From NCBI GenBank assembly GCA_010672825.2, contig JAAHFU020000004.1:806001-870000 (forward strand): a DNA stretch of 64,000 bases, written 5' to 3'. Of this stretch, positions 1 through 64,000 are shown piece by piece (position 1 is the stretch's first letter; each line of letters opens with the position of its first letter). Origin of the DNA: Leptolyngbya sp. SIO1E4. Its GTDB lineage: Bacteria; Cyanobacteriota; Cyanobacteriia; Phormidesmidales; Phormidesmidaceae. The position numbers and the translations under genes are program-made. A model generated the notes under the pieces. It was not told the DNA's origin. It did no database searches and saw only the letters and a list, made by a program, of their open reading frames with translations.

Positions 1-578
1 GCCATACGAGAAATAACATTAGTCAAGCGAAGTCTCTCTAAATAAGGTGCTGTCAACCTTAAAAGAGAGCGATTGGCAATTAGTAAGGTACCTCCTACTA
101 AAGCAATCACACAGCCGAAAAACAATACAATAATGTCCCAACGTCCTACCAGTTCAAAAGCCGGAACTAGGCCGACAACTGCCATTGCTGAAAGAGCGGC
201 TAGTCCAGTAAATCTCTCCAGAAAAACAGAAACCAAGGCAAGCTCTGGGTCACTGGTTTCTTTAGCCACTTGATAAACACGATAGACATCCCCTCCGAGC
301 GCACCTGGAAGAAATATATTGAGAAACATACCTGCAAAATAGCTCCCTAAAAGTTGGTAAGTAGGTAAGTCATAACCTGATGGGGAGAGAATGATCTGCC
401 AACGAATACAGCTCAACCACTGCAGACAAGTATAGAAGGCAAGTGCATAGATGATAAAACTAATAGATAGTTGATTGAATTGCATCCATGCATGCATCCA
501 GTCAAGTTTAGTGAAGAGAATGAAAAGAAGGACCGCACTAATAGCTACTTTTATGAAAAGCTTGACATTAATTATCAT
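1..578 (-). CDS. UPF0104 / LPG-synthase-TM-like membrane protein, 3' end cut by window
   Basis: An open frame reads from an ATG at 578 leftwards off the window edge with no stop, giving about 192 residues. It starts MIINVKLFIKVAISAVLLF and is strongly hydrophobic, with at least four membrane segments. The stretches GALGGDVYRVYQ and LERFTGLAAL match the conserved core of the UPF0104 family (lysylphosphatidylglycerol-synthase transmembrane region, TIGR00374-like). In that family a charged GGDxxR motif sits between membrane helices. Such proteins are often found beside glycosyltransferases and are thought to handle lipid-linked substrates. Here it lies at the 3' end of a minus-strand polysaccharide block, in agreement with that role. 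The exact substrate cannot be told. The family call is firm, the function is inferred. Confidence 0.8.
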   Translation of the reverse strand, partial: MIINVKLFIKVAISAVLLFILFTKLDWMHAWMQFNQLSISFIIYALAFYTCLQWLSCIRWQIILSPSGYDLPTYQLLGSYFAGMFLNIFLPGALGGDVYRVYQVAKETSDPELALVSVFLERFTGLAALSAMAVVGLVPAFELVGRWDIIVLFFGCVIALVGGTLLIANRSLLRLTAPYLERLRLTNVISRM

Positions 579-709
579 GATAATAACTAGCTAGGATTCG
601 TCAGTATTTGAGCATCTTGAAACTAATCTGAGAAAATCTAAGATGGAATTAATGCTTTAAGTTTCAAAAGTAATGTCAAAATTTAAGGCTATTTCTGTAT
701 CAAAGTAAG

Positions 710-1771
710 TTATCTTACACATGCTTTTAATCCTACTCTTTCAAGGACTTTAGAAAGCCAAAGAGCTACAGTGACCAACACAATACCACCGACAATTCGA
801 AGTATGATTGCAGCTAAAAGAGAAACTTGATTTCCCTGCAAAAGTAAGATGCCAAGTTTAAGGAATATCAGGCTTAAGATTCCGTTGATACAGAAAATTC
901 CAAGACTGTAGGTAGATAACGTCTTAACCAGAGATACTATATGTGGCGGTAGATCATCCGGATTAATGCTAAAGAAGCAGAGGAATAAGACAAATACACT
1001 GAGTATGCAAGAAAACATTGCATACTCAAAGGGGTTAGGATGGTCTCCTATAATCGATCTCAAGTAGCCATATTCCAATAGCATGAGTGTCGCAGTGGCG
1101 ACTATCGAGGCTCCCTTGATCCATACAGGTATCTTGTGAGAGAATTTGATTAACCAGGAAGACTGTTCATAAAAGAAAATACCCATAGCCATGTAGGCAA
1201 ACCAATATATAGGTAACGGTCGCGACATTATCTTCAACCCATGAATCAGAAAAAAATCAGGTTTATAGAGAATAGAAATATAAATAAATCCAAAAACAGC
1301 AAATTGAGCAGTAATGATAAATAAAAGGCGTTTATTTGTCAGGCGATATGAAATTAGCCAAGAAAAAATTGGAATAAGTATTATCATGACTAGCAGATAG
1401 TACGCTCCAGGAAAAACCTTACCTTGAGCCATCGGAGCTAAGATAGGAGCATCTCCTAACCGCCGAAATAGCCCAGCTATACTGAACCAAAATAGGGTTG
1501 GCACCAGTAATCGAAATATCCTGCTGCCGGCAACACTAAAAATATTAGACTCTTTTGTTTTATCAAAGCTCATTCTTAAAAGAAAGAATGATATTGTAAA
1601 CAATACAGGAACACAGAAACGAAGCGGGGCAAAAGCAACGTCTACCCAATATTTTGATTTTTCATAGGCTGTTTCCGGGATAAATATTCCATGGAAAAAA
1701 ACAACGGCAAGAATGCTGAAAGCTTTGAGAAGATCTAATGAAAAGATACGATCTTTAGCTGACTTTTTCAT
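710..1771 (-). CDS. Acyltransferase family 3 (OafA/NodX-like) membrane protein
   Basis: About 353 residues with roughly ten membrane segments. The N-terminus FSLDLLKAFSILAVVFFHG is the classic acyltransferase-3 signature, in which a first-helix RxxDxLRxxAxxxVxxxH-type pattern supplies the catalytic histidine. Members transfer acetyl, succinyl or other acyl groups to sugars of exopolysaccharide, O-antigen or glycolipid at the inner membrane. The ATG at 1771 (MKKSAKDR) is preferred over a GTG four codons upstream. It lies downstream of the large GT39-like gene on the same strand, so it probably decorates the glycan made by the neighbouring glycosyltransferases. The acyl donor and target are unknown. 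Confidence 0.8.
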   Translation of the reverse strand: MKKSAKDRIFSLDLLKAFSILAVVFFHGIFIPETAYEKSKYWVDVAFAPLRFCVPVLFTISFFLLRMSFDKTKESNIFSVAGSRIFRLLVPTLFWFSIAGLFRRLGDAPILAPMAQGKVFPGAYYLLVMIILIPIFSWLISYRLTNKRLLFIITAQFAVFGFIYISILYKPDFFLIHGLKIMSRPLPIYWFAYMAMGIFFYEQSSWLIKFSHKIPVWIKGASIVATATLMLLEYGYLRSIIGDHPNPFEYAMFSCILSVFVLFLCFFSINPDDLPPHIVSLVKTLSTYSLGIFCINGILSLIFLKLGILLLQGNQVSLLAAIILRIVGGIVLVTVALWLSKVLERVGLKACVR

Positions 1772-1851
1772 GACGAGAATCACTTCAATAAAATTCGAGA
1801 TGAGTATATGACTAAATACTGGGTGCTCTTAGGTTCAAGGAGAGCATTAAC

Positions 1852-4800
1852 TTAATAAGCTCCAAAGTTTCCCCCTCGATCAGGAATCCTTTGTAAAGTT
1901 CCTGTATTCTTTTCCCATAACTTCACCCTAGTACCGTAAGTACTAAAAACAGGTTGCCCTAGGGATTGGAGATAGTTAAAAAAGCGGGCTAGTTCTGGAT
2001 CTTTGGGAAGTTGACGGTCAAACGTATGAATCCATACCCGATTTGATGATTCTAAAACTTGTTTGAGTTGATCAGAGTTTGCGAGTAAAACACCCCCTTC
2101 CCATCGATCAATGACTCTTCCTTCATGTTTATATACAGCATCAAAGAAAGACATCCGATGCATCAAGTAGTAATCTGCACCTCCTATAGTGTTAGCGTGC
2201 CCAGCAGGAACATTAGAGATAACAACATCTCCTGGTCTTCGTTGCCTTTGAATAAATTCTGAGGCATCCATATGTCTTGGGCGGAGCGACTCATCATAGC
2301 TCATAAGAACTCGGATAGGCTCTATATTCAGGCTTAAAAATAAAACCATACTAAGAGTTAAGATCTTTCTCCATAATCCATCTTTATTGATAAGTGTATC
2401 GATACGAACTCCAAGGTCATGAACACTTCTAAATGCACCATAGACTGATAATAAGATGAATATTGGATAGGTAGGATATGTATATCGTGCAGCCTTCAGA
2501 AAAACCATGACTGTAATAACCGCAATATTTATAAATATTGCCAAAAACAAGGTGTTTATTTTTTTGCTTGGTTTAAACAGGAAATATATGAATCCGATAA
2601 AAAAAAGAAAACTATAGATGACATACATCCGATTGACACCAACGAAGAAATTTGTGGCGAAAACAGACATATTATTGAACTGAAGTTTTATGAATGATGT
2701 TGTATAGGATGAGAGTCCTATAAGTGGAGTCAATGATTTAATTTTGACAAAGTAAATATTGAAGGCGAAAATCATCATGGTAATGAAGCTGCTAACAAAA
2801 ATAGGCCAGTCTTCTAATAGCTTCAAAGGTTTGTAATGGAATAGAAATAAAATAAAAAAACCTGGCAACAAGAGCAGTGTGACTTCTTGAGAGAGCAATG
2901 TAAGCGTGAGGAAGATAAAAAATAAGTGTTGACAGGTGCGATCGCGTTTTGTGATAAATCCTTCTAAGAATGCCCAAAATGTAGCTGTGGTGAAGAACTG
3001 GGCAAGTTGATAGAAGCGAATATTACGGGAATACCAAAGTTCCCAGGGATCAATCGCTAAGATGGCTGTTACCAATAAGGCCAGGAGTATATTGCCTGTT
3101 AGATAGCGCGTAAAGTAAAAGACTAAGATGAGTGTGGCTATCCCAACAACCACAGAAAAGAGGCGAGCATTGACTAGTGAATCACCAAGGATGCGTAACC
3201 AAATAGCTAAAAGATAATGGTAGACAGGGCTGCGGGTATACCAAATACCTGATGATGCGATTGGTGCACCTGTTTTAAGGATGCCTCGAACGGCATCCCA
3301 AGAGACATTTTCGTCCGGTTCAGGATTGTCATAACCGAGGTGATTAAGTCGGAGAAATAGGCCGATGGCCAAAATGACATATAGAAGCCAAGAGAAGTGG
3401 TTTTGACTCCAGTTAGACAATAGTTTTCTTAGTCCCTGATAACTAATCGCTTTTACGGTCCTGATTCTCCAAGTTATTCGAGGTATAAAACTACCGTGAT
3501 CTTGAGAAATCGAAGTAAGACTCTTTCCCATAGCTCCTATTCCTACAGCCAGTATTCCAGTCACAATAATTACTGTGAATCCGAGGATGCCTTGGAATAA
3601 ATTAATAGGGAGTGTAACCAGACTGAACCCCAATATCCCTACGAAGCCAACACCGACCCAGATTAACCGGGAACCGATATCATGGCGTCGCCAAAGGACA
3701 CTCAATCCGGTGAACAAACCAATTATGATGGAGGACACAATCAGAATCTTGTTGGTATGGGCATGAGCAAACCAGATGCCTGCTTCTGCTTCGGCATAAC
3801 GATGCTTCAATAAACCGATACCAATGAGAAAAAAAACAATAGGAAGCGCAAAGATGCTACTGATTGAACTGTGATGCAGATTGAACTGTGATGTAGATTG
3901 AGTAAATCTTCCTAATCCCCAGCTGCCAAAGAGTACCATTGCTGTTGTTAGGCTAATCCAACCCATGAGATGGCGTAATCCATCGGGATAGTTGAGTAAA
4001 TAAGCATCACCTTCATAGGTTCGGTAAAAAACTGATGGTTCTGGAGATCTTAAGAGTGTGACTGGTATCCCTTGGCCAGCTCCTGTTACCCAGTCTTTCA
4101 ATGGTTTAGGGAGAGACGTCCAGGTGTCATCCGTTTGAATGGGCGCTATGACCGGGTCGCTAACACTGGTTTCAGCCCATCCGTCTAAATAAAAGCGCAA
4201 CAGACCATCGGGGCTGAGAGTCTGTTCTTGTTGTCGAGACCAATCGGCATCCCAAAAATGACTCAAATTTACGGCAATAGTGTTCGATCCAGGGTGCAGC
4301 AGATTGGTGACTTCATACAGATGAAGTTGATTGCCGTCGCCATTGTGATAGTGTTTGAGCAAGTGGCCGTTAAGGGTAATCCCATATTTTTCATCGCCAG
4401 CAAACCGAAGAAATCCTCGTTGAAAGTGATCAGGTATTTGCCAGTCACATCGCAACCACAGTTCACCTGTAGGTTCTTCGTTAGCTGTAATCCAACTTCC
4501 TTGGAGGGGGCGTTGAAAAATACGCTCTCGAACCCGTGAATAAGTGGTTTCCGTAACGGGAATTGTTCCCAAACTTTCAATCCAGTCGTAGTCGGGAAAA
4601 TCAGGTTCGAACCAGAAAAATTGTTGGCGGTTTGGCCCTTGAGTTGCCAATTGCCAGGGTACATTGCCGGTTGTGAGGGATATAGGAGCTTGGCCAAGAA
4701 TAGAATACACCGCTCCTTCAAGAACGAATCGAGCTGTTTCGTGACTATCTTGCACCTCAATAGCGATAACATTTTCTCCGGGTTGGAGATAATAAGTCAG

Positions 4801-5235
4801 GTCTAAGTATGTCGTGAGTTTCCAGTCACGAGCATGGGAAATCTGGACCCAATCAGGAATATTCCAACGATAAGGGGTACTGTCATTGATACCCTGATAT
4901 AGTTCACTGCGTTTGGCTGCAAAACCAGCTGTATTGCGAGGAGTACTTACTTCTTGGGCCACAATTTTACCGTTTACATAGAGGATGTAATCGTTGTCTG
5001 CACTTAATCGCAACCAGGCTACCTCAGGTACATCTGGTAACGTAAAACGATGGCGAGCATAAAGCCGGTAGCTGGGTTCGGGAGCTGTTATCCAGCGAGT
5101 ACTGTTGGACCAAGCAACGGGTTCAACGGGAATGGGAGGTTTGTCCCATGCGATGAAGATTAGGGTCCCCAATAAGATGCCAAGCAAGCTCAGAATACTG
5201 AGGGAAACCCAACGGTTGAAGATGTTGATGGTCAT
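1852..5235 (-). CDS. Large GT39/ArnT-like membrane glycosyltransferase with N-terminal carbohydrate-binding-like domains
   Basis: A 1127-residue protein. After one N-terminal membrane anchor (residues about 11-30) there are two beta-sandwich-like modules (about 45-180 and 235-335). Both carry the ILYVNGK / ITLNGHLL pattern of the galactose-binding-like domains found at the N-terminus of alpha-L-rhamnosidases. A block of membrane helices follows, then a dolichyl-phosphate-mannosyltransferase-type (PMT_2/GT39) domain from about residue 610. Its first outward loop holds NPEPDENVSWD, the acidic pair expected at the active site, followed by TRSPVYHYLLAIWLRILGDS. The family uses lipid-linked sugars on the outer face of the inner membrane. 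The periplasmic sandwiches would sit beside the active site and may hold the acceptor glycan. The fusion is unusual in length: plain GT39 proteins are 450-600 residues. Confidence 0.75.
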   Translation of the reverse strand: MTINIFNRWVSLSILSLLGILLGTLIFIAWDKPPIPVEPVAWSNSTRWITAPEPSYRLYARHRFTLPDVPEVAWLRLSADNDYILYVNGKIVAQEVSTPRNTAGFAAKRSELYQGINDSTPYRWNIPDWVQISHARDWKLTTYLDLTYYLQPGENVIAIEVQDSHETARFVLEGAVYSILGQAPISLTTGNVPWQLATQGPNRQQFFWFEPDFPDYDWIESLGTIPVTETTYSRVRERIFQRPLQGSWITANEEPTGELWLRCDWQIPDHFQRGFLRFAGDEKYGITLNGHLLKHYHNGDGNQLHLYEVTNLLHPGSNTIAVNLSHFWDADWSRQQEQTLSPDGLLRFYLDGWAETSVSDPVIAPIQTDDTWTSLPKPLKDWVTGAGQGIPVTLLRSPEPSVFYRTYEGDAYLLNYPDGLRHLMGWISLTTAMVLFGSWGLGRFTQSTSQFNLHHSSISSIFALPIVFFLIGIGLLKHRYAEAEAGIWFAHAHTNKILIVSSIIIGLFTGLSVLWRRHDIGSRLIWVGVGFVGILGFSLVTLPINLFQGILGFTVIIVTGILAVGIGAMGKSLTSISQDHGSFIPRITWRIRTVKAISYQGLRKLLSNWSQNHFSWLLYVILAIGLFLRLNHLGYDNPEPDENVSWDAVRGILKTGAPIASSGIWYTRSPVYHYLLAIWLRILGDSLVNARLFSVVVGIATLILVFYFTRYLTGNILLALLVTAILAIDPWELWYSRNIRFYQLAQFFTTATFWAFLEGFITKRDRTCQHLFFIFLTLTLLSQEVTLLLLPGFFILFLFHYKPLKLLEDWPIFVSSFITMMIFAFNIYFVKIKSLTPLIGLSSYTTSFIKLQFNNMSVFATNFFVGVNRMYVIYSFLFFIGFIYFLFKPSKKINTLFLAIFINIAVITVMVFLKAARYTYPTYPIFILLSVYGAFRSVHDLGVRIDTLINKDGLWRKILTLSMVLFLSLNIEPIRVLMSYDESLRPRHMDASEFIQRQRRPGDVVISNVPAGHANTIGGADYYLMHRMSFFDAVYKHEGRVIDRWEGGVLLANSDQLKQVLESSNRVWIHTFDRQLPKDPELARFFNYLQSLGQPVFSTYGTRVKLWEKNTGTLQRIPDRGGNFGAY

Positions 5236-5272
5236 ACTGAGAAGAGAAATTTTGGGCTAACAGCGAATCCAA

Positions 5273-6706
5273 CTAGGGCCAACGACTTGGATCAACCGAT
5301 TGGCGATAGCGCTCCCATGCCTGATTAAGGTTTTGATTGTGATACTCCTCCCAGGCAAAATGGGTATAGACTTGGCCTAGTAATGCAGTATTCGGTTGTT
5401 GAAAATTTTGTTGAATCTCCACTAATCTCTGCGCAACGACAGCGGATTGGTCGAAATTACCATTAATACTATGAGTCAGCATGAGGTTATACAGCGCTTC
5501 TAAATGACCGGGAAAAACCTCTAAGACTTGCTCGAGTTGATGAATAGCTCCAGCGGGTTTGGCTCTTAGGTGACCTTGTCGTGCTTTAGGACTGTCTAGG
5601 AAATTAGCTTGACTAGGCAAACGATGCTCACTCGGGCGATTAGGCAGTATGGGGGTCTCAAAGTAATCGACAGCACTATTCAGTAAGGCGATCGCTAGAT
5701 AGATACGCGCCAAGCATGCGTGAGGATCTTGTTCTAATGCTTGGCGCAAATATTCAATCGCTCTACCATATTCTCCCCGCTGATATCGTTCTATGCCAGT
5801 TGCTAAAGCGATCCGAGCAGAATGGGGGTGCCCTTGATAAAATTCTGCATGAGCCAGTCGTGTTTGAAAGGTTTCATCACATTGGAAATTTGGATACCAC
5901 GTCGCAACTCTTTGACTCGTGGTAATCACTTTGGGATAGTTGCCGGATACTAACCAAGTATCTAATTGAACGTTGAGCACATTAACTGCCAAGATGGACA
6001 GGCTAATGAGTGTAAGAAGACTACCCCAATAGGGAACCAGCCAACGCAGATCCCACCATATTTCAGAGGTATTAGGCAGCCTCACGTATAAACCAATTAG
6101 GAGCCATACCAGGAGCACCAAGCTTAAAATCCATCCTTTGCCAATAAATCCTAAAACGCTATTGCGATAGCCCAATCCTTCCAACAAGAAGTAATCCCAG
6201 GATGATGCTTGGAAGAAGCGACTATCTGGAATCGTTAATCCCAACGTAAGGGGAGTTGTCCGATCGGGGAGCAAGGGAATATTGCGCTTCCACTGAGCTT
6301 GTACTGTGGGCAAATTATGTTCAACATGCCGGGTAATTTGCTGGTTTTGTGCGTAAAGGTTTGTCGTTACCGCATCGAGGCCTGAAACCCATGTAGCTAA
6401 CAGATAGGGCGTTAATAGAATAATCCCGAATGCTTGCCAGGCGAAGAAACGTGATAAGCGCTGGGTATCAAGCAGTAGGGCGATCGCCCCCGCTGCCACA
6501 GCTGCCAGAGTAAATCCCTTCAGCAGCAGAATGCTCTTGAGGTTAATACCAAAAGCATTTAAGGTCTCCTCAGGAAGGTGATACCAAGGAGCCTTTGATA
6601 CCATGGCGAAGAGTACAACACTCCCCCAAAAAATCAGCCGTTCTCGGGTAAATGGCCGCAACCAATCCTCTATAGAGAGTAACCATCGGGAAATTTGCAC
6701 CAACAT
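5273..6706 (-). CDS. Membrane protein with C-terminal TPR repeats
   Basis: A 477-residue protein that I cannot assign to a named family. It has about five hydrophobic segments in the first 245 residues with a periplasmic-looking loop between them. A soluble part follows, with tetratricopeptide-like repeats from about residue 295 (RIALATGIERYQRGEYGRAI, then YLRQALEQDPHACLARIY). The last repeats end near the C-terminus (HFAWEEYHNQNLNQAWERYR). It starts 37 bases after the 5' end of the GT39-like gene and reads in the same direction, so the two are probably cotranscribed. TPR membrane proteins of this kind often accompany exopolysaccharide assembly as scaffolds. That role here is inference from context only. 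Confidence 0.6.
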   Translation of the reverse strand: MLVQISRWLLSIEDWLRPFTRERLIFWGSVVLFAMVSKAPWYHLPEETLNAFGINLKSILLLKGFTLAAVAAGAIALLLDTQRLSRFFAWQAFGIILLTPYLLATWVSGLDAVTTNLYAQNQQITRHVEHNLPTVQAQWKRNIPLLPDRTTPLTLGLTIPDSRFFQASSWDYFLLEGLGYRNSVLGFIGKGWILSLVLLVWLLIGLYVRLPNTSEIWWDLRWLVPYWGSLLTLISLSILAVNVLNVQLDTWLVSGNYPKVITTSQRVATWYPNFQCDETFQTRLAHAEFYQGHPHSARIALATGIERYQRGEYGRAIEYLRQALEQDPHACLARIYLAIALLNSAVDYFETPILPNRPSEHRLPSQANFLDSPKARQGHLRAKPAGAIHQLEQVLEVFPGHLEALYNLMLTHSINGNFDQSAVVAQRLVEIQQNFQQPNTALLGQVYTHFAWEEYHNQNLNQAWERYRQSVDPSRWP

Positions 6707-6789
6707 GGAGCTAGATAATGAATTATGAATATTGATAAGAGATTTTGAGAATCCGTTGGATTGGTTCTAGGGGATATTCTGAGATGAGG

Positions 6790-8388
6790 CTAGGAGGTCA
6801 CATCCAACATCTGGATGGTGTCACCAGGTTGTAAGCCATTGGGATACAGAATTACCTGATCACCTGGAGACAATCCATCAATCACCTGCCGTTGATTATC
6901 TTTTAGAGGGCCTAGCTTTAGCGATCTCACAACGGCTCTGTCATCTTCCACGACCATAACCATTCCTTCACCAGCAGACAGATGAACGACTGCACTTTCA
7001 GGAATTAATACACCGACTTCAGGTTTTGACAGATGCACATAGCCTTGTAAGCCAGGAGACAACTCTACATCTGGAACACCAATCCAAACAGAGTAGGTGT
7101 ACTGGCGATCAATACCCACACGACCAGGAATAAAATCTTCGGTTTCAATCGCAGGGTTTACTCGTAGAACCTCACCTTCAAAGGTTTGACCAGCGTATGC
7201 CATAAGTCTCACGAGAGCTGCATCGCCCACTTGCACATCGTTTAATCGGGTTTGATCGACATAGGCTTGAAACACTAGATTTTGATCCAACACCATAGCC
7301 GCTTCGGTATTATTGGGTTGGATAAGTTCTCCTTCATCAACATTCACCGAACTCAACAAACCACTCGTTGTGGCATAAATCATGGTTTGATCAAATGCCC
7401 GTAATGCTTCATTTAACAACGTTGTCCGATTCTCTACAGTCAACAAAGCTTTTTCCAGTCGAATATCCTCGAATTCAGTTACCCGTATTAGGGTTTGCTG
7501 ATCGTACTGCATTTGTTGTCGATGGCGAACGACAGTATTTTGAGCATCACTTATCACTTTTTGAGTGGCTACGCTACCCCGTTGAGTGCGTAAGAACTCT
7601 TGCTGAACCTTCGCAAAGTCATTTTGAGCTTGTTGAAGTTCTATTTGTGATAGGGCTCCTTCATCGACTAATAATTGGACACTCTCTAAGTGAGCTTGGG
7701 CATTGTCTAGCTGAGTTTGTAGAGCTTCTAAGTCAATACTCTGCTGATCCGTCACCAAAGCTGTGACCTGATGGAGTTGCTCTTCTGCCTCTGCAAACTG
7801 CAACTGGCTAATGTCTATCCTATTTTGCAGTTGTTCCAATCTAGTGAGTCTTGAGTGTTCTACAGCTAGCAGATTCGCCCTAGCTGTGGCCAAATTAAGT
7901 TGCGCAATCTCGATATCGTTCTCGAGTTTGCCCGGATCAAGGCGCAAGAGTAGATCGCCAGCTTCCACCCATGTTCCTTCTTCGAAGTAGACTTCTTGGA
8001 CAACTCCTTCGACCGTTGGTCGAAGTTCAACTTTTTCTTGGGCGACTACTTCTCCGGGTGCTGCAAGCGACGATTCAAATTCTTCTGATGCAAGAGTGAC
8101 AACTTCCACCTCAATGGGTTTTCCTGCGGCCCTTTGTTTTGCCGGATAGCCCTTTGACGAGCTGTAGTAAGCAGCCCCTGGATCCCTGAGAGAGGGTATC
8201 AGAACCATTTTTGTTAAGATTCCCATAATGCCAAGCGATCCAAGTACTAAGCTCATCAGAAGGAAGCGTTGTAAAGGCTTAGGTTCAATTACAAATCTGG
8301 ATGTAAGGGGGAAGGGCATGATTTTTCCATCTCCCAAATAAAGTGATTGAGTCTCTAGAGAACTTTTGTCTGTAGTAACAGAAATCAA
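6790..8388 (-). CDS. HlyD/RND-type periplasmic adaptor (membrane fusion protein)
   Basis: A 532-residue protein with one membrane anchor (about residues 41-62), then the standard adaptor order. A lipoyl/barrel-sandwich half (VELRPTVEGVVQEVYFEEG) is followed by a long coiled-coil hairpin (about 150-330, rich in Q, L, E and A), a second lipoyl half (TSGLLSSVNVDEGELIQ), a beta-barrel (DAALVRLMAYAGQTFEGEV) and a membrane-proximal domain ending QVILYPNGLQPGDTIQML. Such adaptors bridge an inner-membrane transporter to an outer-membrane channel. No transporter lies beside it, so it may serve polysaccharide or lipid export from this block. The first codon is TTG directly next to the GT4 stop. An ATG at 8319 (MPFPLTSRF) is an alternative start. 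Confidence 0.8.
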   Translation of the reverse strand: MISVTTDKSSLETQSLYLGDGKIMPFPLTSRFVIEPKPLQRFLLMSLVLGSLGIMGILTKMVLIPSLRDPGAAYYSSSKGYPAKQRAAGKPIEVEVVTLASEEFESSLAAPGEVVAQEKVELRPTVEGVVQEVYFEEGTWVEAGDLLLRLDPGKLENDIEIAQLNLATARANLLAVEHSRLTRLEQLQNRIDISQLQFAEAEEQLHQVTALVTDQQSIDLEALQTQLDNAQAHLESVQLLVDEGALSQIELQQAQNDFAKVQQEFLRTQRGSVATQKVISDAQNTVVRHRQQMQYDQQTLIRVTEFEDIRLEKALLTVENRTTLLNEALRAFDQTMIYATTSGLLSSVNVDEGELIQPNNTEAAMVLDQNLVFQAYVDQTRLNDVQVGDAALVRLMAYAGQTFEGEVLRVNPAIETEDFIPGRVGIDRQYTYSVWIGVPDVELSPGLQGYVHLSKPEVGVLIPESAVVHLSAGEGMVMVVEDDRAVVRSLKLGPLKDNQRQVIDGLSPGDQVILYPNGLQPGDTIQMLDVTS

Positions 8389-9594
8389 CTAAGCAGCTGT
8401 AGAGCGCAAGGCTTGCTCAAATACCTGTTGCCAACACGGCACAATTTTGGACCAGTTAAAGTGTTCTTGAATATGGTTTAATCCATTGCGACCTAACTGA
8501 TTACCATAGTCAGGATCAGCCAGCACAGTTAGAACTCCCTCAACTAATGCTTGGACATCTTTCTCAGGAATAAGTATCCCTGTCTGGCCTGATGTAATAA
8601 CATCACTGATACCACCTACAGCACTAGCCACTACTGGTCGCTCGTGAGCCAGTGCCTCAATCATGACAATTCCTAACCCTTCTGTGTCTCCCTTACTGTC
8701 TACAATTGCAGGCAGAATGAAGACATCACAATTAGCATACTCATTGGCGAGTTCTTCTTTCGTGATAAAGCCTAAGAAACGAACGGAATCGTACAATCCC
8801 ATTGCATTACATTGGGCTTTCAATTCCTCTTCAAGAATGCCTTTACCCACAACTCTAAGTTCTACAGTATGTTCGGCTAGAATTTTTGGCATCGCATCTA
8901 ATAAGTACCGTAAACCCTTACGTTCATCAAGACGACCAACAAACAATAAGCGTGGAATTTCATCTTCTCTTCTAGGTTTAGGTATCTTTGCTTCAATAGT
9001 GAGCCCGTAAGGAATGATACTCACTGAACCATCGTGAATAGTTTCCCGGATCAGCTTATGAGTAAAGCTAGAGTTTGCTGTAATACCTGTTGCTCGTTTA
9101 GTTAACCAACGCAAAATTGGTTTTACAAAACCAAACTTACGCATTAGCAATAATTCTGCACCATGAAAACTGAACACCATGGGGATGCCAAGAATGCGGC
9201 TAGCAGGAAAAGCCATTACACCATGAGGAAATGGCCAGTGGACATGGAGTAAATCAGGTTTTTCACGTAGACAGACCCAAAATAACTGAATGCTTCCTAG
9301 CAAAATATAGGTGGCAGCTGCTAAGAGATACAGTGGTTGACGTTGAAGCTTGGTGGGTGCACCATCACGAGCTAGATTCTCATATCTTCTAATGCAGTAT
9401 CGGAAACGATGGACACGAATATCATCCATCACATAACCTTTTGAACCTTCATAAGCAGGTGCAAACACAGTAAATTTTGTACCTGCTAGTTGTAAGCGAA
9501 TCATGGTTTCACGCAAGAAAGTTGCATGATTTCCATCAGGTGTAACTGGGTAGGCTGACGTAATGGTCAAAATATGACCAGTTTGCTGTTTCAT
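8389..9594 (-). CDS. Glycosyltransferase family 4
   Basis: About 401 residues from the ATG at 9594 (MKQQTGHILTITSAYP). The frame stays open to a TTG at 9672, but the extra 26 residues do not resemble the family. The N-terminal Rossmann domain has the acceptor-side HATFLRETMIRL pattern and HVHWPFPHG. The C-terminal GT-B domain has LFVGRLDERKGLRYLLDA and the donor-binding EGLGIVMIEALAHERPVVAS motif (EX7E type). This supports a retaining glycosyltransferase using a nucleotide-sugar in the cytoplasm. It sits between a GT2 gene upstream and a HlyD-type adaptor downstream, with the stop touching the adaptor start. The sugar specificity cannot be read from the sequence. Confidence 0.88.
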   Translation of the reverse strand: MKQQTGHILTITSAYPVTPDGNHATFLRETMIRLQLAGTKFTVFAPAYEGSKGYVMDDIRVHRFRYCIRRYENLARDGAPTKLQRQPLYLLAAATYILLGSIQLFWVCLREKPDLLHVHWPFPHGVMAFPASRILGIPMVFSFHGAELLLMRKFGFVKPILRWLTKRATGITANSSFTHKLIRETIHDGSVSIIPYGLTIEAKIPKPRREDEIPRLLFVGRLDERKGLRYLLDAMPKILAEHTVELRVVGKGILEEELKAQCNAMGLYDSVRFLGFITKEELANEYANCDVFILPAIVDSKGDTEGLGIVMIEALAHERPVVASAVGGISDVITSGQTGILIPEKDVQALVEGVLTVLADPDYGNQLGRNGLNHIQEHFNWSKIVPCWQQVFEQALRSTAA

Positions 9595-9681
9595 AGTCCA
9601 ACATGTGAGTAATGTCTGAGCTCGTTTAGGTAGTTGCCCCAATGCATTTGAGATGTTTAAGCATTGGAGCAACCACGGAAA

Positions 9682-10662
9682 TTATGCTGCAACCTTCGCA
9701 AGTGCAAGGCGGCGATAGTAGGCAATATTAGCTACAGATGAACTCGTACGTAATGGGCTATCGCGGAATGATTTTTCTTTGTAAGCTGCAATGTAATCAG
9801 GACTAGTGTTTACTTGGAAGTTATGGCTAGCTGCACTGAAACCGACCTGCGCAGCTTCTATGAATGCAGACATATAATAGAAGACTGCATTCATCGGTTG
9901 AGCAACATAAAACCAGCCCAAAACGCGCAGAAAGTCTCTTGCTGATGTAAGAAGACGTTTGCGGCCAAATTTACTTACTCCAGAGAAGCGAGGAAACCAA
10001 GGTGTTGGTGTTTCAATGACGTTGTACCCTTGCCCTGCAAGTACAGCCAATAAGAAGCGGTGGGTAATTAGCGTTACTGGCAACCTCGATACAATATCCC
10101 GACGTACCAGCTTGGTCCAGTTCATGTCGTGAATTTTTAAACCAAATGCCCAGCAACAAGCCCGATTAGCAATAGAAGAGGCACCAGATTTACCATCACC
10201 GCGCCCTTGTCGCCAACCTGCAATTGCGTCTACACCAGGTTTCCAGGCATCTATCAAGGCTGGAATGTCAACTCGGGGATCAGACTCTAAATCAGCCTGC
10301 CCCCATAATATCCAATCCGTTTTGACGTGATTGAGTGCAGTATTCCATACCTCAGCAACCCCACGGTTTTGAGGATGAGAAATTACACTCAGGAAATCAT
10401 ATCGCTGACACAATTTATTCAGAATGTTGAGTGTATTGTCAGTGCTACCATCATTAATAACAAGCACTGGGAGGGTATACCCAAGTTGCTTGAATGCTAA
10501 GTCAATGTATTCAAATAATCGTTCAAGATTTCCTTCCTCATCCATGCAAGGAATCACAATAGTTACAGAACGGCTTCTCATTGGCGACATGATTCGGTTT
10601 GTTAACTGAGATGAGTTATGGGAGGTGAAAGTCGACAGTTTAGCTTGAGTGCGTGTCATCAT
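9682..10662 (-). CDS. Glycosyltransferase family 2
   Basis: A 326-residue GT-A type glycosyltransferase. The core begins SVTIVIPCMDEEGNLERLFE, followed by VLVINDGSTDNT and HPQNRGVAEVWNTALNH. The metal-binding region reads WGQADLESDP in place of a simple DxD, which is common in dolichyl-phosphate-sugar-synthase-like and undecaprenyl-linked GT2 enzymes. The last 70 residues have no strong membrane segments. An internal ATG at 10590 (MSPMRSRSV) could be the true start, because the first 24 residues are poorly conserved in character. It is the first gene of the minus-strand polysaccharide block. The spacer to its right would hold the promoter. Confidence 0.85.
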   Translation of the reverse strand: MMTRTQAKLSTFTSHNSSQLTNRIMSPMRSRSVTIVIPCMDEEGNLERLFEYIDLAFKQLGYTLPVLVINDGSTDNTLNILNKLCQRYDFLSVISHPQNRGVAEVWNTALNHVKTDWILWGQADLESDPRVDIPALIDAWKPGVDAIAGWRQGRGDGKSGASSIANRACCWAFGLKIHDMNWTKLVRRDIVSRLPVTLITHRFLLAVLAGQGYNVIETPTPWFPRFSGVSKFGRKRLLTSARDFLRVLGWFYVAQPMNAVFYYMSAFIEAAQVGFSAASHNFQVNTSPDYIAAYKEKSFRDSPLRTSSSVANIAYYRRLALAKVAA

Positions 10663-11833
10663 GCTTTGTCCAATGTCAGGATTTTCAGAAAATATTCAAA
10701 CTGAGAAGATACATTAAGTTCACCAAGAAATCATCAGCAAAAAAGTAACTTATCACGTTTGATTTAAGCCAAAAAATCCGGCATTAAATCCTACAATGAG
10801 ATAAGTCAGAAATATTTACTAAATGAAATCTTAGAGGAATTAATGAATCAAGAGAATGTTCAAGAAACCTTCCGGATCATATCAAACATCTGTGTTAGTT
10901 AGAGTCAACACAGAAGTAGACATTAAAGTCTTTTTTTGCCATGATTTCTACAAAGAAGTAGCTTGTGGAATATCCAAAGAGATAGTGAGATTTTCAGGTT
11001 GCGAATTAATCAGAGATTCAGTTCATGTTGAACTCACAGCTCTCTAACTTGATTCAGCTCGTTTCATCCACACAAGATACTTTCACTTAAATGTCCTCTA
11101 TGAGGTAAATAGCACCTGATCTTGAAGGGCAAAATCATTCGACTGATTTCTTGCTCTTTGGAACTTATTATGATGCACTTTCTTTACAATGCCTTCAGCG
11201 ATAAAACTTATTATTCAAGGTTCGTTTTCACTAGATCTTCACTTTCCTGATAGATGTTTGAGTGATTTTACTGAGTCTTGTATGCATCCTCCCAAAAATA
11301 TGAAGAATGCAACGTGATGTAGAGCATTTTCTAATCTTGATAATCTTTCAAACATGTTCAGACAATCAGGAAATACTGTAAGGATAAGGGGGAATGTGGC
11401 TCGTTGCAGCTAACGCTGACTATGCACCTCTCTTGATTCAAGACGGCATGGAATTCCAGGGCATTGTCAACTTAACTTTCGTGGTAACCTTTGTCAGCAT
11501 TCGTCAGGGCTAGTCCATGAGCGTCAGCTACAAGTACCACCGATTTCCCATTGCGATCATTCGTTCTGTTTTTGAAATTAGGCACAAGAATTCCTGCCAA
11601 TCCCATTCGCCAACAACGCTAGGCGATCGAGGATAGTCGTGTGAATTGCGGCCAGTCGCTTAAGCGCTGGTGCATCGTCGCTCGGTATTCAGTTGCAGAT
11701 TTCGATGTTGATGAGGACGAAAGTAGCCGCGTATCGGTTCAAAGGCGGCGAGAAATCGCTGAGCTCTTCTAGGGGATTTAAATCGTCCCATCCGTTGCTC
11801 GCGCACTTGGGTCGGGTGATTAGAAAAACACTA
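10663..11833. other. Long spacer with a possible transposase relic
   Basis: No convincing gene lies in these 1.17 kb. The right part of 10663-10860 would hold the promoter of the minus-strand polysaccharide operon. Around 11518-11560 the plus strand reads MSVSYKYHRFPIAIIRSV, which resembles the start of IS6-family transposases but soon loses frame. The opposite strand there also gives a short open stretch. I take 11.4-11.7 kb as a degraded insertion-sequence scar at low confidence. A short plus-strand frame at 10856-11047 has no family resemblance or ribosome-binding site and was not called. Confidence 0.3.
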
Positions 11834-13237
11834 TCAGGAGGATTTTTCTGGAAGTGGTAAGCACACAGCAAAGCATGTCCGTCTCGATTTAGAGGAACCT
11901 GTTACACTGCCTTGATGCCGGTTGCGGACGATACGGCTGACAATATCCAGACCCAGCCCCGATCCTTTATCCACACCTTTGGTCGTAAAAAAGGGTTCAA
12001 AAATACGAGACTGAATCTCTAAGGGGATGCCTGGACCAGAATCGACAATTTCAACCCGAATGTAGTTTCCGTCACGACAGGTGGAGATTTCCAGAACCCC
12101 TTCCCCATTCATGGCATCGATCGCATTGTCAATCAGATGAGTCCACACTTGATTGAGTTCGCTGCCGTAGATCCGGATTTTCGGCAAGGTGCGCTCATAG
12201 TAGCGATAAACTGTAACGCGAGGCCGAAGCCTATGGGACAGCAATTGTAGAGTATCTTCCAATCCGTCATGGACATCAACAAACTGCTGTGCTCCCTGAT
12301 CCATGTAGGAGTAGGACTTCATTGAGTGAACCAACTCTGAAATGCGTTCGGCTCCTTGCAGCCCATTTTTGATCATCGACATGACATCCAGCGAGAGCGC
12401 CAACCACCGGATACAGATGTCTCTGACCTCTACAGAGTCATCGGCCCAGCGTTCGGTGAGTTGCTTTAGGTCTGAGACCTCAATACCAGAGGCGGCTAAA
12501 GGTTCGGCCAGTTGCCAAGCATCCGCAATACCGTGATGTTCTAACCAACTGAGTAATTCATCTTCACGATCGCTCAACGTCATAGTATCTACGGTCTGGG
12601 TCAAAAGCGTTTGATAGCCTTGGTCACGGATAGCTTCCCAGGCCTGGCCATGTTCTGGCTCGGTGTGGCACTGCCCATAGATCAAGTTCATCTCCTCTAG
12701 TGCATGAATAGCGGGAATCACATTCCGCAGCGTCCGCACCAGCGCAGCGGCTGGATTATTGAGTTCATGGGCTATTCCTGCGGAGAGCGTCCCTAATGCC
12801 GCCATCTTTTCGCGACTGCGAATGAAGGATTCCAATTCTCGCGATCGCTGCTGCACGACGCGAAAGATGCTTCGCTCGAATCCGCGACAGGCGTGTAATA
12901 GCTCCAGAAAATCATGGCCGCTAATTTGATAAAGACAGCAGTCTGTCAAGGTTCGCATTGAGACCAGTACCGGATCATCCGTCAGCACTGTCACTTCACC
13001 CAAAAAGGCAGGTGCTTCATGCTGCCCAATTGGCATATCGATACCTTCGCTCAGCCGAGTCATGCTCACACGTCCTTCCATAAGAATGAAGAACCCTTGA
13101 GGGTCAGAACCCTCCTTAAAGAGCAGTGTTCCTGCGGGAAGCCTAAGATGGCTCGCGCGATCGCAAACCCACTGTAACTGCGCCGTGGAAAGCTGCTGAA
13201 AAGGCTCAAGCGTCAATAATCTTTCAACACACAACAT
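11834..13237 (-). CDS. Sensor histidine kinase with N-terminal cyclic-nucleotide-binding domain
   Basis: A 467-residue soluble kinase. Residues about 8-125 form a cNMP-binding beta-roll (LPAGTLLFKEGSDPQGFFILMEG, then PAFLGEVTVLTDDP). The HisKA region carries LSAGIAHELNNPAAA with the phospho-acceptor His157. The C-terminal HATPase has the N box (HLIDNAIDAM), G1 (VDSGPGIP), the F box (FEPFFTTK) and G2 (GSGLGLDIV). There is no membrane segment, so the signal is cytoplasmic: a cyclic nucleotide, redox state or a partner. No response regulator is adjacent. The gene heads a block of glyoxalase-like, GST and SDR genes on the same strand, which suggests a link to electrophile or oxidative stress. That link is inferred. 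Confidence 0.88.
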   Translation of the reverse strand: MLCVERLLTLEPFQQLSTAQLQWVCDRASHLRLPAGTLLFKEGSDPQGFFILMEGRVSMTRLSEGIDMPIGQHEAPAFLGEVTVLTDDPVLVSMRTLTDCCLYQISGHDFLELLHACRGFERSIFRVVQQRSRELESFIRSREKMAALGTLSAGIAHELNNPAAALVRTLRNVIPAIHALEEMNLIYGQCHTEPEHGQAWEAIRDQGYQTLLTQTVDTMTLSDREDELLSWLEHHGIADAWQLAEPLAASGIEVSDLKQLTERWADDSVEVRDICIRWLALSLDVMSMIKNGLQGAERISELVHSMKSYSYMDQGAQQFVDVHDGLEDTLQLLSHRLRPRVTVYRYYERTLPKIRIYGSELNQVWTHLIDNAIDAMNGEGVLEISTCRDGNYIRVEIVDSGPGIPLEIQSRIFEPFFTTKGVDKGSGLGLDIVSRIVRNRHQGSVTGSSKSRRTCFAVCLPLPEKSS

Positions 13238-13296
13238 GGTTAGCCCTCATATGGTCGGCTGACGGAATTAGCCGCTTACGTCGCGCGTCATTCCGT

Positions 13297-13842
13297 CTAT
13301 GCATCAGGCGGTGCAGGAATCCACTCTTCCGGTTCCGGGTAGACAAAATCGCTAGGGAAGAAATACGTCTCAAATACGCTAGTCGTAGCAGACTCTGTAT
13401 CAAAAAAAGCAAAAGCGTTTTGGTCAACCCATTTACCGGATTGAATACACTTAAAGCCACGAGCCTCAAATACGTCTAAACGCTCTTTCCAGGGACGATC
13501 ATCGCAATTAAAGGCAATGTGGTGAATGCCCTCACCGTGTCGATCCAGGAAGTCTTGGAAAATTGTTGGCCCTGATAGCGGCTGCATGATTTCCCAGATG
13601 ACATTTTTGGCTTGAGCAAAGCATACCTTGATTGAAAACTCGGCAGGCTCCCCCATGTAAGTTTGCTCGGTGACGGTCTCCGGGCTAAAGGTGTAGACAC
13701 GCCAGGGGCCAATTCCTAGTTGAACTAGACCCTGCGCAGTCCGGCGATAGTCTCGTGTAACAATGCAGATTTCGATAACGTCGCCTAGAAACTGATTACT
13801 TAATGCGGTTTCGCTGAGAACTGAAATGTCAAGATTCTCCAT
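13297..13842 (-). CDS. VOC-superfamily (glyoxalase-like) protein
   Basis: A 181-residue single-domain protein. FLGDVIEICIVTRDYRRTAQG opens the first beta-alpha-beta-beta-beta unit. The second unit holds RHGEGIHHIAFNCDDRP, whose HHIAF histidine is the usual metal ligand. The fold serves glyoxalase I, extradiol dioxygenases, methylmalonyl-CoA epimerases and resistance proteins. The IQPL-rich middle looks closest to the Glyoxalase_4 / methylmalonyl-CoA-epimerase branch. It lies 18 bases from the GST gene and reads with it, in keeping with detoxification of electrophiles. The substrate is unknown. Confidence 0.75.
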   Translation of the reverse strand: MENLDISVLSETALSNQFLGDVIEICIVTRDYRRTAQGLVQLGIGPWRVYTFSPETVTEQTYMGEPAEFSIKVCFAQAKNVIWEIMQPLSGPTIFQDFLDRHGEGIHHIAFNCDDRPWKERLDVFEARGFKCIQSGKWVDQNAFAFFDTESATTSVFETYFFPSDFVYPEPEEWIPAPPDA

Positions 13843-13860
13843 ATCGTCTGTGGACCTCCG

Positions 13861-14820
13861 CTAAAGTGGAATGATAAAGTGACCGTTGGGTAGGCGACGG
13901 CGGTTGATAAAGGCATCGTCGTCAAAATAATGCTTGCGGTAATGGTCCAGTTTGACCGTAGCTGAAATTGCCTCTACCGCTAGCATTCGCTGTAGATGGG
14001 CTGACAGATTAGGAAAATCGCTCCAGCGCTTAAGGCTGGTGTAAAGGACGGGATAGTAAGCAACATCAAACCGGATGCCCGTTGTAAATAGCAAACAGTC
14101 CGATTCCGTTATCTGCTCACCTACGAGAAACGGTTGCTTCTTTAGCCAGCTGTCTACATGGTGCAGCGCTTCAAAGAGTTCGCCTACGGCTGATTCATAA
14201 GCGGTCTGGCTATCAGCAGTCCCGACGCGGTAAACACCTAAATTGATGTTCTCGACGATGAAGCGATTCATCTCGTCGATCGCTGAACGTGAGGAATCAG
14301 GATAAAGATCAGTCCCCGACGGTCTGGAGCCAAACGCTCGATTGAGCATTCGCATAATAGCCGCTGAGTCATTGCTGACAATCGTTTCAGCTTGTTTATC
14401 CCACAAAACGGGAACCGTAACGCGCCCGGTGTAGGCTGCATCAGCTTTTGTATAGATTGTGTGTAAATAGCTAGCACTGTATAGCTCATCTGGCGTTACA
14501 CCATCGTAGTCACTCGCCTGGGTCGGTGTCTGAAACCACCAGCCTTGTTCGCCCCCTAAGTAAGGATCGGCTACTGACATGGAGATTACCTTTTCTAACC
14601 CTAGTAAAGCTCGCATCAGGATGACTCGGTGAGCAAATGGGCAGGCATAGGAAACATAGAGATGGTACCGTTCAGGTTGAGCCCGCAACACACTAGGTTC
14701 AACCCAATTGCGATATCCGGCAAAACTGAACTGGTCAGCCAGCGTTTTATCGGTTTGCGACTGTTGTAACGCTTCAAAGTTGATCTGGCGAAACCAATTT
14801 CCGGCAACTAATCCTCGCAC
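13861..14820 (-). CDS. Glutathione S-transferase, glutathionyl-hydroquinone reductase (Xi/omega-like) type
   Basis: A 319-residue protein of the YqjG/ECM4 family. The N-terminal thioredoxin-like domain carries YVSYACPFAHRVILMRALLG with catalytic Cys60 in the CPFAHR motif. GWWFQTPTQ and TVPVLWDK follow, with the glutathione-binding SNDSAAIMRML motif. The helical C-terminal domain ends in the conserved FDDDAFINRRRLPNG tail. Family members reduce glutathionyl-hydroquinones with glutathione. The neighbouring SDR gene begins only two bases away on the same strand, and the VOC gene follows 18 bases downstream, which suggests one operon dealing with quinones and electrophiles. Confidence 0.88.
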   Translation of the reverse strand: MRGLVAGNWFRQINFEALQQSQTDKTLADQFSFAGYRNWVEPSVLRAQPERYHLYVSYACPFAHRVILMRALLGLEKVISMSVADPYLGGEQGWWFQTPTQASDYDGVTPDELYSASYLHTIYTKADAAYTGRVTVPVLWDKQAETIVSNDSAAIMRMLNRAFGSRPSGTDLYPDSSRSAIDEMNRFIVENINLGVYRVGTADSQTAYESAVGELFEALHHVDSWLKKQPFLVGEQITESDCLLFTTGIRFDVAYYPVLYTSLKRWSDFPNLSAHLQRMLAVEAISATVKLDHYRKHYFDDDAFINRRRLPNGHFIIPL

Positions 14821-14822
14821 AG

Positions 14823-15731
14823 TTACTCAACTCCCACAGGTAGGCGAACATCTTCTAGGAGTGAGATAGAGGCTTTTGGTTGCCATCTCAGGTCCTTTAT
14901 GGCTTTCTCAGCCGAAACCTGATTATTGATTGAAAAAAACGTAGCAATGCCCTTACCCCACTTGGCAATACCTTGTTCTAAAGAGATGCCTTCTATCTGA
15001 CAACCCACAACTGAGGCAATCGTTTCAGCGATCGCTTTCTCAGCAATCCCGGATTCAGTCGCAGCATGGAAGATAGAGCCAGCAGGGGCTTTCTCCAGAG
15101 CTAAAACATAAAGCTCAGCAACATCATCAACATGAACTGCGGAGACTTGATGTTGTCCTGGCCCAATGTAATGGGCTATTCCCCTTTCCTGTGCCTCTTG
15201 CAAGCGCATTGGCACATAGCTGGTGCCACCACCCCGCCCGTAGATGTAGAGAGGCAGGCGCAAAACGATGCTCCGAATATCGCGTTGGCTAGCCTGAACA
15301 ACAGATGCTTCGGCTCTAGAACGCTCGGCCAAAATAAAGCCAGTTGCAGTGGGATGGCTCTCATCCACAATTTTCGAGCCAGTATCACCTAGAACACTGG
15401 TGTCAGACGTTGCAAGAAGAGGCTTACCAGTGCCAGCTAGGGCCTCTACAAAGGCCGCAATAACCTGACAGTCTGCGTCGACAGCACCCGCCCAGTCATC
15501 GAAATCATGAATGAAGGCTGTATGAATGACACCATCGGCTTGTCTCGCTCCATCAGCTAATTGTTCTGGGTCTTTCAGATTGCCTAAAAAGGGTTGGATA
15601 TTTCGTTTGGCTAATTTTTGAGCGGTTGTTTCGTTTCTGGCTAATCCAACAACATCGTGCCCGGCTGCTTGCAGTTTTTCGGCGATAACGCTACCGATGT
15701 AACCAGTTGCGCCTGTCAAAAAGATATTCAT
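14823..15731 (-). CDS. NAD(P)-dependent SDR-family epimerase-like protein (copy 1)
   Basis: A 302-residue extended/atypical SDR. The nucleotide-binding motif is MNIFLTGATGYIGSVIAEKL (GxxGxxG). A later LRLPLYIYGRGG supplies the YxxxK-region equivalent of atypical members. HVDDVAELYVLALEKAPAGS is the conserved C-terminal signature of NAD-dependent epimerase-like proteins. It is closely related to the plus-strand SDR at 22511-23536 (same opening motif, same VHVDD/AHVDD-AELYVLALEKAPAGS block). The two appear to be duplicates in opposite orientation. It is the promoter-proximal gene of the SDR-GST-VOC run. Substrate unknown. Confidence 0.85.
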   Translation of the reverse strand: MNIFLTGATGYIGSVIAEKLQAAGHDVVGLARNETTAQKLAKRNIQPFLGNLKDPEQLADGARQADGVIHTAFIHDFDDWAGAVDADCQVIAAFVEALAGTGKPLLATSDTSVLGDTGSKIVDESHPTATGFILAERSRAEASVVQASQRDIRSIVLRLPLYIYGRGGGTSYVPMRLQEAQERGIAHYIGPGQHQVSAVHVDDVAELYVLALEKAPAGSIFHAATESGIAEKAIAETIASVVGCQIEGISLEQGIAKWGKGIATFFSINNQVSAEKAIKDLRWQPKASISLLEDVRLPVGVE

Positions 15732-15954
15732 GGTTTTGTTTCCTTTTTTCTACGTTTGCTTTTTCTCTATATTTGCTTTGTAAATCTTTGGACTGTTGAT
15801 ACATCTAGATCAGAAGAGCCGTAGATATTGATGCTCGATGTTTGCCGCTTCAACAAGCATCATCGTCAACGATCTGAGTACAGCTTCCCAAGCAAAGTTG
15901 CTGGTCGAAGTTAGGACATTGAATTTGGAAAAATTCATGTCTGCTTGTGAGATT

Positions 15955-16828
15955 TCAATTCTCTAGAATTCCTTGCGAACTGATTCGGTCGCCGATGTCT
16001 TTGAGACGACCTACTTGCTGCACTAAAAAAGGAACCTCATCCATCGTGTAGGTAAAGCTCATGGTGTAAGTGACGATGGTGTAAATGTCACCTGCTTCTA
16101 CATTGGGGAGTGTGACTGCCCGAATGAGCACAAGTACAACCAAGCCTCCCATCAGGAGCGTTGTGAGGCCCCAGTTCTTAGCCTCTGCATCCGAAAGCTT
16201 GACCTGCCAATGCTTTAATAAGCGGTAGTGTTGCTGAACCTCATCAGTCTTTGAAGCTGAAAGGACATCCACTTCACGCTCTAGCTGATCGTTTAATCGC
16301 TGATTTAGACGGAGAGAAAGCCGACCATAACGCCGATTCATAATGATGACTGGAATCAGAATCATCAGGCAGTAAGCCCCGATCTGAGAGTCATACCAGA
16401 CACAGCATCCCGACCGTGCCGACAAAGCCGATGGCAGCGTTGATGGTTAGCGGCATATCCTGCTCAAAGAAGTCCACAAACTCGCGTGAAAGCGCAGAGC
16501 GAGCAATAATCTGGGAGGTAGGGACTCCTAGCCTGGTCTGCTCCAATACGACACGTGAAGCGAGCTTGCTGTAAATCCCCGAGAAAGTTCGGGTGTCGTA
16601 CATCTGACGTGAAGATTCAGATAGGGTATGAACTATCCAAGTCAGAGCCAGCGGTAAGAGACTGATGTAGTTGCCTTTGACCAAACCATTAATTGCGATG
16701 CCAGTAACAAAGGGGTAAAGGAGTTCAAAAACGTTCTCCAGTAGGGTGAGCCCGTAGGTCAGCGATATTCTCCCCCCGTGCACGCGAAAGAGGTTTCGCA
16801 GTGACGTCAATGACGCTTGGGCCATCAT
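15955..16828 (-). pseudogene. ABC-transporter six-TM-domain protein without ATPase, broken by a frameshift
   Basis: Two overlapping frames (16391-16828 and 15955-16425) together make one protein of about 290 residues. The first ends just after AIGFVGTVGMLCLV. The second takes over at VWYDSQIGAYCLMILIPV, so the break is near 16395-16405 and one base of frame change would join them. The whole resembles the stand-alone ABC_membrane_3 domain (six helices, no nucleotide-binding domain), with ENVFELLYPFVTGIAINGL early and VQQVGRLKDIGDRI at the end. The ATG overlaps the stop of the upstream small YrhK-like gene by four bases (ATGA), which suggests coupled translation. It may be a real pseudogene or a sequencing slip. 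Confidence 0.7.
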
Positions 16829-17022
16829 GTTTCTTTCTCCGCTTCCGACGAAAGGGATTCTGGCATGAAAAAGATCGAACCTACGAGGAATAGAATGCCT
16901 TCTGACAAGTGGACCAGAGACATGAATGTCAGGTGACTGGCAATATCAGAAATAGCATCGACTACGAGCAGAATCGAACCGATAAGAAACAGCCAACTGG
17001 CAACAAGAATTCGCTTTTCCAT
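16825..17022 (-). CDS. Small two-helix membrane protein, YrhK-like (copy 1)
   Basis: A 65-residue protein with two hydrophobic helices (about 6-26 and 35-53). It carries the pattern SWLFLIGSILLVVDAI and SEGILFLVGSIFFMPE, typical of the YrhK domain found in small bacterial membrane proteins. It is clearly paralogous to 17772-17954 (both share WLFLIGS and EGILFLVGSI). It overlaps the following ABC-like gene by ATGA. The function is not known. The arrangement around DUF4079 suggests the set works together in one membrane. Confidence 0.7.
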   Translation of the reverse strand: MEKRILVASWLFLIGSILLVVDAISDIASHLTFMSLVHLSEGILFLVGSIFFMPESLSSEAEKET

Positions 17023-17088
17023 AGATTAGTTCCTCGTTAGATGTGGATCTTCATTCGTTGTACGACGATCGCCCTCTATTGATTTGAG

Positions 17089-17550
17089 CTAGGCAATTGG
17101 AGGGGCTAATAGCTCCTGAACAATTTGCAATCCTGTCACTGCTTGCCAACAGAACAGCAGCAACAGACTGGCATTGAGGGTGAGGTGAAGCTGACGCGCC
17201 CAGAGTCGTCCCTTCTGCATTAAGGGAATTAGCGCTGCTGAGAAAGCCACCAGTACCGTCATGCCTAACCCCACAAATAGATGGGTGATCGCAGGAATTT
17301 CGCCGCCGCCAACGTAGGTGCTAACGAGGCCGCCAAAGGCTCCTGCCACCATGACAGCTAAGATAATCGCTCCCGTTTGGTAGTGACGTGTGGCGTACTT
17401 ACCCTTTATCAGATCCTTCTTGATTTCACTATCAGCTGTGCGAGTACGACGTACCTGAAAGCCTAGATAAGCGGCATACAGCATGTAGCCCAAGAGTCCT
17501 AACATCACTAAGGGATGAATGAACTGGCTTAGAAAGCTAATTGTAGACAT
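17089..17550 (-). CDS. DUF4079 membrane protein
   Basis: About 153 residues from the ATG at 17550, which has a GGAG sequence upstream. An upstream start adding MRGEET is less likely. Four membrane helices are visible (about 6-26, 50-70, 80-102 and 117-137). IHPLVMLGLLGYMLYAAYLG at the start and THLFVGLGM are typical of DUF4079, a family common in cyanobacteria and plants. The histidines in IHP, RHYQTG, THLF and QLHLTLN are spaced like haem or quinone ligands of small cytochrome-b-like bundles. A redox role has been supposed for the family but is not shown here. It is flanked by two YrhK-like paralogues. Confidence 0.75.
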   Translation of the reverse strand: MSTISFLSQFIHPLVMLGLLGYMLYAAYLGFQVRRTRTADSEIKKDLIKGKYATRHYQTGAIILAVMVAGAFGGLVSTYVGGGEIPAITHLFVGLGMTVLVAFSAALIPLMQKGRLWARQLHLTLNASLLLLFCWQAVTGLQIVQELLAPPIA

Positions 17551-17771
17551 GGTTTCTTCTCCTCTCAAGAACTATCTGAAACATCATTTAGGAAAACAGA
17601 AAACTGTGAGGCCAGAGATCTAAGCTCTAGTAGCTACAATAGAGTTGGCCGTTAAGTTCTTTGTTCTCAAAGCTAACAAAGCGGTATCAGTCACATTGAG
17701 TACGGCGAAAACTTCGCGCGACATCACAAAATTTCTAAAGTAATGCCGTTACAAAAGCTTGGTTATGTTAG

Positions 17772-17954
17772 CTATGCGTCAGTTTGAAGATCTGGCATAA
17801 ACAAGATTGAGCCAACTAGAAACAAAATGCCTTCTACCAGATTGATTAAAGACATCAGTGAGATCTCAGAAGCCAGCTTGAATATTGCATCAATGATGAG
17901 CAAGCTGGAGCCGATTAAGAACAGCCAACAGGCAATCACGAACTGTCTTTCCAT
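17772..17954 (-). CDS. Small two-helix membrane protein, YrhK-like (copy 2)
   Basis: A 60-residue paralogue of the protein at 16825-17022. Both have two helices, the shared stretches CWLFLIGSSLLIIDAI and VEGILFLVGSILFMPD, and a short acidic tail. It lies 24 bases downstream of the SnoaL-like gene and 203 bases upstream of DUF4079 on the same strand. Function unknown. The small size and clear paralogy make it a real gene rather than a chance frame. Confidence 0.68.
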   Translation of the reverse strand: MERQFVIACWLFLIGSSLLIIDAIFKLASEISLMSLINLVEGILFLVGSILFMPDLQTDA

Positions 17955-17978
17955 GAGTTCAACTCCTTATATTGAGGC

Positions 17979-18476
17979 TTAAAGAGATACAGGAGCAGAT
18001 GTATGTTCATGGATAATCAGCCATCGATCATCCTCTTTTTGCCATAAATCAGTTTGGCGGCCTTCAGCTTCAATGAGTTCACCTGTTTTCGACTCTGCGG
18101 ACAGATGATACGTAAATGTTGTCAACACTAAATCACCGTAGTGAGTTGCTTCTAAATCATTATTTGCAACTAGCTTAAATCGATTCAGTTTATCAAAGAG
18201 ATGAGTTTGAATGCCTGCCTTAAAGTCATCCCATCCCTTATATTTCAAAGGGGTAGCATCATAGATTACCAAGTTTGGATCGTTGAGATAAAACTTAGCT
18301 ACTGCATCGGGGTTTTGTGTATTCCAAGCAGCGTAGGTTTGGTCAGTCAACTGCTTAAAGAGCATATTATCACCTAACTGGTCAGCTGCAAATGCACCAG
18401 AGAATGTCTGAATGAATAGGCTAAGCGTCACCAAAGTAATTGCAATCGCTTGCTTTACGAGAAGACTAAATTTCAT
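17979..18476 (-). CDS. Secreted SnoaL-like / DUF4440 NTF2-fold protein
   Basis: A 165-residue protein. The first 30 residues form a Sec signal peptide (two lysines, a hydrophobic core, then SGAFA before ADQLGD). The mature part is one NTF2-like domain with TYAAWNTQNPDAVAKFYLND, VIYDATPLKYKGWDDF and the C-terminal EGRQTDLWQKEDDRWLIIHE, typical of SnoaL_3/DUF4440 proteins. These are small-ligand binding or association domains, sometimes enzymatic, with no fixed reaction. A 16-bp palindrome lies upstream at 18555-18570. It is probably cotranscribed with the YrhK-like copy 2. Confidence 0.75.
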   Translation of the reverse strand: MKFSLLVKQAIAITLVTLSLFIQTFSGAFAADQLGDNMLFKQLTDQTYAAWNTQNPDAVAKFYLNDPNLVIYDATPLKYKGWDDFKAGIQTHLFDKLNRFKLVANNDLEATHYGDLVLTTFTYHLSAESKTGELIEAEGRQTDLWQKEDDRWLIIHEHTSAPVSL

Positions 18477-18554
18477 GGAAGAACCTCATTGAAGATGACA
18501 GGGTCATTATGTCCTTTGTCTTTGTGATATGTATCTAGACTCAGAAATTGATGC

Positions 18555-18570
18555 ACCTTATTTATAAGGT
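18555..18570. promoter_or_regulatory. Operator-like palindrome upstream of the SnoaL-like gene
   Basis: ACCTTATTTATAAGGT has two perfect 7-bp arms around TT. It lies 79-94 bases before the start of the minus-strand SnoaL-like gene and in the spacer after the Coq4-like gene. Short AT-rich palindromes of this form are typical sites of MarR/HxlR/TetR-type dimeric repressors. No such regulator is encoded next to it, so the link is inferred. Confidence 0.4.
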
Positions 18571-18646
18571 CATCGAATCAAAGATATCTAAACGCCTAGA
18601 TATCGCTCAAACAGCAAGAAAATAAATTTTCCCGCAGCTTTTTGCC

Positions 18647-19399
18647 TCAAATGAAGGATAAAGACTCATCAGCAACTGGTAAAATATCCAATGTTTGCCG
18701 CCAATTTTGCACGGGTTTAAACCAAGCTTCTTCCCATTTTTGGGCCAATAGAGGTTTGGCTTTCACACCCATTTCCCAGCCTAATTTGATTGCCTGGTGT
18801 AAATCATTAATTTTCTCTGGCTCTCGGATAGTTGCTGTGATCAAAAAACTGGCAACTGCAATGTGAGAAAAAGGAAGATGACATTGGGCTATGTAAAATG
18901 TATCTAAACCAACCTCTCCAGCAATAGAAGTGTCGAAACCTGTAATAATATGCCAAATGTCGTGTGTCTGCCTGATTCGAAATTCTACGTAGCTAGCATC
19001 CGATTCAATATTTACATAAGGATGGAAGCCAGGCTCATACCCTGTTTTTTTCAAGGTTGATGCATAGACATAGCCTAAAGAATCTTCTGGGTATTGCAGC
19101 AGTGTATCCAAATTATGAGATGACGGGAGATAGCGTTCTTGGATAATACTTGCCACCTCAGGGCGAGTTTTCATGTATTTGACAGCCAGTTCGTATGCAG
19201 GACTGTCCATCAAAATATCCGACATCTCAACAAGTGGAGCGACATTTTCAATGTCACCTGAAAGATGTGTTGACAACATCCTATCTAAGCCTAAAAGTGC
19301 TTTAGATAATTGGAAGCCAGTTTGTGTCCTAAAGATATCCTCACCGGAGGTGTTTTGCTTCAGTTGAGTACCCACTGATTGCACTTTCCTAATCTCCAT
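18647..19399 (-). CDS. Coq4-like protein
   Basis: A 250-residue protein. The core HDIWHIITGFDTSIAGEVGL matches the Coq4 signature HDxxHx(11)E, with His146, Asp147 and His150 and Glu162 as the metal-binding set. The flanking helices (LPFSHIAVASFLITATIREP, then AIKLGWEMGVKAKPL) also fit. In eukaryotes and some bacteria Coq4 supports ubiquinone synthesis through a C1-decarboxylation/hydroxylation step. Cyanobacteria make plastoquinone, so the cyanobacterial members must act on something else, perhaps another prenyl-quinone or lipid. The neighbours (azoreductase, hydroquinone-reductase-like GST, SDRs) make a quinone link attractive. A 14-bp palindrome lies about 117 bases upstream. Confidence 0.8.
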   Translation of the reverse strand: MEIRKVQSVGTQLKQNTSGEDIFRTQTGFQLSKALLGLDRMLSTHLSGDIENVAPLVEMSDILMDSPAYELAVKYMKTRPEVASIIQERYLPSSHNLDTLLQYPEDSLGYVYASTLKKTGYEPGFHPYVNIESDASYVEFRIRQTHDIWHIITGFDTSIAGEVGLDTFYIAQCHLPFSHIAVASFLITATIREPEKINDLHQAIKLGWEMGVKAKPLLAQKWEEAWFKPVQNWRQTLDILPVADESLSFI

Positions 19400-19515
19400 T
19401 TTGATTTTGACAGAATTGATTGATTCGCATACAAATCAATGCCATTTCATTGAATGTGAATATCATCATTCAATTGCATTGCTGAATTGGCATGAATCTG
19501 CATGAAAGAAGTGTC

Positions 19516-19529
19516 TGACTATATAGTCA
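19516..19529. promoter_or_regulatory. Operator-like perfect palindrome between azoR and the Coq4-like gene
   Basis: TGACTATATAGTCA is a perfect 14-bp palindrome in the spacer between the stop of the azoreductase gene and the start of the Coq4-like gene, both minus strand. The form fits a site for a dimeric redox or quinone-sensing repressor of the MarR/HxlR group. This is a structural guess from sequence alone. Confidence 0.4.
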
Positions 19530-19550
19530 AGGCAAATCATCTCTATGACC

Positions 19551-20186
19551 TTAAGCTGCAATCAACTCAGCAATTTGGATACGAGCAAAGGCAAGTGAGT
19601 CGGCGAGCCTTTTGCCGCCATATTCATCATTTTCAACATTGACAAAAGTGATGTCAGTAACGCCCAGCATGGCAAATATTTCTTTGAGATAGGGATTGAG
19701 GAAATCTCGCTGAGAGTTCCGCCCCCCAGGGGAAAATCCACCATCACCGCGTGCTGACAGCACAAACATTTTTTTGCCATGCACCAAAGGCTTATAAGGA
19801 AATTCAGGATTTTCGTCTGGAATGTAGGCCCAGGTACGGTTGATGCGCACAATGTTGTCAATGTAGGCTTTAAAGCCACTTGAAACTGTCCAGTTGTACA
19901 TGGGGATGCCCATGACGTAAATATCCGCTGCCAAGAATTCATCGACGAGTTCATCACTAATGCGGAGTGCATTTTGATGTGCCTCAGTACGTTTTTCTGA
20001 TGGCGTAAAGGCTGCTGCAATCCAGTCTTCGGTAACGTGGGGAATCGGATTATGCCCAATATCGCGATAGGTCACTGTATCGTTGGGATGGGCTGCTTTC
20101 CAGGTTTCAATAAACTCCTGAGTTATGCGACGTGAGTGCGATCGCTCTCTCCGTGGGCTGGCATCTAAATGAAGTAAGTGAGTCAT
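19551..20186 (-). CDS. azoR: FMN-dependent NADH-azoreductase
   Basis: A 211-residue flavodoxin-fold quinone reductase. It starts MTHLLHLDASPRRERSHSRR, the FMN phosphate-binding loop of AzoR. MYNWTVSSGFKAYIDNIVRI (MPMYNF-type motif) and VLSARGDGGFSPGG complete the flavin site. The length equals that of typical AzoR enzymes. These enzymes reduce quinones and azo compounds with NADH in two-electron steps and protect against thiol and quinone stress. The gene fits the surrounding quinone/electrophile set. The palindrome at 19516-19529 lies downstream, so its own control is probably separate. Confidence 0.9.
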   Translation of the reverse strand: MTHLLHLDASPRRERSHSRRITQEFIETWKAAHPNDTVTYRDIGHNPIPHVTEDWIAAAFTPSEKRTEAHQNALRISDELVDEFLAADIYVMGIPMYNWTVSSGFKAYIDNIVRINRTWAYIPDENPEFPYKPLVHGKKMFVLSARGDGGFSPGGRNSQRDFLNPYLKEIFAMLGVTDITFVNVENDEYGGKRLADSLAFARIQIAELIAA

Positions 20187-20343
20187 TTTTTCAAAGCCTC
20201 CAATTCTATTTCTATTACTGACTGAAAAGTGATTTCCTCAGTTACAAACTTAAAGCTGCTGAGCATTTCTAGATATAGAGCTCTTGCTAAACTGTCAGAT
20301 TCTTGCGACAAGTTTTGTCTGATGATTCATCCCTTTGATGTTG

Positions 20344-20379
20344 GGGAGCAGCGCTGAGACTGATATCAACGCTGCTCCC
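20344..20379 (-). terminator. Strong hairpin downstream of the MATE gene
   Basis: Perfect 10-bp arms GGGAGCAGCG and CGCTGCTCCC surround a 16-base loop. It lies in the roughly 300-bp spacer between the 3' end of the minus-strand MATE gene and the 5' end of azoR. There is no T-run, so it may be a factor-assisted terminator or an mRNA-stabilising 3' end rather than a classic intrinsic terminator. The rest of the spacer includes TTCGACTCCGCTCAGC near 20435, a phrase also common in cyanobacterial intergenic repeats. Confidence 0.4.
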
Positions 20380-20487
20380 TGACGTAAGCATCCCCTAAGC
20401 GAATTCGAAGGAACGCATTGGCTGGGTGGTAGCTTCGACTCCGCTCAGCTAGCGATATGTGTGGGACGCTTGCTCTCTGACTAACGC

Positions 20488-21897
20488 CTACCCATGATGG
20501 GCGATTTGCTTGCCAGGTTTTAGCTGAGCAAATTTGGCCTCTGAGGTAAGCTTGCGGAAGCGCCGTAGGAAAATCACCCCGGCAACTGCTACCCCAATTG
20601 ATTGGCCGATCCATAAGCCAATGCCGCCAAGTCCGAGCAGGAATCCTAAAACATAACCACTGGCTAATCCCACTCCCCAGAAGGTCATGATGCTCAAAAT
20701 CATGGGAGCGCGGGTGTCTTGTAGGCCATACAGAGATCCCATTGCAACGCGCTGAATGCCATCTAATAGTTGAGCTAGAGCCGCAACCATGAGCATGGGA
20801 ACAGCTAACCGAATGACATTGGCGGCGGCTGGGTCGTTCATATCTAGGTAGATGCCAATAATCGGGTAGCGAAACACGATGAGACTGATCCCGGTTAAAG
20901 CCATGAACCCGGCAGCAGATGTAATGGCGATATTGCCCGCCAGACGAGTGCCCTGCCGATCTCGGTGGCCCATCCATTGCCCGACTCTTGCCGTCGCTGC
21001 ATAGGACATGCCAAGAGGCACCATGAAGAGTAAGAAAACCGTTTGATAAACCGTTTGATGCGCGGCTAGGGTCTCAGTGCCCAAGTTGCCCATCATAAAT
21101 GTGACAGCTGTAAATAGCCCATACTCAACGGCGATTGTTACCGCAATGGAAGTGCCTACTATCATTAACTGGCCAAGAATTTGGGGTCTAATCCGATGGA
21201 GTTCGCGCCAAAATTTGTATTCTCTCAGCGTTTGATTGCGGCAAACATAGAGGAATAAGGCTATAAACATGAACCAAAAACTGAAGCCGCTGGCCAAGCC
21301 AAGGCCGGCCAGTTCCATGCGAGGAAAGCCAAACTTACCGTATCCCAAAATATAATTGCCAGTGACGTTTGCGATCGTTCCTAAAATGACGATAAACACC
21401 ACAGGACGAGCTTGTGACAGGGCCGACACATAGCCCCGTAGCATGGCAAAGCCAATGGCAGGGAAAAAGCCCCACAGGATGTAATCGAGGTAGCCGTCGG
21501 CTAAATTCACCGTTCGCTCGGCTTGCCCTAGATGAACCATCACCCAGTTGAGATGGCTAATCACAAACATCATTGGAATAGCGATGAGCAAAGACAACCA
21601 CAGTCCCTGTCGAGCAATTCGCTCAACCTGGGCGCGGTTTCCCGCACCATAGGCTTCTGCCACCAGGGGACTCACGGCCATCACAAACCCGCTACTGGTA
21701 TTCAGCACAAGCTGAAAAACTGCAGAGGCCAATCCGCCAGCAGCCAGACTTTGGGCACCCAACTGTCCCATCATTAAAGTATCCACAAAGCCAACGACAG
21801 CTTGCGCCACTTGGGCACCGGCTAATGGCACAGCTAATTTGAGAAATTCGCGAGTTTCTAAACTGATATTTGATTTACCGAATGTTGTCGTGACCAT
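20488..21897 (-). CDS. MATE-family multidrug/Na+ or H+ antiporter
   Basis: A 469-residue, twelve-helix transporter of the NorM/DinF type. The two MatE repeats are visible. The first starts LKLAVPLAGAQVAQAVVGFV with DTLMMGQLG. The second begins about residue 240 (GQLMIVGTSIAVTIAVEYGL) and carries TLAAHQTVYQTVFLLFMVPLG. Such pumps export cationic drugs or metabolites at the cytoplasmic membrane, driven by ion gradients. It lies in a stress and detoxification block but reads alone. A hairpin follows its stop. A head-to-head gene pair lies to its right. Confidence 0.88.
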   Translation of the reverse strand: MVTTTFGKSNISLETREFLKLAVPLAGAQVAQAVVGFVDTLMMGQLGAQSLAAGGLASAVFQLVLNTSSGFVMAVSPLVAEAYGAGNRAQVERIARQGLWLSLLIAIPMMFVISHLNWVMVHLGQAERTVNLADGYLDYILWGFFPAIGFAMLRGYVSALSQARPVVFIVILGTIANVTGNYILGYGKFGFPRMELAGLGLASGFSFWFMFIALFLYVCRNQTLREYKFWRELHRIRPQILGQLMIVGTSIAVTIAVEYGLFTAVTFMMGNLGTETLAAHQTVYQTVFLLFMVPLGMSYAATARVGQWMGHRDRQGTRLAGNIAITSAAGFMALTGISLIVFRYPIIGIYLDMNDPAAANVIRLAVPMLMVAALAQLLDGIQRVAMGSLYGLQDTRAPMILSIMTFWGVGLASGYVLGFLLGLGGIGLWIGQSIGVAVAGVIFLRRFRKLTSEAKFAQLKPGKQIAHHG

Positions 21898-22299
21898 TTC
21901 ATTGGTTTCCTAGTGACACGTGCGAACGGTCACAATTTAGGCAATATCAGCAACTCAAAACTACGCAAATCCTGCTCAACTCTCAAAATCTTGCGGCAAT
22001 CTTTGAACTAAAAGTTATAAGTGAACACTCTGAAGGCTGGTGTAAATATCAATTCTAAGAACTAAGAATCTGAATCTTCAGCCTGGTCAGGCACGAATTT
22101 AACGATACTCCTTTCGGAAGCGGATCCTCTTATTTCTCTTGCTTAAGTGAGGCACTCTCTAACGAATCGCAAGATTCTGATAGAAACGCAATGTTGAGAA
22201 AGATTTGCCCAGGTTTCCTTCCTAGGATGTAGCCAACTAACAAAGAACGGCTTGATTGTTTCTTTGTTCATGCTCTCTAGTTTTCAGGAGGAAACGTCT
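21898..22299. other. Divergent promoter spacer
   Basis: About 400 bases separate the minus-strand MATE gene from the plus-strand small-protein/SDR pair, so promoters for both directions should lie here. I see no long inverted repeat, RNA gene or open frame of note. The only clear element is the ribosome-binding site CAGGAGGAAA just before the ATG at 22300. Confidence 0.5.
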
Positions 22300-22497
22300 A
22301 TGTTTGCACCTGTTGTTATTCGTGTGTGTCGTATTTTGGGCAAAGCACGTTTTACTCGTCTTCGCGCCAGAGCCATCTCGCTGCACACTCAGGTCATTAC
22401 TCAAGTGTGCGATCGCATCGGCATTCATCGCAGTCAGCGTCAGCAGCTGATTCGGCTAGCGCGCGACAACGGCAAACGGCTAGGGCTAATGGCATAG
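22300..22497 (+). CDS. Small basic conserved cyanobacterial protein upstream of the SDR gene
   Basis: A 65-residue protein. The ATG at 22300 is chosen because a strong AGGAGG lies seven bases upstream. An earlier in-frame start adds 16 unlikely residues. The product begins MFAPVVIRVCRILGKARF and ends LIRLARDNGKRLGLMA, a short helical and strongly basic sequence. I have the impression of similar small proteins in other cyanobacteria, sometimes loosely labelled electron-transport, but I see no cofactor motif. The SDR gene follows 13 bases after its stop, so they form an operon. Confidence 0.6.
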   Translation: MFAPVVIRVCRILGKARFTRLRARAISLHTQVITQVCDRIGIHRSQRQQLIRLARDNGKRLGLMA

Positions 22498-22510
22498 TGA
22501 GGTCAGGGCA

Positions 22511-23536
22511 ATGAAAGTATTTTTGACGGGAGCTACTGGCTACATCGGCACAGTCATTGCCGAGAAACTACACGCCACAGGACATTCAGTCTTAGGTCTA
22601 GCGAGAACTGAGCACGCGGCTGAAACATTGAAGCAACAAGGTATTGAACCCTTTCTCGGCAGTCTGCATTATCCCCAACAGCTGACTCAAGCGGCCCATC
22701 AAACGGATGGAGTCATTCATACTGCGTTTGTGCATGACTTCAAAAATTGGGATAAGTCGATCTCACTAGATCGGCAGGTGGTGAAAAGCCTTGTTGGTGC
22801 TCTAGCGGATTCTGATAAACCCTTTGTGGTCACTTCAGATACGGGAGTTCTAGGGGATACCGGAGTCGAAATCGCAGATGAAACGTACCCTATTGCCCAA
22901 GACTCACTGCTGGCCTGTCGAGCCACGGTGGAGCAAGTTATGTGGCAAGCGGCTCAGCACCAGGTTCGAAGCATCGTTTTGCGGTTGCCCATCTATGTGT
23001 ATGGCCGCGAAGGGGGAGCCCCCTTTGCGGCGATGCAGATGCAGGCAGCCTGCGAGATGCGAGTGGCGCAATATATTGACATGGGCAGTTACCAACTATC
23101 AGCAGCCCATGTAGATGATTTAGCCGAGCTGTACGTGCTGGCCTTAGAAAAGGCCCCTGCCGGTTCCCTCTTTCATGCCGCTACGGAGTCGGGCATTACC
23201 GCGCAGCAATTAGCAGCGGCCATTGCTGAAGTCACCGATAGCGAAATGGAGAGTATCAGTTTTGAAGAAGCTGTATTCAATTGGGGAGAGGCGATCGCTG
23301 CGTTTTTGTCGATTAACAACCAGTCCTCAGCGCAGCGGGCAATGCAGCAGCTAGGCTGGCAGCCGAATCCAGCGCGATCGCTATTGCAGGATATTCAGTT
23401 TGGGACCTATCGTGCGCTGCAGTTTGCCCCTGATGCTGCAACTCGACTACACATGCTGAGAATTCTCTGCGATCGCACATTGCCGTTTGCGTTCCCTAAG
23501 TCAGCCATGACGCAATCCACTCAAGCCATACGGTAA
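22511..23536 (+). CDS. NAD(P)-dependent SDR-family epimerase-like protein (copy 2)
   Basis: A 341-residue atypical SDR opening MKVFLTGATGYIGTVIAEKL with the GxxGxxG dinucleotide motif. LRLPIYVYGREGG and AHVDDLAELYVLALEKAPAG match copy 1 at 14823-15731 closely, so it is a duplicate in the opposite orientation. It is about 40 residues longer at the C-terminus, where QFGTYRALQFAPDAATRLHM and following residues have no counterpart. It is coupled to the small protein before it. The histidine kinase gene starts 89 bases later. Confidence 0.85.
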   Translation: MKVFLTGATGYIGTVIAEKLHATGHSVLGLARTEHAAETLKQQGIEPFLGSLHYPQQLTQAAHQTDGVIHTAFVHDFKNWDKSISLDRQVVKSLVGALADSDKPFVVTSDTGVLGDTGVEIADETYPIAQDSLLACRATVEQVMWQAAQHQVRSIVLRLPIYVYGREGGAPFAAMQMQAACEMRVAQYIDMGSYQLSAAHVDDLAELYVLALEKAPAGSLFHAATESGITAQQLAAAIAEVTDSEMESISFEEAVFNWGEAIAAFLSINNQSSAQRAMQQLGWQPNPARSLLQDIQFGTYRALQFAPDAATRLHMLRILCDRTLPFAFPKSAMTQSTQAIR

Positions 23537-23625
23537 AAACCGAAGGGCCGTATCTGGGAGAATGCTACATTAACAACAAATCTGCTCGATGAATCTCCCC
23601 CTTAACTGGGCAATTCGCTGTTTTT

Positions 23626-26430
23626 ATGGCTCGCGATCCGCAAATTCAGACAGAACTGCAGCAGGCTTTGCAGAATGCGATTTTGCAAGAGCGTGAGCAG
23701 GCTGCACAGAGACAGGTTGCCTGGCTCTCAACGGTTGCTGAAATCGCCAATTTACTGTTAAGAACAGCTGACTACAAAGCCGCCTTACCCGACGTAGTCC
23801 GGCTGTTAGGAGAAGCGGTAGGGAGCGATCGCTGTTTGATCATCCAAGAGTTACCCGACCCTGCAACCGGTAATCCTTGGCTAGAGGTGTTGGCAGAATG
23901 GGCTAAAGAAGGAGTGGCAGCAGTCAGTGCCGATATCCCCGAAGGAGAACCCCAAATGGTCGTGGATGGGGACTGGGCCGACCTGCATGAGCAGCTGCAG
24001 CGGGGCGAATTGACCAACTATATTGTGGCGGACATGCCGGAGCCCTGGCGGGGGTTTTTAGAAGCCCTGGATGTGGTTTCATCGGCATCGGTGCCGATTA
24101 TGGTAGACGGGCAGTTTTGGGGCCATATCGATTTTGATAGCTGCTCTGAAGCACGGCTCTATGATGCGACAGAGATTGGGATCTTGCAGACCGCCGCCGA
24201 AATGATTGCGGGGGCGATCGCGCGTTCTGCCGAAGACAAAGCCCTGCATCAGTCGGAACAACGCTACCGTACCCTGTTTGAGATCAGCAGCGAAGGCATC
24301 TATCGTTTTGAGTTTGATAAGCCGATTCCACTGAACCTGCCAGTCGATGAGCAGGTTCAGCTAGTGTATCGCTACTGTCGCGTGATTGGTGCAAATGCTA
24401 CTTATGCGGCCATGTATGGCCTAGACGACCCAGGAGAGCTGGCTGGATTCCGACTCCTAAATCTCCACGTTATGGAGTCGCCGCAAAATCAGGCCATGAT
24501 GCAGACCTATGTCGAAAACGGCTACCAACTTCACAATATAGAAACAGAAGAAGTTGACCTGCAAGGGAATCGCCGCTATTTCCTGAATAATATTGCCACC
24601 ATCATCAAAAATGGCTACGCCATTGGCGGTTGGGCCTCGCAGCTTGACATTACCGAACGGCGACTGGCGCAGCAGGCGCTGTTAGAGGCTGAGCAGGCGC
24701 GTTCTCAAGAACTCGCAGGACTTAACGCTGAACTCCAGCAAACCCTAGAGCGGCTGGCTGAATCAGAAGAGCGCTATCGCACCCTGTTTGAAATCAGCAG
24801 CGAAGGTATCTATCGCTTTGAGTTCGAGCAGCCGATTCCTATTGACCTGCCGGTTGATGAGCAAATTGACTTAATCTACCAGCATTACCGCATGGTTGAA
24901 GCAAATTCAACCTATGCCGCTATGTATGACGAAGACAACCCAGAAACTTTAGTAGGTTTGCGGCTCACAGATGTACATGTCGTGGGGTCAGCGCAGAATC
25001 AAGCCACCATGCGGGCCTTTGTTGAAAATGGCTATCAGTTTTATAACGCTGAAACAGAGCAAGTCGATTTAGAGGGGAATCGACGTTACTTCCTCAACAA
25101 TGCCGTCACGGTTATCAAAAACGGACATGCCATTGGCGGCTGGGCTTCACATCTTGACATTACCGAGCGGCGACTGGCGCAGCAGGCACTCTTGGAAGCC
25201 GAACAGAATCGTGTGGCTGAACTAGCCAAAACCAATCAGGCGCTAAAAAATAGCCTCGATCACCTTGCGGCTGACCCCGACTTGAATGCCTTTCTAGGCT
25301 ATGTGTTGCTGGAAATCACCCAACAGCTTGATTTGGATGTTGCAGCCCTCTGGTTTTATGACGCGGCCACTCAAACCCTTTCTTTGGAAATACTAATTGA
25401 GCAAGGGCAAGTCAAGCTAAGGGATCAGATTCAAGCCCCTGAAGCTTATCTGCACCCGACAACCACAAGCACACCCGTTTGGGAAATGCTCTTGCGAACG
25501 AAACAGCCCTTTGTCGTGAATCGCGAGAATGGTGCCGACTATACCTTTCACGATACCTATGCCTATCAAACGGAGCAATTAGGGCTACAAGTTTGCGCCA
25601 ATTTCTTGCTGCGGCTAGGCGATGAACCCATCGGCATGTTGGGCTTGGGGGCTACACAGCCGATGACCTTCACGCCGGAAGCCATTGAACTTGCTCAGGC
25701 CCTGACTCAGCAAGCCACCCTGGCAATTCAACTCATGCGCCTGGCGGATGAAGCCAAGCACGCCGCTATCTTTGAAGAACGCAACCGATTGGCGGGCGAA
25801 ATCCACGATACGCTGGCCCAAGCCTTCACAGGCATTTCACTACAGTTGGGCGTAGCCAAGTCTATCGCCCCTCAAGACCCCACAGAAACCCAACGCATTC
25901 TGGAGCGTGCCTTGCAACTGGCCCATGCTGGCTTAACCGAAGCTCGGCGGGCGGTGTGGGCTATCTATCCCTCAGCAGCCAAGTACACGGACCTTTGTCA
26001 GATGCTGCGGGATGTCACTCATCAGCTTGCCGTGAATGTGCCAATAGAGCTACGGGTAGAAGGTGAACCCTACGACGTACCCGCTCTGTTGGGTTTAAAT
26101 CTTACGCGCATCGCTCAAGAGGCCATTACAAACGCACTCAAACACGCTCAAGCAAGCATCGTCCAAGTCGTTCTAGTCTATGAACCGCAAGATATTTCTC
26201 TACACATCAGCGACGACGGCTGTGGGTTTTTACCGCAACAGGATGCGGGCGGCTTTGGATTAATGAGTCTCTCACAACGGTCTGAGCGCATTGGTGGCGA
26301 GTTGCAAATTCATAGTCAACCCGGACAGGGCACCGAAATTTGGATGCATGTGAACCTAGAGCGTTTTGCCGAAATGCTGCGAGCAAGCACCTCACAAGCG
26401 GGGCTTTCGCAAGATTTAGGTGATGAGTAA
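23626..26430 (+). CDS. NarL-type hybrid-sensor histidine kinase with GAF-PAS-PAS-GAF input
   Basis: A 934-residue soluble kinase. Order: coiled coil (1-40), GAF (about 45-200), a tandem pair of nearly identical PAS modules (about 210-355 and 382-527, each starting RYRTLFEISSEGIYRFEF and ending AIGGWAS.LDITERR), a second GAF (about 555-705), then HisKA_3 with ERNRLAGEIHDTLAQAF and phospho-acceptor His727. The HATPase has RIAQEAITNALKHA, SDDGCGF and GGFGLMSL. It has no membrane segment. Partner: the NarL/LuxR regulator just downstream. A terminator-like hairpin separates the two, so the kinase mRNA may end early. The signal may be a small ligand or light-related chromophore; the GAF domains show no obvious bilin cysteine motif. 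Confidence 0.9.
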   Translation: MARDPQIQTELQQALQNAILQEREQAAQRQVAWLSTVAEIANLLLRTADYKAALPDVVRLLGEAVGSDRCLIIQELPDPATGNPWLEVLAEWAKEGVAAVSADIPEGEPQMVVDGDWADLHEQLQRGELTNYIVADMPEPWRGFLEALDVVSSASVPIMVDGQFWGHIDFDSCSEARLYDATEIGILQTAAEMIAGAIARSAEDKALHQSEQRYRTLFEISSEGIYRFEFDKPIPLNLPVDEQVQLVYRYCRVIGANATYAAMYGLDDPGELAGFRLLNLHVMESPQNQAMMQTYVENGYQLHNIETEEVDLQGNRRYFLNNIATIIKNGYAIGGWASQLDITERRLAQQALLEAEQARSQELAGLNAELQQTLERLAESEERYRTLFEISSEGIYRFEFEQPIPIDLPVDEQIDLIYQHYRMVEANSTYAAMYDEDNPETLVGLRLTDVHVVGSAQNQATMRAFVENGYQFYNAETEQVDLEGNRRYFLNNAVTVIKNGHAIGGWASHLDITERRLAQQALLEAEQNRVAELAKTNQALKNSLDHLAADPDLNAFLGYVLLEITQQLDLDVAALWFYDAATQTLSLEILIEQGQVKLRDQIQAPEAYLHPTTTSTPVWEMLLRTKQPFVVNRENGADYTFHDTYAYQTEQLGLQVCANFLLRLGDEPIGMLGLGATQPMTFTPEAIELAQALTQQATLAIQLMRLADEAKHAAIFEERNRLAGEIHDTLAQAFTGISLQLGVAKSIAPQDPTETQRILERALQLAHAGLTEARRAVWAIYPSAAKYTDLCQMLRDVTHQLAVNVPIELRVEGEPYDVPALLGLNLTRIAQEAITNALKHAQASIVQVVLVYEPQDISLHISDDGCGFLPQQDAGGFGLMSLSQRSERIGGELQIHSQPGQGTEIWMHVNLERFAEMLRASTSQAGLSQDLGDE
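24248..25194 (+). repeat. Tandem internal duplication of a PAS module in the kinase gene
   Basis: Two blocks, about 24248-24684 and 24764-25194, encode nearly the same PAS domain. The DNA is still similar, for example the codons for TLFEISSEGIYRFEF in each. The linker LAQQALLEAEQ is also repeated. This indicates a recent in-frame duplication. Confidence 0.75.
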
Positions 26431-26447
26431 GTTCCTGGTTAAACACG

Positions 26448-26472
26448 ACCTACCCAATTAGGTGGGTTTTTC
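26448..26472 (+). terminator. Intrinsic terminator after the histidine kinase gene
   Basis: ACCTACC, the loop CAATTA, then GGTGGGT make a 7-bp stem (one U-G pair) immediately followed by a T-run. It starts 18 bases after the kinase stop and lies before the regulator gene. It would end or attenuate the kinase transcript. Confidence 0.7.
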
Positions 26473-26620
26473 CTCATTAAAACAGAGAGCTTTCAAGCTG
26501 CCCTAACTAAGCGTTAGCCTTTGAGGCTAGGGATGAGAGAGTTGAGTGTAAAACCCGGACTATAAACTTGAACTGGAAAGTTTGGCTGAAGGGGGAGAAC
26601 AGGAAGGAGGAAGCAAAAGA

Positions 26621-27247
26621 ATGTCTCAAAGTCTAATTCGTGTTCTCATCGCTGACGACCATCCCATTGTTCGCAATGGTTTGATTTTGATGCTGCGCTA
26701 CAGCGCTGATTTAGAAATCGTAGGCGAGGCCAGCACTGGCAAAGAAGCCGTGGAACTTTATCGGCAGCAGCAGCCGGATGTGGTGCTCATGGATTTGCGA
26801 ATGCCTGAGATGGGAGGTGTTGAGGCAATTGCGATCATTCGCCAAGAATTTTCCAATGCTCGTATTCTTGTGCTGAGTACCTATGACTATGACGAAGACA
26901 TTTACCAGGGTTTACAGGCTGGTGCCAGAGGCTACTTGCTGAAAGACATTTCGATGGAGGTGCTGCATGAGGCCATTCGCAAGGTACATGTAGGGCAAAA
27001 ATATATTCCGGCAGATGTCGCTATGAAGCTAGCTGAACGCCTCAGTTCCCCTCAACTGACGGAACGAGAAACACAGATTCTAGAGTTAATGGTGCAAGGA
27101 AAAAGTAATGCCGAAATGGCCGGTGAGCTCTACATCAGTGAGAATACGGTTAAATTCCATATCAACAATATCTTGATCAAGCTCGATGTGAAGAACCGGG
27201 GTCAGGCGATCGTGACTGCCATCCAGCGAGGCATTATTAAAGTTTGA
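26621..27247 (+). CDS. NarL/FixJ-family response regulator (receiver + LuxR HTH)
   Basis: About 208 residues from the ATG at 26621, chosen because AGGAGG lies just upstream. A TTG 39 bases earlier also opens the frame. The receiver has LIADDHPIVRNGL (acidic pair), the phosphorylation site Asp58 in VVLMDLRMPE, the Ser/Thr switch in VLSTYDYDED and Lys in GYLLKDIS. The LuxR-type HTH is LTERETQILELMVQGKSNAE and NTVKFHINNILIKL. It is the natural partner of the GAF-PAS kinase upstream (HisKA_3 kinases pair with NarL-type regulators). Targets are unknown, but the redox genes on either side are candidates. Confidence 0.92.
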   Translation: MSQSLIRVLIADDHPIVRNGLILMLRYSADLEIVGEASTGKEAVELYRQQQPDVVLMDLRMPEMGGVEAIAIIRQEFSNARILVLSTYDYDEDIYQGLQAGARGYLLKDISMEVLHEAIRKVHVGQKYIPADVAMKLAERLSSPQLTERETQILELMVQGKSNAEMAGELYISENTVKFHINNILIKLDVKNRGQAIVTAIQRGIIKV

Positions 27248-27429
27248 GTGGTTGTCAACTTGAAGCAGGATGCTATCTCTAACGGAAATGCAAAGTCTAT
27301 GCTCTACTGGCTTCTAGAGATTTGATTTTGAGAGGCGTTCTGTCATCATTAAAAATCCCTTACAAGAATTTGATAGTCGTGCAAGTTTTTAGTAGTCGAC
27401 AAAACTCAAGTTTTCCTAATTGGAATCGT

Positions 27430-27573
27430 ATGGGCAGCTACTCCACTCACTCGACGCTGCACCTGTGATTCCCTACAATCGCGATAGTGATTTTGATGAA
27501 ACGGGTTGCCTCAAACCGGGGGCACCCACCCATAGTCCTTTCGTTCGCCAAGCCGAAAGCCTTTTATTCACTA
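27430..27573 (+). pseudogene. Transposase relic
   Basis: One frame reads about 45 residues including YGQLLHSLDAAPVIPYN and GAPTHSPFVRQAESL before a stop. The AAPVIPYN phrase is typical of the DDE region of several IS families (IS4/IS1182-like transposases). No start, upstream domain or inverted repeats are left. It lies in a 936-bp gap (27248-28183) between the regulator and an AraC gene, which otherwise shows only the inverted repeat at 27637-27681. Confidence 0.4.
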
Positions 27574-27636
27574 CATGAAAGATTAGAACGTTTGACAAGA
27601 AAAATGGAGATCTCTCGTATCTCTGATAATGGATAA

Positions 27637-27681
27637 TATAAGCGGTTCTCGCCACAAGCACTCTACTGAAAACCGCTTATA
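27637..27681. repeat. 11-bp perfect inverted repeat (hairpin or element end)
   Basis: TATAAGCGGTT and AACCGCTTATA enclose 23 bases. It lies 64 bases after the transposase relic. It could be a hairpin terminator without a T-run, or the remains of paired element ends such as a miniature element. Flanking duplications were not found by eye. Confidence 0.5.
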
Positions 27682-28183
27682 CAGCCTGATTACTGATTGA
27701 AGAGACCTATTTAGATACTGCTTAAGGCACGTCTTGTTTTCTATAAAGACGTCAAATCTATATTAACAAGTGGCTGGCCTAGCGAAGACCACGTTGATTT
27801 TTATACTAAGCTAAAGCCCCAAGCAGAGGCAAATTTCGCCTTGGGCGATGACGATCACTTGGGTGTCAACTTCGATAATTAACAACAGTAGCCGCTGCAG
27901 CTGCCTATCGGTTGTAACGCATTCGACCTACAAGATTATCCGTCAACTTTGACCCACCTGATCGGGTAGTTTTTTCCCTCCACAACCAGACAGATTTAAA
28001 ACGATAGTTGCACATAGTTACGCTAGGGCTGCAGTTATCAGAACATAAAGAAAATTGGAAGCACACATAATGCTTTGTCTAAATCAGTTGTTTCAAAGCA
28101 GTCAGGGTTACAAAACCCCTGCATTAACAACTGATTGAGTGGTGGATCAATATCGGCTAAAACAACTGAAAGAGGTCTAAATC

Positions 28184-29119
28184 ATGTCAGAATCCCAGTC
28201 TGAAATGACTGATAAAATACACTTAGAACTGTCATCATCATTGGCAGATTTCACCAAAGAAGAAGACGTTCTCCGGATTTTTTCGAGTCTGCCGCTTCAA
28301 TCGAGTGCTGATGCTGGCTGGAAAAGCATCCAACTGCATCATCATTTTCTCCCAGCTGGGGAAACTCAGGAGTTTGCTAACCCTAATCACGTCATCGTCA
28401 TTCACGAATCGCAACAGCCCATCGAACTAGAACACACGTTTGATGGCAAGCGACAGAGTGAATTTCTTCATCCTCAGAAAATTGTTTTTTTGCCAGAGGG
28501 GATACCTCGACGGGGCACCTGGGAAGACACCGTTGAATTTACGCTGATCTTACTGGATCCGATCGCCGTCACGCGCACAGCCTATGAATCGATTGACCCT
28601 GATCGCATTTCCTTATTGCCTCAATCGATGGAATCAGATCCCTTGATTTATCAATTCGGTACTGCCTTGAGGCAAGTACTGCAAATGCAGCCACAACCCA
28701 GCAAACTTTATGCAGAATCCATGGCGACAGCACTATCAGCGCACTTACTGCAATATTACGCCACTCAAAAAAAGCCCCTGCAAGCTTTTTCGGGCGGCTT
28801 ACCCAAACACAAGCTACGACAGGCGATCGACTACATTCAAGCTCATCTTGCGGATGATATCTCACTTGCCACGATCGCCGAGGTGGTCGGCATGAGCCAG
28901 TACCATTTCAGCCGTCTCTTTAAGCAAACAACTGGTTTTTCCCCCTATCAATACGTGATTAAGTGCCGAGTCGAGCGTGGGAAAGAACTGCTTCTGCAGA
29001 AAGAGCGCAATATCACAGACATATCCTTGCAGGTTGGGTTTTCTAGCCATAGCCACTTTACCCAAAATTTCAAGCGACTCATTGGAGTAACCCCTAAAAA
29101 ATTTGTTCAGCAACAATGA
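28184..29119 (+). CDS. AraC-family transcriptional regulator
   Basis: A 311-residue regulator. The N-terminal two-thirds is a variable cupin-like sensing domain (FLPAGETQEFANPNHVIVIH, then FLPEGIPRRGTW). The C-terminal AraC DNA-binding domain has two HTH motifs: DISLATIAEVVGMSQYHFSR and ITDISLQVGFSSHSHFTQNF, ending IGVTPKKFVQQQ. It is the first gene of a plus-strand run that leads to an RND adaptor and pump, and so is likely their regulator. A small frame follows with a 4-base overlap. A second AraC at 34818-35699 closes the run on the other strand. Confidence 0.9.
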   Translation: MSESQSEMTDKIHLELSSSLADFTKEEDVLRIFSSLPLQSSADAGWKSIQLHHHFLPAGETQEFANPNHVIVIHESQQPIELEHTFDGKRQSEFLHPQKIVFLPEGIPRRGTWEDTVEFTLILLDPIAVTRTAYESIDPDRISLLPQSMESDPLIYQFGTALRQVLQMQPQPSKLYAESMATALSAHLLQYYATQKKPLQAFSGGLPKHKLRQAIDYIQAHLADDISLATIAEVVGMSQYHFSRLFKQTTGFSPYQYVIKCRVERGKELLLQKERNITDISLQVGFSSHSHFTQNFKRLIGVTPKKFVQQQ

Positions 29120-29463
29120 TTAATTCGCATGTTTCTCAACCCTGCCTAGTACCCATCACTCAAACAGATGGGGAACAGCTGTGGATAGCCTGTTCGTCAT
29201 CTCCCTCAGATGAATTGATGATCATCGATCATGTTGTCTATATTTCCCCTGTCTTAGTCAGTTCGTTAATTATCGGAATTGCCAGCCGTTATTTAGCCAA
29301 ATTGATTGTCCGCCAGCACCGTCTTCATCAAATAATTGCTCAACTTCAGCAAATTATTGCCCTTGAACGAATGCTTAGCCTCACAGGCTACAGAAGTTAT
29401 AAGTTTCAGAATTCAATGGTTAGCGAAGACAAAAAAGATTCATCCTCGAACCCCAAGCGATAA
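29116..29463 (+). CDS. Small possible membrane protein overlapping the AraC gene
   Basis: A 115-residue frame whose ATG overlaps the AraC stop (ATGA). Residues about 42-60 (VVYISPVLVSSLIIGIASRY) could form one membrane helix. The rest is Q/L-rich, then a polar tail. I recognise no family. The coupling overlap and absence of another gene in the interval make it plausible but unproven. Confidence 0.35.
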   Translation: MINSHVSQPCLVPITQTDGEQLWIACSSSPSDELMIIDHVVYISPVLVSSLIIGIASRYLAKLIVRQHRLHQIIAQLQQIIALERMLSLTGYRSYKFQNSMVSEDKKDSSSNPKR

Positions 29464-29903
29464 ACCCCAGACCAAATCTCCCGACGAAACATTTACAACT
29501 ACCGCGATCAAGCTCCCAATCGTTTGAAGCCATTCGCAAGATGTGAATAATTGCGCAAGATTTTGAGAGCATCGCTTCTATTCCACCCTTTACAGTCGTA
29601 TTGAAGCTGGGATCTGGAGCAATCCACTGACTCAATCGAGCCGCTATCGGCAACGTAAGGCACTGATACAACTCCGCAAGTTTGTGTCAGTCTAATTATC
29701 ACAATTCCGGAAATAGCTGTCACTTTTCAAATTCCTGTAAGAGCGCATAACAGTGCGTTCACTGCTCTGTGTGTCACTCAAAATTCAAAGTTTAGATGAT
29801 TTGCAAGTTCTGAAAACATTCTCATCAATATCGAAGCCTTCTTCAAAAAACACCGAAAGTGCGATCGCACTGTGTGCTGTCAATCACTCAAATAGGTCTC
29901 AAA
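29464..29903. other. Spacer with a possible gene scar
   Basis: About 440 bases without a supported gene. The plus strand near 29580-29696 reads a 39-residue open stretch ending RQRKALIQLRKFVSV before a stop, with no start. It may be the tail of a lost gene. The promoter and leader of the adaptor gene must lie in the right part. Confidence 0.3.
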
Positions 29904-31259
29904 ATGATCTGTTCCTACAAACCTTTGAAAACCATCAGTTTAGCTAGCGTTGTCCTTATAGGCACGTCACTACTCGGTTCCTGTCGGTCCATTGAATCCC
30001 CTGCCAACGCAAGTCAATCCACAGCTGTTTCGGTAGAGTTAGCTGCTGTTAAAAGTGACACGATTAGCGATAGTTCTGAGTTTTTGGCTCAACTAGAATC
30101 ACGCCAGGCGGTTGTTTTACAACCACGAGTAGAAGGCCAAATTGAGCAAATCTTTGTGCGTGTGGGAGATGAAGTTGAAGCGGGAGACCCCATCATACAA
30201 ATCGACGCTCGCGAACAACTCGCTTCTGTGGCAAGTCAGGCCACTGAAATCGAGGCAGCTCACGCTAACGTTCAACGCGCACGAGCAAGTCGTCAACAGG
30301 CTAGCGCCAACCTATCGCACTCTCACGCTAGCCTTCAAAACGCTGAAGCCACCCTCGCAACTCTCGAAGCGGACCGTCGCAAAGCCTCGGCTGAGCTTAG
30401 GTTCAATGAAGAGCAGTATCAGCGTTTTGAATCTATTTACACCGAAGGGGCCATCAGCAGCCAAGATCTGGCTCAATATCGCAATGGTTTAGATGTGGCC
30501 CACGCAGAACTGCAGGCCGTAGAGTCTCGCATACAAGCGCAACAGGCTGAAATCGAATCCTACAGAGCCAGCCTCAGCGCCCAGCAGGCAGAAGTGACGG
30601 CCCAAGAAGCCGAACTCGCCTATGCCGAACGGCAAATTCAGCAGGCTCAGGCTAACACTGAAGCACAAGAAGCTAGACTTGGCTACTACACCATTACTGC
30701 TCCGTTTGCGGGCACGATTGGCAATGTCCCCGTGAAGGTGGGTGACTTTGTCAGTACAGACACCCAACTCACTAAAGTTGCACAAAATGACTCGCTTGAG
30801 GTGAACGTTTCTATCCCCATTAATCGAGTTCCCTATGTCGGTATCGGGACAGAAGTTGAGATCCTGAATGCTCAGGATCACGTGGTCGAAACTAGCCGCA
30901 TCTTTTTCATTGCGCCTAATGTGGTAGACGGGACGCAATTGGTTTTGGTGAAAGCTCGGCTAGAAAATTCAAATAGTGAATTACGCGCCGATGAGTTTAT
31001 TCGAGCTCGCGTTATTTGGGAACAACAGCCAGGTTTGAAGATTCCAACAACGGCGATTTCTCGGATTGCAGGACAAACCTTTGTATTTGCGGCCGAATCT
31101 AGTGAGGATGGGCTCGTGGCTCGTCAGACACCCGTAGAACTCGGCGAGATTGAAGGAAATTATTATCAAGTTTTGGGCGGACTCGACTCTGACGATCAGA
31201 TTGCAGTAACTGGCTTACTACAGCTCTATGACGGGGCTGCGATCGCCCCTGAATCGTAA
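29904..31259 (+). CDS. RND efflux periplasmic adaptor lipoprotein (AcrA/MexA-like)
   Basis: About 451 residues from the ATG at 29904. That start yields a lipoprotein signal (VVLIGTSLLGSC) with the lipobox cysteine near residue 27; an upstream start would spoil it. The adaptor order is plain: lipoyl half VVLQPRVEGQIEQIFVRVGD, a long alpha-hairpin rich in A, Q and E (about 110-245), second lipoyl half YYTITAPFAGTIGNVPVKVG, a beta-barrel and a membrane-proximal domain. It joins the RND pump encoded 163 bases downstream to an outer-membrane channel not encoded here. The AraC gene upstream likely controls the pair. Confidence 0.9.
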   Translation: MICSYKPLKTISLASVVLIGTSLLGSCRSIESPANASQSTAVSVELAAVKSDTISDSSEFLAQLESRQAVVLQPRVEGQIEQIFVRVGDEVEAGDPIIQIDAREQLASVASQATEIEAAHANVQRARASRQQASANLSHSHASLQNAEATLATLEADRRKASAELRFNEEQYQRFESIYTEGAISSQDLAQYRNGLDVAHAELQAVESRIQAQQAEIESYRASLSAQQAEVTAQEAELAYAERQIQQAQANTEAQEARLGYYTITAPFAGTIGNVPVKVGDFVSTDTQLTKVAQNDSLEVNVSIPINRVPYVGIGTEVEILNAQDHVVETSRIFFIAPNVVDGTQLVLVKARLENSNSELRADEFIRARVIWEQQPGLKIPTTAISRIAGQTFVFAAESSEDGLVARQTPVELGEIEGNYYQVLGGLDSDDQIAVTGLLQLYDGAAIAPES

Positions 31260-31422
31260 GCTAAGCACTTTATCTCTCCATTTTCCCTGAGATGAAATTG
31301 TGCAAATTATCCATTGATTTTGTATCCGTATTGAGCCACCTTCTCTAAACGATAGTGAAGGTCAAGTACAGCTGTCAGCTCACGATTCTCGAAAGCTTTT
31401 TGCCGCCATCCTCATCAAGGCT

Positions 31423-34400
31423 ATGTTTGCGAAATCTTTTATAAAACGCCCTGTTCTAGCAATTGTGTGTGCCCTGATTATTACGTTATTAGGACTCATT
31501 GCAATTCCTACTTTGCCGGTTGAACAATATCCCAACATTAGCCCCGTTCAAGTTGTGGTAACCGCCAACTATACGGGAGCGAATGCTGAAGTCGTTGAAC
31601 AAAATGTCACCAATGTGCTGGAGCGACGCATTAACGGTGTCCCTGGGATGCGCTACATTACCTCCACCAGTAGTAACGATGGCACCAGCACAATTACCGT
31701 CACGTTTCGCCAGGGATACAGCCAGGATATTGCGGCTGTCGATGTGCAAAATCGTGTCGCGCTGGCCGAACCGCAACTCCCCGATACGGTTAGACAAACG
31801 GGGGTGAGCGTTACCAAGCAGTCCAGTGCGATCGCCGTCAGCTTTGCACTCTACAGCGATCACTATGACGGGGTCTTTTTAAGCAACTATGCCGACCAAT
31901 ATGTCTTAGAAGCCCTAAGACGCATCCCTGGGGTTGGTTCACTCACGCCCTATGGCGAACGTCGGTACGCTATGCGAATTTGGCTTGATCCGCATCGATT
32001 GGCCAGTCACCACCTGACCGCAAGTGACGTGGTTGAAGCGCTGAGAGAACAAAACTTCCAAGTCGGTATTGGGCGCATTGGGCAGCCGCCTACGGTGGAA
32101 GGACAGCAGTATCAAATCGACCTGCAAGCGGTTGGTCGGCTGCGTGAAGCGGGCGAATTTGAGAACATGATTCTCAAAAGCGATCCCAATGGGGCCATCG
32201 TGCGCTTGCAGGATGTCGGTCGGGCTGAATTAGGGGCGCAAAGCTATAACTCCTTTGCTCGGTATAACGGCAAAGAAACGGTAGGGTATGACGTCAAGCA
32301 GTTGCCCGGCAGCAATGCCCTTGAGGTGGCGAACGCGGTCAAGGCTGAGCTGTCAAACTTAGCCCAAAGCTTCCCGCCAAATGTGAATTATTCCGTTCCC
32401 TACGACCCATCACTGTTCGTAGTGGCGTCTCGCCAAGAGGTGATTACCACGCTGTACCAAGCCATTCTTCTCGTCGTCCTGATTATCTTTATCTTCTTGC
32501 AGGACTGGCGGACGATGCTGGTGCCAGCGATTACGATTCCCGTCGCATTGATCGGCACGTTTGCTTTTATCAAAGCCTTCAACTTTTCCATGAACAGTTT
32601 GACGCTGTTCGGCATCGTCTTAGCCACCGGGATGGTGGTAGATGATGCAATCGTGGTGGTCGAAGATATTGCTCGCCGCATTAAAGAAGGACTTGCCCCC
32701 GTTCAAGCGGCGATCGCGGCCATGCAGGAACTATCTGGGGCGGTGATTGCCACGTCACTAGTGTTGATTGCCGTGTTTGTGCCGGTCGCCTTTTTCCCCG
32801 GAGTTACAGGACAGCTCTACAAACAATTTGCGCTGACGATTGCGTTTGCGATCGTCATCTCTACCTTTCTAGCGCTGACCCTCACGCCAGCCTTATCTGC
32901 ATTGCTTCTGCGATCGCAACAGCCGCATCAGGGTTGGATGGGTCGAGTACTCAGTTGGGTTTTTGCGGGGGTGAACCGCGCTTTAGAGGCCATGCAAGCG
33001 GGCTACCGACGGTCACTGCGTCAAATTGTCCGCTTCAAAATGTTCGTCATTGGCTTGTTCATTGTGTCTTTAGGGGCAACGGGGTGGCTCTACCTCACGG
33101 TACCGACGGCATTCATCCCCGATGAAGATCAGGGATATGTGATGAATATTATTCAAGGCCCCGAAGGCACCACGCAGGAATATACGGGCGAAGTGATCAA
33201 CAAGGTTGATCAGAAAATGTTGCAAATTCCTGGGGTCGATAGTGTCTTTTCTCTAGGAGGCGTGGGGTTTACAGGCAACATTGCCAACAGTGGCATTTCC
33301 TACATCACGCTTAAACCTTGGGCAGACAGGAGTGTAGAAGAATCGGCTCAAGCAGTTCTCGGTAAAGCCTATGACTCGCTTGCGAACGTTTCACAAGCCA
33401 GCATATTTGCGATTAATCCACCGGCCATTATGGGATTAGGTAGTGTCGGAGGCTTTGTCTTTCAACTGCAAGATCGAGGGGGAAATGACCTCAATGATTT
33501 GCTGCAAATCAAAGATGAATTGGTTGCTCGGGCGAACGAAAGGCCGGAATTACATGAGGTCTTTAGCACCTTTATGGCCAATGCGCCGCAAAAAATCATT
33601 GAGATTGATCGAGATCGGGCCAAAGCCCTCCAAGTTGAGGTCGATGACATCCTGAGCACCCTACAAATCTTGATCGGGTCGCACTATGTCAACGACTTTA
33701 ATGCTTTTAATCGCACCTATCGGGTTTATGTTCAGGCCGATAAGCAATTTCGCTCTAATCCGAGGGATCTAGAACAGCTCTATGTTCGTTCGGCCACGGG
33801 GGAAATGATTCCGCTAGCCAACCTGGTCAACATGACGCCCCAAACAGGAGCTCAAACCATTACGCACTACAACTTATTTCGCTCAATCGAAATCAACGGC
33901 ATGGCCGCACCGGGCTACAGCTCTGGACAAGCGATCGCCGCCATGGAGCAAATCGCAGGGGATGTTTTGCCACGGACGATGGGCTTTGAATGGTCGGGTA
34001 TTTCTTTAGAAGAGATTTCTTCCAGTGGGCAGGCTCCGCTCATCTTTGGTTTGGGATTGGTCTTTGTCTTTTTGGTGCTAGCCGCTCAGTATGAGAACTT
34101 TATCGATCCGCTGATTATCATGCTGGCAGTTCCGCTAGCCATCTTGGGAGCCTTGTTGGCCCAGTCGATGCGAGGGCTGACCAATGATGTTTATTGTCAG
34201 GTGGGGTTAGTGATGCTGATTGGGTTAGCGTCTAAAAATGCCATTCTGATTGTGGAATTCGCTAACCAACTGCGGGAAGAAATGCCGATAGCCAAGGCCG
34301 CTATGGAAGCGGCGATCGCCCGCTTACGCCCGATTCTCATGACGGCATTGTCCACACTGATTGGGATTTTCCCGTTAATGGTAGCCACCGGGGCCGGGTC

Positions 34401-34581
34401 GGCTAGCCGTCAATCCATCGGCACGGCTGTATTTGGCGGCATCTTAGTGGCAACTTTCCTAAGCCTGTTTGTTGTTCCTGTTCTCTACATTGTTATCAAC
34501 ACGCTACGGTTTTATCTGCCCAAAATCTCCGCAGATCTACAGTGTACTTTAAGGCGCTATTTGTTCATTTTCAGAAATTAA
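31423..34581 (+). CDS. RND multidrug efflux pump, HAE1 family (AcrB-like)
   Basis: A 1052-residue inner-membrane pump. It starts MFAKSFIKRPVLAIVCALII, the standard HAE1 opening. Helix 4 has the proton-relay pair in GIVLATGMVVDDAIVVVEDI, and helices 11-12 carry LIGLASKNAILIVEFANQLR and MTALSTLIGIFPLMVATGAG. The two large periplasmic porter loops (about 35-335 and 565-870) are complete, so the gene is intact. Together with the adaptor just upstream it exports hydrophobic drugs or metabolites using the proton gradient. Confidence 0.93.
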   Translation: MFAKSFIKRPVLAIVCALIITLLGLIAIPTLPVEQYPNISPVQVVVTANYTGANAEVVEQNVTNVLERRINGVPGMRYITSTSSNDGTSTITVTFRQGYSQDIAAVDVQNRVALAEPQLPDTVRQTGVSVTKQSSAIAVSFALYSDHYDGVFLSNYADQYVLEALRRIPGVGSLTPYGERRYAMRIWLDPHRLASHHLTASDVVEALREQNFQVGIGRIGQPPTVEGQQYQIDLQAVGRLREAGEFENMILKSDPNGAIVRLQDVGRAELGAQSYNSFARYNGKETVGYDVKQLPGSNALEVANAVKAELSNLAQSFPPNVNYSVPYDPSLFVVASRQEVITTLYQAILLVVLIIFIFLQDWRTMLVPAITIPVALIGTFAFIKAFNFSMNSLTLFGIVLATGMVVDDAIVVVEDIARRIKEGLAPVQAAIAAMQELSGAVIATSLVLIAVFVPVAFFPGVTGQLYKQFALTIAFAIVISTFLALTLTPALSALLLRSQQPHQGWMGRVLSWVFAGVNRALEAMQAGYRRSLRQIVRFKMFVIGLFIVSLGATGWLYLTVPTAFIPDEDQGYVMNIIQGPEGTTQEYTGEVINKVDQKMLQIPGVDSVFSLGGVGFTGNIANSGISYITLKPWADRSVEESAQAVLGKAYDSLANVSQASIFAINPPAIMGLGSVGGFVFQLQDRGGNDLNDLLQIKDELVARANERPELHEVFSTFMANAPQKIIEIDRDRAKALQVEVDDILSTLQILIGSHYVNDFNAFNRTYRVYVQADKQFRSNPRDLEQLYVRSATGEMIPLANLVNMTPQTGAQTITHYNLFRSIEINGMAAPGYSSGQAIAAMEQIAGDVLPRTMGFEWSGISLEEISSSGQAPLIFGLGLVFVFLVLAAQYENFIDPLIIMLAVPLAILGALLAQSMRGLTNDVYCQVGLVMLIGLASKNAILIVEFANQLREEMPIAKAAMEAAIARLRPILMTALSTLIGIFPLMVATGAGSASRQSIGTAVFGGILVATFLSLFVVPVLYIVINTLRFYLPKISADLQCTLRRYLFIFRN

Positions 34582-34817
34582 TGTCTATTCCAACGAAGAA
34601 ATAGATGTTTTAGGCTTTTCTGAAAAGTTTTGGGCACTATTTTCCAGTTTTAGACGGGCAGCCTTTTCCACCTAATCCTCCTTTTCATGATGTGATCAAA
34701 ACCCATCGAATGCCTTACATTAAAAGTATTTCAATGGTTTTCAGAGCCAATCATGTTATGTGGAATGATTCTCTCTAGTAAGTTGTTATGCCTTATGTTC
34801 CTGGGCAGCTACTCCAA

Positions 34818-35699
34818 TCAAAGGCGCTGTCGATATTCATTGGGTGTGATCCCTATCATTTTGCGAAACTGATGAGTGAGGTGGCTCTGACAGCTGAAGC
34901 CACACTGAACCGCGATCTCTGCGATCGAGTAGTGGTGCCGCGTCAATAACTTTTTTGCTCGCTCAAGTCTTTGTTGCGTAACATATTGCCAAGGAGAGAT
35001 TCCTGTGGAAAGCTTAAAAAGGCTCGAAAAGTAGGATGGGTTGAGACTTACCACCTGCGCCAAATCGGCTAGCCGGATCTCTTGGCCCAGATTCGCGTCG
35101 ATATAGTCTAGTACTTGATTTAGCTTCAGCTTACTGAGCCCTTGTTTAGTCTTGAGAGACTTCAGGATACGTGAAGAATAGTTCCGTAGTAGATGAACTG
35201 CTAAGAGATTCGTTAACGATTCCAGACACAGCCTACTTCCCCAATTCCCTACTTGAGTTTCACGCTGGAAGCACCACACGATTTCTTCAAGCTGTTGGTC
35301 GCGGCGCTTAAACGTGCTGATTAGCTCAACCCGTGTAGGTTGAGCAGGATTTACCGCTAAGGCGAGGCTTTCTAAAAAAGTCGGCTGAATGATAAAAGCT
35401 AAGACCTCATCTGTTGACTCGCAGGCGCTAAAGAAAGGGGCATCGGCAGGAATTAACAAAAAGTCGCCTCGTCTAAGTGAACTGTCATACTCCCGACCAT
35501 CTAATCGCATCACTTGACGCGAGACGTTGCCTAGTCCAAACACCAGCACATGGTGAGGCAACCCTTCAGATGTTTCGCATTCGCCAGCAGGGTGAACCTG
35601 ATGCTCGGCGACAATGCTGCCTTGGTGAAGGCTTTGACTAGAGCGCACCCAACCGGGCTGGACCACTTCTGCCATATGAATGGATGATTCAGAAGACAT
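34818..35699 (-). CDS. AraC-family transcriptional regulator
   Basis: A 293-residue regulator. The N-terminal domain (about 30-190) is cupin-like, with HQVHPAGECETSEGLPHHVL. The C-terminal DNA-binding part has IRLADLAQVVSLNPSYFSSL and IAEIAVQCGFSCQSHLTHQF, ending IGITPNEYRQRL. It is convergent with the RND pump gene and divergent from the S41-like gene at 35892. It could act on either or on itself. The divergent spacer holds a CAGATTT/AAATCTG hairpin at 35767-35785. Confidence 0.88.
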   Translation of the reverse strand: MSSESSIHMAEVVQPGWVRSSQSLHQGSIVAEHQVHPAGECETSEGLPHHVLVFGLGNVSRQVMRLDGREYDSSLRRGDFLLIPADAPFFSACESTDEVLAFIIQPTFLESLALAVNPAQPTRVELISTFKRRDQQLEEIVWCFQRETQVGNWGSRLCLESLTNLLAVHLLRNYSSRILKSLKTKQGLSKLKLNQVLDYIDANLGQEIRLADLAQVVSLNPSYFSSLFKLSTGISPWQYVTQQRLERAKKLLTRHHYSIAEIAVQCGFSCQSHLTHQFRKMIGITPNEYRQRL

Positions 35700-35891
35700 C
35701 CGCTAAGCCTCATGAATCATACTGCTTCAAGCTGACATGTTTCTTGCAAAGACCTATGCATCGTGACAGATTTCAAAAAAATCTGCAAGACAGCCACATA
35801 CAAGTTAGCGGATGATAGACACCTCGACGCGAGCGTGTAAAGCCAACTATGAGTAACAAAAAATCAAAATCATGCAAGCTTAAGTAAAGTC

Positions 35892-37049
35892 ATGAAAAAG
35901 ACAAAATTTATTCAGCAGTTTTTGCTTCTGGTTACGCTTTTGATCCTGACAGGATGTCGCTCCTTTGGCCTTTCACGGAGTCAAGAACAGCAGGTATCAG
36001 ACAACAGTGCAAAGCAAGCAGAAAATACAGATGTTTCACTTAGTTGGTTTGCTGACTCTGAACTAGAGCCTATAGATATCATTTCTGCCCCAGAGGCAAA
36101 GGCGTTTGTCAATAATATCTACCAAACGCTTGACGATGAAATTTTTGATCCAGAATTTAAGCAAGAGGAACGTAATCGGCAGCGACAAGAACTCTTAGCT
36201 GAAATTGACGGTCAACCACGCTGGACGAGAGCAGAACTGACTGAGCATGTCAGTAATCAGTTTGACTCGCTTTCAGTGTCTCATCTGAGAATTTTAGACC
36301 CGGTAGAAGGTGAAAAATTATTCCGCATGATTGAGCAAGAACCATTGCCAGATACTGTCCCGGAGTCAGCGATCTCGGCAGAAATGAGAGGCAGGGTTGG
36401 CATTTTAACAGTTCGTAGCTTCTTGATTCCTCAAGTTACCAAGTCCGCACTAGATCAAGCAAAATCCCAACTCTCTCAAGCTGAGGTGATTTTAATCGAC
36501 GTGCGTGGGAATGGTGGTGGCGCAGGCTCAAGCATCAGCTATCTTGTAGAAGACATTGTAGGTGCTGACAAAGTGCTGTGGCGGGATAGAACTCGGGAAG
36601 GGCTACAGATGCAAGAGCCATATGTTTTCCAGGGATATTTTGATGACTCAATAAATGCTCAATCTGAAGCTGAGATTAAGCTGTCTGAAGAGCAACCGTA
36701 TGTTGAGTGGCGCACTCGGTCGGAAGCTAAAAAAGATCCCAGACCTCATTTCATTTTGATTGACGATCAGTGTGGTTCATCTTGCGACTTGTTCGCTGGA
36801 ATCATCAAGGATTATGGAGCTGCCACAATCCTTGGTGTTCGCACAATGGGAGCGTTGTTTGGGGGCGATGCTTTTAGATTAGACTGGCAGGGATTTGCGC
36901 TGATTGTCCCAACTCTTCAGGTAACTTCGCCAAAGGGTAATACGATTGAAGGGGTGGGCGTGCAACCAGATGTTGAAATTCCTGAATGTCAAAACAGCGG
37001 CAGCCAGTGCCTTGAAAAAGCAGTTGAAATTGCAGGCGCAGCGACATAA
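35892..37049 (+). CDS. S41-family (tail-specific/C-terminal-processing) peptidase-like lipoprotein, cassette-like
   Basis: A 385-residue protein. The N-terminus MKKTKFIQQFLLLVTLLILT ends in the lipobox LTGC (Cys22), so it is a lipoprotein. The S41 fold is seen in VILIDVRGNGGGAGSSISYL and in CGSSCDLFAGIIKDYG, where the serine of the usual nucleophile elbow lies. VGVQPDVEIPECQ is the usual closing strand. No PDZ domain is evident. The stop codon lies within the 5' arm of an integron attC-like site (37047-37128). That is exactly how a gene cassette is built, so the gene was probably captured as a cassette. Confidence 0.8.
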   Translation: MKKTKFIQQFLLLVTLLILTGCRSFGLSRSQEQQVSDNSAKQAENTDVSLSWFADSELEPIDIISAPEAKAFVNNIYQTLDDEIFDPEFKQEERNRQRQELLAEIDGQPRWTRAELTEHVSNQFDSLSVSHLRILDPVEGEKLFRMIEQEPLPDTVPESAISAEMRGRVGILTVRSFLIPQVTKSALDQAKSQLSQAEVILIDVRGNGGGAGSSISYLVEDIVGADKVLWRDRTREGLQMQEPYVFQGYFDDSINAQSEAEIKLSEEQPYVEWRTRSEAKKDPRPHFILIDDQCGSSCDLFAGIIKDYGAATILGVRTMGALFGGDAFRLDWQGFALIVPTLQVTSPKGNTIEGVGVQPDVEIPECQNSGSQCLEKAVEIAGAAT

Positions 37050-37128
37050 CAATCTAGCTGGAGCGGACTGAACAGAATTGTTTTAGCATCTAAAGGTTGC
37101 TTGCCGCCGCTCAGCTGAAACGTTAGAC
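37047..37128 (+). other. Integron attC-like recombination site
   Basis: Folding the strand by eye gives the attC plan. R boxes: TAAC (37047-37050) pairs with GTTA, and the right end GTTAGAC fits the consensus GTTRRRY. Five unpaired bases lie on each side (37051-37055 and 37117-37121), as in the unpaired central spacer. L boxes: AGCTG (37056-37060) pairs with CAGCT, and AGCGG (37062-37066) pairs with CCGCT, leaving G37061 unpaired, as the extrahelical base should be. A 40-base terminal loop closes the hairpin. The left R box is imperfect (ACATAAC against RYYYAAC). It directly follows the S41-like gene. Confidence 0.72.
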
Positions 37129-37157
37129 AGCATCAGCAGGTTTGAGTAAGGTAAAAC

Positions 37158-37265
37158 ATGGGTACAGAGCAGGAGCCCGGTACATTGAACCTTGCTGGAG
37201 CAGATCGTCCAGCTTTAATGGATGCAGTCATAAGAGCGCTTAAGCGGCTTGAGCCAGCCCTGTAA
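37158..37265 (+). CDS. 35-residue open frame after the attC-like site
   Basis: ATG at 37158 with AAGGT eight bases before it; it ends TAA at 37263-37265. The product begins MGTEQEPGTLNLAG and ends in an amphipathic helix ALMDAVIRALKRLEPAL. No family is recognised. It may be a tiny cassette-borne protein or the end of a lost gene. Its reality is uncertain. Confidence 0.25.
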   Translation: MGTEQEPGTLNLAGADRPALMDAVIRALKRLEPAL

Positions 37266-37314
37266 GTTCGAAGCGAGATAATCAAAAATCTGTTAATTCA
37301 AAATTGTCGAAAGA

Positions 37315-37342
37315 TTTTGATAGTTTCGCAGAATTTTGATAG
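37315..37342. promoter_or_regulatory. Direct repeats upstream of the antiporter gene
   Basis: TTTTGATAG occurs at 37315-37323 and again at 37334-37342, 19 bases apart (about two helical turns). They lie roughly 80-100 bases before the antiporter ATG, in the right place for an activator site. The antiporter also has a strong AGGAGG just upstream of its start. Confidence 0.3.
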
Positions 37343-37419
37343 CCTAGTGCTCAAAGCTTTTCCTATGCTTTAAACATACCTTTCGAGGTTATATGACTTA
37401 GCGTAGGAGGGTTTATCCC

Positions 37420-38808
37420 ATGACAGATTTAGTATTAGCTAATGCTTGGCTTTCAGCGCCAAAACTATTAGCTACAGCATCAGAGACAAATAACAACACT
37501 TTTGTTCTAGCCGGAGTTTTGCTAACGCTGATCGTTATTTACTTTGCTAGCAAGCTGGGCGGTGAGCTGTCTAAAAAGCTGAACCTTCCAACTGTTTTAG
37601 GTGAATTAATCGGTGGTGTCATTGTCGGTGTTTCGGTACTTCATCTATTAGTCTTTCCTGAAAATGGTGCAGCCGCGACTGATTCAGCGATCGCCATTAC
37701 ATTACAAAACCTAGGAAACCTGGATGCAGAAGCCCTCAATCACATCTTCCAGAGTCAGAGTGAGGTGATTTCCGTTTTGGCTGAGCTAGGGGTGATTGTG
37801 CTGCTGTTTGAAATCGGCCTGGAATCAGACATCAGGGAACTTGGCAAGGTCGGCTATCAGGCCGCGATCTCAGCCATTGTCGGCGTCGCGGCCCCGTTTC
37901 TCTTAGGAACCGTTGGTCTGGTGATGCTTTTCCATGTCCCAGTTATTCCGGCTGTTTTTGCTGGAGCAGCCCTAACAGCAACTAGCATTGGCATTACGTC
38001 AAAGGTGTTATCAGAACTAGGACACCTGAAATCAACGGAAGGTCAAATTATTGTTGGTGCGGCTGTAATCGATGACGTTCTGGGTGTAATTGTCTTAGCA
38101 ATTGTCGCTAGCTTGGTCAAAACAGGCGAAGTTGATTTAGTCAATGTCGTCTATCTGATCGTGAGTGCGAGTGCCTTTTTGCTGGGGGCCATTTTATTGG
38201 GTAAGTTTTTTAATCAGAGCTTTGTAGCCCTCTCAGAAAAGTTACAAACTCGGGGAGCCTTGTTGATTCCAGCCTTTACCTTTGCCCTGGCCATGGCATT
38301 CTTAGCAAATATTATCCACCTAGAAGCAATTTTGGGAGCATTTGCGGCGGGTTTGGTATTGGATGAAACCGACAAACGCAAAGTGCTTGATCAGCAGATT
38401 ATGCCGATCTCTGATATTCTTGTCCCCATTTTCTTTGTAACGGTCGGTGCCAAAACTGACCTAAGTGTCTTAAATCCAGCCGTAGCTGAAAATCGAACTG
38501 GTCTGATCATTGCTGCTTTCTTAATTGGAGTCGCTGTACTAGGAAAAATTGTCACTGGCTGGACAATCTTTGGCAAACCGAATGTGAATCGTTTAGCGAT
38601 CGGTATCGGTATGATTCCACGAGGTGAAGTTGGCTTAGTCTTTGCCGGTATTGGCGCAGCTAGTGGCGTGTTAGATAAACCGTTAGAAGCCGCCATTATT
38701 GTGATGGTGATTTTGACGACGTTCATCGCACCCCCATTACTACAATGGACTTTGAGAGAAGAGGTTCCAGCACTCAAAACGCCTGCAACGCTTTCTGCAG
38801 CTAAGTAA
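37420..38808 (+). CDS. nhaS3: CPA2-family cation:proton antiporter, NhaS3-like
   Basis: A 462-residue antiporter with about 12 helices. LNLPTVLGELIGGVIVGVSV is the first-helix signature. AAVIDDVLGVIVLAIVASL holds the acidic ion-binding residue pair of CPA2 antiporters. IPRGEVGLVFAGIGAASG gives the conserved basic/acidic helix. The length, the NLPTVLGELIGG block and the cyanobacterial setting point to the NhaS3 type, which exchanges Na+ (or K+) for H+ in cyanobacterial membranes. No C-terminal TrkA-N domain is present, unlike KefB. The start has AGGAGGGTTTATCCC before it. The gene symbol is by resemblance. Confidence 0.85.
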   Translation: MTDLVLANAWLSAPKLLATASETNNNTFVLAGVLLTLIVIYFASKLGGELSKKLNLPTVLGELIGGVIVGVSVLHLLVFPENGAAATDSAIAITLQNLGNLDAEALNHIFQSQSEVISVLAELGVIVLLFEIGLESDIRELGKVGYQAAISAIVGVAAPFLLGTVGLVMLFHVPVIPAVFAGAALTATSIGITSKVLSELGHLKSTEGQIIVGAAVIDDVLGVIVLAIVASLVKTGEVDLVNVVYLIVSASAFLLGAILLGKFFNQSFVALSEKLQTRGALLIPAFTFALAMAFLANIIHLEAILGAFAAGLVLDETDKRKVLDQQIMPISDILVPIFFVTVGAKTDLSVLNPAVAENRTGLIIAAFLIGVAVLGKIVTGWTIFGKPNVNRLAIGIGMIPRGEVGLVFAGIGAASGVLDKPLEAAIIVMVILTTFIAPPLLQWTLREEVPALKTPATLSAAK

Positions 38809-38880
38809 AGAACTCACCCCAAAGCATTTTTTAGTCAGTTGATGTACATCCTTATGCTCTAATTTCTAGAGCACTGACAC

Positions 38881-38947
38881 AGACCCCAGGTTTCTTGGTT
38901 AAATCACCCGATTCCCATGATTTATTTTTGCTAAAAACTTGGGGTCT
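38881..38947. repeat. Inverted repeat between the antiporter and regulator genes
   Basis: AGACCCCAGGTTT (38881-38893) and AAACTTGGGGTCT (38935-38947) pair over 13 positions with one mismatch and a 41-base loop. It lies after the antiporter stop and 39 bases before the regulator ATG, so it could fold as a leader hairpin controlling the regulator or end the antiporter mRNA. No T-run follows. Confidence 0.45.
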
Positions 38948-38986
38948 CATAATCCTGAAATAATTTCCATAGAGGCCCGTTGATCC

Positions 38987-39682
38987 ATGCGTTTCCATAT
39001 TCTCCTAATCAGCATCCAAACTGAGATTGCTAATTTACTCAAAACCAATCTGCATGAGCAGGGCTATCATGTCAGTCAGATCGAAAATGAGCAAGTCAGC
39101 TCACTGAATATTCAGCCGCTAAGACCAGACTTGATTATCCTGAACCTATCAAATACTGAAAGAGCTGATTTTACACCCTGTCGTCGACTATCTTTGATAA
39201 TGCAGAAGATACCGATTATTTTGATTGGCAGAGACGATATACAGGACCGGGTTACAGGCTTGAATACCTGTGCTCTGGACTATCTAAGCCCGCCTTTCTC
39301 AATGGAAGAATTTCTTGCTCGCATACGTGCTAAACTGCGGCGTGTTTACTGGGAAAAATCAGCAGCAGAAGTGTTTGAATTTGCCGATCTACGGCTCGAT
39401 GCGCAAACGCATGAAGTCTATCACGGCAACCAACTGATTGAACTGACGGCTAAAGAGTTTGACTTGCTGAAATATCTAATCGCTCGTCCTCAACAGGTCA
39501 TGACGCATCAGCAGATTCTGGATGAAGTTTGGCCCGATACTTCCCTCACACAACACAGCAATATTCTGCATGTCTACATTCGATATCTACGTCGCAAACT
39601 ATCCGCTGCTGGCAACATGATTCAAACCGTGCGAGGCGTAGGGTACACATTGAAAGAAGATCATTCCGCCTCATACTTATAA
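38987..39682 (+). CDS. OmpR/PhoB-family response regulator with degenerate receiver
   Basis: A 231-residue regulator. The C-terminal winged-helix DNA-binding domain is standard: LIELTAKEFDLLKYLIARPQ and VYIRYLRRKLSAAGN with TVRGVGYTL. The receiver is not standard. The acidic pair is replaced by Ser9-Ile10 (LLISIQTE). The phospho-acceptor is Asn53 (LIILNLSNTE), and the conserved lysine is Pro102 (DYLSPPFS). It should not be phosphorylated in the usual way and may act constitutively or through partner binding. No kinase adjoins. The stop is followed at once by a broken transposase gene. Confidence 0.9.
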   Translation: MRFHILLISIQTEIANLLKTNLHEQGYHVSQIENEQVSSLNIQPLRPDLIILNLSNTERADFTPCRRLSLIMQKIPIILIGRDDIQDRVTGLNTCALDYLSPPFSMEEFLARIRAKLRRVYWEKSAAEVFEFADLRLDAQTHEVYHGNQLIELTAKEFDLLKYLIARPQQVMTHQQILDEVWPDTSLTQHSNILHVYIRYLRRKLSAAGNMIQTVRGVGYTLKEDHSASYL

Positions 39683-39741
39683 CGGCTCGCAAAAGGTAAG
39701 TCCTCAGGCATGGTTCAACTGGAGGTTAACTTCTGGGGCGG

Positions 39742-40126
39742 TTGCAGGCAGTACGCGAGGTCTGCCTGTTGCACCGCGAACAACCCACCTCCAATGCTTA
39801 CTGGGAACGTTGGCATCAGTTACAGGCTCAGCTATTCAGTCAGTTTCATGGGGTCAGGGTAGCAGTGGGTGAGATACTCAAACAGACGCCCAGAGCTAGT
39901 TCGCTGGTAGAGAATCTCAATTCGCGGTTGCGGAATTACTTCTTTTTGCGGCGGCGTTTGGGAGACTCCTACCTGGGCTTGCTCCAGTTTTTCCTCAACC
40001 ACCGCTATTTCATAGCGTTCTCAGGTGCCGGAACGAGTGGGGAAAAGCCCTAAGGAGTTGCTGCCGGGGCAGCCTCACCCACACTGGCTAGAGTTGCTCG
40101 GTTTCAAGCGCTTCCAGCGAGCTTAA
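39742..40126 (+). pseudogene. C-terminal fragment of a DDE transposase, frameshifted
   Basis: The frame from 39742 reads LVENLNSRLRNYFFLRRRLG and LLQFFLNHRYF, the C-terminal block of a DDE-type transposase found in cyanobacteria and proteobacteria. After HRYFIA the reading passes to a second frame, RSQVPERVGKSPKELLPGQP then HWLELLGFKRFQRA, ending TAA at 40124-40126. One extra base near 40018 explains it. The N-terminal part is absent. The family (possibly ISNCY-type) is not certain. Confidence 0.7.
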
Positions 40127-40410
40127 AGATTGATGCAATCAATGGACTCGGCCATTCTCATGATGAGCTGATTTGGGCTGCCAGTGTGACCTAAAATCAG
40201 CCTTTTTTGAACTATGCCCGTTTCACCCCATAGTTGCATTTACACTACCCCCTTACACTACAAATGCACTCAACCATTTCCTAACATTTGTGTTGATCAG
40301 GGGACTGCAGGTTAGGCCAATACTCTGATATTCGGCCTCAACCCTTCCAAATCACATCCCTCTCGTTAAAATTGCGATCGCCCAGTAATACGATCACGCT
40401 CTAAGCACTG

Positions 40411-40671
40411 ATGACTACTCACTACTTCATCAAAACCAATTTCGACTCAGCTCAACTCGCTCGGCAAGCACCGGATGAATTGGTTCAACAACTTATCGCT
40501 CAGGGGCTCAACTGCCACGCCCTCACGCTCCTGCGTGCTACCGATGGCGATCGCATTTTTGCGATCGAAGTCAACCAACTCGAACTTCCACTCGAAGACA
40601 CTCCAACTAAGCCTAGACGCAGAACCATCAGGTCTCGAGATCGCTCAACACCTCAAGTTGCTATTCGCTGA
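40411..40671 (+). CDS. Hypothetical 86-residue protein
   Basis: Starts MTTHYFIKTNFDSAQLARQA and has helix-forming then strand-forming parts (LRATDGDRIFAIEVNQLEL), followed by a basic tail. There is no recognised domain and no clear ribosome-binding site. A second frame in its last third (LEIAQHLKLLFAEP) looks equally protein-like, so the 3' part may be frameshifted. It sits between two transposase-scarred regions. The spacer 40127-40410 to its left shows nothing else. Confidence 0.35.
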   Translation: MTTHYFIKTNFDSAQLARQAPDELVQQLIAQGLNCHALTLLRATDGDRIFAIEVNQLELPLEDTPTKPRRRTIRSRDRSTPQVAIR

Positions 40672-40746
40672 ACCTCATGCCTCCAAACATCCCTGATCCC
40701 CAGTTGAAACAGTGGTGGCAATCCTCGAAAGTCACACTCGCTAGTG

Positions 40747-40786
40747 CTGTGTCACCCGCTTTTATTTACGCCATTTAGTGACACAG
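40747..40786. repeat. 9-bp perfect inverted repeat
   Basis: CTGTGTCAC (40747-40755) and GTGACACAG (40778-40786) enclose 22 bases. It lies between the hypothetical gene and the end of the broken yhcG gene. It may be a hairpin or the trace of a transposon end. Confidence 0.4.
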
Positions 40787-40859
40787 ACATCTTACTCAAA
40801 GCTTGGCGCGACCAGATGCCACACCTACTGACTAACCCATCAATTCCGTGACTAGCGTA

Positions 40860-41435
40860 TCAAATACCTGATTCAGGAAGGTCTGTGCCCTCTTCTTCGA
40901 TCAACCGTACCGCGTTTTCCAATTCTGATTCCAACCTTTCAGCACTAGGTAAAACTTCTGGTAGCCTATGCTCTGCAATCGCGATCGGGTTACGGAGATT
41001 ATTTAAGGCATATTCCGCGATCGCCTTCTTCTTTGTTTGACACAGAATAATCCCAATCGTATGCTGGTCGTATTCCTTCCGATTTTGACCATCTACAGCT
41101 GAGATATAAAAATTCATTCTGCCGGATTGCTCTGGTCTAAAATCACTCATCTCTAATTCAATAACCACAAAGCAGCGTAATTCTAAGTGATAAAACAACA
41201 GATCAACATAGAAATCCTCATCTCCTACTGTCAAATGATAATTATGGCCGACAAAAGAGAATCCCACCCCAAGCTCTAGCAAGAAGTCGCGCATATGCCT
41301 CACTAACGCACGCTTCAAATCCTGCTATTTGACACCCTTTTCAAGCGTTAAAAAGTCCAAGTTATAGGGATCTTTGACAATTTGTTTGGCCAGGTCTGAC
41401 TGAGGTTGTGGTAAGGTTCGCTCAAAGTTCGGGCG
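40860..41435 (-). pseudogene. YhcG-type PDDEXK nuclease (DUF1016) gene, truncated by IS1 and carrying a nonsense codon
   Basis: The minus strand encodes the C-terminal DUF1016/PDDEXK half of YhcG: NFERTLPQPQSDLAKQIVKD, YNLDFLTLEKG, then after an in-frame TAG at 41325-41327 QDLKRALVRHMRDFLLELGV and DFYVDLLFYHLELRCFVVIE. The nuclease residues D, E and the following acidic run of the PDDEXK core are present. The N-terminal half is absent, because the IS1-family element begins at 41436. The family is tied to restriction and phage-defence contexts. Here it should be dead. Confidence 0.85.
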
Positions 41436-42204
41436 TTGCATAATTGAGGGATGGAAAAATCTCCGGAGATGCCGATGCAATGTCCTGAGTGCGGTTCTGA
41501 GCATATTCGCAAAAATGGGCATCGACGTGGCCAACAAAATCACCTGTGCGTGGATTGTCGACGCCAGTTTGTCGCGAACCCCCAAACCGAGTTCGGCTAC
41601 AGCGATGAGGTGCGCCGTCAATGTTTGAAGCTGTATACAAATGGGCTGGGCTTTCGGGCAATTGAACGGGTGAGTGGTGTGCATCACACCACAGTCATCC
41701 ATTGGGTCAAACAGAGTGGGGAGTTGCTGCCCGATGCCTACGACCCAGAAGGGGTCCCTGAAGTGGTAGAACTGGATGAACTCCAGACCTTTGTCGGGGC
41801 AAAAAAACAAACTCTGGATTTGGACCGTCGTCGACCACTTCCGGCCCGGTATCCTCGGGTGGGTCGTCGGTGACCGCAGTGGGCAAACCTTTGAACCGTT
41901 ATGGGCGATGGTCAGGGTATGGCGGTGCTTTTTCTCCGTGACTGATGGCTGGAAGGTCTACCCCAGTTACATCCCAGAAGGTGACCAAATCGTGAGTAAG
42001 ACCTATATGACCCGGGTGGAGGGTGAAAATACGCGATTGCGGCATTACCTCGCTCGTCTCCACCGTAAGACGTTGTGTTACTCGAAATCACTAGAGATGC
42101 TGAAGCATTCACTGCGGCTGGTGATTCACTCCCTCAAGTTTGGTGACCTCCCGATGCCCTCTCGAAAATCCAATCGCTGAATGATTCATCCCTCATTTCA
42201 GCAA
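41436..42204 (+). mobile_element. IS1-family insertion sequence
   Basis: Length 769 bp, the normal IS1 size. Left end TTGCATAATTGAGGGATG (41436-41453) and the complement of the right end (42187-42204, TTGCTGAAATGAGGGATG) are imperfect inverted repeats. The transposase lies between them in two frames. The left flank is broken yhcG and the right flank is an unrelated truncated gene. No 8-9 bp target duplication is seen, so the junction probably results from recombination or deletion, not simple insertion. Confidence 0.85.
41451..42180 (+). CDS. IS1-family transposase in two overlapping frames
   Basis: The first frame (41451-41873) has the N-terminal zinc finger CPECGSEHIRKNG...CVDCRRQF, the HTH GLGFRAIERVSGVHHTTVIHW and ELDELQTFVGAKK. 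The second frame (41776-42180) continues KNKLWIWTVVDHFRPGILGW with the DDE residues and ends LRLVIHSLKFGDLPMPSRKS. The join is a run of seven A at 41801-41807. IS1 elements normally join two frames there by slippage. Here the needed change is +1 (or -2), not the classical -1, so this may be transcriptional slippage or a damaged copy. Confidence 0.82.
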
Positions 42205-44107
42205 TGCCAAACAACACTACCTCCAGCAAAAAGAGCGTCAGCATGAACGTCCTCACCTGGAAGAAGATGATTTGGTCCCCCCGCAAACACAGCGCTCAGA
42301 GTGGCTGTATGACATTCTCAAAGCCGACCGATTCAACCAGTTTGCTGGCTTCAGCAAGGTCAACAAGGGATTAGCCCGTCATCTCAAAGGACAATGGCAG
42401 GACACAGCGCTCAGGGGCATCCATGTGCCTTCGGCGATGGCCCAACATCATTCCCAGCTAAAGCCCTGGGAAGTCTGCAACCAAGACCTGCCCCACGGAG
42501 CGATTGTCGCCTACTATCGCTCGCCCTTCCCCAATGTGGGAGCCGCCGCGATCGCGCTCAATAACACAGACATTCTCCAACAAAAAGACCAGGAAGCCTT
42601 CGCCAAAAAGGGTGTTGCGTATCTGCCGCCTTGGACGGCCAAGCAGATTGCCATTACTGACTTCGACCGGGATGCCAATGGCTATTTCGTGGGCTATCAG
42701 GCCACGACTCCCGACTTTCCCCAACAACTCCGGCAGCAGTTGGCTCATACAGAGATCCTATCACCCGCCCAACAGTACGAGGTGGGACGAGCCGCAATTG
42801 GGCAACTCATACAGCAGTTGGAGCAGGGACAACCAAGTCCAATTGCTCTAGCCGAATATCCCCTCGCCGTGAAAGCATTCGTTGAGCGCAACGCGCCTGA
42901 TCAAAAGCCTCCCGACATCGTTAAACAGAAGAAGGTTAAGCACCCCTGGAAAGCAGGCGAATCCATGCAGCTGCCACCTGGAGAGCGTGGGCCATCACCG
43001 CCGACAACCCCACCGGGAAAGTTGCGAATGCTGGGATGACGTTATTTGCAAGACCCCGAAGGTACGCTACCCATCTGGAGAGCCCACGGGCCGCAGTCAG
43101 ATTGGGAAGGCGCCATCCAGCGCAACCTTCACCCCACATCAGAAACAACCCAGTTGGCAGTGTCTTTGAGCTTTGTCAATGCCACGGGCGATCGCTGCAC
43201 GGCAGCCCTTGGCTATTTGGCTCCTACATCCGCGACTGAACATGACCTGGCCCAACGCCTCCGACAACTCCCCGATCAAACGCTCACGATTCAGAGTCCC
43301 CACGCTCAGATCCAAGCACCTTACGCGCAGCAGAATGATGCAGATGAGATATTGCTCAGGGCCACCACTGCTGCCGAAGCCTCGATCGCTCAAATTCCTC
43401 AAGCCGAACGACCGACATATCTCTCGGCACTCTGGCGACACAGTGAGGGGATGGGGTTTGCCCTGAAGTATTTCGCCCCTGAGATTTGCGATCGCCTCCA
43501 GTATGTCCCTGACATTACCCTGACGGGGATGCAGCAGAGCATTAACGAGGCGGGAGCGATCGCGCCTAGTGAGTACACGGTTCGGTTCAGTAAGTACAGT
43601 TACGAGAAACAGGGGGAAATCAAAACGACGGCGTCTGTTGCGATCGTGACGGCGGATGGCAGCGAAAAACAGTTTGGGGCAATCTCGGCTCGGTGTGCTT
43701 ACCTGCCAGTGGGGACGACCGTGAAGGCTCACTTGGCGATTGATGATTCCGGAAAGTCAGCGACCATGCGCGTGCTTGATCGGGTTGCATCTTCTGCAGC
43801 CGATGAGGCGACCTATGCTCCCTCGCGCCAGGAACTGCGGCAGTGGTGTGCGGTAGCGATCTCGAAGGATGATAAACCGCTCACGGCCAAAATCATCGCC
43901 AAGGGTCAACAACTCAATGCGCTTTATGTGGCTGAAACTGGCAAGGCTGACAGCAAGCCGCCTTTGGGGTATCGGCATTCAGCCGTGGTGATTAGTGAGG
44001 GCGATCTCAGGGAGATGGAGGAGGCGATCAGAGCGGCACAGGAAATGCTACAAGTGATCGCTAACTTCCAGCAGTGCTTTCATCATGCTCAAACAGAGAT
44101 TGGCTAA
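42205..44107 (+). pseudogene. Truncated gene with RNA-polymerase-like double-psi-barrel motifs
   Basis: One frame runs from the IS1 end (AKQHYLQQKERQHERPH at 42206) to 44107, about 633 codons. It is broken only by an in-frame TGA at 43037-43039. The 5' part is lost at the IS1 junction. The surviving N-terminal part has GFSKVNKGLARHLKGQWQD (LKG lysine), HGAIVAYYRSPFPN and ITDFDRDANGYFVGYQ. These occur in the order and spacing of RNA-polymerase/RdRP-type double-psi beta-barrels, where DxDGD binds the catalytic metal. The C-terminal 350 residues are unassigned. I offer RNA-polymerase-like as a hypothesis. The sequence is certainly coding in origin. Confidence 0.5.
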
Positions 44108-44189
44108 GGACATTCCTCGGTAAGGCAGAGCTATTGGGATCAGCAGAGTATATGTGCAAAAAGCTATGGTTTCGCTTGAAAGTCTCTCT

Positions 44190-44276
44190 GCCTAACGGTG
44201 AAGTTCAACAGCGGCAGGCAACTTTTAGCTCCCGACCGACTAACTAACGCCCGTCCGTTGCAGCGAGGTGTTTATG
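44190..44276 (-). other. Possible second attC-like site (minus strand)
   Basis: On the minus strand, just after the DUF2283 stop, the sequence ends in GTTAGGC (44196-44190), a perfect GTTRRRY core. Its L-like arm (CCGCTGTTG) pairs with CAACGGACGG (near 44260-44251), leaving one A unpaired, with nine-base spacers on both sides. The left R box is only CATAAAC, so pairing there is limited to three bases. Position after a gene stop fits a cassette. Weaker than the site at 37047-37128. Confidence 0.35.
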
Positions 44277-44284
44277 TTGCGTGT

Positions 44285-44512
44285 CTACTGGACAGAACTT
44301 AACTGCCCTAGCTCAACGCTGACTGTGTCAAAACGATTATCGCCAGGATGATAAGAAAGAATTTCTAAGCCAATCGGTTCACCCGTTGTAGAGTCTTTAA
44401 TCAGGATAATCCCGTCTCCTAACTCAGTGCTGATTTGCTCTTTTCGAGGGGGTTGCCAGAATACCGTCAGCAACTCCGTTTCTGGTTCATAAAAGACCTT
44501 TACCTGCGCCAT
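44285..44512 (-). CDS. DUF2283 protein (antitoxin-like)
   Basis: A 75-residue protein, MAQVKVFYEPETELLTVFWQ then GIILIKDSTTGEPIGLEIL, the DUF2283 pattern. Its start overlaps the end of the DUF4258-like gene by 13 bases. DUF2283 and DUF4258 proteins are often encoded together and are regarded as a toxin-antitoxin-type pair, with DUF2283 the probable antitoxin. The stop is followed by an attC-like sequence. It is the last gene of the trypco2/trypsin-STAND run. Confidence 0.75.
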   Translation of the reverse strand: MAQVKVFYEPETELLTVFWQPPRKEQISTELGDGIILIKDSTTGEPIGLEILSYHPGDNRFDTVSVELGQLSSVQ

Positions 44513-44802
44513 ATCGACTCTCCTTCTTTAATTGCATCGGTTTGATAGGCCGTAATTAAGAATCCATCTCCATTTAAGCGCCTTGCCACAGCGACGACCC
44601 AGCGCTTCTCCTTACGAGCGAGATAAAACAAAAGTACTCCTTCATCACGGCTGCTTTGGCGAATTTCATCGGGGTCTGCAAGGGCTTGTTGAACGAGGAC
44701 TTCTAAGTCGGCAATGTCGGGATGTTTGGTAATCAGCCGTTGCCAGTAGCTTTCAGAGGTTCTGACGGTAAATTCAAGCGGAGTGAGGATTTCAAATTTC
44801 AT
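44500..44802 (-). CDS. DUF4258-like protein (putative toxin)
   Basis: A 100-residue protein. ITKHPDIADLEVLVQQALAD, then VLLFYLARKEKRWVVAVARR and GDGFLITAYQTDAIKEGESI fit the DUF4258 / RelE-like group: helices, then a beta-sheet ending in a TAY motif. It begins one base after the STAND gene stop and overlaps DUF2283, so the three are cotranscribed. A nuclease-type toxin role is inferred from the family, not shown. Confidence 0.65.
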   Translation of the reverse strand: MKFEILTPLEFTVRTSESYWQRLITKHPDIADLEVLVQQALADPDEIRQSSRDEGVLLFYLARKEKRWVVAVARRLNGDGFLITAYQTDAIKEGESIWRR

Positions 44803-47800
44803 TCATCCTCCACCAGTTTCTAATTTTTCCATTAGCCCTAGGCATTCATCTTTAAGCGAAATGTCTAACTCTGTCGCTAGGGCTAGCGCCTGCTGAGCAT
44901 ACTGTCGCGCCACATCAATCTCGCCTAGGACTTGGTAGAGTTCGCCTAGGTTTTTGAGGGCTTCGGCTTCATCGTGACGACTTTTGACTTCCTGAAAAAT
45001 GTTTAGAGCTGCTTCCAAATTCTCTAATGCTTCAGCTATTGATTCTTGTCTGAGTAAAGTAACACCCAGTTCTCTTAATCCAGCGCCTTCGCCTCGCCTA
45101 TCTCCTATTTCACGAGCAACAGCTAGATGCTGGTTAGCATAGTCAAAAGCCTGATCGTATTCTCTTAAGTTTGTATAGGCAATGCCCAAGTTGCCTAGAT
45201 TGAGTCCCTCACCGCGACGGTCGCAAATTTCATGATTGATCGTTAGAGATTGCTGGCAATAATCAATTGCTAGTTCATACTGGCCGAGATTAATGTAAGC
45301 ACTCCCTATACTTCCCAATGCACTACTTTCACCTTTACGATTACCAATCTCCCGGGCAATTATTAGCCACTGTTGAAAGTTTTTAATCGCTTGATCAAAG
45401 TTTCCCTGACTTTCATATGCAATGCCTAGATTACCTAAAGCTAGGCTTTCGCTATAGCGATCTCCAGTTTCGCGTGCAATAACTAGCGGTTGTTGGTAAT
45501 AGTTGATTGCTTGTTCATATTGTCCCAAATTCTTATATGCAATCCCTAGATTGCCCAGTGCGTAGCTCTCACCGCGGCGATCTCCGATCTCGCGAGCTAT
45601 CTCTAAATCTTGTAGGTAGTAGTTGATTGCTTGTTCGTATTGCCCTTTAAAGAGATACACGGTTCCTAGATTGCCTAGAATCTTCGATTCGCTTGCTTTA
45701 TCTGCAATGTTTTTCGCTAACTGCAATCCCCCTTGTAAATACCGTGTAGCATTTGCGAAATCACCAAGGCGAGAGTATGCAAGGCCGAAGCCACGATGCC
45801 AGAGAATGTCTCGTTCGGTTGATGTTTGCCCAAGAACTCGCTCATAGAGTCTAATTTCATCCTGGTAGTAGCCCCAAGTTTCTAACTGCCAGTGGAGTGC
45901 CTCTTTGGTTGGCGAGTCAATTTGAGTGTCTAGAACAGCGCAAGCTTCTTCCCAATCCTCAATCTCGCAGTAGTGGTCAAAAGCTTCCAGGTAACCGCGC
46001 ACGGATTCTATGTTAAGGGCGTCGGGGGCAGGCACGTAGCTGTTCAGCCAAAGGTGGGCGGCCTGGCGTTCAGCGGCTTCCCAGACAGAACGATCGCGCT
46101 TCAAATTGGCATAAGCAACTTCTCGGATCAAATTATGCTGCCGCAACCAAAACTGCCCTGCTAGGAGATCATGATCCTCTACCAAGTTGCGGTTTTTCAG
46201 CATCATGAGTGTGCTATCCGCATCATTTGGAGTAAGCTCTGGCAACATGACTCGATAAAACGTTTCGGGGACAGGTCTACGGAAGACCGCACAATGCTGA
46301 AGCATCTGCCGGGGTAGATCAGGTAGTGACTGAATCGTCTGATTTACCCAGCTACGGGCACGTTGTTCTTGGCTTTGGCGAAGTTTGGGCGGAAGTTGGT
46401 TTTGCCGTTGGCTGTAGTATTCCTGCCAGTATTTACTCACATCACCGTTAAATGGTCGCTTGCCAATATCCCCTGCGATCATTTTCAGGATCAGTGGATG
46501 CCCTTCAAAGTAGTCAGCGATGGAGTAAAGGTGCTGAGTATCTTGATCGGTTTGGGGAGTCACACCGTAATTATTGAACAGAGCTAGCCAGAGATCGCGC
46601 TCTAAGCCCGCCAGTGAAAAGTCTTGCCAGAGATTGTCGTAACGTAAGCAGCGATTGACCAGATCAGTGGGCAATGCCTGGGATGTCAAAACGATGCGGG
46701 CGTTGGAAGACTGAGTCAAAAACTGATAGAAAAAGTCTAGCCAGGTAAGGTCGCTGAAGTGGGACTCTCCGTCGTCGTTTTGGCTCAGCAAATATTCCAC
46801 CGAATCCAGTTGCAACCAGCAGGGATGTTGCTCCAGAGTTTGCAACAGGTGAGGCAGGAGTTGTTCATCTGGCAATTGCTGAGCCGTATCATCTCCCAGA
46901 GTTTGCAAAATCGCTAGAGCGCCTCGACTGAAACTCTTAGAATGGTCTCCTTGGTCGAACGCCACCACATAGTAGGTTTCGGGCATAGCAAATTCTGCAG
47001 CCAGTCGTTCTGCCAGAGTGGTTTTGCCAATACCTGTCATGCCGTGAATGAGCAGCAGGCAACTGCCATTTTGCAGGGCTTGGGTTAGCTCGAAGAGCGC
47101 ATCCTCTCTTCCCGTCCAGGTTTCAGGACGATAGGTAGAAAAGTGAAAGGAAGCAGCGGAAAAAGGCGATCGCGGTAAAGATTCTCGGAGATGGGCGACC
47201 TCCATCTCAGGCTTGATACCATGCCTCTCTAGTAACTGCTGCCATTGCTTATCGTCGTAGACTGTCCACAGGGGAGACGCCTCCAGGGATGCAGGACGTT
47301 TAGGATTCTGATGCTGGCTCTGGACAGCAATGACCAACCCATCACAGACAATCGCCGCCCCAGATGCTCCTTCCCATTCCGACTGAACGGTGGTTACTGC
47401 AGTTGGCAGGCGTTGGGGTTCCAAAACTAGCAGTCCATCAGGAGAGGTATCTGCCAGATAAATCACGCCCTCAATTTGCCGTCCGCCTGCGGCAGTCTTT
47501 CCCGCATCTCGCTGCGTGCGCCCCCATCTCGGATAGGCATACATCTGAAAGTCAAGCTTCTCGCTAGTGTTTGCTTTCGGCAGTTTGCCCAGCACAGTTG
47601 CCTCTACCCTTTCAACTTCACTGGGTAGTTCAATTAGGGCAATGTCTAAATTCTTAGCTTTCCAAATAGTGTGGGCAGCCTTTTCGCCAAAGCTCTGCTT
47701 TGCCCTCACAGTGCAGGAAGAACCCACATCACCCAGCAAATGAGCCGCTGTGAGCACCAGTCTGCCACCGATGCAATAACCAGAACCATATCTGGGAGCA

Positions 47801-47850
47801 ATGACCTCAACTGCTCGACTAGGTTCAAACTGACGGATAGACATGGACAT
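44803..47850 (-). CDS. Trypsin-like protease - STAND NTPase - TPR conflict protein
   Basis: A 1015-residue protein. An N-terminal trypsin-like domain (about 15-195) has a full catalytic triad: His37 in LVLTAAHLL, Asp69 in NLDIALIEL and Ser163 in EWEGASGAAIV. A STAND/AAA-type NTPase follows, with Walker A LLLIHGMTGIGKTTLAERL (270-278) and Walker B CWLQLDSVEYLL (344-355), then a winged-helix-like part. From about 660 there are eight or more 40-residue TPRs (ALGNLGIAYKNLGQYEQAIN type). Such proteins are predicted immune NTPases: TPRs sense, the NTPase assembles, and the protease cleaves a target. The trypco2 gene just upstream overlaps its start by one base, which supports this reading. Confidence 0.85.
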   Translation of the reverse strand: MSMSIRQFEPSRAVEVIAPRYGSGYCIGGRLVLTAAHLLGDVGSSCTVRAKQSFGEKAAHTIWKAKNLDIALIELPSEVERVEATVLGKLPKANTSEKLDFQMYAYPRWGRTQRDAGKTAAGGRQIEGVIYLADTSPDGLLVLEPQRLPTAVTTVQSEWEGASGAAIVCDGLVIAVQSQHQNPKRPASLEASPLWTVYDDKQWQQLLERHGIKPEMEVAHLRESLPRSPFSAASFHFSTYRPETWTGREDALFELTQALQNGSCLLLIHGMTGIGKTTLAERLAAEFAMPETYYVVAFDQGDHSKSFSRGALAILQTLGDDTAQQLPDEQLLPHLLQTLEQHPCWLQLDSVEYLLSQNDDGESHFSDLTWLDFFYQFLTQSSNARIVLTSQALPTDLVNRCLRYDNLWQDFSLAGLERDLWLALFNNYGVTPQTDQDTQHLYSIADYFEGHPLILKMIAGDIGKRPFNGDVSKYWQEYYSQRQNQLPPKLRQSQEQRARSWVNQTIQSLPDLPRQMLQHCAVFRRPVPETFYRVMLPELTPNDADSTLMMLKNRNLVEDHDLLAGQFWLRQHNLIREVAYANLKRDRSVWEAAERQAAHLWLNSYVPAPDALNIESVRGYLEAFDHYCEIEDWEEACAVLDTQIDSPTKEALHWQLETWGYYQDEIRLYERVLGQTSTERDILWHRGFGLAYSRLGDFANATRYLQGGLQLAKNIADKASESKILGNLGTVYLFKGQYEQAINYYLQDLEIAREIGDRRGESYALGNLGIAYKNLGQYEQAINYYQQPLVIARETGDRYSESLALGNLGIAYESQGNFDQAIKNFQQWLIIAREIGNRKGESSALGSIGSAYINLGQYELAIDYCQQSLTINHEICDRRGEGLNLGNLGIAYTNLREYDQAFDYANQHLAVAREIGDRRGEGAGLRELGVTLLRQESIAEALENLEAALNIFQEVKSRHDEAEALKNLGELYQVLGEIDVARQYAQQALALATELDISLKDECLGLMEKLETGGG

Positions 47851-48164
47851 TATTCCGGGACTTCATCACTCCCGGTGAAAATAGGCTTGCCGTCCGCACG
47901 AAGGGGTTTGAGCGGAATCACTACTTTATGTATATTCCTGTCTTTAACTGCTCCACCTGCCCCGAATTCAACTACCCAAAATTGGATTCCGCCCTTAGCC
48001 TCGGCACTGCGCTCCACTTCGATCTGAAACTCCATCATGATTTCGCCCACCTCAAACCGCAGCCGCTCCCCCTGCGATGCAATGACTGACTCAATCAACT
48101 CTGCTCGCAGTGCCGCGATCGTTTCCTGTAACCCGATCCGTTTTGGTTTTACCATACCCCTCAC
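47850..48164 (-). CDS. Trypco2-family (trypsin-co-occurring domain) protein
   Basis: A 104-residue protein. GLQETIAALRAELIESVIAS, GERLRFEVGEIMMEFQIEV and KGGIQFWVVEFGAGG match the trypco2 domain, a small partner family encoded beside trypsin-like conflict proteases. Its TAA overlaps the ATG of the trypsin-STAND gene (TAATG), a sign of coupled translation. It is probably the adaptor or effector-associated partner of that protease. The exact role is unknown. Confidence 0.85.
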   Translation of the reverse strand: MRGMVKPKRIGLQETIAALRAELIESVIASQGERLRFEVGEIMMEFQIEVERSAEAKGGIQFWVVEFGAGGAVKDRNIHKVVIPLKPLRADGKPIFTGSDEVPE

Positions 48165-48497
48165 CCAGGGTTTTTATAGAAACTACAGTTCTATTTTGTC
48201 AGAGAACAATTTGGCGGGAGAGGAGTCTAAAGGCATCCTGAGATCGCTATATTCGGGCTCGAGGCGATTGCTTTCCCCCTTCAATACGATGCTTACTCGA
48301 TCAAGTTATGGAAGGGGAACCGTCCATGCCACTGCATTTCGATACGCTAGCGCGGCGAGATATTGCAGTACGTCACTACATCACAGTGCATAAAAATCGC
48401 GGTTTCGTCCCCAGCATGACAACCAGCAACACCGCGATCGCCTCACCACTGCAACACATTTCCACCCTTACTCCAACGCTTCACAAGGAGAAACCCC
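48165..48497. other. Divergent promoter spacer
   Basis: 333 bases between the minus-strand trypco2 operon and the plus-strand membrane-protein gene. No gene is supported; frames here are short and unlike proteins. It should hold promoters for both directions. AAGGAGAAACCCC just before 48498 is a good ribosome-binding site for the gene on the right. Confidence 0.4.
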
Positions 48498-49088
48498 ATG
48501 ACACTTCAAACCACCTTCGAGCCCCTCTATGCTCCCTACGTAGAGGCTGGCCACCTACTCCACAAATACGGAGTCGCTACCTATGACGCCCTCACATCCG
48601 ACACAGCGAAAGACCTCTACAAAATCATCTGGATTTTGATTCAGGTCACCTTCTGGCTCTCTGTGCTGGCTGCACTCTACACCCTCAAATTAGTTCGCCA
48701 GCTCAAAGCTTACTACGACGCAGAGTGGGCCTCAGACGCAAACCGCCTCATCCATTGGGTCATCACCTACCCCAACCGTTGCCGTCCCTCAGCAGATCCC
48801 TCCGACAACCTCGCAAGCAGCATTGAACCCCTTGCGCCTTCCACCACAGACGAAATCTCAGTCACACTCGAAAACATCCAAACTTCCACCAACCACACCA
48901 ACACAACTCTCCCCAAACGGGTGCAAACTATCCTTAACAGCAAGTGGACAACAACCCGAAAACTCAGGAATATCGCGACTTTCTACGGCATCCGCTGGCG
49001 CAACGCCCGAGGTGAAGGCAAGCACTTGACCAATGCCAACATCAGAGCCGCACTCGCCGCTTATCCTGCCATCCTTGCTGTCCTTTGA
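48498..49088 (+). CDS. Hypothetical protein with one membrane helix and a C-terminal helical domain
   Basis: A 196-residue protein with a strong AAGGAG before the ATG. Residues about 44-66 form a membrane helix (IIWILIQVTFWLSVLAALYT). The middle is Ser/Thr-rich and low-complexity. The C-terminal 50 residues (KLRNIATFYGIRWRNARGEG then HLTNANIRAALAAY) look like a small DNA- or protein-binding helical domain, possibly Rho-N/SAP-like. I do not recognise a family. The neighbourhood of plasmid-type replication genes suggests an accessory function. Confidence 0.5.
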   Translation: MTLQTTFEPLYAPYVEAGHLLHKYGVATYDALTSDTAKDLYKIIWILIQVTFWLSVLAALYTLKLVRQLKAYYDAEWASDANRLIHWVITYPNRCRPSADPSDNLASSIEPLAPSTTDEISVTLENIQTSTNHTNTTLPKRVQTILNSKWTTTRKLRNIATFYGIRWRNARGEGKHLTNANIRAALAAYPAILAVL

Positions 49089-49324
49089 TCTCCCAGCAAC
49101 CATCACCTCCAGCACAACACCATGACACGCTTCAATCTCCAACTCCGCACCCTGATCCTCTCAAGGAAAGCCGCTGCCATTACCGAACAACTTCCCAACA
49201 CCTCGGTGAGTGGTCTCATCTGCTATCAGGAGACAACGACATTCAAGTTGCCAAAGCCGCCGCCATACTCGCCGGTGATCCCAAAGCCATCATCATCGGG
49301 CAATTTTGCCCCGGTGAAGCATAA
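49085..49324 (+). CDS. Possible small protein, perhaps frameshifted
   Basis: In this frame the last 40 residues (LGEWSHLLSGDNDIQVAKAA then AILAGDPKAIIIGQFCPGEA) look like protein. The first part looks better in the frame that starts ATG at 49122 (MTRFNLQLRTLILSRKAAAI). One base of shift near 49190 would join them into about 68 residues. No family is recognised. Low confidence. Confidence 0.3.
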   Translation: MISQQPSPPAQHHDTLQSPTPHPDPLKESRCHYRTTSQHLGEWSHLLSGDNDIQVAKAAAILAGDPKAIIIGQFCPGEA

Positions 49325-49346
49325 GCGTTTAGCGATAAGACAATAA

Positions 49347-49659
49347 GTTCCGCATTGCTTCACTTTATATACCTGATCGAGTCACCAGTTATCCGTATTT
49401 AATCACTAACCATGAGTGGAATAACTGATATGTAAGGGTTCTAGCTTTTTAAGACAGCTAATAAGTTTAAAGAAAGGATCACCGGTTCTACAAAGGTGAT
49501 TCGTTGTTCGGCTCAATTGCGCCTTGATTCTGATTCAAACGAATTAGGGACGCTTATTCGGTGTGGTGTTGTTATTCATCCTAACAACCACCGTCAGTTG
49601 TCTGACTGGGTGGGAGGCGGCAAATCGTAGCCGCGATCGCCACGGGACAATTTCAATAT
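49347..49659. other. Spacer before the primase-like gene
   Basis: About 310 bases without a clear gene. An ATCACC/GGTGAT hairpin lies at 49482-49504. A frame reading VVVIHPNNHRQLSDWVGGG stops at 49630, just before the primase-like frame becomes open. It may be the original N-terminus separated by a frameshift. As the region precedes a replication-type gene it is a candidate place for an origin, but I see no iterons. Confidence 0.3.
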
Positions 49660-51165
49660 TTGCAGGAGAGTGAAGACGATTTCCTGGCACTGTTTCCGCA
49701 TCGCTATGACTATATTTATGCACCACACCCGGATCCTTACGATCGCCCCCACTGGCAAACGGAGAGTCGCTATCCGCTCAGCGATCGCCTCTTTCATCAA
49801 GGGGCTTATCTGTTTGGGGTTCGATTCGGGCAGCAAACAAACTACTGTCTCCTTGATATTGATGCAGATAGTGCCTACCATCCCAGCCGTGACCCGCTGG
49901 CGATTCAGCGGATTGTTATAGCTTTGGAGCCACTAGGACTTACCGGTTACATAGCTTGCACTTCCAGTTATTCTCAAGGGCTCCATCTCTATTTTCCCTT
50001 TGACATTCCCCAGCAGTCTTGGCAACTCTCCACTGCAGTTACAAGCCTTCTGGAGAATCAAGGATTCAAGTGTCAGCCGGGGCAGCTTGAGGTTTTTCCT
50101 AATCCTAAGCTCTATGTCCTGGATGGAACACCCAGGCTTTTTAATGCTTACCGTTTACCGTTGCAAGCCGGTTCCTACTTGCTCAATAGCCAATTTGAAC
50201 CCATCTCTGGTAGCCAGGAAGCGTTTGTGCAGCAGTGGTGTCGATGTCGGGCTCGAAATGCTATCGAAGTGCCTGTTGTTGAGCAGGTACTCAAGCGAAC
50301 TAAACGGCAACATTATCGAGTCTCAGAGCGCGCAGATAAATTTCTCAATGACCTTAACGCTGAAATCGAACCAGGCTGGACGGAGAAGGGGCAGACTAAC
50401 CATCTGCTCGGACGTATCACCATGCGTTGCTACGTCTTTCACCACGTTTTACAGGGAGGTTTACCGCTCAATGGTGAGGCATTAGTCAATGAGATTGTTT
50501 CAATAGCTACTTCGCTACCAGGCTATCGTGATTGGTGTGGCCACCAGCATGAGATTCGCCAACGGGCTCAAGACTGGGCTCGGTGTATTGAAAATAGCCG
50601 GTATTTTCCTTATGGAACCCAAAAAGGAAAGTACAAAGCGAAGGGGGTAGGCCTGGATCTATCCGCTCCAAGTAATGGCTCTTCTATGACTTGGAACGAG
50701 CAGCGATCTCAAACTGCTCGAACTAAGATTGAAACTGCTGTGGCAGAACTGCTTGAGCTGAATCAATTACCAGAAATGGCAACTGCTCGTTTCAAAAGAC
50801 TGCTTACCTACGGTATTGGGGGCAGTACGCTCTACAAATACAAGAACCTTTGGCATCCCGATCTGTGGAAAACCCCCCAACCCCCCCTATCTTCATGTGA
50901 GGCAGGAGCGTCTGCTATGGCTTCGCCAGCGACCGCTCCTTATACTCTAAGCTTATTACCTATGGAAGATAGTAATCCCAGGGATGACATGCTTTGGGCG
51001 ATCTCGAGGGGGCTGACGGCGAGGCTGAGGTTCGTAATCAGCCGCGTCAAGTCTGGCGTCAAGCACTGGCGGAACTCAAAAAACGCCGTGAACAGCAGCA
51101 AATCAAGCGGCGATCTCAGCAACAGATTCAGTCAGAGGCGATCGCCCAGGCGAATCAGCAGGTAA
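49660..51165 (+). CDS. Archaeo-eukaryotic-primase-like (AEP/PrimPol) replication protein
   Basis: A 501-codon frame from a TTG at 49660, open further upstream to about 49603 without ATG. The AEP core is seen in NYCLLDIDADSAYH (metal-binding Asp66 and Asp68) and TSSYSQGLHLYFPF (catalytic His109), with the third part around GQLEVFPNPKLYVLDG. Later come IRQRAQDWARCIENSRYFPY and a short HTH-like GGSTLYKYKNLWHPDLW. These proteins prime or copy DNA on cyanobacterial plasmids. From about 50990 the frame loses sense and the protein continues in the frame of 50994-51485. No helicase domain is visible. Confidence 0.65.
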   Translation: MQESEDDFLALFPHRYDYIYAPHPDPYDRPHWQTESRYPLSDRLFHQGAYLFGVRFGQQTNYCLLDIDADSAYHPSRDPLAIQRIVIALEPLGLTGYIACTSSYSQGLHLYFPFDIPQQSWQLSTAVTSLLENQGFKCQPGQLEVFPNPKLYVLDGTPRLFNAYRLPLQAGSYLLNSQFEPISGSQEAFVQQWCRCRARNAIEVPVVEQVLKRTKRQHYRVSERADKFLNDLNAEIEPGWTEKGQTNHLLGRITMRCYVFHHVLQGGLPLNGEALVNEIVSIATSLPGYRDWCGHQHEIRQRAQDWARCIENSRYFPYGTQKGKYKAKGVGLDLSAPSNGSSMTWNEQRSQTARTKIETAVAELLELNQLPEMATARFKRLLTYGIGGSTLYKYKNLWHPDLWKTPQPPLSSCEAGASAMASPATAPYTLSLLPMEDSNPRDDMLWAISRGLTARLRFVISRVKSGVKHWRNSKNAVNSSKSSGDLSNRFSQRRSPRRISR

Positions 51166-51485
51166 TGAACCAGAAAATGCGGGACTATTTGCGATCTGGG
51201 GATCCCATTTTGATGAAGGAGGCTTTGAGCTGGCTGATTCAGCAGGAAACCCATCCACCATGGTCGCTACCGTTGATTAAATACGTGGATGTATTGACGC
51301 AGGATGAGCGCAGTGAAACTCTAGTGGAGGTATTTCAAGCGCTGCTGAGGCTGCAATGGTCACCGGCAGACATTCGTCGTAGTCTGCAGGAAACTTTTGG
51401 TCGGCGGGCGATCGCTGAGTTGTCGTTTAATGAGTTGTCTCAGTGGAGCGTACAGCTAGGGCAGCTCCTCCAGAAAGGAGGTTAG
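50994..51485 (+). pseudogene. C-terminal part of the primase-like protein in a shifted frame
   Basis: This frame reads LAELKKRREQQQIKRRSQQQ (coiled coil), then RDYLRSGDPILMKEALSWLI and LQWSPADIRRSLQETFGRRA with AELSFNELSQWSVQLGQLL. The end resembles LNWSLEQIRQFLAEHFQGRS of the relic at 57098-57856, so it belongs to the same protein as the frame at 49660. One missing base at 50988-51000 (near GGGCGATCTCG) would join them. It may instead be a separate small gene. Confidence 0.55.
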
Positions 51486-51515
51486 CAAGAGAAATTACCG
51501 ACACTACGAGACTCT

Positions 51516-51779
51516 CTAGGGTGCTATCGGAACAGATGCGACCTCGACTGTCTCTCGCGTATGGCTAGTCAATTCAAATGAAATGGGGCCTTTGTAGTCT
51601 TCTGCAATGACTTGATTGAGGACTAGCAATTCTGGCACAACTGATCGCAACTTTCGTTGCAAGGACTCGAAAGACTCTGCTTCGGTAGCAAGACCTGGAA
51701 CATCATCGCTAGTCGCAACCCAAACGGCTGCGTCGGCATCCCAGAAGGCATTGATTTGCAAAGTACTTGGTTGTGTCAT
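51516..51779 (-). CDS. DUF1902 protein (HicB-like)
   Basis: An 87-residue protein from the ATG at 51779. FWDADAAVWVATSDDVPGLA is the DUF1902/HicB pattern (the partly RNase-H-like antitoxin fold), followed by TEAESFESLQRKLRSVVPEL. HicB-like proteins usually pair with a HicA toxin, and no HicA gene is next to it. It is downstream of xisI on the same strand. Confidence 0.75.
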   Translation of the reverse strand: MTQPSTLQINAFWDADAAVWVATSDDVPGLATEAESFESLQRKLRSVVPELLVLNQVIAEDYKGPISFELTSHTRETVEVASVPIAP

Positions 51780-51820
51780 CACGGTTCATCTTGTGCCGGA
51801 CGAGTGTTTCTGAGGCAAGT

Positions 51821-52156
51821 TTAGCCTACGGCGAATTCGGTGAACTGGCGTTTGAAGGGGGAGTGGAAGCCGAGGACGATGTCGTGTTTGGGGACGCCCT
51901 GTTTGACGAGTTCGAGGGCGATGCCGCCTTCAGTTCCATCGTGTTGAATCCAGATTTTGCCGTCTTTGATATCAAGGTGAAGGACGCAGCCGTAGACACG
52001 ACGTTTGTTGGACCAGCCGACATGGACAACCTGGTAATGGTCGCGCTGGGTGTCGAAGACTGTCTCGGTCTCCAGGTCTGGGTTGTTGAAGTCAACGCTG
52101 CTGTAGTCTTCCAGGAGTGCTTGGATAAGCTGGCGATAGTGGTTTATGTCTGCCAT
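51821..52156 (-). CDS. xisI: XisI (fdxN-element excision controlling factor-like)
   Basis: A 111-residue protein. INHYRQLIQALLEDYSSVDF, YQVVHVGWSNKRRVYGCVLH and HDIVLGFHSPFKRQFTEFAV are the XisI signature and the length is normal. XisI was named for control of the fdxN excision element in heterocystous cyanobacteria, but it is widespread in pairs with XisH and is now thought to be a toxin-antitoxin-type unit. It overlaps the end of xisH by 13 bases. xisI is intact while xisH is broken. Confidence 0.9.
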   Translation of the reverse strand: MADINHYRQLIQALLEDYSSVDFNNPDLETETVFDTQRDHYQVVHVGWSNKRRVYGCVLHLDIKDGKIWIQHDGTEGGIALELVKQGVPKHDIVLGFHSPFKRQFTEFAVG

Positions 52157-52558
52157 TTTACGATTACCTCCTCTTCTGGATCGTAGATCAGTAATTGAAC
52201 CTGGTAGCGTTCAACTAATCTTCGAGGAAGTTCCAGCCTGGAGAAATCGCGTTCGGCGTCTACTGGAATTGCCAGATACAGGATGCGATCAGGCTGTTCT
52301 TCTTCCAGGGCAAGTTGGTACTTCAGGAACCGGCCCAGAGCGGTGTTGAATTCAGTTGTGGCGGAAGGGCCAATGAAGCTTTTAATCTCAACAGCGATTT
52401 TTTATCACCGCGTTCAGTAGCTAGGATTCTTTCTGCTCCCAAGTCAACATACATATCGACGCCACCAAAGCTGAGAAAGAGTGATCATGAGTGATTATCC
52501 AGCTATCTTTTTCGAGGGTACTTTTGACGGCATCGTGAAAGATGTCTTTTGCTGCCAT
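52144..52558 (-). pseudogene. xisH: XisH (PDDEXK-type) gene with two frameshifts
   Basis: Reading the minus strand from the ATG at 52558 gives MAAKDIFHDAVKSTLEKDSW, a shift after IITHD, LFLSFGGVDMYVDLGAERIL, a second shift at a run of six A (GDKK), then IAVEIKSFIGPSATTEFNTA, LYLAIPVDAERDFSRLELP and a normal end EEEVIVKWQT. Both breaks need one added base. The nuclease core residues (D in YVDLGAE, E-x-K in VEIKS) are kept. The gene is either recently inactivated or the base calls at short runs are wrong. Confidence 0.82.
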
Positions 52559-52597
52559 AGTGTAGGCCCAGATGTATAAGCTATCGTTCATTGTGTG

Positions 52598-55500
52598 CTA
52601 ATTCTCTATTGCTCCAAGAGACTTTAGGGTTTTCATGACAGCTCCATTTAAACCTTTAACTCCAGTAATCTTCATTCCCTGATATGGCTTAGAACGTTTC
52701 AAAGTTCTGATGCAGGAGACACTTTGGATATCCCATATTTTAATTAATCCGTTTTCATCGGCACTAATAATCTTATCTCCTCTGACATCAAATTGAATTG
52801 AACGAATAGATGAAAAATGCCCTTCAAATGTTGCCAAGCATTTGCCACGACTGATGTCCCATATTTTCACCAAACAATCATCACTGCCAGTTGCAAGAAT
52901 CTGACCGTCATTGCTGAAACTAACTCTTTTGACCTGAGCATTATGACCTTGAAAAATCTTTATGCACTCACCACTATTTGCATTCCAAATTCTGGCGACA
53001 TAGTCATCGCTACCAGTTGCGAAGAAATTACCACTCGGGTGCATCGAAAAAGACCGAATCCAATTCGGATCGCCCTCAATCAACTTTACACACTCCCAAG
53101 ATTCACAATTCCAGATTCTTAGAATGCAATCCTCGCTAGTACTAAAAAGAAATTTTGAATCCGAAGTGAAGAATACTCTCTTGATCTGTCCCGTATATCC
53201 ATACAGCGTTTTAATACAATTTCCAGTGTTAATATCCCATATTTTGACTGTTTCGTCTTCGCTTCCCGTAGCTAGGATCTCATCCATAGATGAAAAGGCA
53301 AGCGTGTTTATGACATCACTATGTCCAAGTAATGTTCTTATGCAGTTACCAGTTTCGACATTCCACATTTTAACTGTGTGGTCAGAGCTTCCACTAGCGA
53401 GAATTTTACCATCATAAGTAAAGTCAATAGAAAGCACTGGATTAGCATGACCGCTTAGTAGACGCGCGCAATCCTCTCCATGTATATCCCAAAGTTCTAC
53501 CTCATAATTTTGCAAAGGAAAAGTTTGAGAGCTAATAGCTATTATTTTTCCGTTCGGGCTTAGTTTTATTGCCTCAACCCAATCTACAAAGCTCTGAAGT
53601 ATATCTATACATCTCCCTTCATGAACATCCCAAATTCGAATTGAATTGTCTTGACTACCACTAGCTAGAATGCGGTTTTCAGCGTGAAAACTTACGGATT
53701 GTACCCAAGTTGTATGTCCTTTCAAAATTTGAAGACATTGTCCCGATTTGATATTCCATAACCTAACCGTAGAATCACTACTCGCACTAGCAAAGAAATC
53801 CCCATTTTTACTAAAATCGACTGAATTAATTTGCCCTCTATGCCCAATAAAGGTTTGAATACATTCACCTGTAGATACGTTCCATAGTTTTGCGGTACCG
53901 TCTTGACTACCGCTAACGAGTAGATCCTCATAAGGATGAAAGGCAATTGACTTTACCCAATTTTTATGACCAGATAGTTTCCTTAATATATTTCCTGTGT
54001 GAAAGTCCCAGAGTATGACGGTGTAGTCATCACCACTGCTGGCGATAGTTTTTCCATCCTTGCCAAAAACTACAGAACGCATATAGCCGGAAGTCCCTAA
54101 AGATAGCTTATTGAGACACTCACCAGTTGCGACATTCCAAAGTACTAAAGTGTGGTCCTCACTTCCACTGGCGAGAATCTTTCCGTCAGGACTAAAAGAT
54201 ACAGAGCGTACTGGCCTGTTGTGTCCTTTTAATGTCCTAATGCAATTTTCTCCAAGCAATGCCCTGCTTGAAATATCCCAGAGTTTAATGCTCTTGTCAT
54301 AGCTTCCAGTCGCAAGGATCTTACTATTAGGACTAAATACAACTGATCGGATAAGATCTGCATGACCTAAGTGACTTGTGAGCTTTCTTCCAGTGCTATC
54401 CCAAAGACAAATTTCCCCATTCAAATGACCACTTGCTAACAGGGAACTATCCGCATTAAATGATACCGAGAATACAGCACCAAAAGATTGAGCAAAATTG
54501 TTATGATCAAAAGTTGCGTAAGAAAAGTTGGTTTCCCTCAGAATGGCACGAGTAAAGTCACCACCGATAATAATAGTTCTACTTAAATCAAGATTAGCTA
54601 AAGCTGAATTATTAAGTTTTAAGAGGAGCGTCGCGGCATTACCAGCGACGTATCCAACTGTTGAGACAGGTTTACTTCGAGTATCTAGAATTAGATTTAG
54701 TAATTTTTCCTGACTTACTTCCTTCGAATCAAACATTGGCAATATAAGGTCAATTACTGCTTTTTCTAAAACCTCCTTTCCAAACGTTCTATTTAAGCCG
54801 CCTTGATCTGTGAAATAAGATAGATCGGCTATTTCTGAAAAATCAGGTGCAAGAATGTTAAGTTCAGCAGCCAACTTATAAGCAACGAAGAACTCAAGTA
54901 ATGAACGATGGGCTGGCGTATAATCTCCCTCTGCATTCCGAATTAACATGGTTTGCCCCATCATGTCGTAATGCCAATGGTCGAGGTCTTTTTGTTCCTC
55001 AACCGCAGATCCAAATAACTTTCGAATGCGGTCGGGAAACTCCCGATAGTTAATACTCATGCGGTCTGTCGAAAGCATTTCCCACGACACCTCACACATG
55101 AAATAGAGCTTGTCCGCCATCGACGTAAACGTCCGCTCTGCCTTGATATCCCGCTCCATCTTGTGACGCACGGCATAAAGATACACCCGCGACATATCGA
55201 CCGGCTTGCCTGCTTCAATATCTGGCAGTGCTTCCAAAATGAGTTCTGTCAGTACCGGGCGACGGGCCAGGTCAAGCAGCTCAGGATTGCCCATGATTTG
55301 CTCCACTGTGGCTGGTTGCGCTTGGTGAGACAACACCTGCCGAATCTGCTCGTCGTTGAACTTCTCCAACTCCAGCACTTCAAACTGAGGCGTTTCGCCG
55401 GTCAAGTCTTTGGTGGAGGCTTGCAGTTCTGAATTCAGCAGGGCGCGACCTTCTCTGGCTTCGGGGAAATGCTCCGTGCGGCAGGTGAGGATGACCTTGG

Positions 55501-56965
55501 CTCCAGGCACCACCACCTTGGCCAGTTCCCAGAAATTGTTGATCATCTGCTGGCGATCCACACGGGCGGCCATTTCATCAAAGCCATCAAAAATCAGGAG
55601 GAGCTTGCCCATGCGATTGAGCTGCTCAAACGCCGAGTAGCCAGGGATGGGGATCTCATGCTTGCGGAAGAAAAACTCTGAAAATAGCGACTCCACGCTG
55701 ACGGCCTTGGCATAATCCCGCAGCGGAACCACCAAGGGCAGTCGTGGACGGTCCAGTCCTCGCCGTTGCGCTTCCCGGTAACGCTGAAGAGCTTTCCAGG
55801 CATAGTGCAGAGCGAACCAGGTTTTGCCCGTCCCAAACTCGCCAAGAACAGAAATGTGTTCTTTGGCCGGATCGTCTAGCCAGCGGTCAATGTAACCCTC
55901 AATCCAGCCGTCGCGATCGTCGTAACGACTGACGCCAATTCTTTGCTGGGTATCAGGATCTACTTCCTCTTTAAGACAGGCTAGGGGCACATAGTTTTGA
56001 TCAATGCCTCGTTTCTGAATCTCCGACTCTAACCAGTTGAGATAGCTGCTGAAGTTGGCATCTTGATCCAGCAGTTCATCCAGGGTGTAGCAGCCTAAAT
56101 GGTCATTTTCAGGTTTGGTGACTTCATCACGGGCCGCTCGGGCGATGCGGCGATCGCTCACTAACCACCCTTCATCCACCTTGTGATGCTCAATGGCCTG
56201 CTTCAGGGCATTCACATCCGCGAGCCCCACTTCGCCATCGACACCCCGCACCAAAATCCGGATGTAGCGACTGCGCCACACTGAGACATTGATAATCCAC
56301 TCGAAATAGTCTGCTTCCCAGACCTCATGGGTTTCAAAGCGATAGCCCAAGGTCTCAAACCAGCCGCGCATCTGCTGGGCCAGAGCAAAGGCTTGACAAC
56401 GTTCTGCGCTGAAGGATGCAGTTCCCGGTAAAGCTAGAGCGTCCTGGGCGGCGAGTCGAGCCATCTCCGTGCGCATCCCTTCCAACGTCGGCAGACGATT
56501 TAAGCGTTCTTGCAGGGTGCCAATTTGGCGGTGGAGCGATTCCAGCTTCTGGTTGGTGAGAATCTCCGCTGGGGTGCGGGTGCGTTTGGCGACTTCGATA
56601 AAGACTGCGGCAAACTCATAAAACTCCCGGCGGACATTGATCTGGTTAGCGTGCAGTTCCGTTTGCAAGGCGTGTCCAGCCAGAAAGGCTTCGCCATGCT
56701 TGAGCAATCTGGAGGGGGTGTTATGCTCCAGTGCTTCGCGAAAGAGCTGCTGAATTTCATCCTGGCGGAAGATCTCCAGCACGGGGCGCGGTTTGCCCAC
56801 GCCATATTCTACGAGCGCATATTGATAGACGCTGCCAAAGTCTTCCGGAGGATGGTCTGGATCAAGATTGAGTCGCTTGAGCAGTTTGATGATGCGTTCG
56901 TTGCGGCTGATGCTCTCCATGGCCGTATCGAAGAGCATATCCATCAGGTTATCCAGACCAAACAC
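52598..56965 (-). CDS. REase-like - NACHT NTPase - pentapeptide - 14 x WD40 conflict protein
   Basis: A 1455-residue protein. N-terminal helices (1-175) lead to a restriction-endonuclease-like domain (about 190-300: GWFETLGYRFETHEVWEADY, IRILVRGVDGEVGLADVNAL), in which the catalytic acid/lysine set is not obvious. A NACHT follows, with Walker A VLGEFGTGKTWFALHYAW (375-382) and Walker B LLLIFDGFDEMA (455-464), and a helical STAND arm to about 720. A short pentapeptide stretch (DLSRTIIIGGDFTRAIL) precedes fourteen WD40 repeats (about 845-1425), two seven-bladed propellers. The order effector-NACHT-sensor is that of STAND antiphage proteins. It reads alone. Confidence 0.85.
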   Translation of the reverse strand: MFGLDNLMDMLFDTAMESISRNERIIKLLKRLNLDPDHPPEDFGSVYQYALVEYGVGKPRPVLEIFRQDEIQQLFREALEHNTPSRLLKHGEAFLAGHALQTELHANQINVRREFYEFAAVFIEVAKRTRTPAEILTNQKLESLHRQIGTLQERLNRLPTLEGMRTEMARLAAQDALALPGTASFSAERCQAFALAQQMRGWFETLGYRFETHEVWEADYFEWIINVSVWRSRYIRILVRGVDGEVGLADVNALKQAIEHHKVDEGWLVSDRRIARAARDEVTKPENDHLGCYTLDELLDQDANFSSYLNWLESEIQKRGIDQNYVPLACLKEEVDPDTQQRIGVSRYDDRDGWIEGYIDRWLDDPAKEHISVLGEFGTGKTWFALHYAWKALQRYREAQRRGLDRPRLPLVVPLRDYAKAVSVESLFSEFFFRKHEIPIPGYSAFEQLNRMGKLLLIFDGFDEMAARVDRQQMINNFWELAKVVVPGAKVILTCRTEHFPEAREGRALLNSELQASTKDLTGETPQFEVLELEKFNDEQIRQVLSHQAQPATVEQIMGNPELLDLARRPVLTELILEALPDIEAGKPVDMSRVYLYAVRHKMERDIKAERTFTSMADKLYFMCEVSWEMLSTDRMSINYREFPDRIRKLFGSAVEEQKDLDHWHYDMMGQTMLIRNAEGDYTPAHRSLLEFFVAYKLAAELNILAPDFSEIADLSYFTDQGGLNRTFGKEVLEKAVIDLILPMFDSKEVSQEKLLNLILDTRSKPVSTVGYVAGNAATLLLKLNNSALANLDLSRTIIIGGDFTRAILRETNFSYATFDHNNFAQSFGAVFSVSFNADSSLLASGHLNGEICLWDSTGRKLTSHLGHADLIRSVVFSPNSKILATGSYDKSIKLWDISSRALLGENCIRTLKGHNRPVRSVSFSPDGKILASGSEDHTLVLWNVATGECLNKLSLGTSGYMRSVVFGKDGKTIASSGDDYTVILWDFHTGNILRKLSGHKNWVKSIAFHPYEDLLVSGSQDGTAKLWNVSTGECIQTFIGHRGQINSVDFSKNGDFFASASSDSTVRLWNIKSGQCLQILKGHTTWVQSVSFHAENRILASGSQDNSIRIWDVHEGRCIDILQSFVDWVEAIKLSPNGKIIAISSQTFPLQNYEVELWDIHGEDCARLLSGHANPVLSIDFTYDGKILASGSSDHTVKMWNVETGNCIRTLLGHSDVINTLAFSSMDEILATGSEDETVKIWDINTGNCIKTLYGYTGQIKRVFFTSDSKFLFSTSEDCILRIWNCESWECVKLIEGDPNWIRSFSMHPSGNFFATGSDDYVARIWNANSGECIKIFQGHNAQVKRVSFSNDGQILATGSDDCLVKIWDISRGKCLATFEGHFSSIRSIQFDVRGDKIISADENGLIKIWDIQSVSCIRTLKRSKPYQGMKITGVKGLNGAVMKTLKSLGAIEN

Positions 56966-57097
56966 AGGCTCTCTCCCTAGGCTTTTTTCTAGTGAAACTC
57001 AACTTTTCAGAGTCTGGGCAAAAATTCATAGTTTTACCTGGCTTGATTCCTGTCTGCTCAAAACTGACCTCTGAGAGTGACTGGGTTTTCTCACCAG

Positions 57098-57856
57098 TCA
57101 AGCCGAACACACAGCGGGTTCATTGGCTGTGGCCTCTGTTGCCAGGTAATACAGATAGGTCGTCAGCTCATACTCCTCCAGTTCTCTGATGCGACTTCGT
57201 CCCTGGAAGTGCTCCGCTAAGAATTGGCGGATTTGTTCCAAAGACCAGTTCAGCCCGCTGACCTTCCGCTGAATTGCGGCATGGACTTCATCGAACGGAA
57301 TGGGGGCTGGAATATCGGCTTCCACCCCTTGTGGAAAACTCGGCAAATCCCCCCGCACCCCCCTGGGCAGCGATTTCATCGCTTGAAGAGGCGCCTCACC
57401 CGTGGCCTCACACTTCATACCCCCCCCTTCAGTGTGTAACGCCTTGATTTCCCTGCTCTCGGGCGGATCGGTTTCGGCGATCGCATCCTGCCCGCGATCG
57501 CTCAGAACCGTCTCAGATGGGCCTGTTACAGGCGTTTCTTTTGCCTCTGGTTCGGCGAGAGGATCCTTGTTTTTCCAGAGCAGAGGGTATTTGTAGAGGG
57601 TGGCGAGACTGCAGTGGGCAATGTGAGCAATTTGTCGGGCCAGGTCACGAATTGGCAGATCTGGGAGAGGCGTAGACACCGTTCTTTTGAGGTCTTTGAC
57701 AGCGACCGCAATTCGCTGCTGAGCATCGTCGGCCCGTTGCTGGTTAACCGATTTTGGGTTGAACTGCTTCGATTTACGGCGTGAGCCAACAGGCCAGTAG
57801 AGGTTTAGGGCAGACCTGGCCCACTGCTTGGCCCGCTTGCGGATTTCGTAGAATGC
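57098..57856 (-). pseudogene. Truncated C-terminal half of a primase-like protein
   Basis: From 57856 the minus strand is open without a start: FYEIRKRAKQWARSALNLYW, QFNPKSVNQQRADDAQQRIA, AHIAHCSLATLYKYPLLWKN, then a low-complexity proline/acid linker and LNWSLEQIRQFLAEHFQGRS. The order and motifs parallel the C-terminal half of the primase-like protein at 49660-51485 (IRQRAQDWARCIENSRYF, GGSTLYKYKNLWHPDLW, LQWSPADIRRSLQETFG). The primase domain is missing. It starts beside a short inverted repeat at 57853-57877. Confidence 0.65.
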
Positions 57857-57877
57857 CTATGTGCTGTGCGTAGGCAT
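57853..57877. repeat. Short inverted repeat at the truncation point
   Basis: ATGCCTA and TAGGCAT surround 11 bases. It lies exactly where the primase-like relic loses its upstream reading frame, so it may mark a recombination or element-end point. Confidence 0.45.
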
Positions 57878-58011
57878 CCCTGTCAGGAATTCTACTCTGA
57901 AATGTACGAAACGGAAAGCATGATCAAGATGATATGGGTGTCCTCATTGTAAAGCTGGAGAGTTTCTGTCTGGAGATTGGCTCAAAAATTTTGATTTAAA
58001 CTAATGACACT

Positions 58012-58500
58012 ATGGCAAAACCAAGAGTAGCAACCATGTCTCCTATGGAACCGGGCTTTTCCCCTGCGCGGCCTTCCATCCGTGATGCTCTCAACGCCAC
58101 GATTGAAGGGTGCAATATTGTTGTTAGTGAGTTATCGCAAAGATCTAAGGTCCCTGCTCCAGCAATCTCACGCTTTCAGAACCGACACCGTGAGTTGACG
58201 ACAAGAGTTCTCCATCAAATTTTGCAAGCATTATCTGCGGAGGAATACCACTATTTTCTCGAATCGTTAAAGGGTGGAGCAGATCTTCTAGAGGATGCTG
58301 AACCCGCTTTAAGTGATAAAAGACTTCGTGATGACCGTGATTTTCAGTACGCAGCATTCCGTGCATTGGTATCGAATTTTGTCGCTAGTTGTGATGCCGA
58401 ACAATTCGAAGATTTGTTGTGCCTGATGGCTGACAGCCGTCGCAGCGCTAAAAATCGTGCTCAATCTGCTGATCCTGAAGACGAAAAAGCAAAGACCTAA
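58012..58500 (+). CDS. HTH-type putative regulator
   Basis: A 162-residue protein. Residues about 25-75 (SIRDALNATIEGCNIVVSEL, QRSKVPAPAISRFQNRHREL) form an XRE-like helix-turn-helix in which PAPAISRFQN would be the recognition helix. The second half is helical (YAAFRALVSNFVASCDAEQF) and unassigned. Such small regulators are common on plasmids next to replication genes. It is intact, with ATG at 58012 and the promoter to its left. Confidence 0.55.
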   Translation: MAKPRVATMSPMEPGFSPARPSIRDALNATIEGCNIVVSELSQRSKVPAPAISRFQNRHRELTTRVLHQILQALSAEEYHYFLESLKGGADLLEDAEPALSDKRLRDDRDFQYAAFRALVSNFVASCDAEQFEDLLCLMADSRRSAKNRAQSADPEDEKAKT

Positions 58501-58986
58501 TTTTTCAATATAGCCTGAACGCGACTGTCCTGATGCTGCTGCTGTGCAGAATGATGGTAGATAACCTAGTCGTAGATTAGGCAGACTTTTTCTTGTCAAT
58601 AGATGTAAAGGCGTCCCATGAATTGGTTTTTATACGTTGGGATTATAGAGATATACGCAAAATAGTGATTAATATTATGCATTGCCTTGGAGGGATTCAA
58701 TAACAGATGTTAAAAAGAGTGCTGTGCTATACGCTTAGTCTGCTCTCCTGTGGAATTCTCTCGCTTCAGTGCTGGTTTGATTCTCTGCTGTTATTCGTCT
58801 TGTGGAAGAGGGAAAACACACTTTATTGCACGAAAGCGCTAATATAATCCATACATTGCATAATCGCGAGTCTGTCATGAAGGTGCATCACTATATTGAT
58901 TTGTTCCAGTGTTCTTTTACTTGAAGTTCTGATTGTTGTTTCTATCCTTCAAGTATGAGTTCAGTTCTTAAGGAGGCTGATCCCCA
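58501..58986 (+). other. Spacer holding a possible 46-residue membrane peptide
   Basis: The gap is about 490 bases. A small frame at 58707-58847 begins MLKRVLCYTLSLLSCGILSL and stays hydrophobic (WFDSLLLFVLW) before a polar tail. GGAGGG lies 12 bases upstream of its ATG. It could be a toxin-like or signal-like small peptide, but there is no homology evidence. Otherwise I see only AT-rich spacer with GGAGGCTG before 58987, a good ribosome-binding site for the next gene. Confidence 0.3.
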
Positions 58987-59490
58987 ATGGAGCCTACTCA
59001 AGAAAAACTCCTTTCTTTAAAGTGTATTGATTTAAAAGTTCAGTTCGATGTGGCAACTCAATTCCTCGACACCTTCAAGGCTCTACCAAGCAGGGTAAAA
59101 CTTGCCTGCGCCGCTGCTATTCTGAGGCGTGTTTCCCTAATTGCAGTAGTAGATGGTGAGCAAGCGATTGCTTCTAGGCTCTTTCCCCTGACGAAGCCTG
59201 CATCCCTGCAACGGTATCCTCTTCCAGGCACTAAATCCTTACTTCAACAGTTTGATGAGTTGCCAGAGTCCTGCAAGGCTGGCTGTTTAGCTGCAATCTT
59301 AAAAAGTTTGCCCGTCTCTATTATTGTGGGAGCCTTTGAGTCAGATTATGTAGAGCTGGGTGAGTTCGAGCAGGCTCCCGGTCGGCGAACTGGCTGCTAC
59401 ATCTTTTCAGGGGCACCCAGTGATGATGCGGTGAAGGCGATCGCAAATGCCTGCATTGCCTCAAAGCCCCTGCTTGCTGAAGATAATTAA
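58987..59490 (+). CDS. Hypothetical protein
   Basis: A 167-residue protein with AAGGAGG nine bases before the ATG. Two similar helical units can be seen: FLDTFKALPSRVKLACAAAI and LLQQFDELPESCKAGCLAAI, each with an L-P-x-x-x-K core, so it looks internally duplicated. A beta part follows (VELGEFEQAPGRRTGCYIFS). No family is recognised. A GGGCA/TGCCC hairpin (59492-59504) lies right behind the stop and may end the transcript. Confidence 0.5.
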   Translation: MEPTQEKLLSLKCIDLKVQFDVATQFLDTFKALPSRVKLACAAAILRRVSLIAVVDGEQAIASRLFPLTKPASLQRYPLPGTKSLLQQFDELPESCKAGCLAAILKSLPVSIIVGAFESDYVELGEFEQAPGRRTGCYIFSGAPSDDAVKAIANACIASKPLLAEDN

Positions 59491-59650
59491 CGGGCATATT
59501 GCCCAATTCACAATAGACGCACTATCAAAAGACTGACTTATCTTTTGCTTTCCACCCCGTCAATAGGCAGCCAGTCTCGGTAATTCGGCTCCGGCCATTT
59601 CGCCCACACTTGAGTGGTGCATGCGTTAGATAACGCGGTTGAAATTGTTT

Positions 59651-60744
59651 CTACTTGCCCCTAAACATTTTTTCGTTTTCTTGCCGACGGGTGACCAGTC
59701 CTGGTAGAACTTGCCCGTCACCATGTACCCATTTGCCAAATTCCCTCGCGGTGGCTTCTTTGTCGCCTTGGTTGAGCTTTTTTAGGAGCGTTGAGTGGGC
59801 TAGGCTATTGCTCCCGACGTTGTAGGTGAAATCTGTCAGAGCTGCCTTTTCGTGCTCGGCTAGGGGCACCTCAACCCATTCGTCAACTTCGGCAGCAGCT
59901 TTATCTATGTGCCACTGGAGGAGGTCTTCGGCTTCTGTCTGAGTGATGCGATCGCTCGTGAGCCATCGGGGTAGGTCGTGGCACCGTACCCAATGGTCGG
60001 GATGCCGACCGGATCGAGATAGGCCTCTAGCGAGAGTCCTTCACTGTCCTTGATGTTGTCCACTAGCAAGCTAGGTGCTGAAAAGGGGGATTGCCCGGTC
60101 AGTGCCCATTGGATGTAGCCTTTGTACGGAGGTAGCTTTTGACCCGAGAGGCGATTTTCCTGGCGCATGTCGAGATGGGCTGCGCCAATGCCACTGTCGC
60201 CTGTTTTGGCAATGACAGCGCCAGTGTCATGATTGCCCGGATAGCAGTCTTCTAGATGCAGGAATTGGAAACTGTAATCTGGAATATTCTGGCTGGTGAC
60301 CTCAGCCACCAAGCCGCCACCCCCTCCATCTGTCCAGCATTCGACAGTGGTGCTCCCCATGGCATACACCTCGGTTCCTTTAGGGGTAGCCAAGTCTGTC
60401 CCCAGGTGAAAGAGGGAGGCTCCGGGTGGAAGTGAAGCTGCGCGATCGCTTCTGTCGCCATAGGGTGACGTCACCTCAAAGCCAGCCATCATGTCTCCTC
60501 GATTAGGAGAAAGCTTTAGCGTTTCGGGTAACTCGTTGGGAATCTCCCGACGGTCTTCAATGACTACCTGACGCTTCACCCCGATATGGCTATCTACCCA
60601 GGCGTTCACCTGGGGAATGGCAAGGTAAGCGACACAAGGCGACAGGAACAGATAGAAGGCGCGGTTTCTCCATTGCTGGTGCTGCCACACCTGATATTGC
60701 AGGTCTGGCGACAGATCTTGGAATCTGGGTTTGGCGACAGACAT
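59651..60744 (-). pseudogene. M23-peptidase / T4-type lysozyme fusion with a frameshift
   Basis: The frame 59905-60744 has one membrane helix (about 25-45), an M23/LytM-like domain (HLGTDLATPKGTEVYAMG, then SGIGAAHLDMRQ, where the usual HxH is HLD) and the start of a GH24 lysozyme (IKDSEGLSLEAYLDPVGIPT, with E, D and T at T4-lysozyme spacing). The lysozyme continues in another frame (RITQTEAEDLLQWHIDKAAA) through 59651-59869 (LTDFTYNVGSNSLAHSTLLK, VLPGLVTRRQ). One base is missing at a HIP1 site (59948-59955). Such fusions loosen peptidoglycan for transfer machines or phages. It ends a minus-strand plasmid-type cluster. Confidence 0.75.
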
Positions 60745-60750
60745 GGCAGG

Positions 60751-61146
60751 TTATTGCCTCGGGCTATCAGTGGGTGCTTCAGGTTCTTCCGTTGTGACTT
60801 TGGGGTCTGGTGATTGGCCTGGGAGGTGGGTTTTTATCCATTCGGCCCAGGTAGGCAGCGTGCGATCGTCGAGGGTGAAGGTCACCCCTGATTGGGTGGG
60901 CGGGAAGCTGTTGGGTAGCCCATAGGTGAGATGTCCTGGCTCGGCCCATTCCAGAAAGCAGGCGACTGCGATGACGAGAAATAAAGCAGCTCGGGGATTG
61001 CCTCGACCGAGTAACTGTTTGGCAATCCAGAAAAGGGCGATCGCGACCAGGGCCATTTTGAGCAGCCAAAAAACCCCGAGGCGCTCTAAGACCCAGAGGC
61101 CGAACCGCTTGGCTAAGAAGGCAGAGATATCCTGGAGCATGGCCAA
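60751..61146 (-). CDS. Hypothetical small membrane protein
   Basis: A 131-residue protein with two or three hydrophobic helices (about 24-44 and 52-68: FWLLKMALVAIALFWIAKQL and AALFLVIAVACFLEW) and a polar, proline-rich C-terminal tail. It ends six bases before the M23-lysozyme gene on the same strand, so the two are cotranscribed. No family is recognised. Confidence 0.55.
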   Translation of the reverse strand: MAMLQDISAFLAKRFGLWVLERLGVFWLLKMALVAIALFWIAKQLLGRGNPRAALFLVIAVACFLEWAEPGHLTYGLPNSFPPTQSGVTFTLDDRTLPTWAEWIKTHLPGQSPDPKVTTEEPEAPTDSPRQ

Positions 61147-61157
61147 CCCGGATAAGA

Positions 61158-61592
61158 CTACTCGTCGAAGGAGTCGGGGTCATACTGTCCAGCCCCATCG
61201 TTGGTACCCCCGTCCCCCATGCGACTGCCAAAGGCTGAGATGGCATTGCCAATGGGGCGCCGCAGAGGGTCGGAGGCAGCCGGTATCCAGGTGGTGGGAT
61301 TGGTCCAGGCAAACTGTACCGAGCCGGGGCGGTAGAAGACAATGTAGATGCCGCCCCATACAACTGAGACAACAAACAGCAGGGCGATCGCCCCGCCACT
61401 GAACATGAAAAAGGACTTGATGGGATGCCGGAGGATGGTGCCCAAGCCCAGCGCGCCTCGGATGAAGGCTTCGGTGGTGTCCATAGCCGTCATTTCCATG
61501 TTGTCTTTGACGGCTTTGAGTTTGACTTTGCCGACGAATTGATTGCTGTGATTGCCGTTGTTGTCTTGGGGAGAGCTGCTGGCTGTCGTCAT
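61158..61592 (-). CDS. Hypothetical membrane protein
   Basis: A 144-residue protein. A polar N-terminus (about 40 residues) is followed by IRGALGLGTILRHPIKSFFM, one strong membrane helix (FSGGAIALLFVVSVVWGGIY) and a Gly/Asp-rich tail. It lies 11 bases before the next membrane-protein gene on the same strand. It belongs by context to the ATPase cluster. The function is unknown. Confidence 0.55.
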   Translation of the reverse strand: MTTASSSPQDNNGNHSNQFVGKVKLKAVKDNMEMTAMDTTEAFIRGALGLGTILRHPIKSFFMFSGGAIALLFVVSVVWGGIYIVFYRPGSVQFAWTNPTTWIPAASDPLRRPIGNAISAFGSRMGDGGTNDGAGQYDPDSFDE

Positions 61593-61747
61593 GGGAAATA
61601 CCTCGCTTCAATGGAAGAACAAACCTGGAATTTGGTGGGGTGTCTGAAGCGCGACACTCAGGGGGGTGTCGCCTGCGTGAAACCCTTGTGAATCAAGGGG
61701 AGCGACAGCCCATAGAGGAGGTGACAAAGGCGACAAAACGCATTGAT

Positions 61748-63250
61748 TTACCCCCGTTTGAAGCCCTTCAGGAACCGCCAGCAGACTTTGCGACCGACTT
61801 GCTTCTGGGTGCCAATGCCAGCTTGCTGCAGCTGATCAAGAAAAGCTTTGAAGCCTTCCGTGTTGGGCCAAATCTTTTGTTTTGAGCCCCAATTCCGCCA
61901 GATTTCGCGCACCAGGTAGAAGCCACCCTCATCTGGCTTCAAGGTCTTGGTTTCCAAATAGGTGTGGAGGGTTTTGGCCATCTGAAGTTCAGCTGTATTG
62001 AGGGCCTCTAGATTGGGGAGGATTTCGTCTTCTGGGAGGAGGATGCCGGGTTGGATTTGCGCCTGGGCAATGCGCTGAAGCCGCTCGATCAGATCCCCTT
62101 TGGACGTGATGCTTTCATCCAGGAGATCTCGCATGGTTGCGACTGTATGGGCACCCGCTATCTCTTCAGGCGTGGAGAGGCCAATGCCAAAATATTTCGC
62201 TCCTTCTCCCAGGAGTTTGATGATGTGGGCGGCATGGAACTCACGAGGAATGGTGATGTCTTGCCAACTCGCGGTATCGCCGGTGTAGGGATGTCCGGGG
62301 GGTTTGTATTGAGCGATCGCCGAGAATTCTGCCTCGCCCAGGGTGGACTTTTGCTGCTGCAGCTTCAGGATGGCAGCAGCGGGATAGAGATTGGTGAGGG
62401 TTCCGGCTTTGACCGCATTGCCGAAGTTATATTCCTGCTGCAGGCCGTGCAGGAGCAGAATCGACCAGATATTTTTGCGGCGAAAGCGTTGGTAGAGGTC
62501 TTGGATGACGCCTTCCATATAGCTGACCGGCACGTTTTCAGAGGTTGTCCAGCGACTGAGCTCATCCAGGATGACGCTGTGACCTTGGTGGTCGGAATAG
62601 GTTTGCCCTTTAAGGTCGCTCCAATATTCCCGCAGCTGTTCACGAAAGAGGCCTTGAGCCTCGCTGCCAATGCCGCGACCACAGAGCCAAGTCTTGCGCA
62701 TAACGTTGTTATCCCAATCCGGATCAATGATGTCGATGAGGCAGGCAAAGAGAATCAGGCGGAAGAGGGCAATGCTTTGGGCCACGGAGCTTTTGCCGGT
62801 GCCGGGTTCGCCGACAATGACAATAATCTGGGCCTTGAGGATTTCAATCAGCCAGGGCATGGTGCGGGCTAGCTCTGCCACCTTGAGCTTGAATTGATTG
62901 AGGAAATCTTCGTGAACCTCGTCTTCGACGGCCTCTGGTGAAGGAGCGGGATGGGCCGCATCAGGCTCTAAGGTTTTGGGGGTTCGGGGGCTGAGGACAG
63001 CTGATAGGGTTAATAGGCCGGTTGCGCCCATCATTTTGAGCAGCAACGTGTTGAGATAAGACTTACTGGTCAGGGGAACGACCACTTCTTCATTGGCTTG
63101 CATCGCAGCTTGAATTTGCTGCAGGCGACTGAGGGGCATCACGTTGGGAGGATGCAGCGCTCGCCAGGCAGTGTTGAGGGCCAGGGCCCCGCCTAGGGTC
63201 AGAGAAAGGAGGCTGGCCCATTTGCGCTGTTTGTTATTCAGCAGCAGCAT
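61748..63250 (-). CDS. Membrane-anchored P-loop ATPase of plasmid type
   Basis: A 500-residue protein. Two hydrophobic segments (about 12-28 and 68-86) lead to an ATPase with Walker A IIVIVGEPGTGKSSVAQS (147-154) and Walker B HSVILDELSRW (226-230). An arginine-rich RFRRKNIWSILLLHGLQQEY stretch and a C-terminal winged-helix-like part (KPDEGGFYLVREIWRNWG then AGIGTQKQVGRKVCWRFL) follow. The shape recalls conjugation coupling-type or FtsK/VirD4-like ATPases, but there is no clear match. Its start overlaps the end of the upstream gene by 17 bases. Confidence 0.6.
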   Translation of the reverse strand: MLLLNNKQRKWASLLSLTLGGALALNTAWRALHPPNVMPLSRLQQIQAAMQANEEVVVPLTSKSYLNTLLLKMMGATGLLTLSAVLSPRTPKTLEPDAAHPAPSPEAVEDEVHEDFLNQFKLKVAELARTMPWLIEILKAQIIVIVGEPGTGKSSVAQSIALFRLILFACLIDIIDPDWDNNVMRKTWLCGRGIGSEAQGLFREQLREYWSDLKGQTYSDHQGHSVILDELSRWTTSENVPVSYMEGVIQDLYQRFRRKNIWSILLLHGLQQEYNFGNAVKAGTLTNLYPAAAILKLQQQKSTLGEAEFSAIAQYKPPGHPYTGDTASWQDITIPREFHAAHIIKLLGEGAKYFGIGLSTPEEIAGAHTVATMRDLLDESITSKGDLIERLQRIAQAQIQPGILLPEDEILPNLEALNTAELQMAKTLHTYLETKTLKPDEGGFYLVREIWRNWGSKQKIWPNTEGFKAFLDQLQQAGIGTQKQVGRKVCWRFLKGFKRG

Positions 63251-64000
63251 CGGGATCCTCCTGTTCCTTCAGGAAGCCTTGATGGTCAATCCAGGTGTTG
63301 ATGGGTGATCGACCTTTGTTGCCAGGACCTCTCGTCATAGCCGGTGGGGTTTGGGAGCCCGGCGATCGCTCGACGACGGTTTTGAAGACGATGCGGTAGT
63401 TATCCACAATGGTGAGCAACGAGGTGGCGTCGGTGATGCGCACCTCAATGTCATTGAAGGCAAAGAGGGCGGCTTGATAGCGCACCATGGCCTGGGAGTA
63501 GAGGTAGGGATCGCCGGTGGTGACGGCCTCTTCCATCTGCGCGATCGCATCGCCTGCATACCGCAGCAGAATGCACTGGTCGGCTCGCAGGTCCTGCAGG
63601 CAGGCTTCCATTTGCAGCTTGCCGGTCTGATCCGCTAAGTCAATGTCGCCGCTGAGGGCCTCAGCCGTAGCGGCTTCTCGCAGACGGGTGGCTTCGTGAC
63701 TCAGTAAGGAGACATGAACATCATTGCTGAACCGGAGTAAGCGTCCTTCTAGTTCGGGTAAGTGCTGGCGAATCAGGTTGACTTGCTCGGTGGGTGAGAG
63801 GGCGTCGAACTCGGCTCCCGTAATATCGAGAAAGGCCAAAGGCGCATCCACCGATTCGTAGTCGGCGCGCCGCTGCACCTCGGTTTCATAAGGCACCGTT
63901 GTACTGACATCTTGGTTCAGCAAGCGGTTAACGGTAGAGCCGATGGTGAGGAGCATCAACAGGATGGCCCCCACGGTGACTTGCTGATGTGTGGGCAGAG
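63234..64000 (-). CDS. Hypothetical membrane protein, 5' end outside the window
   Basis: The frame is open to the window edge, so the first residues are missing; a GTG at 63974 is only the first start codon inside. One membrane helix (GAILLMLLTIGSTVNRLL) is followed by a long helical soluble part (LPELEGRLLRFSNDVHVSLL, AVTTGDPYLYSQAMVRYQAA) and an acidic tail. It overlaps the ATPase gene by 17 bases, which suggests a working pair. No family is recognised. Confidence 0.5.
   Translation of the reverse strand, partial: LPTHQQVTVGAILLMLLTIGSTVNRLLNQDVSTTVPYETEVQRRADYESVDAPLAFLDITGAEFDALSPTEQVNLIRQHLPELEGRLLRFSNDVHVSLLSHEATRLREAATAEALSGDIDLADQTGKLQMEACLQDLRADQCILLRYAGDAIAQMEEAVTTGDPYLYSQAMVRYQAALFAFNDIEVRITDATSLLTIVDNYRIVFKTVVERSPGSQTPPAMTRGPGNKGRSPINTWIDHQGFLKEQEDPDAAAE

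Follow-up and report, generated by a model that had tools for sequence, protein, structure and literature searches.

The attC site that ends an integron gene cassette acts through its bottom strand, which forms a hairpin carrying extrahelical bases; this hairpin is bound by the integron integrase (IntI), and recombination takes place at the right R box, which is of the GTTRRRY type. Cyanobacteria are counted among the integron-bearing phyla (PMC8618304), and a covariance model specific to the attCs of this phylum has already been built (PMC8352920). Clusters of attCs lacking an integrase (CALINs) are reported from two sites upwards and single-site ones can be true (PMC9024848); two of the three routes by which they arise are off-target insertion and the loss of intI (PMC8618304), and integrases acting in trans can move their cassettes (PMC9668308). 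No title among the literature matches listed is devoted to cyanobacterial integrons.

The window, the 64,000-nt stretch of DNA analysed here (G000:C4:806001-870000), belongs to an 8.2-Mb genome of 12 contigs with an estimated completeness of 99.99%. It holds a genuine attC of the cyanobacterial type, which very probably closes a cassette of two divergent genes, one for an AraC-type regulator and one for an S41-type lipoprotein. The features of the window are given below; R1 and R2 denote two covariance models built for this work, and G054 and G013 are two further genomes that carry the gene pair.

34785-34791 (+): GTTATGC, candidate left boundary of the cassette, unsupported by alignment to the G054 cassette start
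34818-35699 (-): gene for an araC-type regulator (HTH_18; Pfam PF12833, 4.9e-25), divergent from the S41 gene
35700-35891: intergenic region of the divergent pair, with presumed promoters (local alignment to G054 and G013)
35892-37049 (+): gene for an S41-family lipoprotein (open reading frame; Pfam PF03572, 3.5e-21; lipobox seen by eye)
37044-37128 (+): attC site at the 3' end of the S41 gene, 85 nt (R1 65.4 bits, E 5.3e-15; R2 26.1 bits, E 5e-4, top match)
37044-37050 (+): left R box ACATAAC (sequence, R1 alignment and pairing check)
37061 (+): extrahelical G between the two L boxes, in an arm that is the same as in the attCs of relatives
37122-37128 (+): right R box GTTAGAC (sequence, R1 alignment and pairing check)
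44190-44277 (-): second attC (R1 38.3 bits, E 1.1e-7; R2 18.8 bits, E 0.027, at 44194-44272)

The site shares with the chromosomal integron attCs of Cyanobacteria, for which PMC8352920 built its model, its R boxes, its L boxes, the arm with an extrahelical base and the position at a gene end; it differs in its outer R pairing, which is G-T or absent. The attC plan had been proposed by an earlier, sequence-only reading of this DNA for 37047-37128, and the site holds with a start three bases further left, at 37044. The right end GTTAGAC fits GTTRRRY as that reading noted, and the L boxes AGCTG/CAGCT and AGCGG/CCGCT, the single extrahelical G and the 40-nt end loop are all present in the sequence as described; for the two unpaired spacers, described as five bases each, the register of the relatives' sites gives 4+4 nt followed by a T-G pair. 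The R boxes pair as claimed when the bottom strand is considered (six of seven positions, with four standard and two G-T pairs), but at just four of seven positions on the top strand. The stop codon of the S41 gene (TAA, 37047-37049), which had been placed in the left arm, lies within the left R box; the S41 gene is thus followed directly by an attC in the same orientation, which is the layout of a gene cassette.

Folding energy by itself is weak evidence for an attC. Bottom-strand folding, a check proposed with the sequence-only reading, gives -12.5 kcal/mol, an energy equalled by 6 of 200 shuffled sequences; for the top strand the energy is -11.5 kcal/mol, equalled by 17 of 200. With six extra flanking bases the bottom-strand count is 19 of 200. 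Because folding energy alone could not settle the site, attCs near the integrases of relatives were collected for a model. R1 was built from 11 attCs from loci of integrase-bearing relatives, the window being excluded; these came from structural scans of 18 stretches near the relatives' integrases and of further loci, with L078 left out of the alignment as misplaced and L055 re-cut after having been too short. The scans near the integrases returned sites of one recognisable type; an initial strict pattern scan caught few of those later found by R1. The named loci closest to these integrases are cyanobacterial, e.g. Leptolyngbya and Nodosilinea, in a list of the best 80 of at least 576, and the host is accordingly taken to belong to the cyanobacteria near these genera. 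R2 was built from 18 attCs of integrase loci outside Cyanobacteria, picked for short loops among 48 and drawn from 11 of 66 such loci. When 25 of the 66 non-cyanobacterial loci were searched with R1, it gave 18 matches, scoring 20-29 bits. Run on the window with filters off, R1 scores 65.4 bits at 37044-37128 and 38.3 bits at the second attC, the next best match having 13.9 bits; R2 gives 26.1 and 18.8 bits for the same two sites and 11.9 bits for the next. The absence of any covariance match had been named as part of the grounds for rejecting the site, and both models match it (R1 E 5e-15, R2 E 5e-4); sequence and structure taken together in this way are decisive for the window site being an attC.

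Sites related to that of the window occur elsewhere in the genome, which answers both the proposal to look for them beside other genes and the suggestion that their absence would count against the site. With a limit of E 1, the genome yields 52 R1 matches, a lower bound given that 150 of 2115 candidates were scored. For clustering, 47 sites were kept (44 of the 52 matches, at E <=0.01, and three from a second match list) and a cluster was defined by neighbour gaps of <=4 kb; 34 sites fall into eight clusters, each of a single orientation, and 13 are singletons, with 26 such gaps seen against a random mean of 1.1 and a maximum of 5 in 2000 trials. In a set of 47 that is not identical to this one (47 of the 59 matches in that second list, the 12 weakest omitted), 30 sites are preceded by a same-strand ORF of >=60 aa, compared to 16.5% at random positions. 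The covariation score of the 59 matches is 0.392 against 0.144 when shuffled, a value reached in 0 of 500 shuffles, in an alignment that was fitted to the structure; when 27 sites were aligned with MAFFT, without such fitting, the L stem reappeared in part (eight pairs, six of them changed on both sides), but the energy was weak (-1.25) and the R stem did not form.

An integrase gene, reported as missing from the window, was not found in intact form elsewhere either: a genome-wide search for intI gives no match above the cut-off of TIGR02249, and hence no complete integron with an intact intI. It does contain one short IntI-like remnant (C2:388814-388978, in L027) of 165 bases or some 45-55 residues; this resembles IntI residues 43-99 with 45% identity and matches just two NCBIfam models, both of integron integrases, at E 0.01. 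Two strong attCs, the nearest to the remnant, are approximately 6.3 kb away from it, and a weak match at C2:390561 (E 0.23) is 1.6 kb away. Taking a CALIN as two or more attCs no further than 4 kb apart without an integrase, the eight clusters are CALINs, and the genome shares with those described in PMC9024848 and PMC8618304 its many attCs, the lack of an intact integrase and the single orientation within clusters. The window site differs in being a singleton by the 4-kb rule; of the two alternatives left by the sequence-only reading, that rule favours the lone cassette, and the genome has eight CALINs elsewhere.

The description of such sites as little known in cyanobacteria does not hold, as they are in print (PMC8352920) and frequent: R1 at E 0.001 finds attC-like sites in 59 of 60 genomes of the order and in 83 of 116 of the class, with no site found in the other 33. 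All of these counts are lower bounds, with 74 or 38 candidates scored per genome. TIGR02249 is matched at E 1e-40 or better in 33 of 63 genomes of the order, and above its cut-off in 30 of 63. Among the 60 genomes of the order searched for sites, 30 of the 31 with an IntI match have some site; of the 29 without one (E 1e-40) all have at least one site and 28 have at least two. The median number of sites per genome is 16 with IntI and 7 without (Mann-Whitney p 0.046). That all 29 genomes lacking an IntI match nevertheless have attC-like sites is relevant to the question of how cassettes survive and are passed on where no integrase is resident.

This wide occurrence, in genomes with and without IntI alike, is also what a dispersed repeat of another kind that merely resembles attC would be expected to show. 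Such a repeat is nevertheless very improbable: arrays of these sites stand beside IntI genes in relatives, the sites tend to come after gene ends, they are more numerous in IntI-bearing genomes and none was found in 33 of the 116 genomes of the class; moreover they are recognised by R2, a model of attCs from outside the phylum, and an Rfam search of the window gave no match. The folding energy, only modestly better than that of shuffled sequences, might suggest a palindrome arisen by chance or a transcription terminator, with no relation to integrons; this has next to no probability, as the separately built R1 and R2 both choose 37044-37128 as the best site in 64 kb and no T run follows it.

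The S41 lipoprotein is rare: of 388 genomes sampled from the class, five have it at E 1e-40, and these belong to three families. No relative was confirmed when named genomes were scanned for the S41 protein. In all five carriers (the window genome, G054, G013, G155 and G124) a divergent araC gene stands beside the S41 gene, its product in the other four having 54-65% identity to that of the window. G054 has three attCs, all on the (-) strand (L029 3437-3523, 4924-5008 and 7305-7389), which bracket the araC/S41 pair and the next gene, a glycosyltransferase; the TAA of its S41 gene also lies within the left R box, and the attC has the same start relative to the stop codon. The G054 attC after S41 is a weak match (19.5 bits, E 0.087 and 0.021). 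G155 has two attCs, both (-), at L165 6927-7013 (61.3 bits) and 11633-11720 (66.2 bits); these bracket araC, S41, a second S41 gene and an APH-family gene, so that further genes separate S41 from the closing attC. G013 and G124 carry the pair too, but in the 19.9 and 17.7 kb searched R1 matches nothing up to E 5. The unit therefore has an attC downstream in three of five carriers, the window included, and the pair lies between attCs of the same orientation in two of the other four. The carriers' integrases range from intact (G013) through truncated (G155) to a fragment (G054), with none in G124 (E 1e-15). The unit is read as a two-gene cassette, which in G155 is joined to a longer one, and it is probably the divergent pair rather than S41 alone that was mobile; the cassette proposed by the sequence-only reading is thus kept as to the S41 gene and its attC, and a unit of two genes is judged likelier than one of a single gene. 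In G155, an APH-family kinase is encoded among the neighbours at L165 7028-13210, as is a gene of GmrSD/DUF262 type, the latter with matches to PADLOC defence models.

Alternatively, an ordinary araC/S41 pair, either resident or horizontally acquired, may have had an attC joined to its 3' end in place, through the birth of a cassette or through a deletion that left a foreign attC behind. G013 and G124 speak for this: with no attC near, they show that the pair also exists outside attC arrays, and they realise in part the refuting case named with the sequence-only reading, that of a homologue without the fold. The conserved intergenic region counts for it as well, though above shuffled sequences for G054 only (local alignment score 62, where 200 shuffles reached 50 at most; for G013 the score of 43 is below that maximum). 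Nor is a left boundary seen in the window: R1 has no match at E 10 between 33211 and 37044, and the GTTATGC at 34785 was not supported, as 358 of 500 shuffles reach the score of its downstream sequence against the G054 cassette start. A search for an empty site found the efflux gene in 0 of 29 antiporter-gene loci of relatives (up to 1.5 kb on each side). Joining in place is considered unlikely all the same, given the pair between two same-orientation attCs in both G054 and G155 and the G054 attC that starts where that of the window does relative to the S41 stop codon. The similarity of the sites themselves is divided. By alignment score to the window attC, the closing attC of G155 is the nearest of 102 sites (88), followed at 87 each by one attC of the G013 integron and one further site of this genome, although other sites rank above that of G155 by a plain count of identities; the G054 site after S41 ranks just 56th, which slightly lowers confidence in the two-gene cassette.

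A two-gene cassette of this kind shares with the integron gene cassette the order of gene and attC and, in G054 and G155, the position between attCs; it differs in its two divergent genes with their own control region, and its left boundary in the window is only a candidate. The araC/S41 cassette would have been spread by integron integrases and either placed here singly, outside an array, or left behind as an array decayed; with the integrase gene lost it would now be stranded, though the arrival of an integrase in the cell could make it mobile again. With its own regulator and intergenic control region the unit might be expressed at any location, and this would explain its survival outside an array. 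The locus thus offers a testable case of a cassette that apparently brings its own regulator and control region, is common to three cyanobacterial families and stands once outside any array. More generally, and as a tentative proposal that we hold to be rather doubtful, the cyanobacteria of this order may keep large stocks of attC cassettes while the integrase is repeatedly lost and regained, these cassettes, among them multi-gene ones with their own regulation like araC/S41, residing mainly outside complete integrons and being moved in trans by passing integrases.

The second attC of the window is an inverted singleton 7 kb from that at 37044-37128, and a rearrangement may have separated the two. 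Between these oppositely oriented sites lies the frame of an IS1 transposase (PF03400; 41776-42180 (+)). A second frame upstream, to which Pfam gives no match, overlaps it (region 41451-42180). A protein with a YhcG_C PDDEXK nuclease domain is encoded at 40860-41318 (-); the start of the domain is missing, and the gene is perhaps truncated. The second attC comes after two small overlapping ORFs without a Pfam match (44285-44512 and 44500-44802). Also ahead of this attC in the region 44190-48164 (-), and tightly spaced with the small ORFs on one strand, are the genes for a TPR protein of 1015 aa, which weakly matches trypsin-like and NB-ARC domains, and for a protein with a Trypco2 domain; the region is possibly a multi-gene cassette with defence-like cargo.
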